A DNA stretch of 64,000 bases. Source: Diabrotica undecimpunctata. Taxonomy: Eukaryota; Arthropoda; Insecta; Coleoptera; Chrysomelidae. Location of the stretch: assembly GCF_040954645.1 (NCBI RefSeq), contig NC_092803.1, positions 14,881,230-14,945,229 on the forward strand, read 5' to 3'. Within the stretch, counting starts at the first letter, position 1. The number at the start of each line of letters is the position of its first letter. Below, one piece after another: positions 1-64,000 of this stretch. The notes under the pieces were generated by a model. The model worked only from the letters and a program-made list of their open reading frames with translations. It did not search any database and had not been told where the DNA came from. A program made the translations under genes and the position numbers.

Positions 1-481
1 CTATCCATTACGGTGTCTCCCTTTTCATCAACTAGTATATTTTGTTTGTTTTCTGGTCTTCTAAGTTAATTCTTTTATTTTTCGGTATTAATTAAAGATG
101 TCATGTTTATTTTGTAGCATGTGTATGTCATCCCATTTTTCTTTTAATTTTCTTTTGCTATTCGAATTTGTCGCCATATTTCGTATTGTGTTTGCTGGTA
201 TGATTTATTTTTGTTCTTATATACTCTTCTTTTGTTCATCAAGTTTAGTATTTCGTCCGTCATCCAATCTTTTTTCTTTTCTTTGGTTTTGCGTAGATAC
301 TTTATTGAAGGTTCTATTAAGTCAACCTTTATTTTTTCCCAGTTTTTGTTGATGTTTTCTTCATTTCTCTTCAATCTGTACGGTGTTTAGACGTTCATTA
401 GTTTTTTCTTTGATATTTTTTCTCATTTCTGGATCTCTTGGTGCATTTATATCAGTTATTTCTTCTTTTGCTGTCTAATTC
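1..481 (-). pseudogene. LINE fragment, region between endonuclease and reverse transcriptase
   Basis: Read on the minus strand, this encodes the basic, helical linker that follows the endonuclease in RTE-like LINEs. It includes a run with DWMTDEILNLMNKRR near 374-250 and, upstream of it, an [15 protein letters not shown] stretch near 440. There is at least one in-frame stop. The endonuclease of what looks like the same element continues at 1770-2640 on the same strand, and a BEL/Pao relic lies between them, so I infer that one LINE was split by a later insertion. The fragment runs off the left edge of the window. Confidence 0.6.
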
Positions 482-1456
482 AATGATAACTCTTTATTGG
501 ATTTTGGGTGAACCGTCACAATGGAAAACCTTCGTTGGAAATAGGGTGTCGGAAATACAAAGGCTTTCTAATGGATATAGCTAGCATCATGTTGACTCGC
601 ATGATAACCCAGCCGACATAATTACGCGCGGATATGAACCAAAGTTATTAAACACTTCAAAATTGTGGTGGAATGGGCCACCATGGTTAGCTTCTCATTT
701 AAATTCATTTAAATGTTTCATTGCTAGAAGAGGTCTATGTAAAAATATGTATTCTGATAATGGAACTTCGTTGGGGCAAATAATCATTTGCAGGAGTTAT
801 ATTCATTTATGAATGATGCAACGGTAAAATCAAATTTTTTAGATTATTTTTCGGAACATAAGATTCATTGGCATTTTATTCCAGCTCACTCACCACATTT
901 TGGTGGCATCTGGGAATCAACTGTAAAATCGGTAAAGTTTCATATACGAAGGGTAATGTGTAATAATAAATTTACATATGACGAAATGTATACTTTGTTG
1001 ACGCAAATTGAGTCTCTCCTAAATTCCCGTCCTTTATTACCTCTGTCGGAAAGTCCAGAAGACCTTGGTGTACTCACCCCTGGACATTTTCTAATTGGAG
1101 CACCACTTGTAGCACTGCCACAAGAAGAGCTAACTAAAATAATTCCGAATAAGTTGAAACGGTATCATCACCTGACTCAGATAATTCAGAGTTTTTGGGT
1201 ACGCTGGTCACGTGAGTACCTCTCTTCACTTCAGCAGCGAACCAAATGGAGAACAGCAGCTGACAACGTGAAAATTGGATCATTGGTTATTATTCAAGAG
1301 GATGGTCTTCCTCCTACTAAATGGGAATTGGGTAGAATATTGCAACTACATGCTGGGACAGATAATGTTGTGCGGGTTGTGACTGTGCGCACTTCTAAAG
1401 GTGAATTCAAAAGGCCTTGTGTAAAGTTAGCCGTCCTGCCAATGGATGAACAATAA
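482..1456 (+). pseudogene. BEL/Pao retrotransposon Pol fragment (RNase H tail and integrase)
   Basis: The 5' part (about 520-660) encodes NPADIITRGYEP, the conserved junction between RNase H and integrase in BEL/Pao Pol. After a small break, 680-780 encodes the integrase SDNGT core. The open frame 788-1456 (222 aa) holds HSPHFGGIWESTVKSVK, then IESLLNSRPLLPLS, LTPGHFLIG, FWVRWSREYLSSLQQRTKW and a C-terminal WELGRILQLHAG motif. These are the integrase core and C-terminal domain in the usual order. Everything upstream (gag, protease, RT) is missing, so the copy is 5'-truncated and inactive. Family assignment is firm; the 5' limit is approximate. Confidence 0.85.
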
Positions 1457-1518
1457 TGGTTATGGTTTACAAGAAGCGTTGTTTGAAAGGCATCACTTAA
1501 GCCTTTCAAGGGGGGCGG

Positions 1519-1732
1519 CATGTTCAGCAGTCAACAGTGCAAGAGCCGTCCCTGCACGGACCACAGGGCGCATGCATCGAACACTAGCGACAACGACGCC
1601 ACGCGTAGCTGTCAAGCAATAAGAAGACATTCTTTTTTGGTTTTGTTAATTTTAAGTTTTTATAAAATTATTATAATAAAAGTGTTAAAGTCAGAATAAA
1701 TATTTTTTATACAAAGAATACAGTCCACAATA
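1519..1732 (+). repeat. Possible BEL/Pao 3' LTR
   Basis: A purine-rich tract (caaggggggcgg) sits just before a TGTTCAGCAG start, 60 bp after the integrase stop, as expected for a polypurine tract followed by an LTR. The segment holds AATAAA-like signals near 1675-1700 and could end at a CA near 1731. There is no second LTR in the window to compare, so the boundaries are tentative. Confidence 0.4.
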
Positions 1733-1769
1733 CTTCTGAAGGCTCAGAAATAAAAACTTTATTCAGTGC

Positions 1770-2640
1770 TATATCTGCTCCAAATTGTGTTTTGACTGCA
1801 GTAATACTATTCCGATATTTTCTTTGATCATTATGTAATCTATTTGATTTCTCATTATCTGATGTTCATTATCTTTTTTTCAACGTCTTTTAGGTAATTC
1901 AAAGAACGTGTTTGTAACAATCGTTTTATTATCTTGGCAGAATTGTATCAACCTATCTCCTCTTTGATTTCTATTACCTAATCGAAAATTTCTCACTACG
2001 TTGCTTGTGCTACCCTTTCCAATTTTGGCGTTCAGGTCACCCATTATTAGACGTCATGTGCTTTGGTAGCTCTCAATGCCTCTTGAATTTGTTCATAGAA
2101 CGACTTCACCTCTTCATCATCTTTTTCGGCCGTTTGGGCATAGACTTGAATTATGTTTATAATAAGTATCGGATCGGGTTGTAAATAATAACCACAGTAT
2201 AGGAAATACTACCGACTTTAATTATCACTCCAAAACGTAATGCAAATAACAATATACATTAAATAGACCATCGTCGCGTCTATCTTCCTGAGTTTCCTCT
2301 CAGCTGATTGTGACGTAACCGCACTGTATGGTTGCCAATACATCACAGTTTATTTTTCTGTCTTTCGTTTTTAGTTGTAGTAAACTCTTTCGGAAAAGGG
2401 TAGAAAATACTGGACGTATTGTCAGACATGCTGGTCACATTCCACGTTCCAATTTTAAATTGACGGTCTGCTTTTTTCTTTTTCTGATAGGGAATTCTCT
2501 GGTTGACGACCTGAAAAGCCTCGACTCCTTTCCTGCTGGATCTTGGTCTCCGATACTCATGATAAGTATACGTCTGTTTACTCTGTCTTCTCATTTCATG
2601 ATGATTGGAATGAATTCTCTCTCCTGTTGCCGACAAGAAT
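1770..2640 (-). pseudogene. LINE endonuclease domain fragment (RTE-like)
   Basis: On the minus strand the N-terminus reads FKIGTWNVTSM near 2460-2425, the start of an APE-type endonuclease. Further on are LNIIQVYAQTAEKDDEEV (about 2150), LMGDLNAKIGKG (about 2045) and RNQIDYIMIN (about 1845), which correspond to the endonuclease catalytic blocks, ending at a GAD near 1770. Several frameshifts are present. The BEL/Pao relic separates it from the rest of the LINE at 1-481. Confidence 0.7.
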
Positions 2641-2689
2641 GTAGCTTCGACTATTTTTTAAATAATTTTAAACTGTTTGTCTTTGTTTA

Positions 2690-3150
2690 GTGTAGTGTTT
2701 GTACAATTTTATGTTTAATGTTATGTTTATTACATTCTGCACTTGTTGGATAGCCCAAAATTGACGAACTGCCCCTGATGATGCTTTAGATAGCGAAAAT
2801 ACTTGGGCAAGATTAAATTAATAAAAGTCTGCTCGATATCTGCCTTTCATTTTATCAAAATAAACAATATAACACTTAAAAAAGTTGCCATCTTATAAGA
2901 GTTGAGCGCTACGAACTGCTGCAAGTGATCATGAAGGGAGGAAAGAAGTCGCGTTTGGTGCCTAAACAATCTAAGAATGTTTTTAAACTGCCGTTCTACA
3001 GAATTGTTAAGAGCAGCGGCATCGAAGATTCGAATCCCTATGGTGGTTGCCAACCTTCTGAGGTGAGCTGTGAAAAAGAAGAAAAACCAATAATTCTTTG
3101 TGATCAAAAACCACATTGCTCATCTGGGTTTTTAGAGCATAATCCTTTTG
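2690..3150. other. Unassigned repeat-like DNA beside gypsy copy 1
   Basis: The segment contains a 138-codon open frame on + (2925-3341) that runs into the LTR, and a mirror frame on -. Neither gives a domain I recognise. A stretch near 2770-2850 resembles the ends of insect foldback repeats, but I cannot fix boundaries. Confidence 0.3.
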
Positions 3151-3154
3151 GTAT

Positions 3155-3542
3155 TGTTGTGAATTTATTAAAAGGTTCAATATTTATAACACTTACGGAT
3201 TTAATTTATTTCTTTATTTATATTAACTTATCTGACAAATTTATATATATCCGTACGTTACAAATTCGCGAGCGCGAGTTCAGAATTCACTGTCTCTTCC
3301 AAATAAAATGTCCTTTATATATGCCATTGCCTTTACGCTAGAATCATCGAACAGCCTTCTCGATTAGCGGTGAAATTATAACGGTAAGGCAAACGGGTAT
3401 TTTTACATCGGCTCGACCGTTTCTGGAAGGTTCATTCAGGTAAATTTCTGCCGGCTAATAGAATACTCTCGTAAAATCTAAAAACAGAACACATTAGTCA
3501 TAATATTTACGGTTATTTTAGGCCAGGATAATTATCGTAACA
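3155..3542 (-). repeat. Gypsy copy 1 3' LTR
   Basis: It starts TGTTACGATA and ends TTCACAACA when read on the element strand. It is 388 bp and matches 9109-9496 by eye. A TATA box (catatataaagg) lies near 3312-3322. The R/U5 end is shared with copy 2 but the U3 is not. Confidence 0.93.
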
Positions 3543-6500
3543 TTGCCCCCCTCTTAAAAGATGGTTCCTCCTGGAACCTTGTCGGGACTGAAACCGGAAC
3601 TGTATGCTGGTATCGGCAACTGGACCCTCTTTTACAACTTCCAGTTGTATAAAAATGACAAGGGACGGTTTTCTCTCCGCACCAGTAACTATGCGGATTG
3701 CAACAGACTAACACCTGGACTTCGGTGTCTTTAAAGATCTCCTCCACCATATTTCGGATAACCCTCCAATCTAATTGGCGGCACTCCAACTTTGGCATGG
3801 CTAACTTTTGCACGTCGGACTCTAGTACGTGCTCTCTCAATTGAAGTAAGGCTTCCCACACATCTCGGTAGGTAGGTTGGTCACGGGCAGTGTCTTTTGT
3901 TACCAGGTAGAAAAGGTAACGTGATGCATCTTGGAGTTTCAAGGTTTTACCGGGAGCTGGCACCTGGCATTGAAGTTCTGCAACTCGACCAAACTTCCTT
4001 CGAAAGACGGATGCCAACCCTGGTGCGTCTTTGATACTGGCTGGGATGGTAAGGGCCAGCGAGTAGTCATCGGGGAGCGCGAGTAGATCTTGCTTTTCTT
4101 CAGTGGTAACACCATGTCTTGCTTTACCGGTACCTCCATAGGCACCCATGAATTCCTCAAACGTGAGGTCAGACACGTCTTGGACTTGGTTTACTTCCAC
4201 TTCTTCATCTACGTCGTGGTCACCTTCGAAAGACGCCAGCCGGTTATGGTGTACTATCATCGGCTTTCCCCTCGGAATCTTGCTTATTCGGTAGATGACA
4301 TCGTTGATCTTCTCCATGATGAGGTATGGACCTTCCCAAAACTGCTGCAATTTGGGAGAACAACCTTTTCGCTTCTTGGGATTATACAGCCATACTTTGT
4401 CGTTCTTCTTAAAGCAACCCTTTTCGGCTTGTGTATCGTACCGTTTCTTCATTCGGTCGCTAGCGATCTGAAGGTGGGAACGGACCAACTCATGTACATC
4501 GTCCATTCTTCTTCGTAATTCGATCACATAATCTTCACCTGCTACATCTTCTCCAGGTCGACACCCAAATTCTAGATCACAAGGTAGTCGCATTTCGCGT
4601 CCGAATAGGACTCTGGCTGGTGTCTGGCCCGTTGATTCGTTAACAGCAGATCTGTAGGCCATTGTGAAGAACGGAAGGTATTGGTCCCAGTCTCGCTGAT
4701 GATCGGACACCATCTTTGTCAAATACTTGCCAACTGTCCTATTCATTCGTTCTACCATACCATCCGATTGCGGATGATACGCGGTAGTTCTTGTTTTCTT
4801 CATGCCTAGTCTATCACATATTCCTTGGAATAGATCACTTTCAAAGTTCCTGCCTTGGTCACTATGGATCTCCAAAGGCACTCCAAATCGGCTGATATAT
4901 TCTTGGATCAACTTATCTGCAACGGTGGCGGCCTTCTGGTCTGGAAGTGCATAAATCTCGACCCACTTAGTGAAGTAATCCATTACTACCAACATGTACT
5001 TGCCCCCATTTTCACTTTCTGGAAATGGCCCTGCAATGTCCAAAGCTATTCTTTCAAACGGGCTTCCAACATTATATTGTCTCATAGGAGCTCTCCTTTT
5101 CCGGTGAGGCCCGTTACTCGTAGCACAAATAGTACATTTCTTACACCAGTCTTTTACGTCGTCGGAACTGTTCATCCAATAAAACCGTTCCCGAATTCGC
5201 TGAAGGGTTTTCCTTACACCAAAATGCCCTCCCGATGGACTGTCGTGTAACTGACGAAGTACTTCGGCTATTCTGCTCTTTGGGATCACCAACTGTCTTC
5301 TTTTCTCTGAACCGTCATCATTTTCCAGGACTCGTTTGAGCAAGCCATCTTCGATGATAAATGAGTCCCACTGGGCCCAATACGTCTTAACTACTGAGCA
5401 TAGGTTTGATATTTCCTGCCAAGGTGGTCGACGGTTTTCCTCTTTCCATTTTCGGATTTTCTGTATAACTGGATCTCTCTCTTGTTCTTCCCTTATCTTA
5501 GTAGGCGTCCAGTCGTCGTTGACAATCGTCGTTCTTAGCACTGCTGCTTCCTTGGATTCCGTTTTGTTGCAGTGAGGACACTCTGCTGGGCATGGCCTTC
5601 TGGAAAGAGAATCAGCGTTTCTGTGGCTAACTCCGGCTCGGTGCTCAATCTTAAAATCGTATTCTTGGAGTCGTTCGATCCACCTGGCTATCTGACCCTC
5701 TGGATTCTTAAACTGCATCAACCACTTAAGGGCGGCATGGTCGGTTCGGATTAAAAACTTCCTTCCATAGAGGTATTGATAGAAGTGCTCTACTGATTTC
5801 ACTACTGCCAGAAGTTCTCTTCTCGTGACGCAATAATTCCGCTCAGGTTTTGAAAGGACTTTACTAAAATATCCGAGGACTCGTTCCTGTCCTCCTTGAA
5901 TCTGAGACAGCACTCCTCCAATTCCCACGTTACTTGCATCCGTATCTAAGATGAACTCTCCTTCTGGCAGTGGATACCCCAAAATTGGTGCTGTTATTAA
6001 ATGCTTTTTCAACGTTTCAAAGGCATTTTGGCAGTCTATATCCCAGCGGTATTCTCTTGCTTCCTCTGTAAGTCGCGTTAATGGCTTAGCGATATCTGCA
6101 AACTTCTTAATAAACCTCCGGTAGTAAGTACATAGTCCAAGAAAACTTCTCACTTGATGTTTGTCAGTTGGTTTTGGCCATTCCTTAATGGAATCGATTT
6201 TTCCCTTATCCACGGCCACTCCTTCTTTACTGACTATATGACCCAGATAATTGACTTTACCTTGAAATAGCTGGCACTTTTTGGGGTTTAGCATCAATTG
6301 GGCAGCTTTAAGTCGATTAAAAACGTTTTCTAAATTCCTCAAATGATCTTCGAATGTCTCCCCCAAGACGATTATGTCATCTAAATAAACCAGGCATGTT
6401 TTCCAAGATAACCCTCTCAACACATTTTCCATAAGCCTCTCAAATGTCGCAGGAGCATTACAAAGTCCAAATGGCATAACGTTGAATTGCCACAATCCAG

Positions 6501-7689
6501 ATCCTGTGGTGAAGGCTGTCTTTTCTTTATCGACTGGGTCCATTTCTACCTGCCAGTATCCAGACTTCAAATCTAAAGTAGAAAACAATTTACTTCCAGC
6601 CAATGTGTCCAATGTGTCATCGATCCGAGGCAGAGGATAACTATCTTTCTTGGTAACGTTGTTCAGCAAACGGTAATCCACACAGAACCTCGTCGTTCCG
6701 TCTTTCTTCTTAACCAGGACCACCGGAGAGACCCATGGACTCGTAGAAGGTTCTATCACCCCGTCTTTCTTCATTTCCTGAACAATCGTTTCAGCTTCCT
6801 CTCTCTTCGCCTGTGGTAATCGTCGAGCTGTTTGACGAATTGGCTTAGCATTACCAGTATCAATTTTATGCTTAACAACGGTAGTTCTTCCCGTCTTTCC
6901 TCCTTTCGGTACGAAAATATCACGATACTGCCGAAGAAATTCCCTTAATTTCCTTTTCTCCATCTGATTTAGAGACTGTCCTGCAACTGCAACCATTTGG
7001 TCGAATTTGTCGTTGGAATTATCAGATGTTGTCGCCTGACGAATTATGGATGTCACAGGTACACAAGTTCCTACTTTTGTCTCTTTCTTTATGGTCACTG
7101 GGTAGTCGTTGACATTGATAAGTCTCACAGGAATTTCTTTAGCCGAAGTCACCAATTCCTTTCCAATTATGATTCCACGGCCAACCTCATCGTCGTGGTT
7201 CCAAGGCTCCATCATAACAGGTCTCCCTTCGTCTACAATTCCCTGTAGTCGCGCTACTATGATCGTTTCGCTTCTCGCAGGCACGACTGTATCTTCTGTA
7301 ATGGCTGCTTGCACAGTGTTGTCATTATGTGGATGGAGAAATACCTCCTCGTTGCCAACTTTGATTACCTTATTCTTAAAATCCAATTGGAATCCATGCA
7401 TATTCATTACGTCCATTCCTAATATAACATCCTCTTCGATGTCAGCAACTATAACAGTATGGACGAACTTTTCTGCTCCAATTCCCAATTGTACCTGGAT
7501 TTCTCCATGAATGTTAGCATTTTCACCTGTAGCGGTCCGAAGTCGCAACCTCGTTGGTAACAGTTTCTTTCGGCTGTTTATAACTGTCGGGCGTATAATG
7601 GTTCTGGTCGCTCCGGTATCCACCAACAACGTATGCTTTTTACCATTTATGTCTCCATCTACATATACACTATCTTCACGACATTTCAA
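3532..7689 (-). CDS. pol: Gypsy copy 1 Pol polyprotein with C-terminal macro-like domain and CCCH finger
   Basis: The 1385-codon frame holds, in order, an aspartic protease (DTG at 24-26), reverse transcriptase (FCVDYR near 335, YLDD at 435-438) and RNase H (TDAS near 583, Glu625, Asp650, Asp693). The integrase follows (His815/His822/Cys852/Cys855 zinc site, then Asp884, Asp944 and Glu980, spaced D-x59-D-x35-E), then a GPY/F-like module (WEGPYLIMEK, 1118-1127). After a linker, residues about 1203-1330 look like a macro domain of the TARG1/OARD1 type: LASVFRRKFG, YLFYLVTK, PTYRDVWEALLQL and LAMPKLECRQLDW. Residues 1344-1362 form a CCCH finger (C-x7-C-x5-C-x3-H). The frame opens inside gag, so the listed Met is only the first ATG; expression is probably by frameshifting from gag. 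No catalytic residue of PR, RT, RNase H or IN appears to be missing. Confidence 0.95.
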   Translation of the reverse strand: MKCREDSVYVDGDINGKKHTLLVDTGATRTIIRPTVINSRKKLLPTRLRLRTATGENANIHGEIQVQLGIGAEKFVHTVIVADIEEDVILGMDVMNMHGFQLDFKNKVIKVGNEEVFLHPHNDNTVQAAITEDTVVPARSETIIVARLQGIVDEGRPVMMEPWNHDDEVGRGIIIGKELVTSAKEIPVRLINVNDYPVTIKKETKVGTCVPVTSIIRQATTSDNSNDKFDQMVAVAGQSLNQMEKRKLREFLRQYRDIFVPKGGKTGRTTVVKHKIDTGNAKPIRQTARRLPQAKREEAETIVQEMKKDGVIEPSTSPWVSPVVLVKKKDGTTRFCVDYRLLNNVTKKDSYPLPRIDDTLDTLAGSKLFSTLDLKSGYWQVEMDPVDKEKTAFTTGSGLWQFNVMPFGLCNAPATFERLMENVLRGLSWKTCLVYLDDIIVLGETFEDHLRNLENVFNRLKAAQLMLNPKKCQLFQGKVNYLGHIVSKEGVAVDKGKIDSIKEWPKPTDKHQVRSFLGLCTYYRRFIKKFADIAKPLTRLTEEAREYRWDIDCQNAFETLKKHLITAPILGYPLPEGEFILDTDASNVGIGGVLSQIQGGQERVLGYFSKVLSKPERNYCVTRRELLAVVKSVEHFYQYLYGRKFLIRTDHAALKWLMQFKNPEGQIARWIERLQEYDFKIEHRAGVSHRNADSLSRRPCPAECPHCNKTESKEAAVLRTTIVNDDWTPTKIREEQERDPVIQKIRKWKEENRRPPWQEISNLCSVVKTYWAQWDSFIIEDGLLKRVLENDDGSEKRRQLVIPKSRIAEVLRQLHDSPSGGHFGVRKTLQRIRERFYWMNSSDDVKDWCKKCTICATSNGPHRKRRAPMRQYNVGSPFERIALDIAGPFPESENGGKYMLVVMDYFTKWVEIYALPDQKAATVADKLIQEYISRFGVPLEIHSDQGRNFESDLFQGICDRLGMKKTRTTAYHPQSDGMVERMNRTVGKYLTKMVSDHQRDWDQYLPFFTMAYRSAVNESTGQTPARVLFGREMRLPCDLEFGCRPGEDVAGEDYVIELRRRMDDVHELVRSHLQIASDRMKKRYDTQAEKGCFKKNDKVWLYNPKKRKGCSPKLQQFWEGPYLIMEKINDVIYRISKIPRGKPMIVHHNRLASFEGDHDVDEEVEVNQVQDVSDLTFEEFMGAYGGTGKARHGVTTEEKQDLLALPDDYSLALTIPASIKDAPGLASVFRRKFGRVAELQCQVPAPGKTLKLQDASRYLFYLVTKDTARDQPTYRDVWEALLQLREHVLESDVQKLAMPKLECRQLDWRVIRNMVEEIFKDTEVQVLVCCNPHSYWCGEKTVPCHFYTTGSCKRGSSCRYQHTVPVSVPTRFQEEPSFKRGAMLR
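3604..3660 (-). other. CCCH zinc finger at the C-terminus of gypsy copy 1 Pol
   Basis: Residues 1344-1362 read CHFYTTGSCKRGSSCRYQH, a C-x7-C-x5-C-x3-H pattern typical of RNA-binding CCCH fingers. It is followed by only about 20 residues to the stop. It is conserved in copy 2 (32825-32881). Confidence 0.8.
3702..4085 (-). other. Macro-like (ADP-ribose-binding fold) domain in gypsy copy 1 Pol
   Basis: Pol residues about 1203-1330 follow the order of strands and helices of the TARG1/OARD1 branch of macro domains: a DYSLAL strand, a DAPGLASVFRRKFG loop and helix where active members have a glycine-rich loop, a YLFYLVTK strand, PTYRDVWEALLQL helix, a KLAMP strand and an EVQVLVC strand at the end. 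The usual GCG-L-D turn after MP is replaced by ECRQLDW, two residues shorter, so the Asp used by hydrolytic members appears lost. Binding rather than hydrolysis is the likelier role. The fold assignment is by eye. Confidence 0.72.
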
Positions 7690-7760
7690 AGAAGCTATTA
7701 GTATGAGAGGGTCTTTGGAAAAGTTCTGGGTCGAAGCTGCCCCCCTAAGGCTGACCCGTT

Positions 7761-9038
7761 CTAGTTTTCCTGATGGTGAGTTTCTTGATTTGCGTCGTAC
7801 CTAGGGTGCTTACAGGAGCTTCGCACGTGTCCTATTTCGCCACAATTCCAGCATCTGATGGTCTTCGTTTTCTTATATGTCATGCTTTTCATCATATTAA
7901 CGAGCTGGTCAAGTTTATCTTCATCTCCTTCCTCTTTTACAGTCCTACCTTTACTGTACCCACCAGAGGCCTGCGTAGCTGACTCGTATTCGAGGGCGGC
8001 GGATAAGACATCAACCAGCGTCTTGTGACGAGCTAATCGTAGTGTTCTCTGCATTTCATGATCACGAAGACCATCAATAAACGTTTGAACGGCCAATTTT
8101 TCCATCATGTCTTCGGGAGCTGTTGGATAAGCATATCGTACTAATCTGGCAATATCTACCTCATATTCTTGAAGAGCCTCATCTTTCTTCTGTCTACGAT
8201 TTTTAAGCTGCGACTGATATACATGCTCCAAATGTTCGTGGCCATATCGCATATTTAACCTCTTCTTCAGTTGTTCGAAATCATCGGTCTCCTCTACTGC
8301 TATGGTCTGAAGCACATCTAAGGCATCTCCTCGAAGAGCGATAGTCAGGTTTACCGCCTTTTCTTTTTCAGACCATCCATTTGCTCTTGCGGCTGATTCG
8401 AACTGTTTCATGTAGTTGTTCCATGATGATTTTCCGTCGAAAGTTGGGACTTTAACATGAATAGAACCTCCACTTCCTTCAAATTTCGGCCGTGTCTCCA
8501 ACTTACATTTCGTCTCGTCTTCTTTTATCTCCACTGTAATTGGATTGTTTCCTCTCTCTGCTGTCCCGGTTTCCTCCATCTTCTTTTCCATCTCTTTCCA
8601 TATCTTTTCTTCGAAGGCCAACATATCGGCAGCAACTTGGTTTTTTAACGAAGATATTCTATCGTCCAGGGCAGACATCTCAGAAGTGACTTTAGAGATT
8701 TCCGAAGAGATGTTAGCAGAGACTTTGCTTTCCAGAGAAGAAATCTCGTTAGAAACTTTGCTTTCTAAAGAAGCGATGTCGCCGGATACTTTGGCTACAT
8801 CAGAAGAAACTTTCGAAATATCGTCAGAAACTTTGTTCTCCAATTTCGAAATCGACGAGATGACAGCATCATGTTTGTCTTCAAATATATAAGTCTCTGG
8901 ATCTAGTCCTTCTTCTAGCAAAGCGTTCTTTAGTCGTTGGACTAACTCAGCCTTTTTTCCGGTGGAAGATAATTCTCTGTCTTCAAGATGTCTTCTTAAA
9001 TTAGTCACTGTCAGCTCATAAATCGTAGCCATTTTCAC
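7761..9038 (-). CDS. gag: Gypsy copy 1 Gag with N-terminal SAP-like motif
   Basis: The frame is 425 codons; MATIYELTV, two codons in, is an equally good start. Residues about 5-40 match the SAP DNA-binding motif (LTVTNLRRHLEDRELSSTGK, then AELVQRL). Residues about 57-150 are a heptad-rich coiled coil with repeated LESKVS-type units. Residues about 185-350 are the retrotransposon capsid region (VKVPTFDGKSSWNNYMKQFE, GDALDVLQTI, FIDGLRDHEMQRTL). A CCHC zinc knuckle (CWNCGEIGHVRSSC, 396-409) lies near the end. The protein packages element RNA. The stop at 7761 overlaps the pol frame by about 40 nt. Confidence 0.93.
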   Translation of the reverse strand: MKMATIYELTVTNLRRHLEDRELSSTGKKAELVQRLKNALLEEGLDPETYIFEDKHDAVISSISKLENKVSDDISKVSSDVAKVSGDIASLESKVSNEISSLESKVSANISSEISKVTSEMSALDDRISSLKNQVAADMLAFEEKIWKEMEKKMEETGTAERGNNPITVEIKEDETKCKLETRPKFEGSGGSIHVKVPTFDGKSSWNNYMKQFESAARANGWSEKEKAVNLTIALRGDALDVLQTIAVEETDDFEQLKKRLNMRYGHEHLEHVYQSQLKNRRQKKDEALQEYEVDIARLVRYAYPTAPEDMMEKLAVQTFIDGLRDHEMQRTLRLARHKTLVDVLSAALEYESATQASGGYSKGRTVKEEGDEDKLDQLVNMMKSMTYKKTKTIRCWNCGEIGHVRSSCKHPRYDANQETHHQEN

Positions 9039-9086
9039 AATTTATTTTATATTCACTTGTATTATTATTATAAGTCTAATTTATGT

Positions 9087-9106
9087 TCGATCTCACTCTG
9101 ACACCA
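9087..9106 (-). promoter_or_regulatory. Gypsy copy 1 primer-binding site
   Basis: Two bases inside the 5' LTR, the minus strand reads TGGTGTCAGAGTGAGATCGA. It starts with TGG and matches the 3' end of an insect or animal tRNA-Leu imperfectly. Copy 2 has the better version, TGGTGTCAGAAGTGGGAT. The tRNA identity rests on recall of tRNA-Leu 3' ends. Confidence 0.6.
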
Positions 9107-9108
9107 TT

Positions 9109-9496
9109 TGTTGTGAATTTATTAAAAGGTTCAATATTTATAACACTTACGGATTTAATTTATTTCTTTATTTATATTAACTTATCTGACAAATTTATAT
9201 ATATCCGTACGTTACAAATTCGCGAGCGCGAGTTCAGAATTCACTGTCTCTTCCAAATAAAATGTCCTTTATATATGCCATTGCCTTTACGCTAGAATCA
9301 TCGAACAGCCTTCTCGATTAGCGGTGAAATTATAACGGTAAGGCAAACGGGTATTTTTACATCGGCTCGACCGTTTCTGGAAGGTTCATTCAGGTAAATT
9401 TCTGCCGGCTAATAGAATACTCTCGTAAAATCTAAAAACAGAACACATTAGTCATAATATTTACGGTTATTTTAGGCCAGGATAATTATCGTAACA
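9109..9496 (-). repeat. Gypsy copy 1 5' LTR
   Basis: This is a 388-bp LTR, visually identical to 3155-3542, flanked on the outside by GTAT (9497-9500), the target duplication. It carries the element promoter with a TATA box at about 9266-9276. Confidence 0.93.
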
Positions 9497-9534
9497 GTAT
9501 TCTAGACATTTGGGATAAGAGAATCATTATCTTA

Positions 9535-10786
9535 AACGTTCTTATGATTCTATTACACAAAGCAGGAGACAAAGCAAATTTAGAGAATTACAGACCGATT
9601 AGCCTCCTCAGCCATATATATAAGTTGTTTACGCGAATACTAGTTAAGAGAATGGAAAGAAAATTAGAGACTTATCAACCAAGGGAACAGGCAGGATTCC
9701 GAAAAAGTTACGGAACAAATGACCATCTACAAAGTATAAAAACCCTAATAGAGAAAGCAGTGGAATACAATAAACCTCTAGTTCTAATATTTATCGATTA
9801 GCCTTTGACACAGTTGAGCTAAGCAAAATATTACAGGCGCTTAAAGAATGCAGGTTAGATTATAGATATACTAAATTATTATACAAAATATACCTGCAGG
9901 CAACAACCACTGTCAGATTACATACTAACAGTAATCGCATAAAAATAGAACGGGGGGTTAGACAAGGAGACACAATGTCACCTAAGCTTTTTAATACGGT
10001 GCTAGAACATGCTTTTAAGAATTTGGATTGGATGACAAAGGGAATAAAAATAGATGGAGAATGGCAGGAGAGATGGTACAGGAACTCGTTGTGGCTACAG
10101 AAAGTGTAGGTTTAAATATAAATATCTCGAAAACAAAAATCATGACCAATTTGGTACCCAACCAGAACATCAGTATTGGTGGGAAAGAAAAAGAACTCGT
10201 AGATAGATATAAATACCTGGGACATGAAATTATGATTGGCAGGGATAACCAGACTCATGAACTGAAGAGAAGAATCGGCCTTGGGTGGGCAGCATTTGGA
10301 AAACTGAGAGAAACTTTTAAAAGTGAGCTGCCCACATGCCTAAAGAGAAAGGTATTTGATCAGTGCGTCCTCCCAGTCTTGACGTACGGAGCAGAAACAC
10401 TTACCTTAACAAAAGCAGCAGCTACCAAACTGAGAGTCACGCAGAGAAGAATGGAGCGGTCCATGTTAGGAATAACTCTGCGAGACAGAATAACCAACGA
10501 ATGCATCAGGAGAAGAACCGGAGTGACTGACATCATCGAGAAGATAGCCAGACTAAAATGGAGATGGGCAGGACACATAGCCAGAATGACAGATGGGCGA
10601 TGGACAAAGAGGTTATTGGAATGGAGGCCAAGGGAAGACAAGAGAAGCGTCGGTCGACCACCTACAAGATGGACTGACGAATTAAGAAGACTCGATAAAA
10701 ACTGGATAAGAGCGGCGCAAGATAGACGGGGATGGAAACATGAGGAAGAGGCCTATGTTCAGCAGTGGACTCTTGAGGCTGGATGA
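9535..10786 (+). pseudogene. LINE reverse transcriptase relic (RTE-like), with 3' end
   Basis: RT motifs run in order: GDKANLENYRPISLLSHIYK (about 9565), YQPREQAGFRKSYGT, FDTVELSKILQAL, GVRQGDTMSPKLFN (about 9955), then NISKTKIMTN, YKYLGHEI, AFGKL, VLPVLTYGAETLTLTK and the C-terminal RWAGHIARM / GRPPTRWTDELRR region ending at 10786. There is a stop at about 9799 and a deletion near 10055 that removes the YADD catalytic block, so it is dead. The tail is a (GATGATAAT)-type repeat. It is related to the LINE at 61411-63285. Gypsy copy 1 sits directly upstream, so the 5' part is lost or displaced. Confidence 0.88.
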
Positions 10787-10799
10787 TGATAATGATGAA

Positions 10800-10894
10800 A
10801 CGGTCTTATCTCATTATGGACCAAAGCCTTATATGGGCCAATCCGGCAATTAACCTTGTCTCTGGCAATATATTTTTCATTCTTTAACTGATCG

Positions 10895-10967
<73 letters not shown>

Positions 10968-11600
10968 TATAGATAGTGGTGTAGACCAGTGGTGAATCCT
11001 GTGACAGAAAGATTTCAATGAAAGTGAAACTCTATAAAACTCGCATCAAACTGGCTGTGGTATATTGCAAGGAATGTTATACAGCTAGAAAAAAGGAAGA
11101 CGAATGAATGTTGCATTCAAAAAAGTTAAAATTAATATTGAGTAAAAGTCAAGCTGCGGCACTGAAATCTGTAAACATGATTTAGTAGAAGACGTTTATT
11201 CAAAGCGTGTCGATATATAGAAAATTATTATAGAAATGAACCAAGATAGAATTATGACGAACTTAAAGAAGCTAATTCCGCATATATATAAAAGCAAAGA
11301 AATGATTAAATACATTTTAAAATTTTCTTGAATCATTCTTGATCCTTATCAAATGGAAGCAATTTACTACAATCGCCGTCACTACTACTCTGTAATTCTC
11401 TACTCATTTCTACAACTCTGCGCTTACACCTACTGCTTCCAGTTGATGAAGTAATAGTCAAGATTGAGATAATTGTTTCATGTACAAAACATCAAAATAC
11501 GTGCGTTTCTTATTATCCACTTAAACCAAATTTTCTTTTTACTTATTATCTCACATTAAGGTCACGACACAGTCGAAAGAACTTTTTATTACTTAGTGGA
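10800..11600. other. Intergenic region with (TA)n tract upstream of the TGF-beta gene
   Basis: A (TA)n microsatellite occupies about 10896-10965. The remaining sequence up to 11618 must include the promoter and 5' leader of the downstream gene, but I see no convincing core promoter motif and no other coding sequence. Confidence 0.5.
10896..10965. repeat. (TA)n microsatellite
   Basis: About 70 bp of TA dinucleotides upstream of the TGF-beta gene. Confidence 0.95.
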
Positions 11601-11618
11601 TTATCAAAATTCTCCAAA

Positions 11619-12144
11619 ATGTATAACATTATATTTCTCACTATTGTCATTGGTTTGTCGTTCTCTCAAAACGCTAGCAATAGCGGTAAGAGTTATTTCT
11701 TCAAGATGGGCAAGAATAGCAATGAATTTAAGGTCAATAATAGAATTATGTACTTAAATCATAACATAACAGATTTCGAGTATCCTCTTGTGGAGAAAAA
11801 AAGGGTAATTCAAACCTTTCAACCTGTAGAGAAGTCGCCTCCAAAGGTAAGTAATTATAACTTTTAGTAATAGTTCCTTGCATTTCTTTCTTCAAAATGT
11901 ACCAATGGATATTTGTATTTTTGGATCATTTCTAACATTTCATTGATCACTTGGAACTTTGTTTGTATTTATGCCACAAGCTCAGTCTTCTATAACGTCA
12001 TTAAACTTATTTTGTCAGAATATGAATTAAACAGTAATGGTGACAGTACAGTCTTCCCAAATCGACGTTATCTCTGACCTTGAGCAGCGCAGAGTATAGA
12101 GATATGCTCTTTTTTGCCATGCTCTCACGTTGTGCGTGTATATT

Positions 12145-12223
<79 letters not shown>

Positions 12224-14961
12224 TATAATATATATATATATATTATATTATAATATATATATATACAGAGTGAGTCATGAGGAACTTTACATACTTCTAC
12301 CATAGGTAGAGTCCCACAGGGAGCATATCATGTGGCCACTAAAAAATGTCAACTCCTCTTCTTTATTAACTAACAGGGTGATTTGTGTAATTGACCATTT
12401 ATTTCATTTTACTGTAGTGTTTATACGGCTCATTTGATTTTTTTAATTTTTGCATGATACAGTACACTACTATCAAGCATTCGACTGGTATTAGCTAAAC
12501 TAAAAAATTCCAGGACTGGCTTTGGAAAAATTAATTTAGGGATTCGTATTAAATATTACACCCTGTATATATATTTTTTAAAATGCAATAAGTGATTTTC
12601 AAACTACATAAATAGCCAATGAAAGCGACATATGCGACAATGTTGTCGCACTTTTATTAAATTTTTAGTGAACGATCAAATCTTACCAAAAATAGAACAA
12701 CCATAATGAAGTATCAAATTATAAGGTAATTAATTTAAACAAATGTTATAAATTTCAAACATTTTAATTGAAATGATAAACTGAGTCACTGCACAACAAA
12801 AAACAGTAACTACTAACAATAACAAAGAACAATTTAAAAAAAAAACTAAAAATATGTACATAGTTATGATAAACCCATAAATTAGAACTGAAAAAGATGC
12901 AATAATGGTAACAAAATAAAAATAATTCAAAATAGATTTTCGAAATGGAACCCTGCAGTCTGTACACATTTTTGTTGCCGAATTGTTAATTGACGTATTG
13001 AATTACGGATACTCTGGGGATCGTTTCTAATAGTATTACAACAATGTATAATTCTATCAATTAATTGTTGTCGGTTAATAATATTCACTGCGTAAACTAG
13101 TTGCTTTAATCGTCCCCAAATATGGTAATCAACGGGATTGAAATCAGGGGATCTTGAAGGCCACGAAATAGGACCTGCACGTCCTATCCACCTGTTGCCA
13201 TAAACATTATTGAGATATTGTCTCACTGCCAGTAAAAAGTGTGGGGGTGCCCCATCATGCTGAAAATACATCCCTCGGATAGCAACGTTCGCGTTGGCAA
13301 GCAAATTCGGCAAAATATTTTGTAGAAAGTTCAAATAGACCTGCCCTGTTAAAGGACCATCAAAAAAGTGAGGACCTACTAATTGGTTATTTATGACACC
13401 AATCCACACGTTAACCGAAAACCTTAACTGAGAACGACGTTCTCGAATAGCATGGGGATTTTCTTCTGCCCACACATGTGAATTTCGTGAATTATATCCC
13501 GTCTCTGGTAAATTGGGCTTCATCTGTAAATAGTGTCCTGTATAGCGTTGGTCGATTATTGTTAATCCATCTACAAAATTCCAACCTATCGATCTTATCT
13601 CCAGCATGTAGTCGCTGAACCATTTGAATGTGATATGGGTATAGATTATTTTTTTGTAAGACTCTACTTACTTTTGATTGAGTAACATTGAGTTCTCGAC
13701 TTACTTGTCTACTGCTTATTGTAGGGTTCATAGTAACGGCGTCCATAATGTCATCTTCCTGCGCTTCATCTACATGTCGCTCTGTTGTTCCACTAGGAAA
13801 AGTGCCATTTTCTCGCAAATAATTAAAAACTGACCCAAATGTTGGATGACTGGGAGTTCGACGATTAGGAAATCTCCTGCGATATTCTCTACTAGCAGCC
13901 CTACCATTCCCATTACAGAATCCATAAACAAATATTATGTCTGCATATTCCGTGGTCGAAAACTGATGTGGCATTTTGAACGAAAGTAACAAAAGCTCTA
14001 CCAAAACTAACACCATGTACTTAACGTAGATATGACAGAAGAAATATGTATTCTTGTACACATAAATAACAATTGATAATGACAATAATGACAATGGGTA
14101 TAAAATATCAAGAAACGTCAAACGGTCAACGCCAACCTTCATTTTAAACTTTTTTAGATTTATTTTTATTTAGTACAGTTGATGCAATGTATTATTATTT
14201 GACATAAAATTTTAATCATTTACAATCAACAAAAACTAACACATACAAGAGGTTTGACTTTTTAATCAATTTAATTTATTATTTATCGAAAATAATGCCC
14301 CAATACGATCTATGAGTAAAAATTGAAAATTGAAAAACAATTGATTCTATCGTAGAGATAATACAAAGTGACAGTAAAGATGTTAATTTTCTACGTATTA
14401 GATTATGTTGTAGGAACTCATTTTAATTAAAATGTTTGAAATTTATAACATTTGTTTAAATTAATACCTTACAATTTGATACTTCATTATGGTTGTTCTA
14501 TTTTTGGTAAGATTTGATCGTTCACTAAAAATTTAATAAAAGTGCGACAACATTGTCGCATATGTCGTTTTCATTGGCCATTTATGTAGTTTGAAAATCA
14601 CTTATTGCATTTTAAAAAAAAATTATACAGGGTGTAATATTTAATACGAATCCCTAAATTAATTTTCCAAATATATTATTATTAATAATCCAAAGTCAGT
14701 CCTGGAATTTTTTAGTTTAGCTAATACCAGTCGAATGCTTGATAGTAGTGTACTGTATCATGCAAAAATTAAAAAAATCAAATGAGCCGTATAAACACTA
14801 CAGTAAAATGAAATAAATGGTCAATTACACAAATCACCCTGTTAATTAATAAAGAAGAGGAGTTGACATTTTTTAGTGGCCACATGATATGCTCCCTGAG
14901 GGACTCTACATATGGTAGAAGTATGTAAAGTTCCTCATGACTCACCCTGTATATATATTAT

Positions 14962-15044
<83 letters not shown>

Positions 15045-15284
15045 ATATTCCAGTGTTTTTTTAATTTTATTCTGTCTCTGGGTGTAGTCTAATGGATTGT
15101 CAATATACCACCTCTAAAACCAGCCTGGTATCTTTATAGTATTCGTATTGTATACCATGTATCGAATATTTTTTATGCTGCATTTAAAAGCGTAATTCCC
15201 GTGTCGATATTTTTTTTATAAGGTGCTGTAACGCCAATATGGTATCGTCGCCACCTTCTTTATATAGGTTATCGGGGAGATCAA

Positions 15285-15329
<45 letters not shown>

Positions 15330-18300
15330 CCTCTATATTAAGTTATTGATTAAATTATTCCACCCATCGATTCAATATATTTTTCCTTGTGTTAATAGGT
15401 CATCATTCAGACTTCTGAATTGGTTTTTAGTTGTATTGAATTATTTTTTGTTAATGTTAACTTTCTTTATCGGGTAAACATTTTTGTGTAGACTTCTGAG
15501 TTTCAATGAGCTTTTTCTATATAATTATTCATGCTGGCTTTTCTGCTACTGCTTAAAATTAAAAAAAAACTTTTAATTTATATGAATAAATCCGAACAAT
15601 TTCAACCTTTTTTATTTCAGTTAGATTTTGGCTTCTACCTGGACAAAGAATGGAACTACAACCACAAGGAAAACGCTATCAACACATCTCAGCTTCCTAT
15701 TTTCGTTAAGAAATTTTACGAAGAGTTTTCATCCACAACAGACAAGACATTAACCGCCCGAATTTTATTCAACACAAATGCCAACACTTCTAGCTCCATC
15801 ATCAAATTTAACCTGGATAGTCTCGCTGTTGATGACACTGTGCTGGATGCAGATCTATACTTTTATTGGCCTTTAAAAAACACTTCGAAGATATTTAAAG
15901 AATCCGTAGTGCTACGTCTGTATCAATACGAGAAGAAATCCATTGATGAGAAAGAAGATGTCGAAAATCCTGACGTGCATAAGTTATTTAATGTTATTTA
16001 TGTATCAAAAGCTCAGAAGGGTTGGCAGGTACAGTGATATTTATTAAATCATATTTACAGACGAAAAATTTTCCTCATTTTTTGAAGATATACTACTCTC
16101 CATATATCCCTTAGCAACTGACGTACTCTTTCATCCCTCATGCGGCTTCAACGTCTCTACCAGAAGAGTTGCAGATGTACTTGTCAGGATCAATCAAACC
16201 CAGATATTTTGCAATGATGAAGGGAATGTTTTTAAATGCATTTTTTTCGACTGATTGTACAGTAGAGTGAACTTGTCTATTATAGGTCAGAAAAATCTTT
16301 TTTCTAAACAAACACATGGCCGTCAAGACATGTAATCTCTTGTTAGCTTTAAACTATTCATTTTGTGTTAGTTAATAATGGTAAAAACGGGCCTTTTGTC
16401 AGTTTTATCTCTGGTATGTTTACCACAAAAACTGATTTTTTATCTTTTACGTGAGTAATTAGCATATTCACCATTTATTGCCGTTGACATCCACCAAATA
16501 CACCAAATGTTAATGCAACTTTGTTTATTAAAAACGTCTCATTCGGTGCTTCAAAACTTTAGATTTTTTTTCCTGGTATCGTTTTGACCATTGCTTCAAG
16601 TATTCGCTTAACCTATGGTAATTACCGATGTTAATATTCTTATTTATCATAAAAGTCTTCTTTACCATTAAATATTTGGACTATAAGGAACTCGGAGAAA
16701 ATGTTTCATCGAGATCGCCGAAGATTCCAAGCAGCACAGTTTCCATTGATATGTTCTACACAGTTTTCTGCTTTTGCTTTTGAAAACTTCATTTTCACAA
16801 ACATTTTCACTTTTTAGGTTTGACAGCAACAGATGTTTTTATGTTTGACATCATTACCCTAACGACAGTATTACGTACTCTACCATGATTTTTCTGAATG
16901 TTTAAAAATATTTATATTGTGAATACGATAACAAACTAGTATGACAAAAGTTTGTACGCACCGTGGGCATTAATAGATGTGTATATCCTCGGGCGACATA
17001 CGTACTCGAGCCAGAGGCCCTCGTGTTTGTAAGATAGTCGTCCTCAGGCATAAACATCTACTTAATGTAGTTGGTACATAAATAACTATTATGTCATTGC
17101 TCTGACATTGTCTGTAAATACTTTCCAGTTTCTTATAAAATAGGTACCTACTACTCCCTACTACTATAGGTACTCGTCTTCTTTATCTTCAGTAGGAGCA
17201 TGGATATTGATGATACTGTAGTTAAAGAACCTGTCCTTTATTCGTTTTCTACATATCCTTGGCCTTATTGGGTTGAAAGCTATGACAGTTGAATTTAATT
17301 GTCAGTTTGTTCAGTATAAATCCCACGCCAAAAATATGACTTCTTTTATTTTCGATGCAGTATTAAGTGTAGTCTTTTTTTTTCAAGGATGCCACTAGGC
17401 ATATACGAACATTTAAAGTAAATAAACCAATATCATCCACTTATTTAGTTTATCAACTCGTTGACAAAAAAAAGTACAGCTGATAAGCCATGGATAAGTA
17501 CAGTCTGCTACAGCTGATACTGGAAGGTACCTAACATTTTGAAGGTAAAAGAGGTTTGGGCAGAAAGAAAAAGCATGGCTGAGAAACTTAAGGGAATGAT
17601 TCCAAATACCACAAGCTGCAAACATCATACAAGAAGCACGAAACAAAGATAAATACGTCTTACGGTGGTCGCCAACCTTCGGTAGAAAAAGGTTGATAAA
17701 GAAAATTACTGTGATTTTATCCTCTTTTTTACATTCAGTATTGAGGTTCTCTATAATTCTTGAACCCATTTTGATGAACTTTTGTAGTGTTCCTATTAGT
17801 TCTGTATTCGCAGTTGGTATATTGTGTTCCTGATCCGCTAGTATGCCGATGTTTGTGTTTCTGTTTTAGATGTTTAAAGTGAAGAAACCCATCGACAATT
17901 GGTTGAATGGTGAAGAAAATATGGGTCTTGTATTGACAATTTCCACCTATGATTCTAACGAACTGATTGAGGTCTTCAACGACACAAATACGGGAAATTT
18001 TAGTACCTTCGTGGTAATAAAGACAAGAAGTAATGGTAAGTACAACAATTGTAGTTTTTATTTATTCACATATTTTATTTTTAAGTTTATGAATTTCCAA
18101 GTTCATTTCAATCTTATGAGTTCTTTGTCTGTCTGTCTGTTTATTGTCACTAAACTAAACATTGGCGTGAAGACTTGTAGTAATTTAATTTCAGTATGTA
18201 CCTATTTTTTCCAATAAATATTGAGCCAATGACACAAGTATGGGCGTCCACAGGATCAAAGCTAGGGGGGCTGATTTAAAAACTTTTTAATGCTTTTTAC

Positions 18301-20483
18301 AAAAACGTGATGAAAATTTAACAAGTTTATTTCCTCCTGGATAAGCCTTCGATTTGTGGAGCAAGATAAGTTGTCTGTTCCTAAACACTATTATTTAAAC
18401 AACAATTTACGCGAATCAATTGTAAATTCTTGTAAAACTTGAGACATATAAAACTTAAATAAGTTTTTATTCTTCGAGGACTACTGAACGACCTCTCAAC
18501 TGTACATGTAGTACGAGGCAATGTTATGAGAATTTCCAGCAATTTTTTTGTTAACGGATGTAAAATTGGTGGACGCTCGAACCAGTTCAAAAATTTCAAG
18601 GGTGTTGAAGTTGTCTAACTCATTATTAAGGCGTTTTTTATTCCAATGTTCGACCCATACTTCTAGCTCTGCATCTACTCCATCTATTTTATAGTAGCTT
18701 AAGAATTGTCTCAGTTCTCATGTACCTAAGGCAATTTAAATCAATTTTTGAAAAATGCTTGGGATGCAGAAGACTCAGAGCGAAGGCTGCTTCGGTAAAC
18801 CGTGTCGAGAGAAGATATGATAGAATCCAGATACGGAAGAATCATGGATCGCCTCCAGTATTCACTAGGCGTATCAGCTGGTTGATTGCTTCTATGCTGT
18901 TGCTTGTTTACAGTTCTAGGGGTAGATAATTCAAAACCGCATTCTTCGACTATCTTATTGACGAATATGTTCCGCTACCTTTAAAACATTAGTTTGCGCA
19001 GAGTGTAGGCGGTTGACTATAGGCTCTAGGTATTCAGAATATTTTGCAATCAAAATGACAGTGACGATAAATCCTGACTTGCATGCCGCAGAATGCAACT
19101 GATAAGATGTTTTTCTAGTGGCCAAATGTCCTTCAACGGATAGGGTTTGCAAGGCCTGTGCAATTACAATGAAATTTTTTCGAAAAACTCCAATTACCTT
19201 GTATTTCTCGGACCATCGTGTGTATCATCATATATACTATCATATTCCTTCTTAATACTGTATTTCGCATTTCATTTAAACGATTCAAATCGTTCACAAC
19301 TAAATTTAATCTGTGTGATGCACAGTGAAAAAAAAAGATTTGCTGTATTTTTTCCTTAAAATTGCTTGAACTCCGCCTTCCTTTCCATTCAGATCATCGA
19401 GCTGAACAAACCCTGTAAATTTTTCACTAATTACTTCTGCTTCTTCATCAAAATATCTCAAATCAATTTACAACTGTTCTTTGTCTGAAATGTCAGCGGT
19501 TTCGTCAGCTAATATTGCGTAGTAGTCTGCTTTTTTGACTTTTTCAAAAATTTCTCTTCTAATTACGTGGCCGCAGATATCAATTATTTCATTTTGTATC
19601 CTCACTAATTAATTTAATGTATGAGGCATTCTTAGCGCCATGTTCAAAATGCTCCTGCAAAATTTTGTCTTCGGCATTAATTCGAAAATTACACAAGTCT
19701 TGGAAAATACCCTCGCTCGATTCTTTTCCACGGAGATGTAAATCATGAGTGCCTGAAAAGACGATACATGAGATAACTGAACATAAGACTTTTCTGTTTT
19801 TTCGTCCCAGCTAGAATGTAGAAACAGAGTGGTTGGGCCTCGTCCCCCCTGTTGACGCCCATAGACACAAGCTAGTTTTATTATGTAGCTGCTGCATCAT
19901 TTAAGCTGTGAGTCACTGTATGTAGTTTTACGTTTAGATCTTTTAACTTTTCTGTATTAACTTTTGTGACCTCTCTTTCCTTCTTATCTTTTTTATTTTA
20001 ATAATTATCGGGATACCGATATTCCTTGCCAGTATATAGTTAATTTGGTTTATTAGAATGTTTTTCTGGTTTTTGTTTACACTTTAAAAAAATTTTAAAC
20101 TTACTTTACATAAGTATAAAATATGATATATTTTAGATACATTGATACCGACTGGAGATCCTGAAACTTCCATTATAGAAGACCAAGGTACCACACCACA
20201 CTGCCAACGACAAGAATGGATTATAAACTTTCAGAAAATGGGTTGGAATAAGTTCATTATTTTCCCCAAAGAATTTTCAGCGTATGACTGTGTTGGGAAG
20301 TGCCTTAAACCTACAGGTGACGATGCCAATCACGCGAAAATGTTGCACATTTTCCAGAAAAGAAGCGCTTGCTGTGTACCTGTCAGTTACGAACCGTTAC
20401 CAATTATGTACTTTGATAAATTTGGAAATATTGCAGCTAAAAATTATGGCAATACTGTAGTAGCAGAATGCAAATGTAGATAA
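11619..20483 (+). CDS. TGF-beta superfamily ligand (four exons)
   Basis: Exons are 11619-11846, 15621-16028, 17870-18035 and 20137-20483, each bounded by GT/AG with compatible phases (0, 0, 1), giving 382 aa. The first about 17 residues (MYNIIFLTIVIGLSFSQ) are a signal peptide, so it is a secreted ligand for type I/II serine kinase receptors. Exons 2-3 are the propeptide. Exon 4 is the cystine-knot domain: Cys290, Cys319, Cys323 (CVGKC), the Cys346-Cys347 pair and the terminal ECKCR (Cys379, Cys381). MGWNKFIIFP and LPIMYFDKFGN are BMP/nodal-like hallmarks. I see no R-x-x-R furin site between propeptide and knot; the nearest basic stretch is KTRSN at the exon 3/4 junction. I cannot place it in a named subfamily. 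Introns are packed with transposons, but all four exons look intact. Confidence 0.85.
12147..12263. repeat. (TA)n microsatellite, left flank of Tc1/IS630 element
   Basis: TA run with short interruptions. It ends where the transposon's inverted repeat begins. Confidence 0.9.
12264..14952 (-). mobile_element. Tc1/IS630-type DNA transposon with ~500-bp terminal inverted repeats
   Basis: The left end (tacagagtgagtcatgagg) and right end (cctcatgactcaccctgta) are inverted copies, and the similarity continues inward for roughly 500 bp (12264-12771 against 14420-14952) with small indels. The element lies inside a (TA)n tract in intron 1 of the TGF-beta gene, consistent with TA target choice. One transposase gene on - fills the middle. 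Confidence 0.85.
12927..13974 (-). pseudogene. Tc1/IS630-type transposase, one frameshift
   Basis: The start Met at 13974 begins MPHQFSTTEYADIIFVYGFC, a helix-turn-helix N-terminus. NPTISSRQVSRELNVTQSKV is the second HTH. Catalytic blocks are FTDEAQFTR (first Asp), QHDGAPPHF (second Asp) and SPDFNPVDYHIWG (third Asp, DDD type). Total length would be about 349 aa, normal for the family. The frame shifts once near 13495-13505, between FTDEAQFTRDG and NSRNSHVWAEEN. The defect is a single indel, so a sequencing or assembly error cannot be excluded. It ends at 12927 just inside the left inverted repeat. Confidence 0.9.
14953..15041. repeat. (TA)n microsatellite, right flank of Tc1/IS630 element
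   Basis: Continuation of the TA tract on the other side of the element, consistent with insertion into a TA repeat. Confidence 0.9.
15050..15610. other. Intron 1 remainder with (TC)n tract
   Basis: The stretch holds the end of the right (TA)n tract (to about 15041), ordinary AT-rich intron, and a (CT)n microsatellite at about 15287-15326. The 3' splice site tttatttcag precedes 15621. No gene is seen. Confidence 0.5.
17000..17390 (-). pseudogene. LINE endonuclease scrap in intron 2
   Basis: Minus-strand translation in shifting frames gives a GVGFILN-type motif, then pieces like INIHAP and a TEDKEDE-like stretch, in the order of a LINE endonuclease. It is heavily decayed. The upstream part of the intron (16030-17000) shows no gene. 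Confidence 0.4.
17545..17700 (+). pseudogene. LINE ORF2 3'-end scrap
   Basis: The frame AWLRNLREWFQ, then AANIIQEARNKDKY, is the terminal region common to several insect LINE ORF2 proteins. It is followed by intron sequence running to exon 3 of the TGF-beta gene. Confidence 0.5.
18340..19850 (-). pseudogene. DUF4371 / zinc-finger MYM type 1-like (hAT-related) transposase relic
   Basis: Antisense in intron 3 of the TGF-beta gene. Minus-strand pieces include REIFEKVKKADYYAILADET (about 19560-19500), RYFDEEAEVISEKFTGFVQ (about 19460-19400), CASHRLNLVVNDLNRLNE (about 19320-19265) and the hAT dimerisation motif TCTVERSFSSPRRIKTYL (about 18520-18465). The order and motifs match DUF4371-containing hAT-derived proteins. 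Multiple frameshifts and stops make it non-coding now. Confidence 0.75.
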
Positions 20484-21519
20484 ATGCGGATTTTATAGGA
20501 ACAAACTAAAGAAATTTGATTAAGTGTAAAGAATAAATTATATCATTTATATTTTTGTTTAATTATTCTTAATAATTACCTGTGGCGACCTATCCTTTTA
20601 AGAATTACCTTTATTGGTAGATATTAAATTTTTTCGAAGAGGTTGTTGGCTTTACGACCTGAAAGATCTTCTACAAATACCACTGATTTCCAAATTGTGG
20701 CAATATTAAGGGAGACGCGACATCCTTAAGTATTAGCCAACAAGGCCTAGCTATTGTCAACATTTTATCATTCGCCCTTGCTTGCAGCATGCATGTTATT
20801 CGTACCAATCAGTCCATATCCATTAGGGTGGGCCGTTGAGTAATGTGTTTTTATTTATATTTTTTTTTTTTAATGAAGAATGAAGCCAAAGCTTCTGTTA
20901 CTATTTTGGCAGCCCTTTCATCTGCTTGTGTGTGACAAGGATGTGCTGTTACATACCTGGTTTCAGGATTTTCAACAACTTTCCTTAGTTGGTCTTTTGA
21001 TAGCTTCATAACTACATAATTTCTCCTAACAACAAAAAAGAACAATTATTGGAAATATTAGCCCACCAAAATTTTCTAATCAAATTAGCTTATCTGATAT
21101 ACAATTCTCTTTTTACCCTTTTTAAGTTCCTTATTATATTCAGTCAGAGTTGTGCCCCACTCATTTTATCTTTTAGTGAAATTAAATTATCATCTGGCTG
21201 GTGTCCTTTGATTTGCAAGGTTGTTATTCCACTAGAATACTTTCCTGTTGGAAAATCACAGTTAGCCTACTCCAAAATATTTAATACCTCAAAGTCCTTT
21301 ATTTTGCTGTTAATTTATAGTTAGCCCCAAGCTAACAACAGGAAACTCATACCACAAAGTTTTTAATTTTTTCTTCCTTTATTTATATCCTCATTATTCT
21401 CTTAAAGCTTCTCTGTAGTACACAAATTTGAAAAGCACACATGATTGTTCACATTTTGAATTATTGTTAGAAACAAATATTTTATTATATATAAAAAAAC
21501 AACAATGCAAATTACAAAA
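20484..21519. other. Interval between convergent TGF-beta and otubain genes
   Basis: AATAAA occurs at about 20532, just after the ligand stop. On the other strand an AATAAA lies near 21480-21486, about 35 bp beyond the otubain stop. A 64-codon minus frame (20851-21045) has no recognisable domain. No other gene is seen. Confidence 0.5.
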
Positions 21520-23008
21520 CTACTGATACAAAATATCATAATGTCCTGGACGGTAGAGTAAATGAACAGTGGGAGTACATCCTTCAGGCAGATCATGTTC
21601 AGTACAAATTTTCCCAGTACCTCTGTCCATATATACCACTCTAACACCAGTATTTAGAGCAGCACAAGCTGCAATTATGTGGATATGGTCACTCTCTTTA
21701 TACATAGGCTCCACTTCCTGGTGACAAAAATCAGCTACCTATAAATCAGAAGTATTTCAATTCTTAAATCGTAAAACATTCTTCGGAAATATAAATACAG
21801 ACAATAGTTATTATATAAAAATATAGCTGTCAATATGGTTATAGTAATGGCAAAAATGTTTTTTTTTAACTAGAAGAAACCTTTTTCTTGTAGCTAACTA
21901 ATGGGGTATACTAACTAAATATTTCAGGTCAAATCTTATTAAATGTATTCTCTAGTTTAATTACATACACTAATGAAAAAATAGGGACATATGGGACTAA
22001 GGATAGAGATGTTAAAAGATGAAAGAAAAAGAGGTAGAGAAAAACCAAGGAGAAAATGGAAGGACTGTGTGTCAGACAACTTGAGAGAGACAGGTTTAGG
22101 TAAAAAAAAAACACAATGGATATAAATTAGTGGCAAAGAAAAGTAAGGAAAAGCAACCCTTGAAAAGGGAAAAGCTTAGGAAGAAGGAATGGAAAGATAG
22201 GAATGTGTTGATTTTTTGCATTTTGTGTATATTTATTCAGTTTTAAATGTGTTGATTAAAAATGAATACCTACCGTTCTATCACCTTCTATAAAACAACT
22301 GTAAAAATCTTGCTCCTTTTGTAACTGGCCGCTGGTTAACAATCTGAGATAGACAACCAAATAATCTGAGAAGCCTTGATCATTAAACACACTAAATAAT
22401 TCTTTAAGAGCTTCATCAATAGTATCCATATCTTTTAGTCTTTTGAGGACATCAATATACTGCAAATAAATAAATAATATAACTAAAACTAGCGAGCTTT
22501 TATACATTATAATATTGTTCTCTATGTGAAGAATAAGCTATAAGAGTGACTTACAGTATCATAAAAATCTTCTACTGTGAACTGTTGGAACCCTAGAGAC
22601 ACTAAAGCTTCTTTACTAGAAGCTGCTACATTATAAAACTCTTCAAATTCCTCTTTTTTCTTCAGTAATCTTTCTATGTTAGCATAAAGAAATGCTCTAA
22701 AAAAGCAGTTACCATCTGGTCTGGTTCGGCGAATGAATTTATATTTAGTAGCAAGGTTGCTAACTTTTTCGAGGTATATATCATCTGACGAATATTCATT
22801 ATTTAGTGAAATAACAGGTTCCAAATCTCCTAGAAGAGGTATCGATTCTGAAATCTAAAGCTTTTGCTTAATATAAACATAACCCCACTTTATTACAAAT
22901 TACCTCTTGTTCAATTTGCCTCTGCTGAGCCATTATCATTTCATCCCGGTTAGGCTGTGGATCATTTTCAGTCACTTTATTGTTCAAATTTTCAACCTGG
23001 TCGCCCAT
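21520..23008 (-). CDS. OTUB1: Otubain ubiquitin thioesterase (OTUB1-like, four exons)
   Basis: Exons on the minus strand are 23008-22904, 22854-22555, 22459-22274 and 21738-21520, all with GT/AG borders and phase 0, giving 269 aa, the usual length of animal otubain. It cleaves ubiquitin from substrates in the cytosol and nucleus and, in animals, also inhibits E2 enzymes. The catalytic Cys85 and Asp82 lie in PDGNCFFRAF and His263 in RPGHYDILY. The N-terminal tail (ENDPQPNRDEMIMAQQRQIEQE) is the region that contacts E2-ubiquitin in OTUB1. The reading frame is intact throughout. Intron 3 contains a LINE scrap. An AATAAA follows about 35 bp after the stop. The start is the first Met of the conserved N-terminus. 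The symbol is given by family resemblance. Confidence 0.95.
21940..22215 (+). pseudogene. LINE 3'-end scrap in otubain intron 3
   Basis: On + the frame reads KRGREKPRRKWKDCVSDNLRE, then RKVRKSNP, the C-terminal GRPRKRW-type motif of insect LINE ORF2. It ends in a purine-rich tail. It is antisense to the host gene. Confidence 0.55.
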
Positions 23009-23798
23009 GGTGGAGATAAAAGCTCTGATCAATTGAAAACAATTTTTATAACTTGCACAAAAATTTGTACACACTATTTATTAACGAACTATTTGTTCAG
23101 AAAAGCCTTTTTGATCACAATATCAATGTATGTTATACGGAGATTATTAATATATGTACTTTAATACGTTATAGTGTATATATCAGAGAACGCGAAATGG
23201 CCATAAATAAATTTGCATTAGCATCACCAAAAACTCTCACCCTGCGAAATCACTGTCAATGGGTCAACCAAACCAAGTTTAACCTGATAAATTTCATATT
23301 TATATAAATCAATACAACTAACAGTTAGATAATATTAAGACACCTGTGTATTTTGGGTTGTCTAAAAAAAGGTAACAATAGACTATAATTTGAAAAGTTA
23401 AATCATGAAAAATCACCATCGGGTAAGATTTCATACACCAAAACCTAATAATACTTATTGTGATACAAATTTTATTTAATATTTGACCGACAACGCTCAA
23501 CCTAAAAAATTGAAAATTGATTAATTTTGATTTTTGATGGTATGTACCATCCTATATTCTTTGAATATCATCGAGTTATAATCGAGATTCTAACTCGATG
23601 TATAATATATACATTATAAGGACATGGCAACACTGCCAACACAATATTTCGTTCTGTGAAACTTAATTGTCAGCTAATTTGCGGCTATCTTCACTGGGAC
23701 CAAATGTGAAAACGTCCGAAAATGTGTATGATGTTTGATATGGGAATTATTGGTGTTGGTGTTTGCAATGAATAATAATATGCTTATTTAAATTTGAA
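23009..23798. other. Divergent intergenic region (otubain / zinc-finger leader exon)
   Basis: Both flanking genes start here and face away from each other, so regulatory sequence for both is expected. I see no clear TATA box or conserved element, and no coding sequence. Confidence 0.4.
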
Positions 23799-24078
23799 AT
23801 GGAGTGTAATGAAGATATTAAAGATTCCATAAACCACCAAATATTAACATGTATTAAAGAAGAACGAGATTGTCTAAAATATAATAACACAGAAGTTAAA
23901 CCTGAACTAGAGGAATATCATTGTAAAAACAGTCATAGAGGTGATCCTGTATTAGATGAGTATTGTTCAGATGATATTAAAATAGAAAAGCATATATTAC
24001 AAGATGTAACTTCTGAAATTAAGGTTGAAATAAAAAAAGAACTGGAAAAACATAAGGATGATATACATGACAAATATG
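23799..24078 (+). CDS. Leader exon of a C2H2 zinc-finger type gene
   Basis: ATG at 23799 opens a 93-codon exon (MECNEDIKDSINHQ...) rich in Glu, Asp and Lys, with IKVEIKKELEK near its end and a consensus donor (gtaagt) at 24079 in phase 1. The acidic layout with repeated IK-EI-K-E motifs resembles the MEVKQE leader exons at 39537, 47568 and 52137. A phase-1 acceptor at 36848 (the ten-finger exon) and one at 25936 are both compatible partners. Which is used cannot be told from sequence alone. Confidence 0.6.
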
Positions 24079-24960
24079 GTAAGTACATTTTTCAAAAATG
24101 AATTATATACACTGAGTTTGCACTTTTAACCTAATCTTTGTTGCGCCCAAATATGGTAACTGCACAAGGGTATAATATGCAATTGTTGCATGTGCCCTCG
24201 CCTCATTAGGATTCTTCAACCATATCCTACAAATGTTGTATGTTATACTTACCACATTTTGCCACTAGGACCTGTAAACTGTTTGTTTAAACAGTTATAT
24301 TTGAGAAGTTCATAGTTGATCATGTGCATGTTGTGTGTAGTTTTAAAGATATTTTACTGAAAAACAGTGAAAATGTCTAGCCAGGGAGGTGATTTAGTTG
24401 ATCTTGCTTGTGGATATTTTAATAAGTGGTAAGTAGTAATTAGATTAAATGAATTCTTTAAAAACATAAGCTTTAGAGTTATATATGTATATGTTATCTA
24501 AGTTCTTGTGTATTATTCTGACAATATTTATTACTTTTAGATAAAAAACAAATGAAGATTTTCCTAAAGCGAAAATGCAACAAACTGATTATGATATATG
24601 AGTAACTTCAAATGAGACTGAGGCTGTCAATTTTGTAAGTGATTTTTTATCCATTCATCATCCAGAACAAATTCTAGACCTTGCTTCTTGTGATGAACTC
24701 AAGACAGGTATTTAATTAAAAGTACTGAATACCTAACTCCTAGTTTTCTACATTAAAGTTGGGATTTTTATCCACAAGAAATATTTATCATAAAATATTT
24801 ATCATAAAATAGTTACATTGTTTTTATCATTTATATATTTTTATGCATTTCATTTTTGACCAATTTTTGCTTACTGAAATCAAGGTAAGGGTAGTAAAAC
24901 CACTAGCAGTAATTTATATTATGTTTGTACATAGAAAGTAAATATATTCTTGATATCACA

Positions 24961-25227
24961 TTAATTTATATTTAAATGGGAATAAGCCACAATTAAAGGT
25001 TAAAATACGTTTATTGACGTTTCAATTGACACTTCGGAAATCGTTCTCAAAATACAAACATTAGTAAATTAAATTCAATTTAATTTACTAATGTTTGTAT
25101 TTTGAGAACGATTTCCGAAGTGGAAATTGAAACGTCAATAAACATATTTTAACCTTTAATTGTGGCTTATTCCCATTTAAATATAAATTAATTTAAAATG
25201 CCACAAGAAAATAGCTTCAGAGCAATA
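24961..25227. repeat. Foldback element, copy A
   Basis: Two arms of about 110 bp (aataagccacaattaaagg ... and its inverse) face each other around a short centre near 25080, and an asymmetric tail aaaatgccacaagaaaatag follows on the right. It is flanked by a 12-bp duplication cttgatatcaca (24949-24960 and 25228-25239). No coding capacity. Confidence 0.85.
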
Positions 25228-25239
25228 CTTGATATCACA

Positions 25240-25930
25240 GTTTTATCACTTATTAATTAATTAATTATTAACTCTCACAAACAGATCTACCAAATTTGTA
25301 GATATGTATTAAAGATTGTTAAGTGTAAAATTTTGTCTCCTGTTGTTCAAGATATTTTTAAATGGCGAAAATGTCCTTTCAGAATCAATGAAAGTGATGA
25401 GTGCATATTTAAATGATGCCAGGTGTTCGGAATCAATTGAAAACTTTAATTTGAATCATAAACTGTCCTACCTAAAGACAACATTTTCGGTATTTCTTTT
25501 ATCATTTGAAAACCTTCACCCTGTGTTATCACTAAAATGTTGCCAACCCTCCATATAATATTTTTAAATACATGGAAATTCCCTATTATTACTTATTACA
25601 AGAGTACAATAAAAGGACTACAGATGTAGTAGATACATAAACTTTCACTTTAGGTTTGAAATATAGCCCTAACTGATATTGAGCAGGTAGAGGGATTTAA
25701 AATCTTAGTCAGGCATGTTTTGTTATTCATTTATTGAATAACTTATATAAATATTATGTAATGTGATTTTATGTTCAAAAAGTAAAGATATTCGTTTTGT
25801 TTACAAAAAGGAAATACATGCACTAAAGCTTAATTTCGTGCAAAATATATAATTTACATAAAATCCCAACATTAATTATGATATTTATCTTAATAATTCC
25901 TAATAAATGTACTTACTTAAATTTTTCACT
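25240..25930. other. Intron-like AT-rich stretch
   Basis: Lies between possible exons of locus 1. An 80-codon frame at 25316 has no recognisable domain. I see nothing else. Confidence 0.4.
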
Positions 25931-26932
25931 TTCAGAGCAAACATCATTACATTTAAGCCATATTGATGTAGATTTACCTCATAATACAATAATACCTAAC
26001 CATATATCATTGCCAATGTTAGTAGAGAAGCCTTTAGATTTCTGGCTGATAACTAGAAGTGATACTTCTAGTTATCAGCCAGACACAAACTCAGAAAACA
26101 GTGACACTGAGTTTGAAGAGAATCTCAAAAACGTTTCTGGTAAGTATAAATTACAAGATTTTGTTTACAATTACAATAGTTTATTTATTTTTAGAGCATG
26201 GCGATAATAGTAAGACCCATATAATACTTAAAAGAAAAAGAGGCAAAAGAGCTTCACCAAAAAATTGGAAACGAAACATAGCAAAAAGAAGCCATATGAG
26301 CGGACAGGAGTATTTAAGCAGATCAGGCAAGATAATTCCTAAGAAAACTGTGAAGAAAACTGACTGTGGTAAATGCAGGTAGGTATTAATAAATGGTTTT
26401 GATGATTGATTGTTTTATTCATAATGCCAGATCTGTTTTTGTTGTAGATACAAATGTAACGAAAACTTCAGTGAAGATCTAAGAATCCAAATATGTCAAG
26501 ATTATTGGGTTTTAAGTGATACAAGCAAACAAAAAGAATATTTATCCTCATTAATAACAATAAGTGATGTTAGTCGACATAGACAAAATTCTATGAAACC
26601 TAAAAAAGTGTCGAAACAATATTATTTACTGGCACAAGAAGGAGAACTAATAAGAACATGTATGAAATTTCTTTGTAGTACATTATCAATCAGTCACAGA
26701 ATAGTAGATACTTTAAAAGTTTTATCTACTGGCACTTATTTGGGTCACGATCAAAGGGCTAGAGAGGAGAATGCTACATAGGAGATGAACTAAATTTTTA
26801 TCAACCAAAAAGGATTAATGTCCGAAATGCAATGTCTATAATGCTTCCTCGAATAAAAACTCTTTAAAAGATGAGTGTGAACCACATAAAGCCAGGGAAA
26901 TAGCATCAATTAAAATGAAACAATATGACAAA

Positions 26933-27102
26933 TAAGCCACAATTAAAGGTTAAAGTAGTTTATTGACGTTTCAGTTTCCACTTCGAAAATCCCGAAGTGG
27001 AAATTGAAACGTCAGTAAGTTACTGTAACCTTTAATTGTGGCTTATTCCCATTTAAATAGTAATTACTTTAAAATGCCACAAGAAAATAGCTTCAGAACA
27101 AT
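26933..27102. repeat. Foldback element, copy B
   Basis: This is a shorter version of copy A, with the same ends (taagccacaattaaagg and its inverse, then the aaaatgccacaagaaaatag tail). It is flanked by an 11-bp duplication aatatgacaaa (26922-26932 and 27103-27113). It interrupts the 3' coding part of locus 1. Confidence 0.85.
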
Positions 27103-27184
27103 AATATGACAAAATTAAAGAGTAATCTTATTAGAGAATGAATAAATTATAAGAAATCTGATAAACAATGAGGAATTATTATTT

Positions 27185-27412
27185 TTTCTTTAACTAGATA
27201 GAACGATACAACCTCGAACTTTTTAGAATATACCAGGAACCTGATATCATAAAACATATTAAGATAGAACGTCTGAGGTGGATGGGGCATGTAATGCGGA
27301 TGGAACAAAATGACCCAGCTAGAAAAACGCTCCATGATAGACCTATTGGTTACAGAAGAAGAGGAAGTCCCATAACAAAGTTTCTTGATAGCATCGATGA
27401 AGACATATTATA
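27185..27412 (+). pseudogene. LINE ORF2 3'-end fragment
   Basis: The frame runs IYQEPDIIKHIKIERLRWMG, then HVMRMEQNDPARKTL and RRRGSPITKFLDSIDEDIL to a stop at 27412. This is the RLRWMGHVMRM region near the C-terminus of insect LINE ORF2. Confidence 0.7.
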
Positions 27413-27765
27413 ATATGTATTAGATTTAAAATTTATGTAAAGTCAGGGTTGTCAGGTTTAAACTAACATGCTTGAAACCTTGGTTTAAACCAACAGGTTT
27501 TTTATTGATTCTTTTCTTTATGTTGTTGACCTGATATTTATATAATTGTACAGGGTTGTATTAAGATTCTAGCAGTCTATAACATCTAAATTTGAAATGA
27601 ATTAATTTATAATTTTGAGGATTACTGTTACAAAATAATATTAATCAATGATTAATCTTCCAAAGAAGTATACTTTAATATTAGTTTTTGTAAACTGTCA
27701 TTCACACATCATTAGATAATTGTTATATTAATCAAAAGGCAAAAATTAGAAAGTTGTTTTTATAC

Positions 27766-28086
27766 TGTTACGATAAATATACTGGCCTAACTTTTATGAC
27801 TAATTATTCTGTTTTATTGTAGAAATTTCGGTGGAAGTCTAGAACCAAAATTATGGTGAATGAGCCGGCCAAGCTTCTCGATCTTTCGATGCTGTTCTAG
27901 TATATCAGGATTTCGTATATAAATACAACATTTTTATATGGAGGGCAGTTAATTCTCAAGACCCGCGCACGCGAATTTGTCACGTACGGATATAATAAAT
28001 TATTGTCAGATAAGTTAAAATAAATAAAGAAATAAATTAAATCCGTAAGTGTTATAAATATTGAACCTTTTAATAAATTCACAACA
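27766..28086 (+). repeat. Gypsy copy 2 5' LTR
   Basis: Starts TGTTACGATA, ends TTCACAACA, 321 bp. TATA box tcgtatataaatac near 27913. The last about 110 bp match the copy 1 LTR, while the U3 does not. Confidence 0.93.
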
Positions 28087-28088
28087 AA

Positions 28089-28106
28089 TGGTGTCAGAAG
28101 TGGGAT
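28089..28106 (+). promoter_or_regulatory. Gypsy copy 2 primer-binding site
   Basis: TGGTGTCAGAAGTGGGAT starts two bases after the LTR and matches the 3' end of a tRNA-Leu as I recall it. In copy 1 the same site has lost one A and has a G-to-A change. Confidence 0.65.
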
Positions 28107-28159
28107 CGAACATAAATTAGACTTATAATAATAATACAAGTGAATACGTAAAATAAATT

Positions 28160-31100
28160 GTGAAAATGGCTACGATTTATGAGCTGACAGTGACTAATTT
28201 AAGAAGACATCTCGAAGACAGAGAATTAGCTTCTACCGGAAAAAAGGCTGAGTTAGTCCAACGACTAAAGAACGCTTTGCTAGAAGAAGGACTAGATCCA
28301 GAGACTTATATATTTGAAGATGCTGTCATCTCGTCGATTTCGAAATTAGAGAACAAAGTTTCCGGCGACATCGCATCATTGGAGAACAAAGTATCCGGCA
28401 ACATCGCTTCTTTAGAAAGCAAAGTTTCTAACGAGATTTCTTCTCTGGAAAGCAAAGTTTCTGCTAACATCTCTAAAGTCACTTCAGAGATATCTGCTCT
28501 TGACGATAGAGTGTCTTCGTTAAAAAACCAAGTTGCTGCCGATATGTTGGCCTTCGAAGAAAAGATTAAAGAGATGGAAAGGAAGATGGAGGAAACAGGG
28601 ACAGCAGAGAGAGGAAACAATCCAATTACAGTGGAGACAAAAGAAGAGGAGACGAAATGTAAGTTGGAAACACGGCCGAAATTTGAAGGAAGTGGAGGTT
28701 CTGTCCATGTGAAAGTCCCAACTTTCGATGGAAAATCGTCATGGAACAACTACATGAAACAGTTCGAATCAGCCGCAAGAGCAAATGGATGGTCTGAAAA
28801 AGAAAAGGCGGTAAACCTGACTATCGCTCTTCGAGGAGATGCCTTAGATGTGCTTCAGACCATAGCAGTAGAGGAGACCGATGATTTCGAACAACTGAAG
28901 AAGAGGTTAAATATGCGATATGGCCACGAACATTTGGAGCATGTATATCAGTCGCAGCTTAAAAATCGTAGACAGAAGAAAGATGAGGCTCTTCAAGAAT
29001 ATGAGGTAGATATTGCCAGATTAGTACGATATGCTTATCCAACAGCTCCCGAAGACATGATGGAAAAATTGGCCGTTCAAACGTTTATTGATGGTCTTCG
29101 TGATCATGAAATGCAGAGAACACTGCGATTAGCTCGTCACAAAACGCTGGTTGATGTCTTATCCGCCGCCCTCGAATACGAGTCAGCTACGCAGGCCTCT
29201 GGCGGGTACAGTAAAGTTAGGACTGTAAAAGAGGAAGGAGACGAAGATAAACTTGACCAGCTCTTTAATTTGATGAAAAGCATGACATGCAAGAAAAAGA
29301 AGACCATAAAATCAAGAAACTCACCATCAGGAAAACCAGAACGAGTCAACCTTAGGGAGGCAGCTTCGACCCGGAACTCTTCCAAAGACCCTCTCATACT
29401 AATAGCTTCTTTGAAATGTCGTGAAGATAGTGTATATGTAGATGGAGACATAAATGGTAAAAAGCATACGTTGTTGGTGGATACCGGAGCGACCAGAACC
29501 ATTATACGCCCGACAGTTATAAACAGCCGAAAGAAACTGTTACCAACGAGGTTGCGACTTCGGACCGCTACAGGTGAAAATGCCAACATTCATGGAGAAA
29601 TCCAGGTACAATTGGGAATTGGAGCAGAAAAGTTCGTCCATACTGTTATAGTTGCTGACATCGAAGAGGATGTTATATTAGGAATGGACGTAATGAATAT
29701 GCATGGATTCCAATTGGATTTTAAGAATAAGGTAATCAAAGTTGGCAACGAGGAGGTATTTCTCCATCCACATAATGATAACACTGTGCAAGCAGCCATT
29801 ACAGAAGATACAGTCGTGCCTGCGAGAAGCGAAACGATCATAGTAGCGCGGCTACAGGGATTTGTGGACGAAGGGAGACCTGTTATGATGGAGCCTTGGA
29901 ACCACGACGATGAGGTTGGCCGTGGAATCATAATTGGAAAGGAATTGGTGACTTCGGCTAAGGAAATTCCTGTGAGACTTATCAATGTCAACGACTACCC
30001 AGTGACCATAAAGAAAGAGACAAAAGTAGGAACTTGTGTACCTGTGACATCCATAATCCGTCAGGCGACAACATCTGATAATTCCAACGATAAATTCGAC
30101 CAAATGGTTGCAGTTGCAGGACAGTCTCTAAATCAGATGGAGAAAAGGAAATTAAGGGAATTTCTTCGGCAGTATCGTGATATTTTCGTACCGAAAGGAG
30201 GAAAGACGGGAAGAACTACGGTTGTTAAGCATAAAATTGATACTGGTAATGCTAAGCCAATTCGTCAAACAGCTCGACGATTACCACAGGCGAAAAGAGA
30301 GGAAGCTGAAACGATTGTTCAGGAAATGAAGAAAGACGGGGTGATAGAACCTTCTACGAGCCCATGGGTCTCTCCGGTGGTCCTGGTTAAGAAGAAAGAC
30401 GGAACGACGAGGTTCTGTGTGGATTACCGTTTGCTGAACAACGTTACCAAGAAAGATAGTTATCCTCTGCCTCGGATCGATGACACATTGGACACATTGG
30501 CTGGAAGTAAATTGTTTTCTACTTTGGATTTGAAGTCTGGATACTGGCAGGTAGAAATGGACCCAGTAGATAAAGAAAAGACAGCCTTCACCACAGGATC
30601 TGGATTGTGGCAATTCAACGTTATGCCATTTGGACTCTGTAATGCTCCTGCGACATTTGAGAGGCTTATGGAAAATGTGTTGAGAGGGTTATCTTGGAAA
30701 ACATGCCTGGTTTATTTAGATGACATAATCGTCTTGGGGGAGACATTCGAAGATCATTTGAGGAATTTAGAAAACGTTTTTAATCGACTTAAAGCTGCCC
30801 AATTGATGCTAAACCCCAAGAAGTGCCAGCTATTTCAAGGTAAAGTCAATTATCTGGGTCATATAGTCAGTAAAGAAGGAGTGGCCGTGGATAAGGGAAA
30901 AATCGATTCCATTAAGGAATGGCCAAAACCAACTGACAAACATCAAGTGAGAAGTTTTCTTGGACTATGTACTTACTACCGGAGGTTTATTAAGAAGTTT
31001 GCAGATATCGCTAAGCCATTAACGCGACTTACAGAGGAATCAAGAGAATACCGCTGGGATATAGACTGCCAAAATGCCTTTGAAACGTTGAAAAAGCATT

Positions 31101-32953
31101 TAATAACAGCACCAATTTTGGGGTATCCACTGCCAGAAGGAGAGTTCATCTTAGATACGGATGCAAGTAATGTGGGAATTGGAGGAGTGCTGTCTCAGAT
31201 TCCAAAGAGCAGAATAGCCGAAGTACTTCGTCAGTTACACGACAGTCCATCGGGAGGGCATTTTGGTGTAAGGAAAACCCTTCAGCGAATTCGGGAACGG
31301 TTTTATTGGATGAACAGTTCCGACGACGTGAAAGACTGGTGTAAGAAATGTACTATTTGTGCTACGAGTAACGGGCCTCACCGGAAAAGGAGAGCTCCTA
31401 TGAGACAATATAATGTTGGAAGCCCGTTTGAAAGAATAGCTTTGGACATCGCTGGGCCATTTCCAGAAAGTGAAAATGGAGGCAAGTACATGCTGGTAGT
31501 AATGGATTACTTCAGTAAGTGGGTCGAGATTTACGCACTTCCAGACCAGAAGGCCGCCACCGTTGCAGATAAGTTGATCCAAGAATATATCAGCCGATTT
31601 GGAGTGCCTTTGGAGATCCATAGTGACCAAGGCAGGAACTTCGAAAGCGATCTATTCCAAGGAATATGTGATAGACTAGGCATGAAGAAAACAAGAACTA
31701 CAGCATATCATCCGCAATCTGATGGTATGGTAGAACGGATGAATAGGACAGTTGGCAAATATTTGACAAAGATGGTGTCCGATCATCAGCGAGACTGGGA
31801 CCAATACCTTCCGTTCTTCACAATGGCCTACAGATCTGCTGTTAACGAATCAACAGGCCAGACACCAGCGAAAGTCCTATTCGGACGCGAAATGCGACTA
31901 CCTTGTGATCTAGAGTTTGGGTGTCGACCTGGAGAAGATGTAGCAGGTGAAGATTATGTGATCGAATTACGAAGAAGAATGGACGATGTACATGAGTTGG
32001 TCCGTTCCCACCTTCAGATCGCTAGCGACCGAATGAAGAAACGGTACGATACACAAGCCGAAAAGGGTTGCTTTAAGAAGAACGACAAAGTATGGCTGTA
32101 TAATCCCAAGAAGCGAAAAGGTTGTTCTCCCAAATTGCAGCAGTTTTGGGAAGGTCCATACCTCATCATGGAGAAGATCAACGATGTCATCTACCGAATA
32201 AGCAAGATTCCGAGGGGAAAGCCGATGATAGTACACCATAACCGGTTGGCATCTTTCGAAGGTGACCACGACGTAGATGAAGAAGTGGAAGTAAACCAAG
32301 TCCAAGATGTGTCTGACCTCACGTTTGAGGAATTCATGGGTGCCTATGGAGGTACCGGTAAAGTGAGACATGGTGTTACCACTGAAGAAAAGCAAGATCT
32401 ACTCGCGCTCCCCGATGACTACTCGCTGGCCCTTACCATCCCGGCCAGTATCAAAGACGCATCAGGGTTGGCATCCGTCTTTCGAAGGAAGTTTGGTCGA
32501 GTTGCAGAACTTCAATGCCAAGTGCCAGCGTCCGGTAAAACCTTGAAACTCCAAGATGCATCACGTTACCTTTTCTACCTGGTAACAAAAGACACTGCCC
32601 GTGACCAACCTACCTACCGAGATGTATGGGAAGCCTTACTTCAATTGAGAGGGCACGTACTAGAGTCCGACGTGCAAAAGTTAGCCATGCCAAAGTTGGA
32701 GTGCCGCCAATTAGATTGGAGGGTTATCCGAAATATGGTGGAGGAGATCTTTAAAGACACCGAAGTCCAGGTGTTAGTCTGTTGCAATCCGCATAGTTAC
32801 TGGTGCGGAGAGAAAACCGTCCCTTGTCATTTTTATACAACTGGAAGTTGTAAAAGAGGGTCCAGTTGCCGATACCAGCATACAGTTCCGGTTCCAGTCC
32901 CGACAAGGTTCCAGGAGGAACCATCTTTTAAGAGGGGGGCAATGTTACGATAA
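28160..32953 (+). CDS. gag-pol: Gypsy copy 2 Gag-Pol fusion protein (lacks zinc knuckle and RNase H)
   Basis: A single 1597-codon frame. Residues about 5-40 are the SAP-like motif, followed by a coiled coil shortened relative to copy 1 and the capsid region. The protease (VDTGATRT) is at about residue 438 and RT (YLDD) at about 851. The integrase follows (HHCC site, catalytic D-D-E present), then a GPY/F-like module, a macro-like domain (about 1412-1542) and a CCCH finger (about 1556-1574). Two deletions define it. Around 29308 a net loss of 65 bp removes the CCHC knuckle and also brings gag into the pol frame. Around 31200 the frame jumps from GIGGVLSQI straight to PKSRIAEV, losing Glu, Asp and Asp of the RNase H active site. 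Loss of RNase H should block self-sufficient reverse transcription, so I infer dependence on a partner. Confidence 0.93.
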   Translation: MKMATIYELTVTNLRRHLEDRELASTGKKAELVQRLKNALLEEGLDPETYIFEDAVISSISKLENKVSGDIASLENKVSGNIASLESKVSNEISSLESKVSANISKVTSEISALDDRVSSLKNQVAADMLAFEEKIKEMERKMEETGTAERGNNPITVETKEEETKCKLETRPKFEGSGGSVHVKVPTFDGKSSWNNYMKQFESAARANGWSEKEKAVNLTIALRGDALDVLQTIAVEETDDFEQLKKRLNMRYGHEHLEHVYQSQLKNRRQKKDEALQEYEVDIARLVRYAYPTAPEDMMEKLAVQTFIDGLRDHEMQRTLRLARHKTLVDVLSAALEYESATQASGGYSKVRTVKEEGDEDKLDQLFNLMKSMTCKKKKTIKSRNSPSGKPERVNLREAASTRNSSKDPLILIASLKCREDSVYVDGDINGKKHTLLVDTGATRTIIRPTVINSRKKLLPTRLRLRTATGENANIHGEIQVQLGIGAEKFVHTVIVADIEEDVILGMDVMNMHGFQLDFKNKVIKVGNEEVFLHPHNDNTVQAAITEDTVVPARSETIIVARLQGFVDEGRPVMMEPWNHDDEVGRGIIIGKELVTSAKEIPVRLINVNDYPVTIKKETKVGTCVPVTSIIRQATTSDNSNDKFDQMVAVAGQSLNQMEKRKLREFLRQYRDIFVPKGGKTGRTTVVKHKIDTGNAKPIRQTARRLPQAKREEAETIVQEMKKDGVIEPSTSPWVSPVVLVKKKDGTTRFCVDYRLLNNVTKKDSYPLPRIDDTLDTLAGSKLFSTLDLKSGYWQVEMDPVDKEKTAFTTGSGLWQFNVMPFGLCNAPATFERLMENVLRGLSWKTCLVYLDDIIVLGETFEDHLRNLENVFNRLKAAQLMLNPKKCQLFQGKVNYLGHIVSKEGVAVDKGKIDSIKEWPKPTDKHQVRSFLGLCTYYRRFIKKFADIAKPLTRLTEESREYRWDIDCQNAFETLKKHLITAPILGYPLPEGEFILDTDASNVGIGGVLSQIPKSRIAEVLRQLHDSPSGGHFGVRKTLQRIRERFYWMNSSDDVKDWCKKCTICATSNGPHRKRRAPMRQYNVGSPFERIALDIAGPFPESENGGKYMLVVMDYFSKWVEIYALPDQKAATVADKLIQEYISRFGVPLEIHSDQGRNFESDLFQGICDRLGMKKTRTTAYHPQSDGMVERMNRTVGKYLTKMVSDHQRDWDQYLPFFTMAYRSAVNESTGQTPAKVLFGREMRLPCDLEFGCRPGEDVAGEDYVIELRRRMDDVHELVRSHLQIASDRMKKRYDTQAEKGCFKKNDKVWLYNPKKRKGCSPKLQQFWEGPYLIMEKINDVIYRISKIPRGKPMIVHHNRLASFEGDHDVDEEVEVNQVQDVSDLTFEEFMGAYGGTGKVRHGVTTEEKQDLLALPDDYSLALTIPASIKDASGLASVFRRKFGRVAELQCQVPASGKTLKLQDASRYLFYLVTKDTARDQPTYRDVWEALLQLRGHVLESDVQKLAMPKLECRQLDWRVIRNMVEEIFKDTEVQVLVCCNPHSYWCGEKTVPCHFYTTGSCKRGSSCRYQHTVPVPVPTRFQEEPSFKRGAMLR
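32393..32785 (+). other. Macro-like domain in gypsy copy 2
   Basis: Same module as in copy 1 with a few changes (DASGLASVFRRKFG, PASGKTLKL, QLRGHVLESD). The motif spacing and the shortened ECRQLDW turn are unchanged, so the region is maintained in both copies. Confidence 0.72.
32825..32881 (+). other. CCCH zinc finger in gypsy copy 2
   Basis: Identical in pattern to copy 1 (C-x7-C-x5-C-x3-H) and immediately after the macro-like domain. Confidence 0.8.
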
Positions 32954-33263
32954 ATATACTGGCCTAACTTTTATGACTAATTATTCTGTTTTATTGTAGA
33001 AATTTCGGTGGAAGTCTAGAACCAAAATTATGGTGAATGAGCCGGCCAAGCTTCTCGATCTTTCGATGCTGTTCTAGTATATCAGGATTTCGTATATAAA
33101 TACAACATTTTTATATGGAGGGCAGTTAATTCTCAAGACCCGCGCACGCGAATTTGTCACGTACGGATATAATAAATTATTGTCAGATAAGTTAAAATAA
33201 ATAAAGAAATAAATTAAATCCGTAAGTGTTATAAATATTGAACCTTTTAATAAATTCACAACA
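32943..33263 (+). repeat. Gypsy copy 2 3' LTR
   Basis: Visually identical to 27766-28086, preceded by the polypurine tract aagaggggggcaa and followed by ATAC. Confidence 0.93.
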
Positions 33264-33269
33264 ATACAT

Positions 33270-33880
33270 TTTACGCTTTAAGAAAAAATATTTGGAAATA
33301 AGTAATAATATTATCATTAATGATATAAAAAAGAGACCTCTTCTTGTGTAAAAGTTAGGGAAAATACTTATACATATATTATTGGGTAGATAGACTTATA
33401 CATTTAACATTACATTAACATTAAAAAATAAAATTTATTAAGTCGACGTTTCGATTTCGATTTAACATTTATTTGTGTCAGCAGAAACGAATGTATATTT
33501 AGAAGAATTGTGACGTCACTATTTTTGACTTTGATGCCGGTTATGTCGAAGATGGTTCGACATATCAAATTGCCGTTTTCAGATTTTGATTCAGGAGACA
33601 AAACTATATATGAATCCATTGATAGATCGTCCCCAATATTGCATAGGCGACAGCACAAAGGAACATACTTTGCGAATGTAAAACGAAAGGTTTTCTTTGA
33701 AAATGATGAAAAAAACTTTTTACTATTACATATAAGTCATATCCAATTATGCAAAATAAGTACTGGAAAACTACATAGGTACAATGAGTAAAATGGGTTA
33801 CAGTTTTTCATTTTTAAAATATTCCATTTTGTTTATGTAATTTCGAATAATTTCATATCCTTTATTTATCATTGCTACTC
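33270..33880. other. Unassigned region
   Basis: A 93-codon + frame (33510-33791) and its antisense frame carry no domain I recognise. The sequence cgacgtttcgatttcga near 33440 resembles repeat ends seen in insect foldback elements, but I cannot define a unit. Confidence 0.3.
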
Positions 33881-33889
33881 ATTTCCACA

Positions 33890-34300
33890 TCAAAAGCTAG
33901 ATCCATCTTCAACCGGATGGGGGCCTTCTTCAAGAGCCACAACCTCTCTCTTGCTATAAAAGTAAGAATGCTGCGATGCTACGTCTAATTTGTTCTTTTT
34001 TATAGATCGTGGACTTTGAACGAAGATATGTGCAGAAAATTGGAAGCATTTGAGATGTGGCTGTATCGGAGAATACTTAAAATCCCGTGGACTGACCGAG
34101 TCACCAATGAGGAGGTCCTCAGAAGAATGAAGAAGAACCAAGAGGTACTGACCACCATAAAATCTCGAAAGTTACAGTACTTTGGACACATTATGCGAAA
34201 TGAATCCAGATATGCCCTTCTGTAAGCCATCCTGCTAGGAAAAATATTTGGACAACGGGGTCCAGGAATTACATGATGGATTTTTCAGACCTATCGAGAG
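33890..34300 (+). pseudogene. LINE ORF2 C-terminal fragment
   Basis: Frames on + give LSLAIKVRMLRCYV, then a shift, then CRKLEAFEMWLYRRILKIPW, TDRVTNEEVLRRM and RKLQYFGHIMRNE. This is the C-terminal region of an insect LINE (Jockey or RTE-like). Disrupted by a stop at about 33985 and truncated after 34225. Confidence 0.75.
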
Positions 34301-34329
34301 TCCATCCAAAAATGCTTGTCTTGATGAGG

Positions 34330-34908
34330 TGACTGACTTATCAATCCATGTTTTTCATTTAGTATGACCGGCGTTAATCCAAGTCTCATCTAAATAATAT
34401 ATTTTACGATTGCCATTCCTATAATCTTTTATCTGCCTTAAAAATTCTCTTCTCCAGATTACAAGGTCATCTCTGTCTGTAAGCATACTGTTCCTGCCAC
34501 GTTTTTCAAATTTGAATTGAAGTTTTTTCAAAAGCTTGTAAAAAGTAGCACGTTTGAAATCAGGTAGATTGGGTCGTCGTTGACCTGTTGTAGAACTGTA
34601 TCTATCGTGGAAATTTCGTTTCTAAAAAAGAATTGATGCACTATTCTTCTTATCGCTCTAATAACTTTAAACACAGAACTATCCGATACTCCAACTTTAT
34701 CGGCTACTCTTTTCTTAACAGCGGACAATATTAACGCCAGATTTTCTTGTAACTCGTGTTTATACACGTTTACAATTATTTCTTTAACGTTTACGCTTAA
34801 ATGGCCTTTTTTCAATCTCTTTTTGGGGGGAGTTAAAGGTATGTTTACGAGTTCATCGGCAGAATCCGTGTCCGACATATTAATTTGTTTTAGTGACTGT
34901 GTATACAA
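34330..34908 (-). pseudogene. IS630-like transposase fragment, N-terminal part
   Basis: From a Met at 34878 (MSDTDSADELVNIPL) the frame continues with a basic stretch and the HTH (SAVKKRVADKVGVSDSSVFK), then RIVHQFFFRNE and STIDTVLQQVNDDP. Past a frameshift near 34535 the downstream part reads about as FKRATFYK-type and LTDRDDL-like pieces and reaches a degraded first-Asp region near 34370. Normal family length is about 350-400 aa, so this is only the N-terminal half. A C-terminal piece of a similar protein lies at 36180-36600 on the opposite strand. Confidence 0.65.
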
Positions 34909-34949
34909 ACCTGCAAAATATTATTTACAGGCTAATATTCTAATAAAAT

Positions 34950-36130
34950 AATAGATAATAGATAATTGAACAGATATATTAAAAAGGTCAATACTCAAAA
35001 TCTTTATTTTCAAGGTGTTACAGAAGCGACCGATTTCGAGGCTTACAATATTTGCCTCATCCTCAGGCAAAGCAAAAAGTTTGTTTTGTTAAAAAACAAT
35101 AATATAGATATCGGCAATAAGAAGTTTTCGGCTTACATCCAGGGTACTGTCTGTCTTCATCTTTTCCTTTATGACTTTATCTATTGTAGTGAGCTGATAT
35201 GTTGATCATTATATATGTTGTTGTTATCAAAGTTTTTTTATTATTAAAAAGGTAGGATTATCTTCTGGTTTGTAATGAAATTAAAAGTAGTTGAAGACAA
35301 ATACACATACTGTATGTGACATACAGTATAAGCTGCCACATCCGGACTTTATATAGTTTAAAAACTTATGGAAAATGGAAAATCACATGTGTGTTAGGCA
35401 AGTAGAAGCCGCATTTTTATATTCTTTTTATTGAGCCTATGGTAAAGTTAACTAATATTGTAATATGTATTCGTTTTTAAATATCTTGGGAATCTATTTT
35501 ATTAAAATTGATTAAACCTGATCTCAGACAATTTCATTTATTTTTTATTTATTCAGGTTGTATACAATACTTAATATTTTAGTAGTAAACCTATTGGTAA
35601 GTTGGTGGTTTATTGAATAGTAACGTAGGGAAGGCTGTGGGCCATTTTACCTGGCGGCCTGATATAATTTCGGATTTTTTTGTTTTGTGGACCGCACGAC
35701 CATCTCCACTGTTGTGTCTAGCCGCAAGCCACTCCCAGACTGTCACCGTATAGTACTTTTCTTTCCCGGTGTACGTCTGATTTATATGTGGTACATATAG
35801 ATTCGGTTTTGTACGCTACAGTCGTACTAACATAAACATTAAACATATGAAGGTGAATACATAATATGTCATATTATGAAATACGGTAGGCAATACTACC
35901 GGTTTTCAGTCGATTCAGCTTAATAAATCGGTTACTTGTTATTTGTTTTAAACGGCACCGAAAAGTATTGAAACGAACGAATGATTGAAATGATTCGATC
36001 GTTTTCAGAGTCAGTCACTGATTGATTCGGTCCTTGTAAAATAAACGATTGACGCGACATTAGTGTGTGAACAGTACTGTAAAATCACATCGGGAAGCAT
36101 TTATTCGTGGTTTAAATACATGATTAAAAA
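34950..36130. other. Unassigned repeat-rich interval
   Basis: Contains gcgaccgatttcgaggctta near 35030, a motif like the ends of insect foldback repeats. No coding sequence is recognisable. Confidence 0.3.
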
Positions 36131-36179
36131 GGTCCTACTGTTCGTGGTCCACGATTTGCATTAATGCGCGCAGGAAGTA

Positions 36180-36600
36180 AAGATGGACTTGTCGACGGAG
36201 CCTAATACACTTTTTTGGCAAAAAGGAACACCGCAGATTACCACGATGAAAAGTATGGCCTGTTTTTGAAAATACCCGAAAAAAAAAACGTTTGTGGTAA
36301 TGGACACTGCAATGAAAAAATTCCAATACAAGTAGTAACAAAGAGGAAATGAATAAATGGTTGCTGTCAAAAGATTTATGTTTTCAAGAAGATTACTTGA
36401 AATATGAATTGTTACAGTTGGTAAATACTTTTAAGTCACGGTATGAGGGTTATATTATTGATGATATTGTAAAAGAAACAAATGTTAAATTGTTACGACT
36501 ACCTCCATACTACTGCGAATTGAATCCAATTCTCCATAAAAATTCACAAATACGTAAATCACGTGATTAAAGTGAAACAAAGTTGTGAGAAATTGATATT
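36180..36600 (+). pseudogene. IS630-like transposase fragment, C-terminal part
   Basis: Frames on + give a VMDTAM motif where the second catalytic Asp lies (about 36300), NKWLLSKDLCFQEDYLKYEL (36352-36411), and RLPPYYCELNPI (about 36495), which is the third-acid block. Stops and shifts separate the pieces. It looks like the same family as 34330-34908 but on the other strand, so either two elements or an inversion. Confidence 0.65.
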
Positions 36601-36847
36601 GACTATTTTGTTATTGCAGTCAAGACAATCATTTTTTGTATATTAGCAATTCTCATTTACATTAGACTGATGCTGATCATGGATCCTTTTTCTTAAATAG
36701 CGTGTATTATTTTTTCTTGTCGGCACTTGCAATTAAAATATTTTAGTTTTGTTTAGTACTAAATACATCTTTACTAAATTTTGGTTACTTTATGTTTTAT
36801 CCTGTTGTTTCTATTTAATCAAATTTTTATAGTTTGGTTTGTTTTAG

Positions 36848-37746
36848 GTATTTCGCAAAAAAAATTATTGGAAATGGAAGGTATGAAAAGAAAACTTCAT
36901 ACATGTGAAATTTGTTTTAGGCAGTTGACTACAGCAAATAGTTTGAAAGTTCATTTGAGAATTCACACTGGAGAAAAATCATACCAGTGTGTAGTTTGCT
37001 TTAAGCAGTTTAATCGGAAATATTCTTTGTATCAACATTCGAAACTGCACCTTAAGGAAAAGCCGTACAAGTGTGAAATTTGTTTTAAGCAATTTTATAC
37101 AGCAAGTAATTTGAAAATACATTTGAGAGTGCACACTGGAGAAAAGCCTCACAAATGTGAAATTTGTTTTAAGCAGTTTACTACAGCATCTAATTTAAAA
37201 CAACATTTCAGAGTGCACACTGGAGAAAAACCTTACAAGTGTGAAATTTGTTTTAAGCAATTTAGTCAAGCAGATAATTTGAAAGCACATTTGAGAGTGC
37301 ACACTGGAGAAAAATCTTATAAGTGTGAAATTTGTTTTAGGCAGTTGACTACAGCAAATAGTTTGAAAGTTCATTTGAGAATTCACACTGGAGAAAAATC
37401 ATACCAGTGTGTAGTTTGCTTTAAGCAGTTTAATCGGAAATATTCTTTGTATCTACATTCGAAACTGCACCTTGAGGAACAGTCGTACAAGTGTGAAATT
37501 TGTTTTAAGCGATTTAGTCAAGCATGTGAATTGAAAATACATTTGAGAGTGCACACTGGAGAAAAGCCTCACAAATGTGAAATTTGTTTCAAGCAGTTTA
37601 CTACAGCAGGTAATTTGAAAATTCATTTGAGAGTGCACACAGGAGAAAAATCTTATAAGTGTGAAATTTGTTTTAAGCAATTTAGTCGAGCAGATAATTT
37701 GAAAGTACATTTGAGAGTGCACACTGGAAAAACCTTAAAAGTGTGA
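36848..37746 (+). CDS. C2H2 zinc-finger exon with ten fingers
   Basis: A tttgttttag acceptor precedes 36848; the exon enters in phase 1 and encodes [12 protein letters not shown] and then ten consecutive C2H2 fingers joined by HTGEK linkers, ending at a TGA at 37744. Phase 1 fits the leader exon at 23799-24078. Fingers 1-5 and 6-10 are duplicates 420 bp apart. After the stop, a degraded eleventh finger can be read in another frame (about 37740-37820), so the C-terminus looks shortened by a frameshift. Probable nuclear DNA-binding regulator; target unknown. Confidence 0.85.
36896..37735 (+). repeat. 420-bp tandem duplication inside the zinc-finger exon
   Basis: 36901-36960 and 37321-37380 differ at only two bases near the start, and 36961-37020 is identical to 37381-37440. 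The five-finger order repeats in register with the 84-bp finger period. Confidence 0.9.
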
Positions 37747-37849
37747 TATTTGTTTTGAGCAGTATAACCAACACACATAATTTGAAAAAACACGAGAAAA
37801 ATCTTACAAGTGTGAAATAATGTTTATTGTATAAGCTTTCTCTAATTTT

Positions 37850-38800
37850 TTTATATCCAATTCAAATTATACAGATTAATGATTATAAAAAATATTCAGA
37901 ATATCTATAAATACAGAGTAAAATAGTACGATTTGTGACAATATTTAATAAATACGTTATTTACAGGTACAAATATAAAATTATTTAATATTTCATTATT
38001 ATTAATTTATTAACTAAAATGTACAGAATATCCTTAAAAATTTAAATTCATAAATTGTTTTAATAATCCTAACCTCCAGTAACTTCCCAGAACAGAAAAA
38101 AACATTTATTTTAATACTCCAGTCGTCAGAGACGAAAATGCCACTGAACCTCTAAAAATCATAAGAACAAACTAAATTTTGCCTAGAATATTTATTTTGG
38201 GACCCCAAAAAGATGCAAAAAAGTTTACCACTTTTACCCCCGCGCTTCTACCCTAATACCCTTTCGCAGAGGGGTATAAAACGCAAAAAAAATCGATTTA
38301 CCAATAATCTGTACATCATAGAAAAAAATGAAGCTGAGGTAATTTTAAACAAAAATGTTTATAAGCATTTTTTGTGTAGAATAAACCGTTCTCTTAGAAA
38401 CAACGGTTGAAGCGACCGTCGGCTTTGCATGTCAGTTATGCGCGCGAAATCAATGTTCAATAAAATTTGTATCAGCTCGACGGTAAAAATTCGATATCTT
38501 TTGATTCAAATGACCTATCGACAAAAATCAAGATGCGTTTCAAAGGTAAAGAGTTTAGCTTTCGTATGCAATTTTCGTATTTTGCCACAAATATACTCAG
38601 ATTTTATACAGGTGTTAACTAAATAAACGTAAATAAAAGACATGAGTTATTTGTAAAAAAGTTACTATTAAACGATTTGATTTCCAATCAGGTATTGTTA
38701 GATAAAAATCAACAAAACTAATATACAGAATGAGTCAAAATATAAAAGCACTTATATTTGACAAATATTTTTTAAGATGTTAAAAGTAAATTAAAAAACA
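37850..38800. other. AT-rich, repeat-like stretch
   Basis: Two 65-codon frames have no recognisable domain. The 38150-38600 part (ggttgaagcgaccgtcggct and neighbours) looks like mobile non-coding DNA, but I cannot assign it. Confidence 0.3.
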
Positions 38801-38839
38801 AGTTTAGGAATTGAATAGTTTATTCTTATATTATTTACA

Positions 38840-39065
38840 ATCTCTACAAATACTAAATTGGTTTTCTGCTCACATATTTTTTTCACAATAAACACAAATA
38901 TGGCGACCTTTTCTATCATTACTTCTTGGACAATAATAACATCTACGATTTCATTTCTGAGGATTTACAGTGGGTATTTTAGCTGGATATCCCAAATAAT
39001 CACAAATAGATTCCTTTTTGTTCCGAACTTTTTCGGAAGCCGTGTATTATCCGTGTTGTGGATTT
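38840..39065 (-). pseudogene. piggyBac transposase C-terminal fragment
   Basis: On the minus strand: KESICDYLGYPAKIPTVNP, then RNRRCYYCPRSNDRKGRHI and CVYCEKNMCAENQF. The paired Cys motifs are the C-terminal zinc-binding region typical of piggyBac transposases. The rest of the element is not seen here. Confidence 0.7.
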
Positions 39066-39536
39066 AACAAGATGACACAAAATATCACACAGTCTGTGTT
39101 ATAATTGATTTTTCGAAGAAACCATTTGATTACTGCACTATTTCACGTTTTTGATCTATTAATTAACCTCCCAAATTCTGTATTTAATACCTTTGGACTA
39201 TTATCTATGTAGTGAAAAACTCACTAGATTAAGCCAATTAACATTTGACGGTAGAAATTATTAAATACAATTTCTCCTTTGATTTATTAAAGTTCCTTAA
39301 ATTTTTGTGGTATGAGGATGATTAATAAGGAAAAATGTGAAAATCGGCAACATTGCACTGTCATTTTTACGAGACAGCTAGGAAATTTGACAGGTCAGTG
39401 GTCAGTTGAGTTTCTGTGGAGTTGAGTCCACTGTGGTTTGTTTGTGATTTGGGTTTATTATTTTATTTTTCTATTGTTTAGTTTTTTATTGGAATACTGT
39501 TAGTGATTTAGCTTATTAAATATAAAATTTATCCAA

Positions 39537-39744
39537 ATGGAAATAAAACAAGAAATTAGTGAGAAGTACAAAACAGAAGTATATAATGATGTAGATGATG
39601 ATATTCTGAGCACCTACAAAATTGAAATTCAGAATGAACCCAAGACAGAAAGTACAAATGATACATATAACTACTTAGACCTAAGGGAATATCCTATCAA
39701 GACAGAAAGTGAAGGTGAAGAAGCACTTCTGCAATTTGAACAAG
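39537..39744 (+). CDS. MEVKQE-type leader exon (second zinc-finger-family locus)
   Basis: MEIKQEISEKYKTEV, then STYKIEIQNEPKTE and LDLREYPIKTESEGEE, 69 codons plus one base, ending at a GC-type donor (g|gcaagc). Phase 1 like its relatives at 23799 and 52137. The next compatible coding acceptor downstream is at 43305, which leads into a different, transposon-like domain, so the gene may be chimeric or dead. Confidence 0.6.
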
Positions 39745-39749
39745 GCAAG

Positions 39750-41000
39750 CAAATAATGTTTGTATATTTCTCATTTTTCTTATATGTACACTTCCCGTCA
39801 TATAAAACTGGTACACTTTTTTTTCCCAATGTAAACCTGGGTTCAGACTGGATACAGTGGTTCGTGAATTAATTCGCTGTTGCCATCACAGATAACGGAA
39901 TTGCACTAAATCTAATTAAAAAAAAATAGAGTTATTATTAGATAGGTATTATTTTTATCATTAACAATAAAAAACCGTATTTAATAAATTTAATAACCAG
40001 AGATAGGGTTCAGCTGATATCCAAAATATTTGAAGGATCTTTAAACCTAGATTATTGGCACAGGGAACATTGGAACGCATCTACTGTATCTAATTTTTTA
40101 CTTCAATTACCTAGCGAACACGAACTGTATTTTGTATCAATAAGTTTAGTCACAGGCCAACTACCAAAATTAATTTATTATTTATTATATGAACGATAAC
40201 ATTAACAAAAACTATCATTATACTTTATCCTACGTAGATTATAAAGTGACAGATCCAATACCTTACTGTAATGTTTTATTATAATAATTTAAAGTTATGT
40301 CTAGATTGATTTTATCTATCACTATATTTGAATTGAAATATTTTCATAAATTATAATAAAACACAAATCAAGGTATGAGTACTTAATTGAGATAATGAAA
40401 AATTACAAAATTAATATGAGAATTTTTTAGGATTGCATGTTTAAACAAATTTAATGTGACTGACTGATCGAGAATGCTCGATGTTTTAGTTTTTAGAATA
40501 CTCAAAACTGGCGGTCTGTCACACAGCCCTGCTTTTAGCTGATTTCATATAATATTTTCGTTGAACTGGCAACAGTGCCCTAGAAATTAGAATGACACAT
40601 GTGACAAGATCAACTTACACAACTTGAAAAACATGATTTTCGGTAATAAGAGTTGTACCAGTTTTTTATGACGCGAACGGTACTAATAAAAGTAGTTTTT
40701 GGGTATAATCAAAATTCCCTGTAAGGATCGTACTTTATCTTCTGATCAACTTACAGTACATATTTTTATAATATCATAACTTTAGCTTTTCTGCATTATT
40801 TCTCAGTTAAAAGTGTTCTTCCTGTCATCCTATCAATGAATGAATGACAGTTTTCTCTGTCCAAGTCCAATGTTGCTACTCTTCTTTAATATAGTGTTAT
40901 GTAATAACACTTCTTCTGTAAATTAATAAAATAAATAAAATTTATGTGACAAAGTATATAAAAACCACTTTACACTGCATAAACATAATAGGAATAGATT
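39750..41000. other. AT-rich interval without a recognised gene
   Basis: No open frame of note and no clear motif. It may be an intron of the 39537 locus. Confidence 0.3.
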
Positions 41001-41009
41001 GATTATGGG

Positions 41010-41800
41010 CCGAAAAAGGTCTCTTGTAGCAGTTCTAATCTTGAATGCATGAACTTTATTACCTCACCCAGAAAAAACTGTAAGTACTCTGGCAGTGGAT
41101 TATTTTAGAGGGGAGAATTGCCAGTTTTTAACAAGACCAGATCCTTTTTCCCGATATTTTCATTGAATTTAGACCACTTTCATCGGCTATGTAATTGGTT
41201 CAGATATTCAAGAGACCATAATTTCCAAAACAACTGTTGTATCTGTGAACATATTTTAAAAAACTTAAATCTATGGGAGCTGGTTCAATGTTTTTTCCGG
41301 GTAAGAGGTAAGGTTACTTCCCATTAGAAAGCGTCAAGGGGTGAGGCATTTCAGTTCATAGGGATCATTTGACAAGGAGCAGATAGAGTGTGAGTTGAGG
41401 AGTGCTTTGATCTGCATGAGAATTTATCTGAATTCTTCAAACACGAACTTAGCATTTCTTACCATTCGAGGTAGGTGATACTTGGCACTTTTGATTGCTG
41501 CTTCCCATATACCTCCTCAATGTGGACTATGAGGTGAAATAAATTACCACTATATAAAATTTTTTGCAGCAAAGTTCTGCATGTCCTTTGCAAAACTGGG
41601 AATTTGAAAAGCTCGCGTAAATATTTGAGCTTATTTTTTGAGTCAGTGAAATTCGTTGCAATTGTCACTGTATAGGAGTGAAGGAAGACTTCGACAGGCT
41701 ATGAATTGTTTTAGACAAAGCAAAAAAACTTGTTAGAGAGAAAAGACACCAGTTCAATGTGTAAGGCCTTTGAGGCTAAACAGTTGAGAATTGCTCTGTA
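41010..41800 (-). pseudogene. BEL/Pao integrase relic
   Basis: Minus-strand pieces in order: a YSDNCNEFH motif (about 41660, the SDN block), HSPH and GGIWEAAIKSAKYHLPRMV (about 41525-41465), MQIKALLNS (about 41415) and LSNDPYELKCLTP (about 41350). Several stops. Same order as at 788-1456 but from a different copy. Confidence 0.75.
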
Positions 41801-41839
41801 ACATTTTTGTATTCTTGCCTTTCTTGAACTTAGAAGATT

Positions 41840-41840
41840 T

Positions 41841-41895
<55 letters not shown>
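41840..41895. repeat. (TA)n microsatellite
   Basis: An uninterrupted TA run beside the left arm of a foldback element. Confidence 0.9.
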
Positions 41896-41899
<4 letters not shown>

Positions 41900-42859
41900 A
41901 GTTAGGTATTATTGACTGACACGTTATGTAAAATAAAGTTTTATTTTGAGGTTGCAGTCATTAATAGGGCAAGAAAGTGAAACTCTTTGTTCTTTATCAA
42001 GCTTTCGCAAAATTTATTTGCTTCTTCAGGATATGCTAAAATATGGTATCAGTAATTACAATGAAATTAAAATTAAATAGCATGGTATAAAACTAGTATA
42101 AAAACTTACAACATGAGGTTAATCCATTAAATTTTCAAATTTACAAAACATTAAAACTTAACTTATTAAAATTATATAGTTATGTAAGTACAATATTTTA
42201 ATTTTATTTAATTTTTTACAAATTCATTATGACATTGATTATGTTGATGTTTGATTTATGTTAATTTATTATTTATTTATATTAAATGGTATGCATAAAT
42301 AAATATCAATGCGTTAATAAAAAAACTGATATTGATAAACTAAGCAATATCTATAATTACATTCTGTCTTACGAAAATTAATACTATAATTTTCTAATAT
42401 TAGATTTTCTGACTATAAATACTATAATTTCAAAAAATTTAAAAATTCATATTTGGCGCCACTTTGTATGTAACCATAATAACAATCAAGAGCTAGTTAT
42501 CAACAACAAAAAATATAATAAACAGAAACGAGTGTCTTTCTGACATAAATCAAACATCAACATAATCAATGTCATAATGAATTTGTACAAAATTAAATAA
42601 AATTAAAATATTGTACTTACATAACTATATAACTTTAATAAGTTAAGTTTTAATGTTTTGTAAATTTGATAATTTAATGGATTAACCTCATGTTGTAAGT
42701 TTTTATACTAGTTTTATACAATGCTATTTAATTTTAATTTCATTGTAATTACTGATACCATATTTTAGCATATCATAAATTTTGCGAAATCTTGATATAG
42801 AACAAAGAGTTTCACTCTCCTGTCCTATTAATGACTGCAACCTCAAAATAAAACTTTAT

Positions 42860-42860
<1 letters not shown>
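41900..42860. repeat. Large foldback element (arms about 330 bp)
   Basis: 41930-42260 and 42543-42860 are inverted copies: ataaagttttattttgaggt on the left matches acctcaaaataaaactttat on the right, and similarity continues inward to aacatcaacataatcaatgt near 42550. An AT-rich spacer (about 42260-42543) has no gene. Both outer ends abut (TA)n tracts (41840-41895 and 42865-43034). Confidence 0.85.
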
Positions 42861-42861
<1 letters not shown>

Positions 42862-42928
<67 letters not shown>

Positions 42929-42968
42929 TTATATATATATATATATTTATATATTATATATAGGTATA

Positions 42969-43034
<66 letters not shown>
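42862..43034. repeat. (TA)n microsatellite
   Basis: A long, interrupted TA run at the right end of the foldback element. Confidence 0.85.
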
Positions 43035-43037
<3 letters not shown>

Positions 43038-43304
43038 GTGTATGTAGAAGTAATAAGAAATAAAAATCCTAACCTAACCTAATATTAAGTAAATTTCCCA
43101 TGATTATTTAAGTATTTAGTATGTAGTCATAGTTGTTTCGTTAATCTGATATGTTTAAATCATTTTATTTTACTAAATATTCACGTAAAAGTAACAGTCT
43201 CCTATCATTTCATAGCACAGGGGACTGTTTGCTTAGATTTTGTTTTATGTCTGACATACTAGACTGTGCATCTATAACCATTAACAGTATCATCTCTTTT
43301 GTAG

Positions 43305-44071
43305 GTATTATCCCAAAGTGCTACCGAAAAAGAAAGCCAACCAAAACAAGAGAAGAAATACTAGAACAAAAACGTATAGCTGGGCGTTTGAGATATCAAC
43401 GACTTAAAAATGACCCTCAAAAAAAAGAAGAAATGAAAGAAAAAGAGAGGCAGAAATATCAAAAGAAAATGGAAAAAGGCACAAGAAAATTAGTTAAAGA
43501 TATGAGTCGTCGTGAACATATGGCTGTAAAAAAAGCCTGGAAAGAGTATTGTTCTAAGTATCGTTCAAATAAAAAAGTCATGAAAGACATAACAATTACT
43601 TCTGCAAAAGAAAATACACCTGATTCTGAGGATCCCACAGAAGAACGTCTGTTACCTTTAAGATAATCAGAAAGTGCATTATTTACAGCAATAAAGAAAA
43701 ATGCTAAAAAGAGACGCCAACAGATACTGAAAGAAGACCTTAAGATTTAAAAATCCAAACAAAGACTGGAAAAGTATAAAACGAGGTTACAGCAGTTGAA
43801 AAAAAGACTAATAATAACAGTTAAACATGATGAGGTATCTAACATGAAACTAATGACAATATGTGATATTCCAGCAACTCTCAAAGACGTTGTTAAAGGG
43901 GCACTTTTTGAGGAAGTATTGAATGAACAATTAAATGAGAACTATGCAAGTTTAAAAAGGCAAAAAGAGAAAGAGAGTTTTGGAAAAGTTACAATCTGGT
44001 GCAATAGTAAAAAAATATCAATTATATACCAGGGTGGATCTATAAAAAAAAACGACTATATTTGGATGTGA
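43305..44071 (+). pseudogene. Exon of an unnamed basic, transposon-like insect family
   Basis: After a ttttgtag acceptor (phase 1) the frame gives a KR-rich coiled region (RKRKPTKTREEILEQKRIAG, RLRYQRLKNDPQKKEE, MSRREHMAVKKAWKEY) and later KDVVKGALFEEVLNEQLNEN. In-frame stops at 43664 and 43748 break it. The pattern belongs to a multicopy insect family I recognise by look but cannot name. The phase fits the leader exon at 39537-39744. Confidence 0.55.
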
Positions 44072-44499
44072 GAGGTGGCATTCTGATTTGTGCAGAGAAA
44101 GTTGTTTGATAACTTCAGTAGGAAAGAATAATAATTGACTTATTTACTTCCTCTCAAATAGATCGGGAATAATAAAAAAAAGTTTAATATTTAAAAATGA
44201 TTCATTTTTTAGCAAAGTCGTAATGAAATAAAATAATGATTTAGCAATAAATACAAAAAAAGAGGGGAACAAGCCTTTTTACATTCAATGTTTTTCAAAC
44301 ACTTAGATTGCACTTAGGTCCTTCATAATTCGTCTAGAAAATCTTTATATTATAATAAAGCAGTCGAACAATTAATAATAATTGCATAATAATTTTGCAA
44401 TCTATTTTTTTTTTTAACTGAAATCCTTTCAAATCTTACACAACAAAAACCGCACTACAGCACAGTATCAAAATTGTAGAAAGTGAGTCATTTTTTAAA

Positions 44500-45015
44500 T
44501 CATGCAACTAAGATCAGATATCGTCGCAAGAAAAACAAAATGCCAAATATATAAAAACCTAATAAGACCGGTACTCACATACGGCTCAGAAACCTGGACA
44601 CTCAGTAAAAGAGAGGAAACGTTGTTAGCCATCTTCGAAAGAAAAATCTTGCGACACATATAAAGGCACAAAAGAAGACGGAATATGCCGAAGAAGATAC
44701 AACTCTGAACTGTACAAAATATACCAGGATCCGGATATTATAACATTCATTAAAATAGGACGGCTGCATTGGATAGTGCATGTAGAAAGAATGGAAGAAG
44801 GCGAAATACCAAACAAAATTTCAAACAGATGCCAGTAGGAAAAAGAACAAGAGGAAAACCGAAGCAGAGATACTTAGAACAAATAGAAAATGATATAACA
44901 ACCTTAAAAATAAAAAACTGGAGAACAAAAGCACGAAACAGATCAGAATAGAGAAGAATCCTGGAACAGGCCAAGACCCAAAAAGGGTTGTCGAGCCAGT
45001 GATGATGATGATGAA
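44500..45015 (+). pseudogene. LINE ORF2 3' end with (GAT)n tail
   Basis: IYKNLIRPVLTYGSETWTLS at about 44550, then stops and a shift, then KRTRGKPKQRYLEQIENDIT (about 44840) and ILEQAKTQKGL, followed by a gatgatgatgatga tail at about 45000. A 3'-terminal LINE fragment, inactive. Confidence 0.8.
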
Positions 45016-45199
45016 TCATTTATACAATGTAGATGTAGACCTTTGCGGGTTTGAGGGCAAAAGGAAATCGACGAGTCAAACGCGTGCGGTTTTTATTAAA
45101 AAAATAATCAGGATTTTAGAATGAATTGATTATCATAAAAATTATTTATAGGAAGGTAGGTTTATAATCTATTCTGTAGTTAGATATTTATATATACAC

Positions 45200-46845
45200 T
45201 TTTTTAGCTGAAATACGTATGTCAAGTTTTATTGCTGAACACAATTTGCCGTTTAATCTCACAGAACATCTCCCAAAACTTATTACAACAATGTGTCCTG
45301 ATTCAAAGATAGCTAAACGATTGGCATGCAGCAGGACAAAAACTGCAGCGATTGTAAATAAGTTGATTGGACCTTACAGTTTCCAGCTGTTGTGTGAAGA
45401 CCTATGAAATACCCGATTTTCGTTAATAGCTGATGAATCTACTGATAAGACTACAATGAAACATATGTCTAGTGGTAAGATACTTTGATGGAACTATAGT
45501 ACGGGATCATTTTTTAGCATTAATACAACTTTCTGGGGCAGATGCAAATACCTTGTATGGTCACATTAAAAATGTTTTCATCGATAATAAAATTCCTTAT
45601 AAACAAAGTTTAATTGGATTTGCTTCAGATGGTGCGAATGTCATGATGGGCTCACAACATTCTTTAATGATATTATTAAAGAATGATGTTCCCTCGTTAC
45701 ATATAATGAAATGTATATGCCACTCATTCCATTTATGTGCATCATATGCGTGCGAAAAACTACCAAGATATAACTAGAGACATATTTTAGTTCAAGTCCA
45801 AAACGAATAGCAGAATATGCTGAATTTCAAACTTTTTGTGAAATTAAAATTCACAAAATTTTACATCCTTCACAGACTCGCTGTTTGTCCAGAATTTTGG
45901 AACAGTATGCAGCTCTACAGTTTTTTTTTACTGATGCTGTTGCAAATAAGGAACTTTTGGCTGTCGAAAATATTTTGCAAAAATTAAATGATCCTATGAC
46001 TAAATTATTCTTACAATTTTTAGAATACGTATTACCATTTTTTACTAATTTAAATAAAGAAATGCAATCTGAATCACCTAAAGTGCACTTGTTGTATAAA
46101 AATATCTGTCAGATACTATCAATCTGTCAAATTTGATTATTTGAAACAAACCCCTTTGGAAAATGTAGAGTATAAAAATCCCACAAATTATTTACCAATT
46201 CATAAAGTTTACTTTGGTGCTTATGTATCAAAATCTGTATTGGAAGTAAACTTATCTAGCGAACAAATACATTTATTCAGAGTCAAATGCTTAGATTTTT
46301 ATGTAGAAGCTCGTAGTCAAATAATTCAACGGTTTCCATTAAAAAACAATATATTGAAATTATTCAATTTTATAGACCCCGATGTTGTCCAAGATGGCAC
46401 AATAGACTCTATTTCCGAAGTGGTTATCAACTTTTCCCACTTATTGTCAAATAATGATTTACAAGTCATTGATTCGGAATGGCGTTCATTATGAAATATC
46501 GATGATATTCAGTCTTTTCCAAAAGAAACAATATTTTTTTGGCAAAAGATAAAATCATTAACATTTGCTGATGGCTCACCAATGTTTAACCTATTGCCTG
46601 ACTTTGTTTTTAATATATTAAGTTTGTCGCATTCATCAGCAAACGTAGAGAGATTGTTTTCATCAATTAATTTGATGAAAACAAAACAAAGAAATAAATT
46701 GCGCACTTCATCTATAATAGGATTATTGCATACAAAAAGATATATTGGTAACAACAATTGTTATGATTTTCATGTCGATAAAAAACTAATTTCTGCTATG
46801 AATTCAAAAACTTTGTACGTCACATCCAGCCAAGATGACTAACTA
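45200..46845 (+). pseudogene. hAT-superfamily transposase relic
   Basis: Pieces on + in order: HNLPFNLTEHLPKLITTMCP, SLIADESTDKTTMKH (first catalytic Asp, about 45425), VRYFDGTIVRDHFLAL, GFASDGANVMMGSQHSL (second Asp, about 45620), KCICHSFHLCASYACEKLPR, and the C-terminal hAT dimerisation block LSHSSANVERLFSSINLMKT with SIIGLLHTKR (46620-46740). At least four breaks. The ends of the element are not identified. Confidence 0.85.
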
Positions 46846-47079
46846 ATGTATTCGATGTCAAAATTTAATGTTTACATCTCCTTTTTGTAATATTTTAATT
46901 TGTTTCTATTGTGTTTTTTGATTTTTTTTCAATTTTACTATTAAAAAATTGTTTTCCAGAAAGTTCTGTTGTTTTATTTTGGAAATCTACCGATTCCCCT
47001 ACAACTGAGCCTGATAACACTGAACTAATCATTGATTGTGCATATTCTTTGATCATAGTACATAAAACTAATGTAATAA

Positions 47080-47372
47080 ATATATATACACCGGCATTTA
47101 GGCGCCACGCCCTTCCGGTAGGGATCTATGGAGGAGTATCACCGAGCCGCAAGCCCTTATCTCTTGCCGTACTGCTCCACCATAGGCCGATCAGACACCA
47201 ACATATTCTAGTCTAAGCCGCAGATTCATCTAGAATTTTAAACTGCTGCGTTAGCCTTTTTTATTTTTCTGTACACCGAACTGTGGCTCGAAACCACATC
47301 CACTGAACCATTCGACAGTGAAGCTAATGAGAATCGGCCGCCTAGCCCGCTTGGCTATCTGACTGACCGATC
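47080..47372 (-). repeat. tRNA-derived SINE
   Basis: On the minus strand, from about 47370: an A-box-like TAGCCAAGCGGG and, about 60 bp on, a B-box-like GGTTTCGAGCC, i.e. an internal RNA polymerase III promoter. The body continues to about 47090 and ends near an AT-rich tail. Confidence 0.65.
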
Positions 47373-47567
47373 TATTTATGTAATAAGTACTCTGAATTAA
47401 ACCAATCCATTAAATATTAAAACCATATTTGTATGTGTATACTGATCCTTTTAGCTCTAATCCTCTGCTGAGCATTCAGTGTGAGTCAGTCTTGATGTCC
47501 GTTGTGTTCAGTTTGTTTTTTTTTTAGTATACAATTATTAGAGAAGGATAAAATCTGGTTTAAACAA

Positions 47568-47795
47568 ATGGAAGTAAAACAAGAATTTAGTGAAGACACC
47601 TGTAAACTAGAAATATATTCTAATAAGGTGGGCGATGCTCTTTTAGATAGCTTTAAAAGTGAATTTAAAGAAGAGCTCAGTAGAGAAAGTGCATATGATA
47701 CATTTGATGATTTAGACTTGAAGGAATTCTCCATAAAGACAAGTAGATGATGATAATAAGTTTACACCATTTGAAAAACAAAATAATGAAAAGGG
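47568..47795 (+). pseudogene. MEVKQE-type leader exon, frameshifted (third locus)
   Basis: MEVKQEFSEDTCKLEIYSNK, then LLDSFKSEFKEELS and DDLDLKEFSIKT match the leaders at 39537 and 52137, but the frame ends at SR and a stop at 47748. Past a shift, the rest (about 47750-47795) runs to a gtaag donor. No finger exon follows within reach. Confidence 0.6.
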
Positions 47796-47799
47796 TAAG

Positions 47800-48800
47800 A
47801 AAATAATAAAAATTCATTTTAAGTACCTAGTTCATCATGGTTTCAATTAATTTAAATCTTATCATTATACACTGGAGTGCAAAATTAAGGGACTCTCAAA
47901 TTTTTATGTATTTTTTCGTTTTTAGACCTTATTTAAACCTGTTTAGATGATTTTGGGAACAAAATCTGTTCTACGCAAACTTTTTTGCCAATATAAAAGC
48001 ATAAAATAGAAACAAGTTCCAAAATATTATGATTGATGTTTGCAAGAAGTACCAAAAATTTCAAGAAGTGATTGACAGCAACCAGAGGTTTGTAGGGAGT
48101 GCTCGCTTATCTCTTATTCTCTTCTTATCCACAGACGAAGTGCTGGTCAATGAGCAGAGGGTAGACGAAAAAGTGTTAAATGACGAGATAAGGTTACTCT
48201 GTATGTTGATTGCAAAACCCTTATCTCTTGATCTCTTCTTTCCCACACAATTATACAGGGTCAGTTGAAGGAGGGACTGTCAAGTGATCAACAATGACCT
48301 GAGGATATACTCTGTGGTTAATACGGAACTCATCACTTATCGCTTCATCTTTGTCATTGCTCTGGGTAATCAAGCTTTGTGAGGATTGCCGAGCCTAGCT
48401 TAGCTTTGTATGTATCATTATAAATAAAATAACAACAAAACAGTTTTAACTATTTTATTTTAAAAATGTTTGGAGGTTACCGTGTTTAAAAAATTTAAAA
48501 GTTTATAAATAGACTTTTTTTTATAATACTGATATAAGTATTGTTAAGTCAGTTCATAATGTTATTTTGACTTCCATCCAATATATCCAAGTTATCTCAT
48601 CAAAATACCTGGCCCAAAATAGCTCCTCTTTATGTAGTGGGTAGTAGTGTAATATTTTTGGTACTGATACTTGCTACAGTATCAGAAGATCTCACCTGTC
48701 AAAATCTTGTTTATCTTCAAAACTCTTCTACCTGTAGCAGGAATTGAAAGATTTTCTAGGGGCTGAAATCAAAATAAAATGTCACTACAAAGAAATATGA
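47800..48800. other. Unassigned region with a possible Tc1-type end
   Basis: The sequence cactggagtgcaaaattaag at 47870 resembles the terminal repeat of some mariner-like elements. A 79-codon frame (48029-48268) and its shadow contain an imperfect repeat (cttatctcttattctcttct and cttatctcttgatctcttct). No function is evident. Confidence 0.3.
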
Positions 48801-48833
48801 TTTACCTACTCTACTAGTATATGTACTTTTATT

Positions 48834-49121
48834 GTGAGTCTCTCATGCTTTGATAGCATCCATCGAGAATTTCTGATCCATGCACTGAAAGAGTTTAATA
48901 TTCCAACTCAACTCATTGATATCATAAAAGAAACACTTAAAGTACAAAGCAAAATTGGAATTCAAAACGAACTAACAGATACAATTCATGTGAGAACGGG
49001 CCTACGACAGGCAGATGCCCTATCCTGTATTCTATTCAACATGACATTAGAAAAAATAATTAGGAAGTCAAAAGTCAACACCAGAGGAACAATAATAACA
49101 AAAAGTGTACAAATATTTTGA
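48834..49121 (+). pseudogene. LINE reverse transcriptase fragment
   Basis: FDSIHREFLIHALKEFNIPT, then LIDIIKETL and VRTGLRQADALSCILFNMTL, i.e. the RT region from the first catalytic Asp to the QGD-like block (here QAD). Both ends are truncated. Confidence 0.7.
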
Positions 49122-49129
49122 GAGTTGTT

Positions 49130-52100
49130 GAGAAATTTTTTTTGAGTTGTTTTCTTACAAACCTTTGATATTCCATTTGAGAACACATACCTACTGAAAA
49201 AAAAAGCTGTATGAAATTTGTTATACGCAGCTTTCATATAAAATATTTGGAAAAAGTTTGTTAGACGGTAATTTTCAAAAAAATTTGGTAAATTAACGAC
49301 CGATGATGATTTTTTATTACATATATGTGACCCTTTTCAAGTTCGCGCTACTCGATTAACAAGAACCTAAGTTAAGTGTCTAAAATCAAGTATTAGTAAA
49401 CAGCAGTTTAAACTTATCCATATTTATGTTATAAAAATAAATACATTTCAAAAACAAACATAATTTCGTTATATACCTTAAAACTTTAATACTGAATCAT
49501 GTGAATTAATAAGATACCCGATAAATCGTAAAATTTGATTGGTAAGTATAGCTAACAGGAATTCTGATAAAGTATTTAGTGATTTATTGAGTGTAAAATC
49601 TTATAAAGACCGTACCAGTTGAGTCCCCCGGAAGGGATAGCTGGCGTGTGTTGGATTCAGACGAAAGGATACCCACGAGTGCATTTCCCCTCTTTGGGAA
49701 ATGAGAGCATCATGGATACGTCTATGATGCCCTATCTACCAACTAAAACTATCCTCAGCCACGCACGTGCGGCTAGACAGTTTAGACTGTCCTAACACGT
49801 ATGCGCATGCTTCTCTCCTTTTAGCATTTATGTCTGCTTCCGTTCTTTTCTTGGATCTATGTCCTTTTTATGATTCTATTTATTGCCCTCAAGAGTTGTT
49901 TATATTCATTTTTTCCTCTTCCAGCCACTTCCAATATATTATTCGCCATGTCCTCGCTCAACCTTTCATATAGCTCTGCCTTCTCTGCAGCAGTCAACGC
50001 AGTTGTCGTCTTCTTGCTTCTCTATTTTTACAAGTATGCTCTGAAGAAGCCGTGACCCGTGAAGCACTGTGTAAAGAAGTAGTTAGTCTTCCTATGGCCA
50101 TGTATTACTCACTCACGTCCGGTATGAGTGTTCTTGTTCATTTTCCCATTCTTCTTGCCATTTCACATTGGCAACCATTCTCTCATCTGCTTTGTCGTTT
50201 TCACTCAAGCGATACGTGGTACAGTAATATGAGAATTGGTGGCACCCCTGCTATTACTTGTATGGCCACTGTCGAAGTCGTCTTATACGCACAGACGACC
50301 CTCAACAGAGCCTTTCGCTAAAATTCTCCTATATATTTTTGTTTAATCATTATATTCTGCCATACCTACTGGTGTTGCGTATAGTATAATAGAGTGGACC
50401 ACTTCAGAAACAGAGGCACACAGCTCCTGAACTAGTTAACGCTAACTAGTTCAGGAGCTGTGCGCAATCTGATGATTTTCTCTCAACTCGCGTTTTTGAT
50501 GACCATGATGGGTACCACCACCCACATACCCCTTCATGCTTCTTCCTTACTATTATGTCTATGACGTACATATCTGCCTTTTCTGAACCCATACTAGCAG
50601 TCTGATACAAGTCCGATAGGCCTCCTTTTTCTTTTTCGAATCCTAGTAAGCATATTGGCCGTAAGGCGCCTGAAATATTATACATTGTGTGTGAGGTAGA
50701 CGACAAACGGCGGTTTTAACTGAATCGTCAATGGGTTGTAACTAACCACATATGTTTTCTTAAAGGCTTGGTACAATGATGGATGTGGTTTGTAGTATAA
50801 AATTATATAAAAAAAGCAAAGATCAAGTTATAACCACCGGATTAAAAGTGCTAAAGGCATTTATAGGTTTTCTTCATTTTCTCTATTTGACGTAGAAGCC
50901 GCAAGTTATTTGTTTTCATAGATTTAAAACATCAGAATCACCTTAAATACTGCGGATAAAAAATTATAACGCCTATACCATATTTTTTCAACCCCTTACA
51001 TGTCCTAAGAATCTTATATAAGAAACTCATAGATTTCAAGATGGTGGAGAGAAAGAAAACGGAAATAAGGATGGTAGAAAAATGGGAAAAATTTAAAGAA
51101 GGCAGAGGAAATATGATGAAAATAGCAATTAAAAAATTAAACGGATTGGTGTAATACAGACACACAAAATGATGTGATGAAAAAGAAAATGACCTAGAAA
51201 ATTATGGAGACAAAAACAGAAGTTTCTAGAACAACGTAGGAAGATTAAGAGCACAGACCACACAAAGAGGAAAATGGAAAGAACAGCACTTAGGAAAATG
51301 CGATTGGCAAAACACTGGCAACGCTACACTGTCAATTTGTAATTTCAAGTGTTTCTCAAATCTGAATATTTAATAAAATTGACAAATTGTCTATTGTCTG
51401 TTGTTGGTTGTTGTTAGTGTTGTTACCAGTGTTACCTCTTACCTCGTACTCTGATAATTGTAACCTTTGTAACAAAGATTCCGATTCGCATGTAGATGGT
51501 AAATATTACTTCTATATTCGAAGTGTAAACTACCAAACTGATATCAAAAATAATAAACACAACACAGCTTAAGCAAAGAATATAGAAGCAAATAGAAGTG
51601 TTGTGTGTGTTAAAACTTATCTTACAAATATATTTTATTTTGTTGTGGTAAGCAATCCTTAACTACTTATAACAGTTTTGTGTTATCCTGTAAATTATAG
51701 ATAAGTTGACTCAGCTGCTTAAGTGATTTTTATTGTTTTCTTTTTAAGCCTATCATACTTCATTCAATTTCCACATTCGTTTATTCTTTACTTATTTCAA
51801 TTAACACCAGCCTCATTCCAACTTTTAATACAGTATATATACAGTTATATGTACATAGTTACAAAGTAGTCATATACATTTCCATTTGTTTATTTTTTAA
51901 AAATAAATTTTTTAGACTCAATTCACTGGAATCCAGCAACCTAGATATGGTTTAGAGCCAGACTGCATTGAGGTGTGCTGCTAAATCGTCTTAGAACAGA
52001 ACTGTCAATCCAAAAAGAATAAATTGTTTCTAGGCTGCAGCTGCATATTAGACCTGTATTTTGTTTATAGGATTTATATAGTGTCTATTTAATATAAACA

Positions 52101-52130
52101 AACATTACTGAAATACATATAACCAAGTTA
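49130..52130. other. Long interval without a recognised gene
   Basis: Frames near 49767-50321 give no domain. 49600-49790 may be a structured repeat (gtaccagttgagtcccccgg), possibly SINE-like. A perfect palindrome lies at 50419-50462. Nothing else is supported. Confidence 0.35.
50419..50462. repeat. 20-bp-arm perfect palindrome
   Basis: cacagctcctgaactagtta and its exact inverse are separated by 4 bp (acgc). Confidence 0.9.
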
Positions 52131-52136
52131 AATCAA

Positions 52137-52365
52137 ATGGAAGTAAAACAAGAAGTTGATGAGAATATTATATGTAAAACAGAAATACATAATAATGATG
52201 TGGAAAATAGTCTTCTGGATATCTACAAAATTGAGATTAAGGAAGAGCCCAAGATAGAAAATACAGATGGCACCTTTGATCATTTAGACTTAAAAGAATA
52301 TCCTATAAAGACAGAAATAGATGAAGATAAATTTATGCCAGTTGAAGAAAAAACAAATAAAACTG
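52137..52365 (+). CDS. MEVKQE-type leader exon (fourth locus)
   Basis: MEVKQEVDENIICKTEIHNN, then DIYKIEIKEEPKIENTDGTF and LDLKEYPIKTEIDED, 76 codons plus one base, ending at a consensus donor (gtaagt). Phase 1. Zinc-finger remains lie 1.1 kb downstream (53445-53625), so this is probably the start of a decayed C2H2 gene. The leader itself is open. Confidence 0.65.
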
Positions 52366-52369
52366 GTAA

Positions 52370-53400
52370 GTAATTTCCTGAAGCATTTTATAGAATTAGA
52401 ACGAATACACAGAATAATAAACAATCAGAATGCCCACTCCGCTTGAAAAAAATAAGTAGGCCCAGACAGAATCAGTCATGTTTTAAAGGGAACCAGTGCT
52501 GTTCAGTGACATTTTATCTGGTGTGCATAGAAAAAAAAAACCCAGTTTAATTTATTTACGGCAACTATAGACATAATATGCACTATTTTATTTGTACTTT
52601 TAGTTGAAGAATAGATTAAATTATTTCAAATGTACTAAATTATTAATCTCTAAAAATTTAAATTACAGTTCTGTGGTAGCTTGTCACAAATTTCCTAATT
52701 CGAGTCTATGTTTCCGTTTAAAATATGGCAATCGCATGCTGACAAACTTCAAAGGCAGCATCTGAGAGTGGGCATTCTGATTGTTATTTATTCTGTGACC
52801 ATTATAACAGTAATTAATAAGTGGCGGCTGTATCTCAGTGGCTAGTTACTGTTCTATGTTTTGTGTTATTTGTTCTATGTTCAATAAAAATACATTTTTG
52901 CATATAACCTAGATTAACTTTCTACAACTGATGGGTTGATAGCAAAAACCCTATTTAATTTTTTGGAGACAGAAAAAAAACACATATCCTTGTCCATGAG
53001 TGCCATAGATTTACATATTTTTATTTTTAAATTCCGTTGGTAGTATTGGTATCCCTCATGCTGATTTATTCTTGTGAAAAATATATCCCCCCTCATTTGG
53101 GGAGGAGGGGTAAATGTCTTTAACATATGCTGTTTTTGCAGAATTCTGCAATGTCTCATATTTGTTGCCAAAATCAAAATGTTGTGTAATAGGTTTTGAA
53201 GATTAATTCTAACAATGGCAATTCCACAGCAACTGGTCAATGGAAATGATTTATTTTTAAATATTGATCTTAAGAGAATCATACAAAATAGCAAAAATTG
53301 AGCAATGTTTATTTATTTAATAGCATTATAGAAACTGACTTTTGACAAAGATTTTTTTCCGGCGTCGCTTTTCTGGTCTGGAGAACAGAGAGAAAGGTTG
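52370..53400. other. Intron-like region
   Basis: A 126-codon minus frame (52914-53294) has no recognised domain. I see nothing else. Confidence 0.3.
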
Positions 53401-53444
53401 TGGTTGATTGCGGCATGTGCACTTTGCCGGTATAAAACGCCATA

Positions 53445-53625
53445 AAAACGCATACTGGAAAAAAAACCGTTTAAATGTGAAATATGTGCCAAACAGTTTT
53501 CACAAAGAATTCATTTAAAGTCACATATTATGGAAATACACACTGAAGAAAAATCATTTGCGTGCGAAAATTGTAATAATGAGTGTTTAGAAAATTCCAA
53601 CATAGAAGTACATGAGAATACATGA
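53445..53625 (+). pseudogene. C2H2 zinc-finger remnant
   Basis: TGKKPFKCEICAKQFSQRIH, then LKSHIMEIHTEEK gives one complete finger; a second (FACENCNNECLENSN, then IEVHENT) is degenerate. Likely finger exon of the 52137 locus. Confidence 0.7.
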
Positions 53626-53639
53626 TAAAAGTTTTTAAG

Positions 53640-54130
53640 GAAAATTAAAAAAAAAAAGTAGTGTGCGTTAAACAAAATCGTTAATAACTTCTCTCAGAAA
53701 AGAGCTACAGACCTCCTGGATGTTACTTATAAAGTTGTTCGAAAATACTGTAGAGCATAGTTAAAAAGTATTTGTTTTATTTATATATTTTACAAATGAA
53801 AGAGTAAAAATAAAAAAATTGATATGACTACTTAACATCCAATAGGCGTTGAATGTGTAATTATGCACTGCCTCGTAATTGTGTCAGAACAATAACTGTT
53901 TGAATTTGAATTAAAAAAAAAATGTTTATTTAAATGAATAAACTAAAATTAGTCTAGCGGGATCAATTTTGACCCCAATCAAACTGTTTAATTGTTAGAA
54001 AGACAGGAAGACACGGCAACCTCGCCTTACGGCTTACGACACTGAGTACATCGCTTACATGTAGTAGTTAGTAGTTGTCTTTAATCTTCCACTTAGTTAG
54101 GTGTTACACTTTGTTTGGGTCAAATTTGAG
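53640..54130. other. Interval between finger remnant and piggyBac relic
   Basis: AT-rich with no coding sequence recognised. The left end of the piggyBac element is expected near its right side but I cannot see it. Confidence 0.3.
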
Positions 54131-54139
54131 TGTTATTTT

Positions 54140-55220
54140 TCGGCGCCTAGTTTTTAAATAATATTGGCCAATTTGAAAGATAAACAGAAACCTCTAACGC
54201 AACAGGAGTGACGTGATGATATTTCTGATGCCAAAACAATTATTACTGATCATGATACTGATAGTTATTCTGAATTCAGTAATAATGACCAAGGTGATAC
54301 TGTGAGAAATGATCAAATACTGGCCAGTGATTTGAGTAGTGAGAACGAAAATGTTGATAATGAAGAGAGAACTGAGAGAAATTACTAGTATGTCAGAAAT
54401 AGGAAAAAATGGTCGAAAACAGCTTCTGCCTCAAGTCGTATCCGTGCATCAGATATAGAATTACATCTACCAGGACTCTCTGGACCAGCACGAATACATA
54501 AGCCGGCAACGTCAGCTGAAGCCATCAAGCTATTACTCGATGACACAATTATTGTCTAGGGTATTTAGAAGACAAAACGAAAAATGACAGGATTACAAAC
54601 AACTTATGCAGGTACAGCTTTCAACTGTCAATGTATAAGCCACATTGATAAAACCGAAATTTTTTTTAGACCACTGTATTTGGCAGGGGTGTTTAAGTCT
54701 AATAATAAAGATAAAAATTCTGTTCTTGCGACTGATGGTACAGGTCGTGATATATTCCGTTTTGTAATGACAGCAAAAATATTTAGTTTTCTACTAACAG
54801 CTTTGAGATTCGTAAATAACAGAAAGGAGCATAATGTAGACAGAAAAATTGGCAGCTTTTTCTAAAATTTTTAATCGTTTCGTAAATAACTGTTATACTT
54901 ACTATTTATGTGGAGAATATGTAACCGTAGATGAAATGTTGGTTGTTTTCTGCGGTAAGTGCAAATTTAGAATGTTTATAAAAAGTAAGCCAGAAAAATA
55001 GGGACTCAAAATAATGTGCCTTTGTGATGCCCGCACACTACAAACGTTGGAGATGTTTGAGGCACTAGAAATGAACGAGGTCGCGTTGCTCATAATCGGA
55101 GACATGAGAGCGTGGTTCTTTGGACCATTCTTACTAGCTACGAATTAGAAGAAAATTAGGGAGATGATAGCTACTGGAGCTAAACCAGAAATATTGAATG
55201 AATACAACAAAGAAAAACAA
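54140..55220 (+). pseudogene. piggyBac transposase relic
   Basis: In order: acidic N-terminus (DTDSYSEFSNNDQGDT), LPGLSGPARIHKPATSAE, FFRPLYLAGVFKSNN, IFRFVMTAKIFSFLLTALRF (catalytic core start) and a VDEMLVVF-like block near 54930. Then a GIKIMCLCDART-like block (about 55000). Several stops and shifts. A foldback repeat adjoins at 55224. The C-terminal part is not found. Confidence 0.75.
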
Positions 55221-55223
55221 AAA

Positions 55224-55884
55224 AGCACGTGGTGTTCGTGTGTATTAAGGTATAAAAAAATTGCTTATTACAAGCTTAAATTTTTATTTTAAGAAGATCT
55301 TTTCGGAATTAAATCATTCCATCATCAGTTAAATAAAAAGTTGTTAAAAAACATTGTATGGCCACTTAAAAAAACTTTCGAAGGACATCCGTATTAAAAT
55401 ATAATCCTCATGGTTTTATCAAGGTAAATGCAATAGACTTAACTTATTGATTATTAAAAACTGAAGATGGGGGCATCTTACATGACCCCCTGTAGCTTCG
55501 AAAAAACTTCACCAGCTACAGGGGGTCATGTAAGATGCCCCCATCTTCAGTTTTTAATAATCAATAAGTTAAGTCTATTGCATTTACCTTGATAAAACCA
55601 TGAGGATTATATTTTAATACGGATGTCCTTCGAAAGTTTTTTTAAGTGGCCATACAATGTTTTTTAACAACTTTTTATGTAAGTAGTAAAAAACCAACGT
55701 GTTATTTCTATATATTTAAATTTTAACTTGTGTTTTTTAATATTGGTATTTTTACTCTCTCTTTTAGTTAACTGATGATGGAATTATTTAATTCCGAAAA
55801 GATCTTCTTAAAATAAAAATTTAAGCTTGTAATAAGCAATTTTTTTATACCTTAATACACACGAACACCACGTGCTTTGTATTC
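55224..55884. repeat. Foldback element
   Basis: Left arm from aagcacgtggtgttcgtgtg (55224) to about 55503, right arm from about 55513 to cacacgaacaccacgtgctt (55884), inverted and nearly perfect. The right arm has an extra piece at about 55680-55760 that the left lacks. The centre is ttcgaaaaaacttcaccag. Confidence 0.9.
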
Positions 55885-55889
55885 AACAG

Positions 55890-56330
55890 GTATACTAGCC
55901 ACTCCTGGATATTTCCACTTCATGGTTTGTTCCAGTTTCACTTTTAAATTTAAAAACAAAAAAACCCTCAAAACCAAAATATCTATTAAAACAAATAGGT
56001 ACAATAAACAATAATCAAAACACATACATAGACAAAGAAAATATATTTATCACATTTATCTTACGACACTTATATTATCGTTAGAGAAATTAAAAACAAT
56101 CCAAAATTGTTGTAATGTACCATATTTATTATCAATCAAAAACAAAAAAAAAATTTACATATTAATTTAGGTCTTACAAACAGCAATCTCCATCACAAAT
56201 TAATATCTTTGTACATCTTTATTCGCTCCGTGCGTAACCATGGTAGGGGTACCTTGAAACGATGCCAGCGTGCGTAACGGCGAAATATGACAAAATTGGA
56301 CCTATCTTTTTACTCATAAATTTTATCAAA
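55890..56330. other. Unassigned interval
   Basis: A minus-strand frame at about 55853-55940 (VKLEQTMKWKYPGVASIPVE) may be a terminal exon overlapping the foldback arm. Otherwise AT-rich and empty. Confidence 0.25.
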
Positions 56331-56331
56331 A

Positions 56332-56490
56332 ATGGGTGCAAATACATGTTGCGTATTTAATTGCGCTTATAATAGCACAAATAGTGAGTGTAGTTTTTAT
56401 AGATTTGCAAAGATTACATATAAATAAGAGATAAGAAAAAGGGATCGGGGAAAATAGATTCGTGCTATAAATATGAAAAAGTAATATAAT
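56332..56490 (+). pseudogene. THAP-type zinc-finger remnant
   Basis: MGANTCCVFNCAYNSTNSEC, then SFYRFAKIT, gives the C-x4-C start of a THAP domain. After a stop, IRKRDRGK, a stop in place of the Trp codon, then IRAINMKK. Possibly the DNA-binding end of a transposase or a host gene. Confidence 0.6.
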
Positions 56491-56556
56491 ACATAATATT
56501 AGTAACATAATTTCATTTTTATGCAACTGAAATGGGAAAAAATTAAATAATTTACC

Positions 56557-56786
56557 TTAAATGATATTTCATAAGGCTTCAAGCTAACTACAGCCTGCCT
56601 GATGACTTTAACTTTTATATCATAACTTTTACTATTATTGTTTTTAATTACATGCTCTTCCACATGAAAAACTTGATTTGGCAGTACCAGATTTTTCCCT
56701 TTCTTTTCTATTTGAGATTGAAAATATAAATTGTGATGAATTTTTAGAAACCCAGTTTTAATACTACATTTAATAGTACATAAACT
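56557..56786 (-). CDS. Possible internal exon of an unknown gene
   Basis: On the minus strand an acceptor (tttttcag) precedes 56786 and a donor (aag|gtaaat) follows 56557; the 76-codon frame between (LCTIKCSIKTGFLKIHHNLY, later VLPNQVFHVEEHVIKNNNSK, VKVIRQAVVSLKPYEISFK) is open. I do not recognise it. No confirmed neighbour exon. Confidence 0.3.
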
Positions 56787-56799
56787 GAAAAAATATAAT

Positions 56800-57330
56800 T
56801 AAAAAACTAATTATTAATAATTGTCAATCTCGTATGGATTTAACATATGTTTAACCTCAAATTGGGAGGTCCAAAACTGTCAGATGAAGACGGTAGGTGT
56901 CGCGTCAGTCACGCACGGAGCGAATAGAAAGTTTAATATAAAGCCTATAGCAATATGAGATGGTAAAATCTGCACTCGGCTGGATTTTTATTTGAAGTTG
57001 GACACGTATTTAGAAATCAATTTAGCCTAATTTGTGGTGTCCCCTATCGCAAAAAATGTGTTTTTTCAAAAAAAAAAAAATCCTGAGCGATTCTTTGCTT
57101 TAAAAAATCTGGAAAAATTCACCAATATAGGGAAAGGTGTTGGACACTTTTTTACTCAATTGGGGTTTTGGAAGTTGTTATCGGTAATAAGGCAACCTCA
57201 CTTCTCTAGTGTAATATTGAACTATGACATAACAATATTTGTTAGATGTTTATAACATTTGTGTTTACAAAAATCGGGTCACTTCAAAAAATAGTGACAA
57301 ATTGTCCAAGGTACAACATTGGTGTTGTAC
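56800..57330. other. Unassigned interval with a short hairpin
   Basis: A hairpin caaggtacaac ... gttgtaccttg lies at about 57307-57334, just outside the Harbinger end. A 73-codon frame at 57034 has no recognised domain. Confidence 0.35.
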
Positions 57331-57340
57331 CTTGAACATA

Positions 57341-57994
57341 AAGCTACGGTTTGTTAGAACAGCGCACAGCATACACATACAGCAGAATCTGTTGTACTCG
57401 ACTCACGGCAGTTTTGGTTGAGTCGGTTTGTTAGATTAATTCGCATAAATATTCAAACTTAACGAAATAATTTTATTACTCACAGAAGAGGAGGAAGAAG
57501 AAGAGTTGATAACGTTAAATTTAAATAAAAGAAATAAAAATGTAAACGAAATCTTTTCATGTCTTAATACAGAAGGTGCTTTTAAATTAACAGTCGAAGT
57601 AAGATTGTTTCAAAACGAGGAAAAATTTCGAGAATATTTTAGACTTTCCAGGGATTTGTACTAGATCCACTAGTCTTTCATCATCCTTGAAAGAAAATTT
57701 AGTAGACATCACTTAATTATTACAATAATAATAACTATATAAAAATACAATTATAATTTCGGTATAGATGTGTACGATGTGAGCTCAGCTGAACGTTTGC
57801 GTCCAAATCAAATCGCAGTTGATTCCAGCGCACACCGTCGACGTACACGGCTATCGGTCTGCAGTGCGCGCAGCTCAGCAGAACCTAACAAACCGTTCTC
57901 ATAGAGAACCATTTCTTTGATTTTGACGAACGTGCGCGGCGTTCGACTGACTGTGAGTTATACGTCGCTCACTGTTCTAACAAACCATAGCTTT
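57341..57994 (+). mobile_element. Deleted Harbinger-type DNA transposon
   Basis: Terminal inverted repeats: aagctacggtttgttagaac on the left (57341) and gttctaacaaaccatagctt on the right (to about 57993). Between them, at 57480-57660, is an EEEEEEELITLNLNKRN start followed by LFQNEEKFREYFRLSRDLY, the N-terminal region of a Harbinger transposase; the nuclease part is gone. Confidence 0.65.
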
Positions 57995-58189
57995 AGGATG
58001 TTTTGTACCATGGACACAGTATACGATAAATATAAAAATAAATTTTATTTGAACAAACCGTTATAAAATGATAAACACAAAATTAAACGAATCAAAGTTA
58101 ATGAAAAATAAAACTTTTGTACATATTAAAAAAACAGAAAGTAGTTTAAACTAATTTTATAAAGCTTAACATCTCTGGAACTTCATAAA

Positions 58190-59515
58190 CCTTCCTACAG
58201 CAACGAATTTTTTTTTGGAGGTCCAATTTTACGTTTAATATCGCATGCTGGGTATAAGTTTCGATCTTCTCTCTCAGGCCATTTCCAATTTTTGAGTGAT
58301 TTTTCTATAGACCCTATTACAGATTGTTGTTCTACAATATCAACAATTTTTCCAGGAAAATAATTATTTTTGCAAACTAAAATCACGAAATCATCTAATT
58401 GAAATTTTGAAACTTCAGAATCACTGTGTTTTCAATTTTATTATCATATATTTCAAAAGACATTTCAGACATATCTGATTCTTGTAACGAAAAATTATCA
58501 TCTGATATGGAAGATTCAGAATCAGAAACGATTTTTCTTTTAACAGACTTTTTCTTGTTTTTGCTTTATGCTGAATTTTGTTGCGAAACTTTAACATTTG
58601 TTTATCTCTTTTTTTGTTTTATTAGACTCACCATTTTCAACATTTCAATCCTGGTTTTCTCTAGCGTATCTGTTAAAATGCACGACTTTCCTTTCTGTCT
58701 TCCCGTTCCATTGTTTTTCCCTGATTCAGCTTTAGGATGAGGTCTAATAATATTTGGTGTAACAATATTTTTAATCACAGAAGTGGATGGAGTATCGGCC
58801 TCTGGGACCGATTGAGATAAAATATCAGCTTCTGCAACTGATTGAGAAGAAATCTCAGCCTCTGTAGCTAATTGAGGTAAAATGTCAGAATTAGCTGCTG
58901 TAATTGTATTTTCGTTTTTATCGGAAATAACATCGTATGGACGATCAGTTACCTGTGCTGATAAATAGTCGGAGTCGTTGAAAATGTTTTCGTTAACTGG
59001 ATACATTCCCGTAGCTTTAACTCCTTCCATAATATTATTGGGAGTAAAAGCTAGTGGAAATGCTTTCCCAACTAATGGAACCGCATTGTAAATAGTTATT
59101 GGTTTACCCACATATCCTGGATTAATTATCATTTCATTTGTTGCAGTGCTATAATATTTTGTAAATGGCCCAAACACCCCTTTCTCTAGTGGCTGTAGCT
59201 GGTGGCTTGTATGTGGGTGAAATGTCACTAAAATAATACCGTTTCTCTTGGCTAGATCTATAACAGGCACGCTGATGTGACTTTCATGATTGTCCAAGAG
59301 CACAATACACGGTTAGTAGTAGAAGGCCTCACATGTTTAATAAAGTGCCATAAACTGAAAAAGTAAATTTTCGTTGGACCATCCAGAAGGATTTGCACCT
59401 CCAATGGTACCAGGTGGAGCATTGGTTTTTATGAAGTCTTTATAGTTGACTCGTGGAAACATTAGCAAAGGAGGTATGAAACCCCCACCATTATTAATGG
59501 CAAAATGCAAAATTG
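58190..59515 (-). pseudogene. pogo/Tigger-like transposase relic
   Basis: Minus-strand order: GGGFIPPLLMFPRVNYKDFI (about 59495), NAPPGTIGGANPSGW, then LLDNHESHI (second Asp, about 59300), PHTSHQLQPLEKGVFGPFTK (about 59215) and NIMEGVKATGMYPVNENIF (about 59035). The open part 59303-58602 has 233 codons. Past a break comes a C-terminal piece, VCKNNYFPGKIVDIVEQQ and NWKWPEREDRNLYPA (58386-58195). DDE_1 family. A shift near 59310 and the break near 58600 inactivate it. Confidence 0.85.
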
Positions 59516-61410
59516 TCGTTTTTCACCTAAATACACCACTAATAATGTCTCAGTCATTCCTATACTCTGCTACAACCACGAATGTGATTAAAGGCCCGGA
59601 GATGGTGGAGAGGAGATATGCACTTTCACGAAAGTCAGTCTGTATTGTTCATTTACACTTCGTGCATCGCGTATGTACCAATTCGTGTTTGTGGCAGAGT
59701 AGTGATTAAGTTAAACTGCGACGTGCATATCGCGAAAGTGACACTTTCGCGGTGGCGGTGTGGATTTTGCATTTGTTTTACATTCGTTGTCTTGTTACTA
59801 CTAAACATTTCTTAGTTTTGTGTGTAAAAATGAATGCCCACACAGCTAAAATATTTGACAACTTAAGACATTCACGTCTGGATTCACCAAAAGAGAGTGG
59901 CCAGGAGGTAGGTAGATGTTAATATACCATTATTGAACATTTTGGTGATTGCTTTAGCCGTCTATTTGCGAATGACGAATGCGACACCAAACAAAAAAAT
60001 GGACCCCGAACATCAAACGTTTCTGCTTCTATACCAAATAATACAAGAATACTGTGTCCAACGGTTTCAGCGAACCAACTAGAAGGTACTACTTTTTTAT
60101 CAAAAAATTTTACATTACTAATAAATACAACAAAGAATTTCTTTTAGCACAATCTTTAGTAGAGATTTCTCCAGTAGGGGACCGACATTTCGAACTGGCT
60201 TCAAACAAGAGTAACCTTTCTGACTCTTCATCAGATAACTTTAATCCCGACGAGAATTCAACTTTTAGCAGTTCTTCTTGCTCTTCTTGTTCGAGCTCTA
60301 ACAATACGACATCAGAATCAGGGGAACAAAATGAGATAAAAGAAAACATTTTAAGTAAGTTATTTAGAAAGGTGTGATGCAAACTTACAATTATCCTAAT
60401 GCTATTTTTCTTTGATTTAAGGTGAGGGCACTAAGAGGAAGAAGAAAAACATAAACGCTTGGAAGAAAAACATAAGAAAACAAAAAAGATTAAAAGGAGA
60501 GTCTTATGTTTGTTCTAGAAGTATAGAGAGACCAGCACGTCCCATGTTACCATCTCCATGTTCTGGCAAAGCAAACCACAAATGTGATACTTTTATCAAC
60601 GAGGAAAACCGACGCAAAATTTATAATGAATTCCGTCAAATGATTTCGGTAGATGATCAGCGAGTTTTCTTGAATAGTCATATTGATAAACAAAAGAAAA
60701 AGAGAATGACAAGAAACATTGAAAATTCAAGAAGAACGTTTACCATGAATTACTCGTTTACCGTCAACGAGGAAAAAAGACAAGTATGTCGAGCATTTTT
60801 TATGGCTACACTCAATGTGACAGATGCATTTATGCGCGGAGCTGTCGCAAAGCTTTCTTCTAGCGGCATAGTTGAAAACGAAAATCGTGGAAAACATGTC
60901 CCACATAATAAATTAAAAGATGATGATGAACTGCTGATTCGTGAGCACATTCTTTCATTTCCAGCCGTTGAATTCCATTATTGTAGGGCCTCTAGTACCA
61001 AAAGGTATTTGGATTCTTCACTAAACGTCTCTATTATGCACAAATTGTACAAATTAAAGTGCTCAGAATTAAATGTCCATCCCGTTTCTTACGAAAAGTA
61101 TCGACGAGTGTTAAGAACTTATAACTTAGGGTTCCATAAACCCAAAAAAGGACCAGTGTAAAAAGTGCTTAAAATATACGAATATGACAGAGGAGGAAAA
61201 AAACACACGAACAGGCTCTTCACGAACACATGCTAAGGAAACAATTTGCTCGTGAAGCTGTAGACGAAGACATAGAAATTGCAAAGAATAATTCAGAGGT
61301 GCTATCGTTTAACTTTGACGTCGAAGCAGTTCTTACGACTCCAAAGAATCCAACAGGACAAATATTTACCTACGAAAATTGGCTATTTATATCCTGACTA
61401 TATACAACTT

Positions 61411-63285
61411 AGTTGCTGAAACAACGAAAAGAGCTCCTGTCACTAAACAAAAGAAATACCACAGAATACAAAGAACTTAATCGAGCCATACGAAAACAGA
61501 TAAAAGACGATATTAAAAAACATCAACAAGAACATGTAGAAAGAGTGATAGAGAAAAATCGAAGTCTGAAATATACCAAACCGAAATTAGGAAAGAAAAA
61601 TATTATAACTATGAAAAATCAACAAGGCCAACTAGAAACAAGCAAAGCTCAGATATCAAACATAGTTGAAAACTTCTATACTGAGTTATACCGCTCAAGA
61701 AACGATCCCCCGTCTCTTCAAAGCAAAATCTAAAAAGACAAGTAACAAACGTAAATTCTGAAGTAATGCCCGAAATAAGCGAAGTAGAAATAGAAAATGC
61801 AATTAAAGAATTGAAAAGAAATAAAGCACCGGGTAGTGATGGAATTCTGGCAGAAATGTTGAAAGAAGGCGGAGAAGAAGTCATCAGGTACCTAAAAATA
61901 CTTTTTAATAAATGCATATTTGAAGGAAACATACCAAAGGAATGGAATACTGCTAACACAATATTAATACACAAAAAAGGGGACAATACAGATCTGAAAA
62001 ATTATTGTCCAATATCACTACTATCACAACTTTATAAAACATTCACAAAAATAATTACAAATAGATTGACAACAAAGTTCGATGTATATCAACCAGTAGA
62101 GCAAGCCGGATTTAGAAAAGGGTTCAGTACATGTGACCATCTTCACACACTAAAGGTCCTAATAGAAAAAGTAAACGAATACAATTTACCAATCTGTTTA
62201 GCATTTATAGACTACGAGAAAGCTTTTGACTGCATAGAATTATGGGCTATTGAGGAAGCACTGGTCAACAGCAGAATAGATTCTAGATATAGGATATTAA
62301 TACATAATATATATCAACACGCTGAAATGGTAGTCACGATGGATAACGGAATGAAAACGAGGCCAATAAAAATCAACCGAGGAGTAAGACAGGGAGACAC
62401 CATATCTCCAAAACTATTTACTGCCGCACTTGAAGACATCTTTAAATCACTAAATTGGGAAACGAAGGGACTATCGATAAACGGAAAGTATTTAAACCAT
62501 CTAAGATATGCAGATGACGTAGTACTAATAGCCGACAGCTGGAAAGAACTGAAGACGATGATCGATGAGCTTCATACGGAATCCATAAAAAAAGGACTGA
62601 AAATGAATTTGAGTAAAACTAAGCTAATGTCGAATAAAGATGATCAACCGACGATAACCATCCAAGGAACAAAAGTGGAACATGTAGAAGAATACATATA
62701 TCTGGGTCAGAATATCAAAGTAAACAAAGAAAACCAAACTACCGAAATAAGCAGACGAGTAAGAATGGGATGGGCCGCATTTGGAAAACTCTCATACATA
62801 CTGAAAGACAAAAAGATACCCCAAAACCTTCGAACCAAAGTGTTCGATTCTTGTATCCTTCCTGTTCTCACTTACGGAGCTCAAACCTGGACATTCACAA
62901 AACAGAACATGGACAAGATTCGAAAAACTCAGCGAGCCATGGAACGACAGATGCTTGGTATCTCACTAATAGATCGGCAAACGAACGAAGCAATCCGGAA
63001 CAAAACAAAAATAAAGGACGCCGCGAAACAAGCAGCTAAATTAAAATGGAAATGGGCTGGACACAACGAACGTCTCGAAGATGGTAGATGGAAAAAAGAA
63101 GTCGGAAACTGGCGACCGTACGATGCGAAGAGACCAAGAGGAAGACCTCAAATGCGCTGGAGCGACGATATCAAAAGAGTCGCAGGACCAATGTGGAAAC
63201 GCCTAGCACACAACAGGGATGAATAGCGAGAAATGGGAGAGGCCTTTATTCGACAATTCGGATAGAAAAAGGGCTATAAAAAAAA
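61411..63285 (+). mobile_element. 5'-truncated LINE (RTE-like) inside locus 2
   Basis: Flanked by a 9-bp duplication atacaactt (61402-61410 and 63286-63294) and ending in a poly-A run. The endonuclease is absent, as is usual for 5'-truncated copies. Confidence 0.9.
61413..63226 (+). pseudogene. LINE ORF2 (linker, RT and C-terminal region), one frameshift
   Basis: 61413-61733 encodes the helical linker; after a shift near 61733 the 486-codon frame 61766-63226 carries NKAPGSDGILAEML, ILIHKKGDNTDLKNYCPISL, VEQAGFRKGFST, FIDYEKAFDCIE (first catalytic Asp), GVRQGDTISPKLFT, YADDVVLIAD (catalytic Asp pair), YIYLGQNI, WAAFGKLS, LPVLTYGAQTWTFTK and the C-terminal KWKWAGHNERL / RPRGRPQMRWSDDI region. 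The RT core looks intact. The lack of endonuclease and the frameshift make it inactive. Confidence 0.92.
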
Positions 63286-63495
63286 ATACAACTTCGGGGG
63301 AATCGGGACGGAATCTGTTACCTTTGGGACGAAACCCAGGGGAAAAGGGGGTCAAACGAGATATCCACGTGTATTTACAATTATATTATCAATCAACCAA
63401 ACATTACTGAAGTTCGAATGATGTCGGACGGGTGTGGCGGACAACAAAAATATTCACATTTTGTTGCTATGTGCTTGAAACTTCTTACGGATCAC

Positions 63496-63758
63496 TTCTT
63501 CTTCTTCTAATGGCGCTACAACCCTTTGTGAGTCTTGGCCTGCTTAACAATGTTCTTCCATTCTGCCCTGTCGGATACTTTCCTTCGCCACTGCCTGATG
63601 TTTATGGTTTTAAGATCCCTCTCTACGTCGTCTATTCATCTTTTACGGGGCCTTCCTCGTGTTCTGTTTCCTTGGGGCTTCCATCTCTGGACTACTTTTA
63701 CAGCTCGATTATCTGGCATTCTTTCTAGGTGACCAAGCCAGTTTAGTCTTTGTGACTC
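63496..63758 (-). mobile_element. LINE 3'-end fragment (minus) inside locus 2
   Basis: Flanked by a 13-bp duplication tcttacggatcac (63483-63495 and 63759-63771). Minus-strand frame WLGHLERMPDNRAVKVVQRW, then NRTRGRPRKR and DVERDLKTINI, with a (GAA)n tail at the left edge. 5'-truncated by target-primed insertion. Confidence 0.9.
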
Positions 63759-64000
63759 TTACGGATCACACTAACTTAAAAACTATTGGTCACAATTTTT
63801 TTTAATCAGGACATATCGAGATGGAGTGTGATTCACTCCACTCGAAAATCGAACACAAATCAAAATATGTTCCTATTTATTCACCAGAAGGTTGGGCTCA
63901 GATAATAAGAAATGCTAGAACACATCCACGTCCTTTTGAAGTCAAATTCATAATGTTTGATGACATCTTTGATTTCAAATCCTTTGGTATAGAGAACTAT

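Follow-up and report, generated by a model that had tools for sequence, protein, structure and literature searches.

A TARG1-related macro domain and a CCCH zinc finger behind the integrase of a Ty3/Gypsy retrotransposon from Diabrotica undecimpunctata

In both copies of a Ty3/Gypsy retrotransposon found in the analysed window (the whole 64-kb stretch of Diabrotica undecimpunctata DNA), Pol carries a C-terminal extension, located directly after the integrase C-terminal domain, in which a macro fold related to TARG1 is joined by a single CCCH zinc finger. A macro-like domain at this place had been proposed in a first-pass annotation of the same DNA, which missed the adjoining finger.

Element copies and reading frames

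The two copies lie on opposite strands and comprise the following features:

3154-9496, minus strand: copy 1, Ty3/Gypsy LTR retrotransposon
9108..9496, minus strand: 5' LTR of copy 1, 389 bp (self-BLAST)
3154..3542, minus strand: 3' LTR of copy 1, 389 bp, 100% identical to 9108-9496 (window self-BLAST)
7761..9038, minus strand: gag ORF of copy 1 (Pfam; positions hand-converted)
about 8919-9014, minus strand: SAP domain at the start of copy 1 Gag (Pfam, PF02037, E = 2.1e-7)
about 8061-8345, minus strand: Retrotrans_gag of copy 1 (Pfam)
about 7806-7856, minus strand: CCHC knuckle of copy 1 gag (Pfam)
3532..7689, minus strand: pol ORF of copy 1, uninterrupted, 1385 codons
4234..5286, minus strand: integrase of copy 1 (Pfam; positions hand-converted)
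5113-5286, minus strand: H2C2 of the copy 1 integrase (Pfam)
4771-5058, minus strand: rve core of the copy 1 integrase (Pfam)
4234-4332, minus strand: p58 C-terminal domain of the copy 1 integrase (Pfam)
27766-33264, plus strand: copy 2, same element type
27766..28087, plus strand: 5' LTR of copy 2, 322 bp, 100% identical to 32943-33264 (self-BLAST)
32943..33264, plus strand: 3' LTR of copy 2, 322 bp (self-BLAST)
28160..32953, plus strand: gag-pol of copy 2, one open frame

Pfam scans of four pieces of copy 1 Pol matched protease, reverse transcriptase, RNase H and integrase, in the order PR-RT-RH-INT. The reverse transcriptase was nearest to Ty3 among PDB structures (4ol8, E = 2.3e-95; the Ty3 structure 7q5b was also best). 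With LTR-flanked gag and pol, this Pol order and this reverse transcriptase affinity, the element is a Ty3/Gypsy LTR retrotransposon (Metaviridae), and it is young and recently inserted. The pol frame of copy 1, free of stops from 7800 onwards, overlaps the gag end at -1 relative to gag (hand-derived). Its stop codon at 3532-3534 lies inside the 3' LTR, which supplies the last pol bases.

Two deletions distinguish copy 2, one of about 66 bp in the zinc knuckle region at the gag/pol junction and one of about 600 bp that takes in most of RNase H up to the integrase; its frame stays open through the C-terminal tail despite both. With identical LTRs in spite of these losses, copy 2 may owe its mobilisation to other copies. 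Between the copies, the LTRs (389 vs 322 bp) are similar along only some 160 bp, at about 90%, whereas the pol parts are 98-99% alike, which suggests LTR exchange between subfamilies. Flanking duplications of 4 bp were read by eye as GTAT (copy 1) and ATAC (copy 2), both ATAC in the orientation of the element; with two sites only, this may reflect a target preference. The primer site beside the 5' LTR (9068-9107; 28088-28127; TGGTGTCAGA...) resembles a tRNA-Leu 3' end, and such a Leu-like site would suggest, for example, the Mdg3 clade. The SAP domain in Gag belongs to a class of DNA/chromatin-binding modules, and we know of no SAP domain in a Gypsy Gag.

Identification of the macro domain and the CCCH finger

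The extension is made up of two modules in each copy:

3700..4110, minus strand: macro domain of copy 1, TARG1/ALC1-like (phmmer, NCBIfam, profile, structure model)
about 32375-32785, plus strand: macro domain of copy 2 (profile match 32378-32782)
3604..3672, minus strand: CCCH finger of copy 1, C-x7-C-x5-C-x3-H (PF00642)
32813..32881, plus strand: CCCH finger of copy 2, same residues as copy 1 (position hand-converted)

The plus-strand translation of 3702-4085 was broken by stops, and the feature is encoded on the minus strand, in the final part of the pol frame. There, the four motifs quoted in the first-pass annotation were all located: LASVFRRKFG at 3988-4017, YLFYLVTK at 3895-3918, PTYRDVWEALLQL at 3838-3876 and LAMP at 3793-3804. 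When 3700-4158 was compared by phmmer with 177,635 distinct PDB sequences, five human TARG1/C6orf130 sequences were returned (E = 1e-22 to 4.5e-22; 36% identity between the macro domain and human TARG1), and the next match had only E = 1.8. A profile built from 12 IMG/VR viral-contig relatives, with window rows excluded, picked out just the two Pol frames when run on 1092 six-frame pieces (E = 1.8e-21 and 1.9e-21); the 1092 reversed pieces gave no match up to E = 10. These searches bear out the proposed macro-like domain after the integrase and its presence in copy 2, where it had been noted at 32393-32785.

Family models gave a divided answer. NCBIfam matched DarG (ALC1-like macro domain; E = 2.1e-7, 30.6 bits, with the model cut-off of 250 far above), and Pfam Macro (PF01661) was silent for both copies, even at E <= 10. 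Since a human TARG1 fragment itself scored only 5.7 bits over the Pfam Macro cut-off (2.9e-6; 27.7 bits vs 22), this silence is not decisive; the Pfam Macro model is weak for the TARG1 class. By sequence similarity, the domain is an ALC1-like/TARG1 macro domain.

The predicted structure of the element domain matched the macro fold, TARG1 included, in agreement with the TARG1/OARD1-type fold that had been claimed; the alignment behind the model included TARG1 relatives, without which the fold was poor (pLDDT 37), and confidence was under 50 at residues 39-47 and 57-78. The outcome named beforehand as speaking against a macro domain, no profile match and no macro fold, was not obtained. The adjoining finger matched PF00642 (E = 8.2e-7, 29.2 bits vs a cut-off of 20.5), and its best PDB likeness was CPSF4 (6fuw, E = 9.9e-6).

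Two other origins of the signal were considered. Chance resemblance to TARG1 was ruled out by the phmmer E values and by the viral-contig profile with its reversed control. An adjacent host gene was likewise ruled out, the module lying between the LTRs and in the same frame as the integrase in both copies.

Active site, constraint and possible role

The active-site residues were compared in an alignment anchored on K84 of TARG1. D20 and K84 were retained in the element, whereas MGAG (40-43) was replaced by DAPG (copy 1) or DASG (copy 2), and GCGLD (121-125) by EC--R, so that G121 is E, G123 and L124 are missing and the D125 position is R. No acidic residue stood at position 125 in this alignment, around which a one-residue shift is possible. 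Among the 12 aligned viral-contig relatives, GxG was present in 12/12, the catalytic D in 10/12 and K in 11/12. Lys84 and residue 125 are described as the TARG1 catalytic dyad in PMC7050489, which gives the latter as Glu125, but the PDB sequence has D. The element keeps the lysine of this dyad and, as aligned, lacks the catalytic acid. In the same source, SCO6735 is called an ALC1-like hydrolase although it has neither of the residues under discussion there, and according to PMC4245714 few viral TARG1-like proteins retain all essential residues, and the distribution of TARG1 among invertebrates is patchy. On balance, loss of hydrolase activity is likely. Both glycine loops of TARG1 are altered, and therefore ADP-ribose may not bind. 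The earlier suggestion of ADP-ribose binding or hydrolysis is weakened by the arginine and by both changed loops; with key parts of the TARG1 active site lost, binding is a more probable function of the domain than cleavage.

Constraint was assessed between the two copies. The macro part (137 codons) contained 3 nonsynonymous and 4 synonymous changes (w 0.22), and purifying selection on it was not significant (one-sided p = 0.0545 vs neutrality; one copy pair). The whole tail (205 codons) contained 4 and 4 (w 0.29, p = 0.086; one double-change codon left out), the integrase part (379 codons) 2 and 20 (w 0.02), and PR-RT-RH (589 codons) 2 and 15 (w 0.04). Counted per codon, nonsynonymous changes made up 5/9 changed codons in the tail vs 2/22 in the integrase part (5:4 vs 2:20; Fisher, p = 0.012). 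The tail looks less constrained than the rest of Pol, on small numbers from a single pair of copies.

We tentatively favour, at somewhat less than an even chance, a former TARG1-type hydrolase that has turned into a binding module and anchors the integrase, or the particle, to a partner in the host. The domain would no longer hydrolyse, and the extension would be made together with integrase in low (Gag-Pol) amounts. Candidate partners are an ADP-ribosylated chromatin protein, PAR or a nucleic-acid end, and the zinc finger would contribute an RNA contact. ADP-ribose would be the obvious ligand by descent, a candidacy weakened by the loop changes. Besides the altered glycine loops, the constraint on the macro part, which looks much weaker than that on PR-RT-RH and integrase, and the low-confidence stretches of the model count against this reading. 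In chromoviruses, a chromodomain sits at this place behind the integrase. That the element represents a Ty3/Gypsy lineage whose integrase carries a TARG1-derived ADP-ribose/PAR reader together with an RNA-binding finger, and that these direct its insertion towards PARP-marked chromatin or DNA breaks, we consider quite unlikely.

The loop changes and the weaker constraint, including a macro w not significantly under neutral, would also be expected of a captured stretch of coding sequence which the element tolerates at the C-terminus of Pol, either decaying or as a mere spacer. Against this stand the intact frame in both copies, a core that keeps its identity to human TARG1 and a fold kept in the model, and we rate such a passenger as rather unlikely. 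The likeness of the finger to CPSF4 would fit a module led by the finger, which would bind element RNA or cleavage/polyadenylation signals while the macro fold offers an RNA/DNA surface for packaging or reverse transcription; DarG, a macro-domain antitoxin, acts on DNA (PMC7050489). However, CCCH fingers are short and alike, the E value of 9.9e-6 leaves the partner unfixed, and Gag has its own zinc knuckle for RNA, so that this role appears unlikely. An active enzyme that still removes ADP-ribose, whether from silencing factors of the host, from proteins of the element or from nucleic-acid ends, and in this way counteracts PARP/SIRT6-type restriction, would be in keeping with the retained K84 and D20, with the SCO6735 precedent and the action of TARG1 on proteins and nucleic-acid ends (both PMC7050489), and with L1 silencing via SIRT6 mono-ADP-ribosylation of KAP1 (PMC4695847). 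It is decidedly improbable in view of the altered GCG and MGAG loops and the arginine at the D125 position, half of the catalytic dyad as given in PMC7050489.

Comparison with known systems

Human TARG1/OARD1 (C6orf130), of the ALC1-like class, shares sequence, fold and K84 with the element's domain and differs from it at the D125 position and in the GCG and MGAG loops; it is a small stand-alone protein, whereas the element's domain is part of a retrotransposon Pol. Chromoviruses share an extra module directly behind the integrase, a chromodomain thought to guide integration there and a macro domain with a CCCH finger here; no chromodomain was found in Pfam scans of the tail. Added integrase tails such as chromodomains help some retrotransposons to choose their insertion place, and a tail with a macro fold would add a new type to them. 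It could tie retrotransposition to signalling by ADP-ribose, a pathway reported to silence L1 via SIRT6 and KAP1 (PMC4695847). If the domain is inert, the element still presents a clear gene capture by a young retrotransposon.

Fish Epsilon-like retroviruses can carry macro-domain reading frames, as stated in PMC4977317, which cites Basta et al. 2009. Going by that source, these teleost retroviruses share a macro domain on a retroelement, there in the form of additional ORFs, whereas the present domain is fused to the C-terminal end of a Ty3/Gypsy Pol. No macro domain in a Gypsy Pol appeared among the matches listed from titles and abstract starts of open-licence PubMed Central papers. The modelled fold also resembles viral macro domains (alphavirus nsP3, Kadipiro virus VP8, insect virga/negev-like viruses), which belong to RNA viruses and to protein contexts other than the element's Pol. 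Viral macro domains are described in PMC7729036 as countering ADP-ribose signalling.

TARG1-like proteins are also encoded by IMG/VR viral contigs (L001, L006-L020), the L001 protein being 47% identical to human TARG1. Elsewhere in the window, an ORF at 788-1456 (plus strand) matched DUF5641 (Pfam, E = 6.3e-37), which we take to be a BEL/Pao integrase end, and a C2H2 zinc finger array occupies one frame at 36781-37746 (plus strand), whose DNA contains repeats that are about 76-91% identical.
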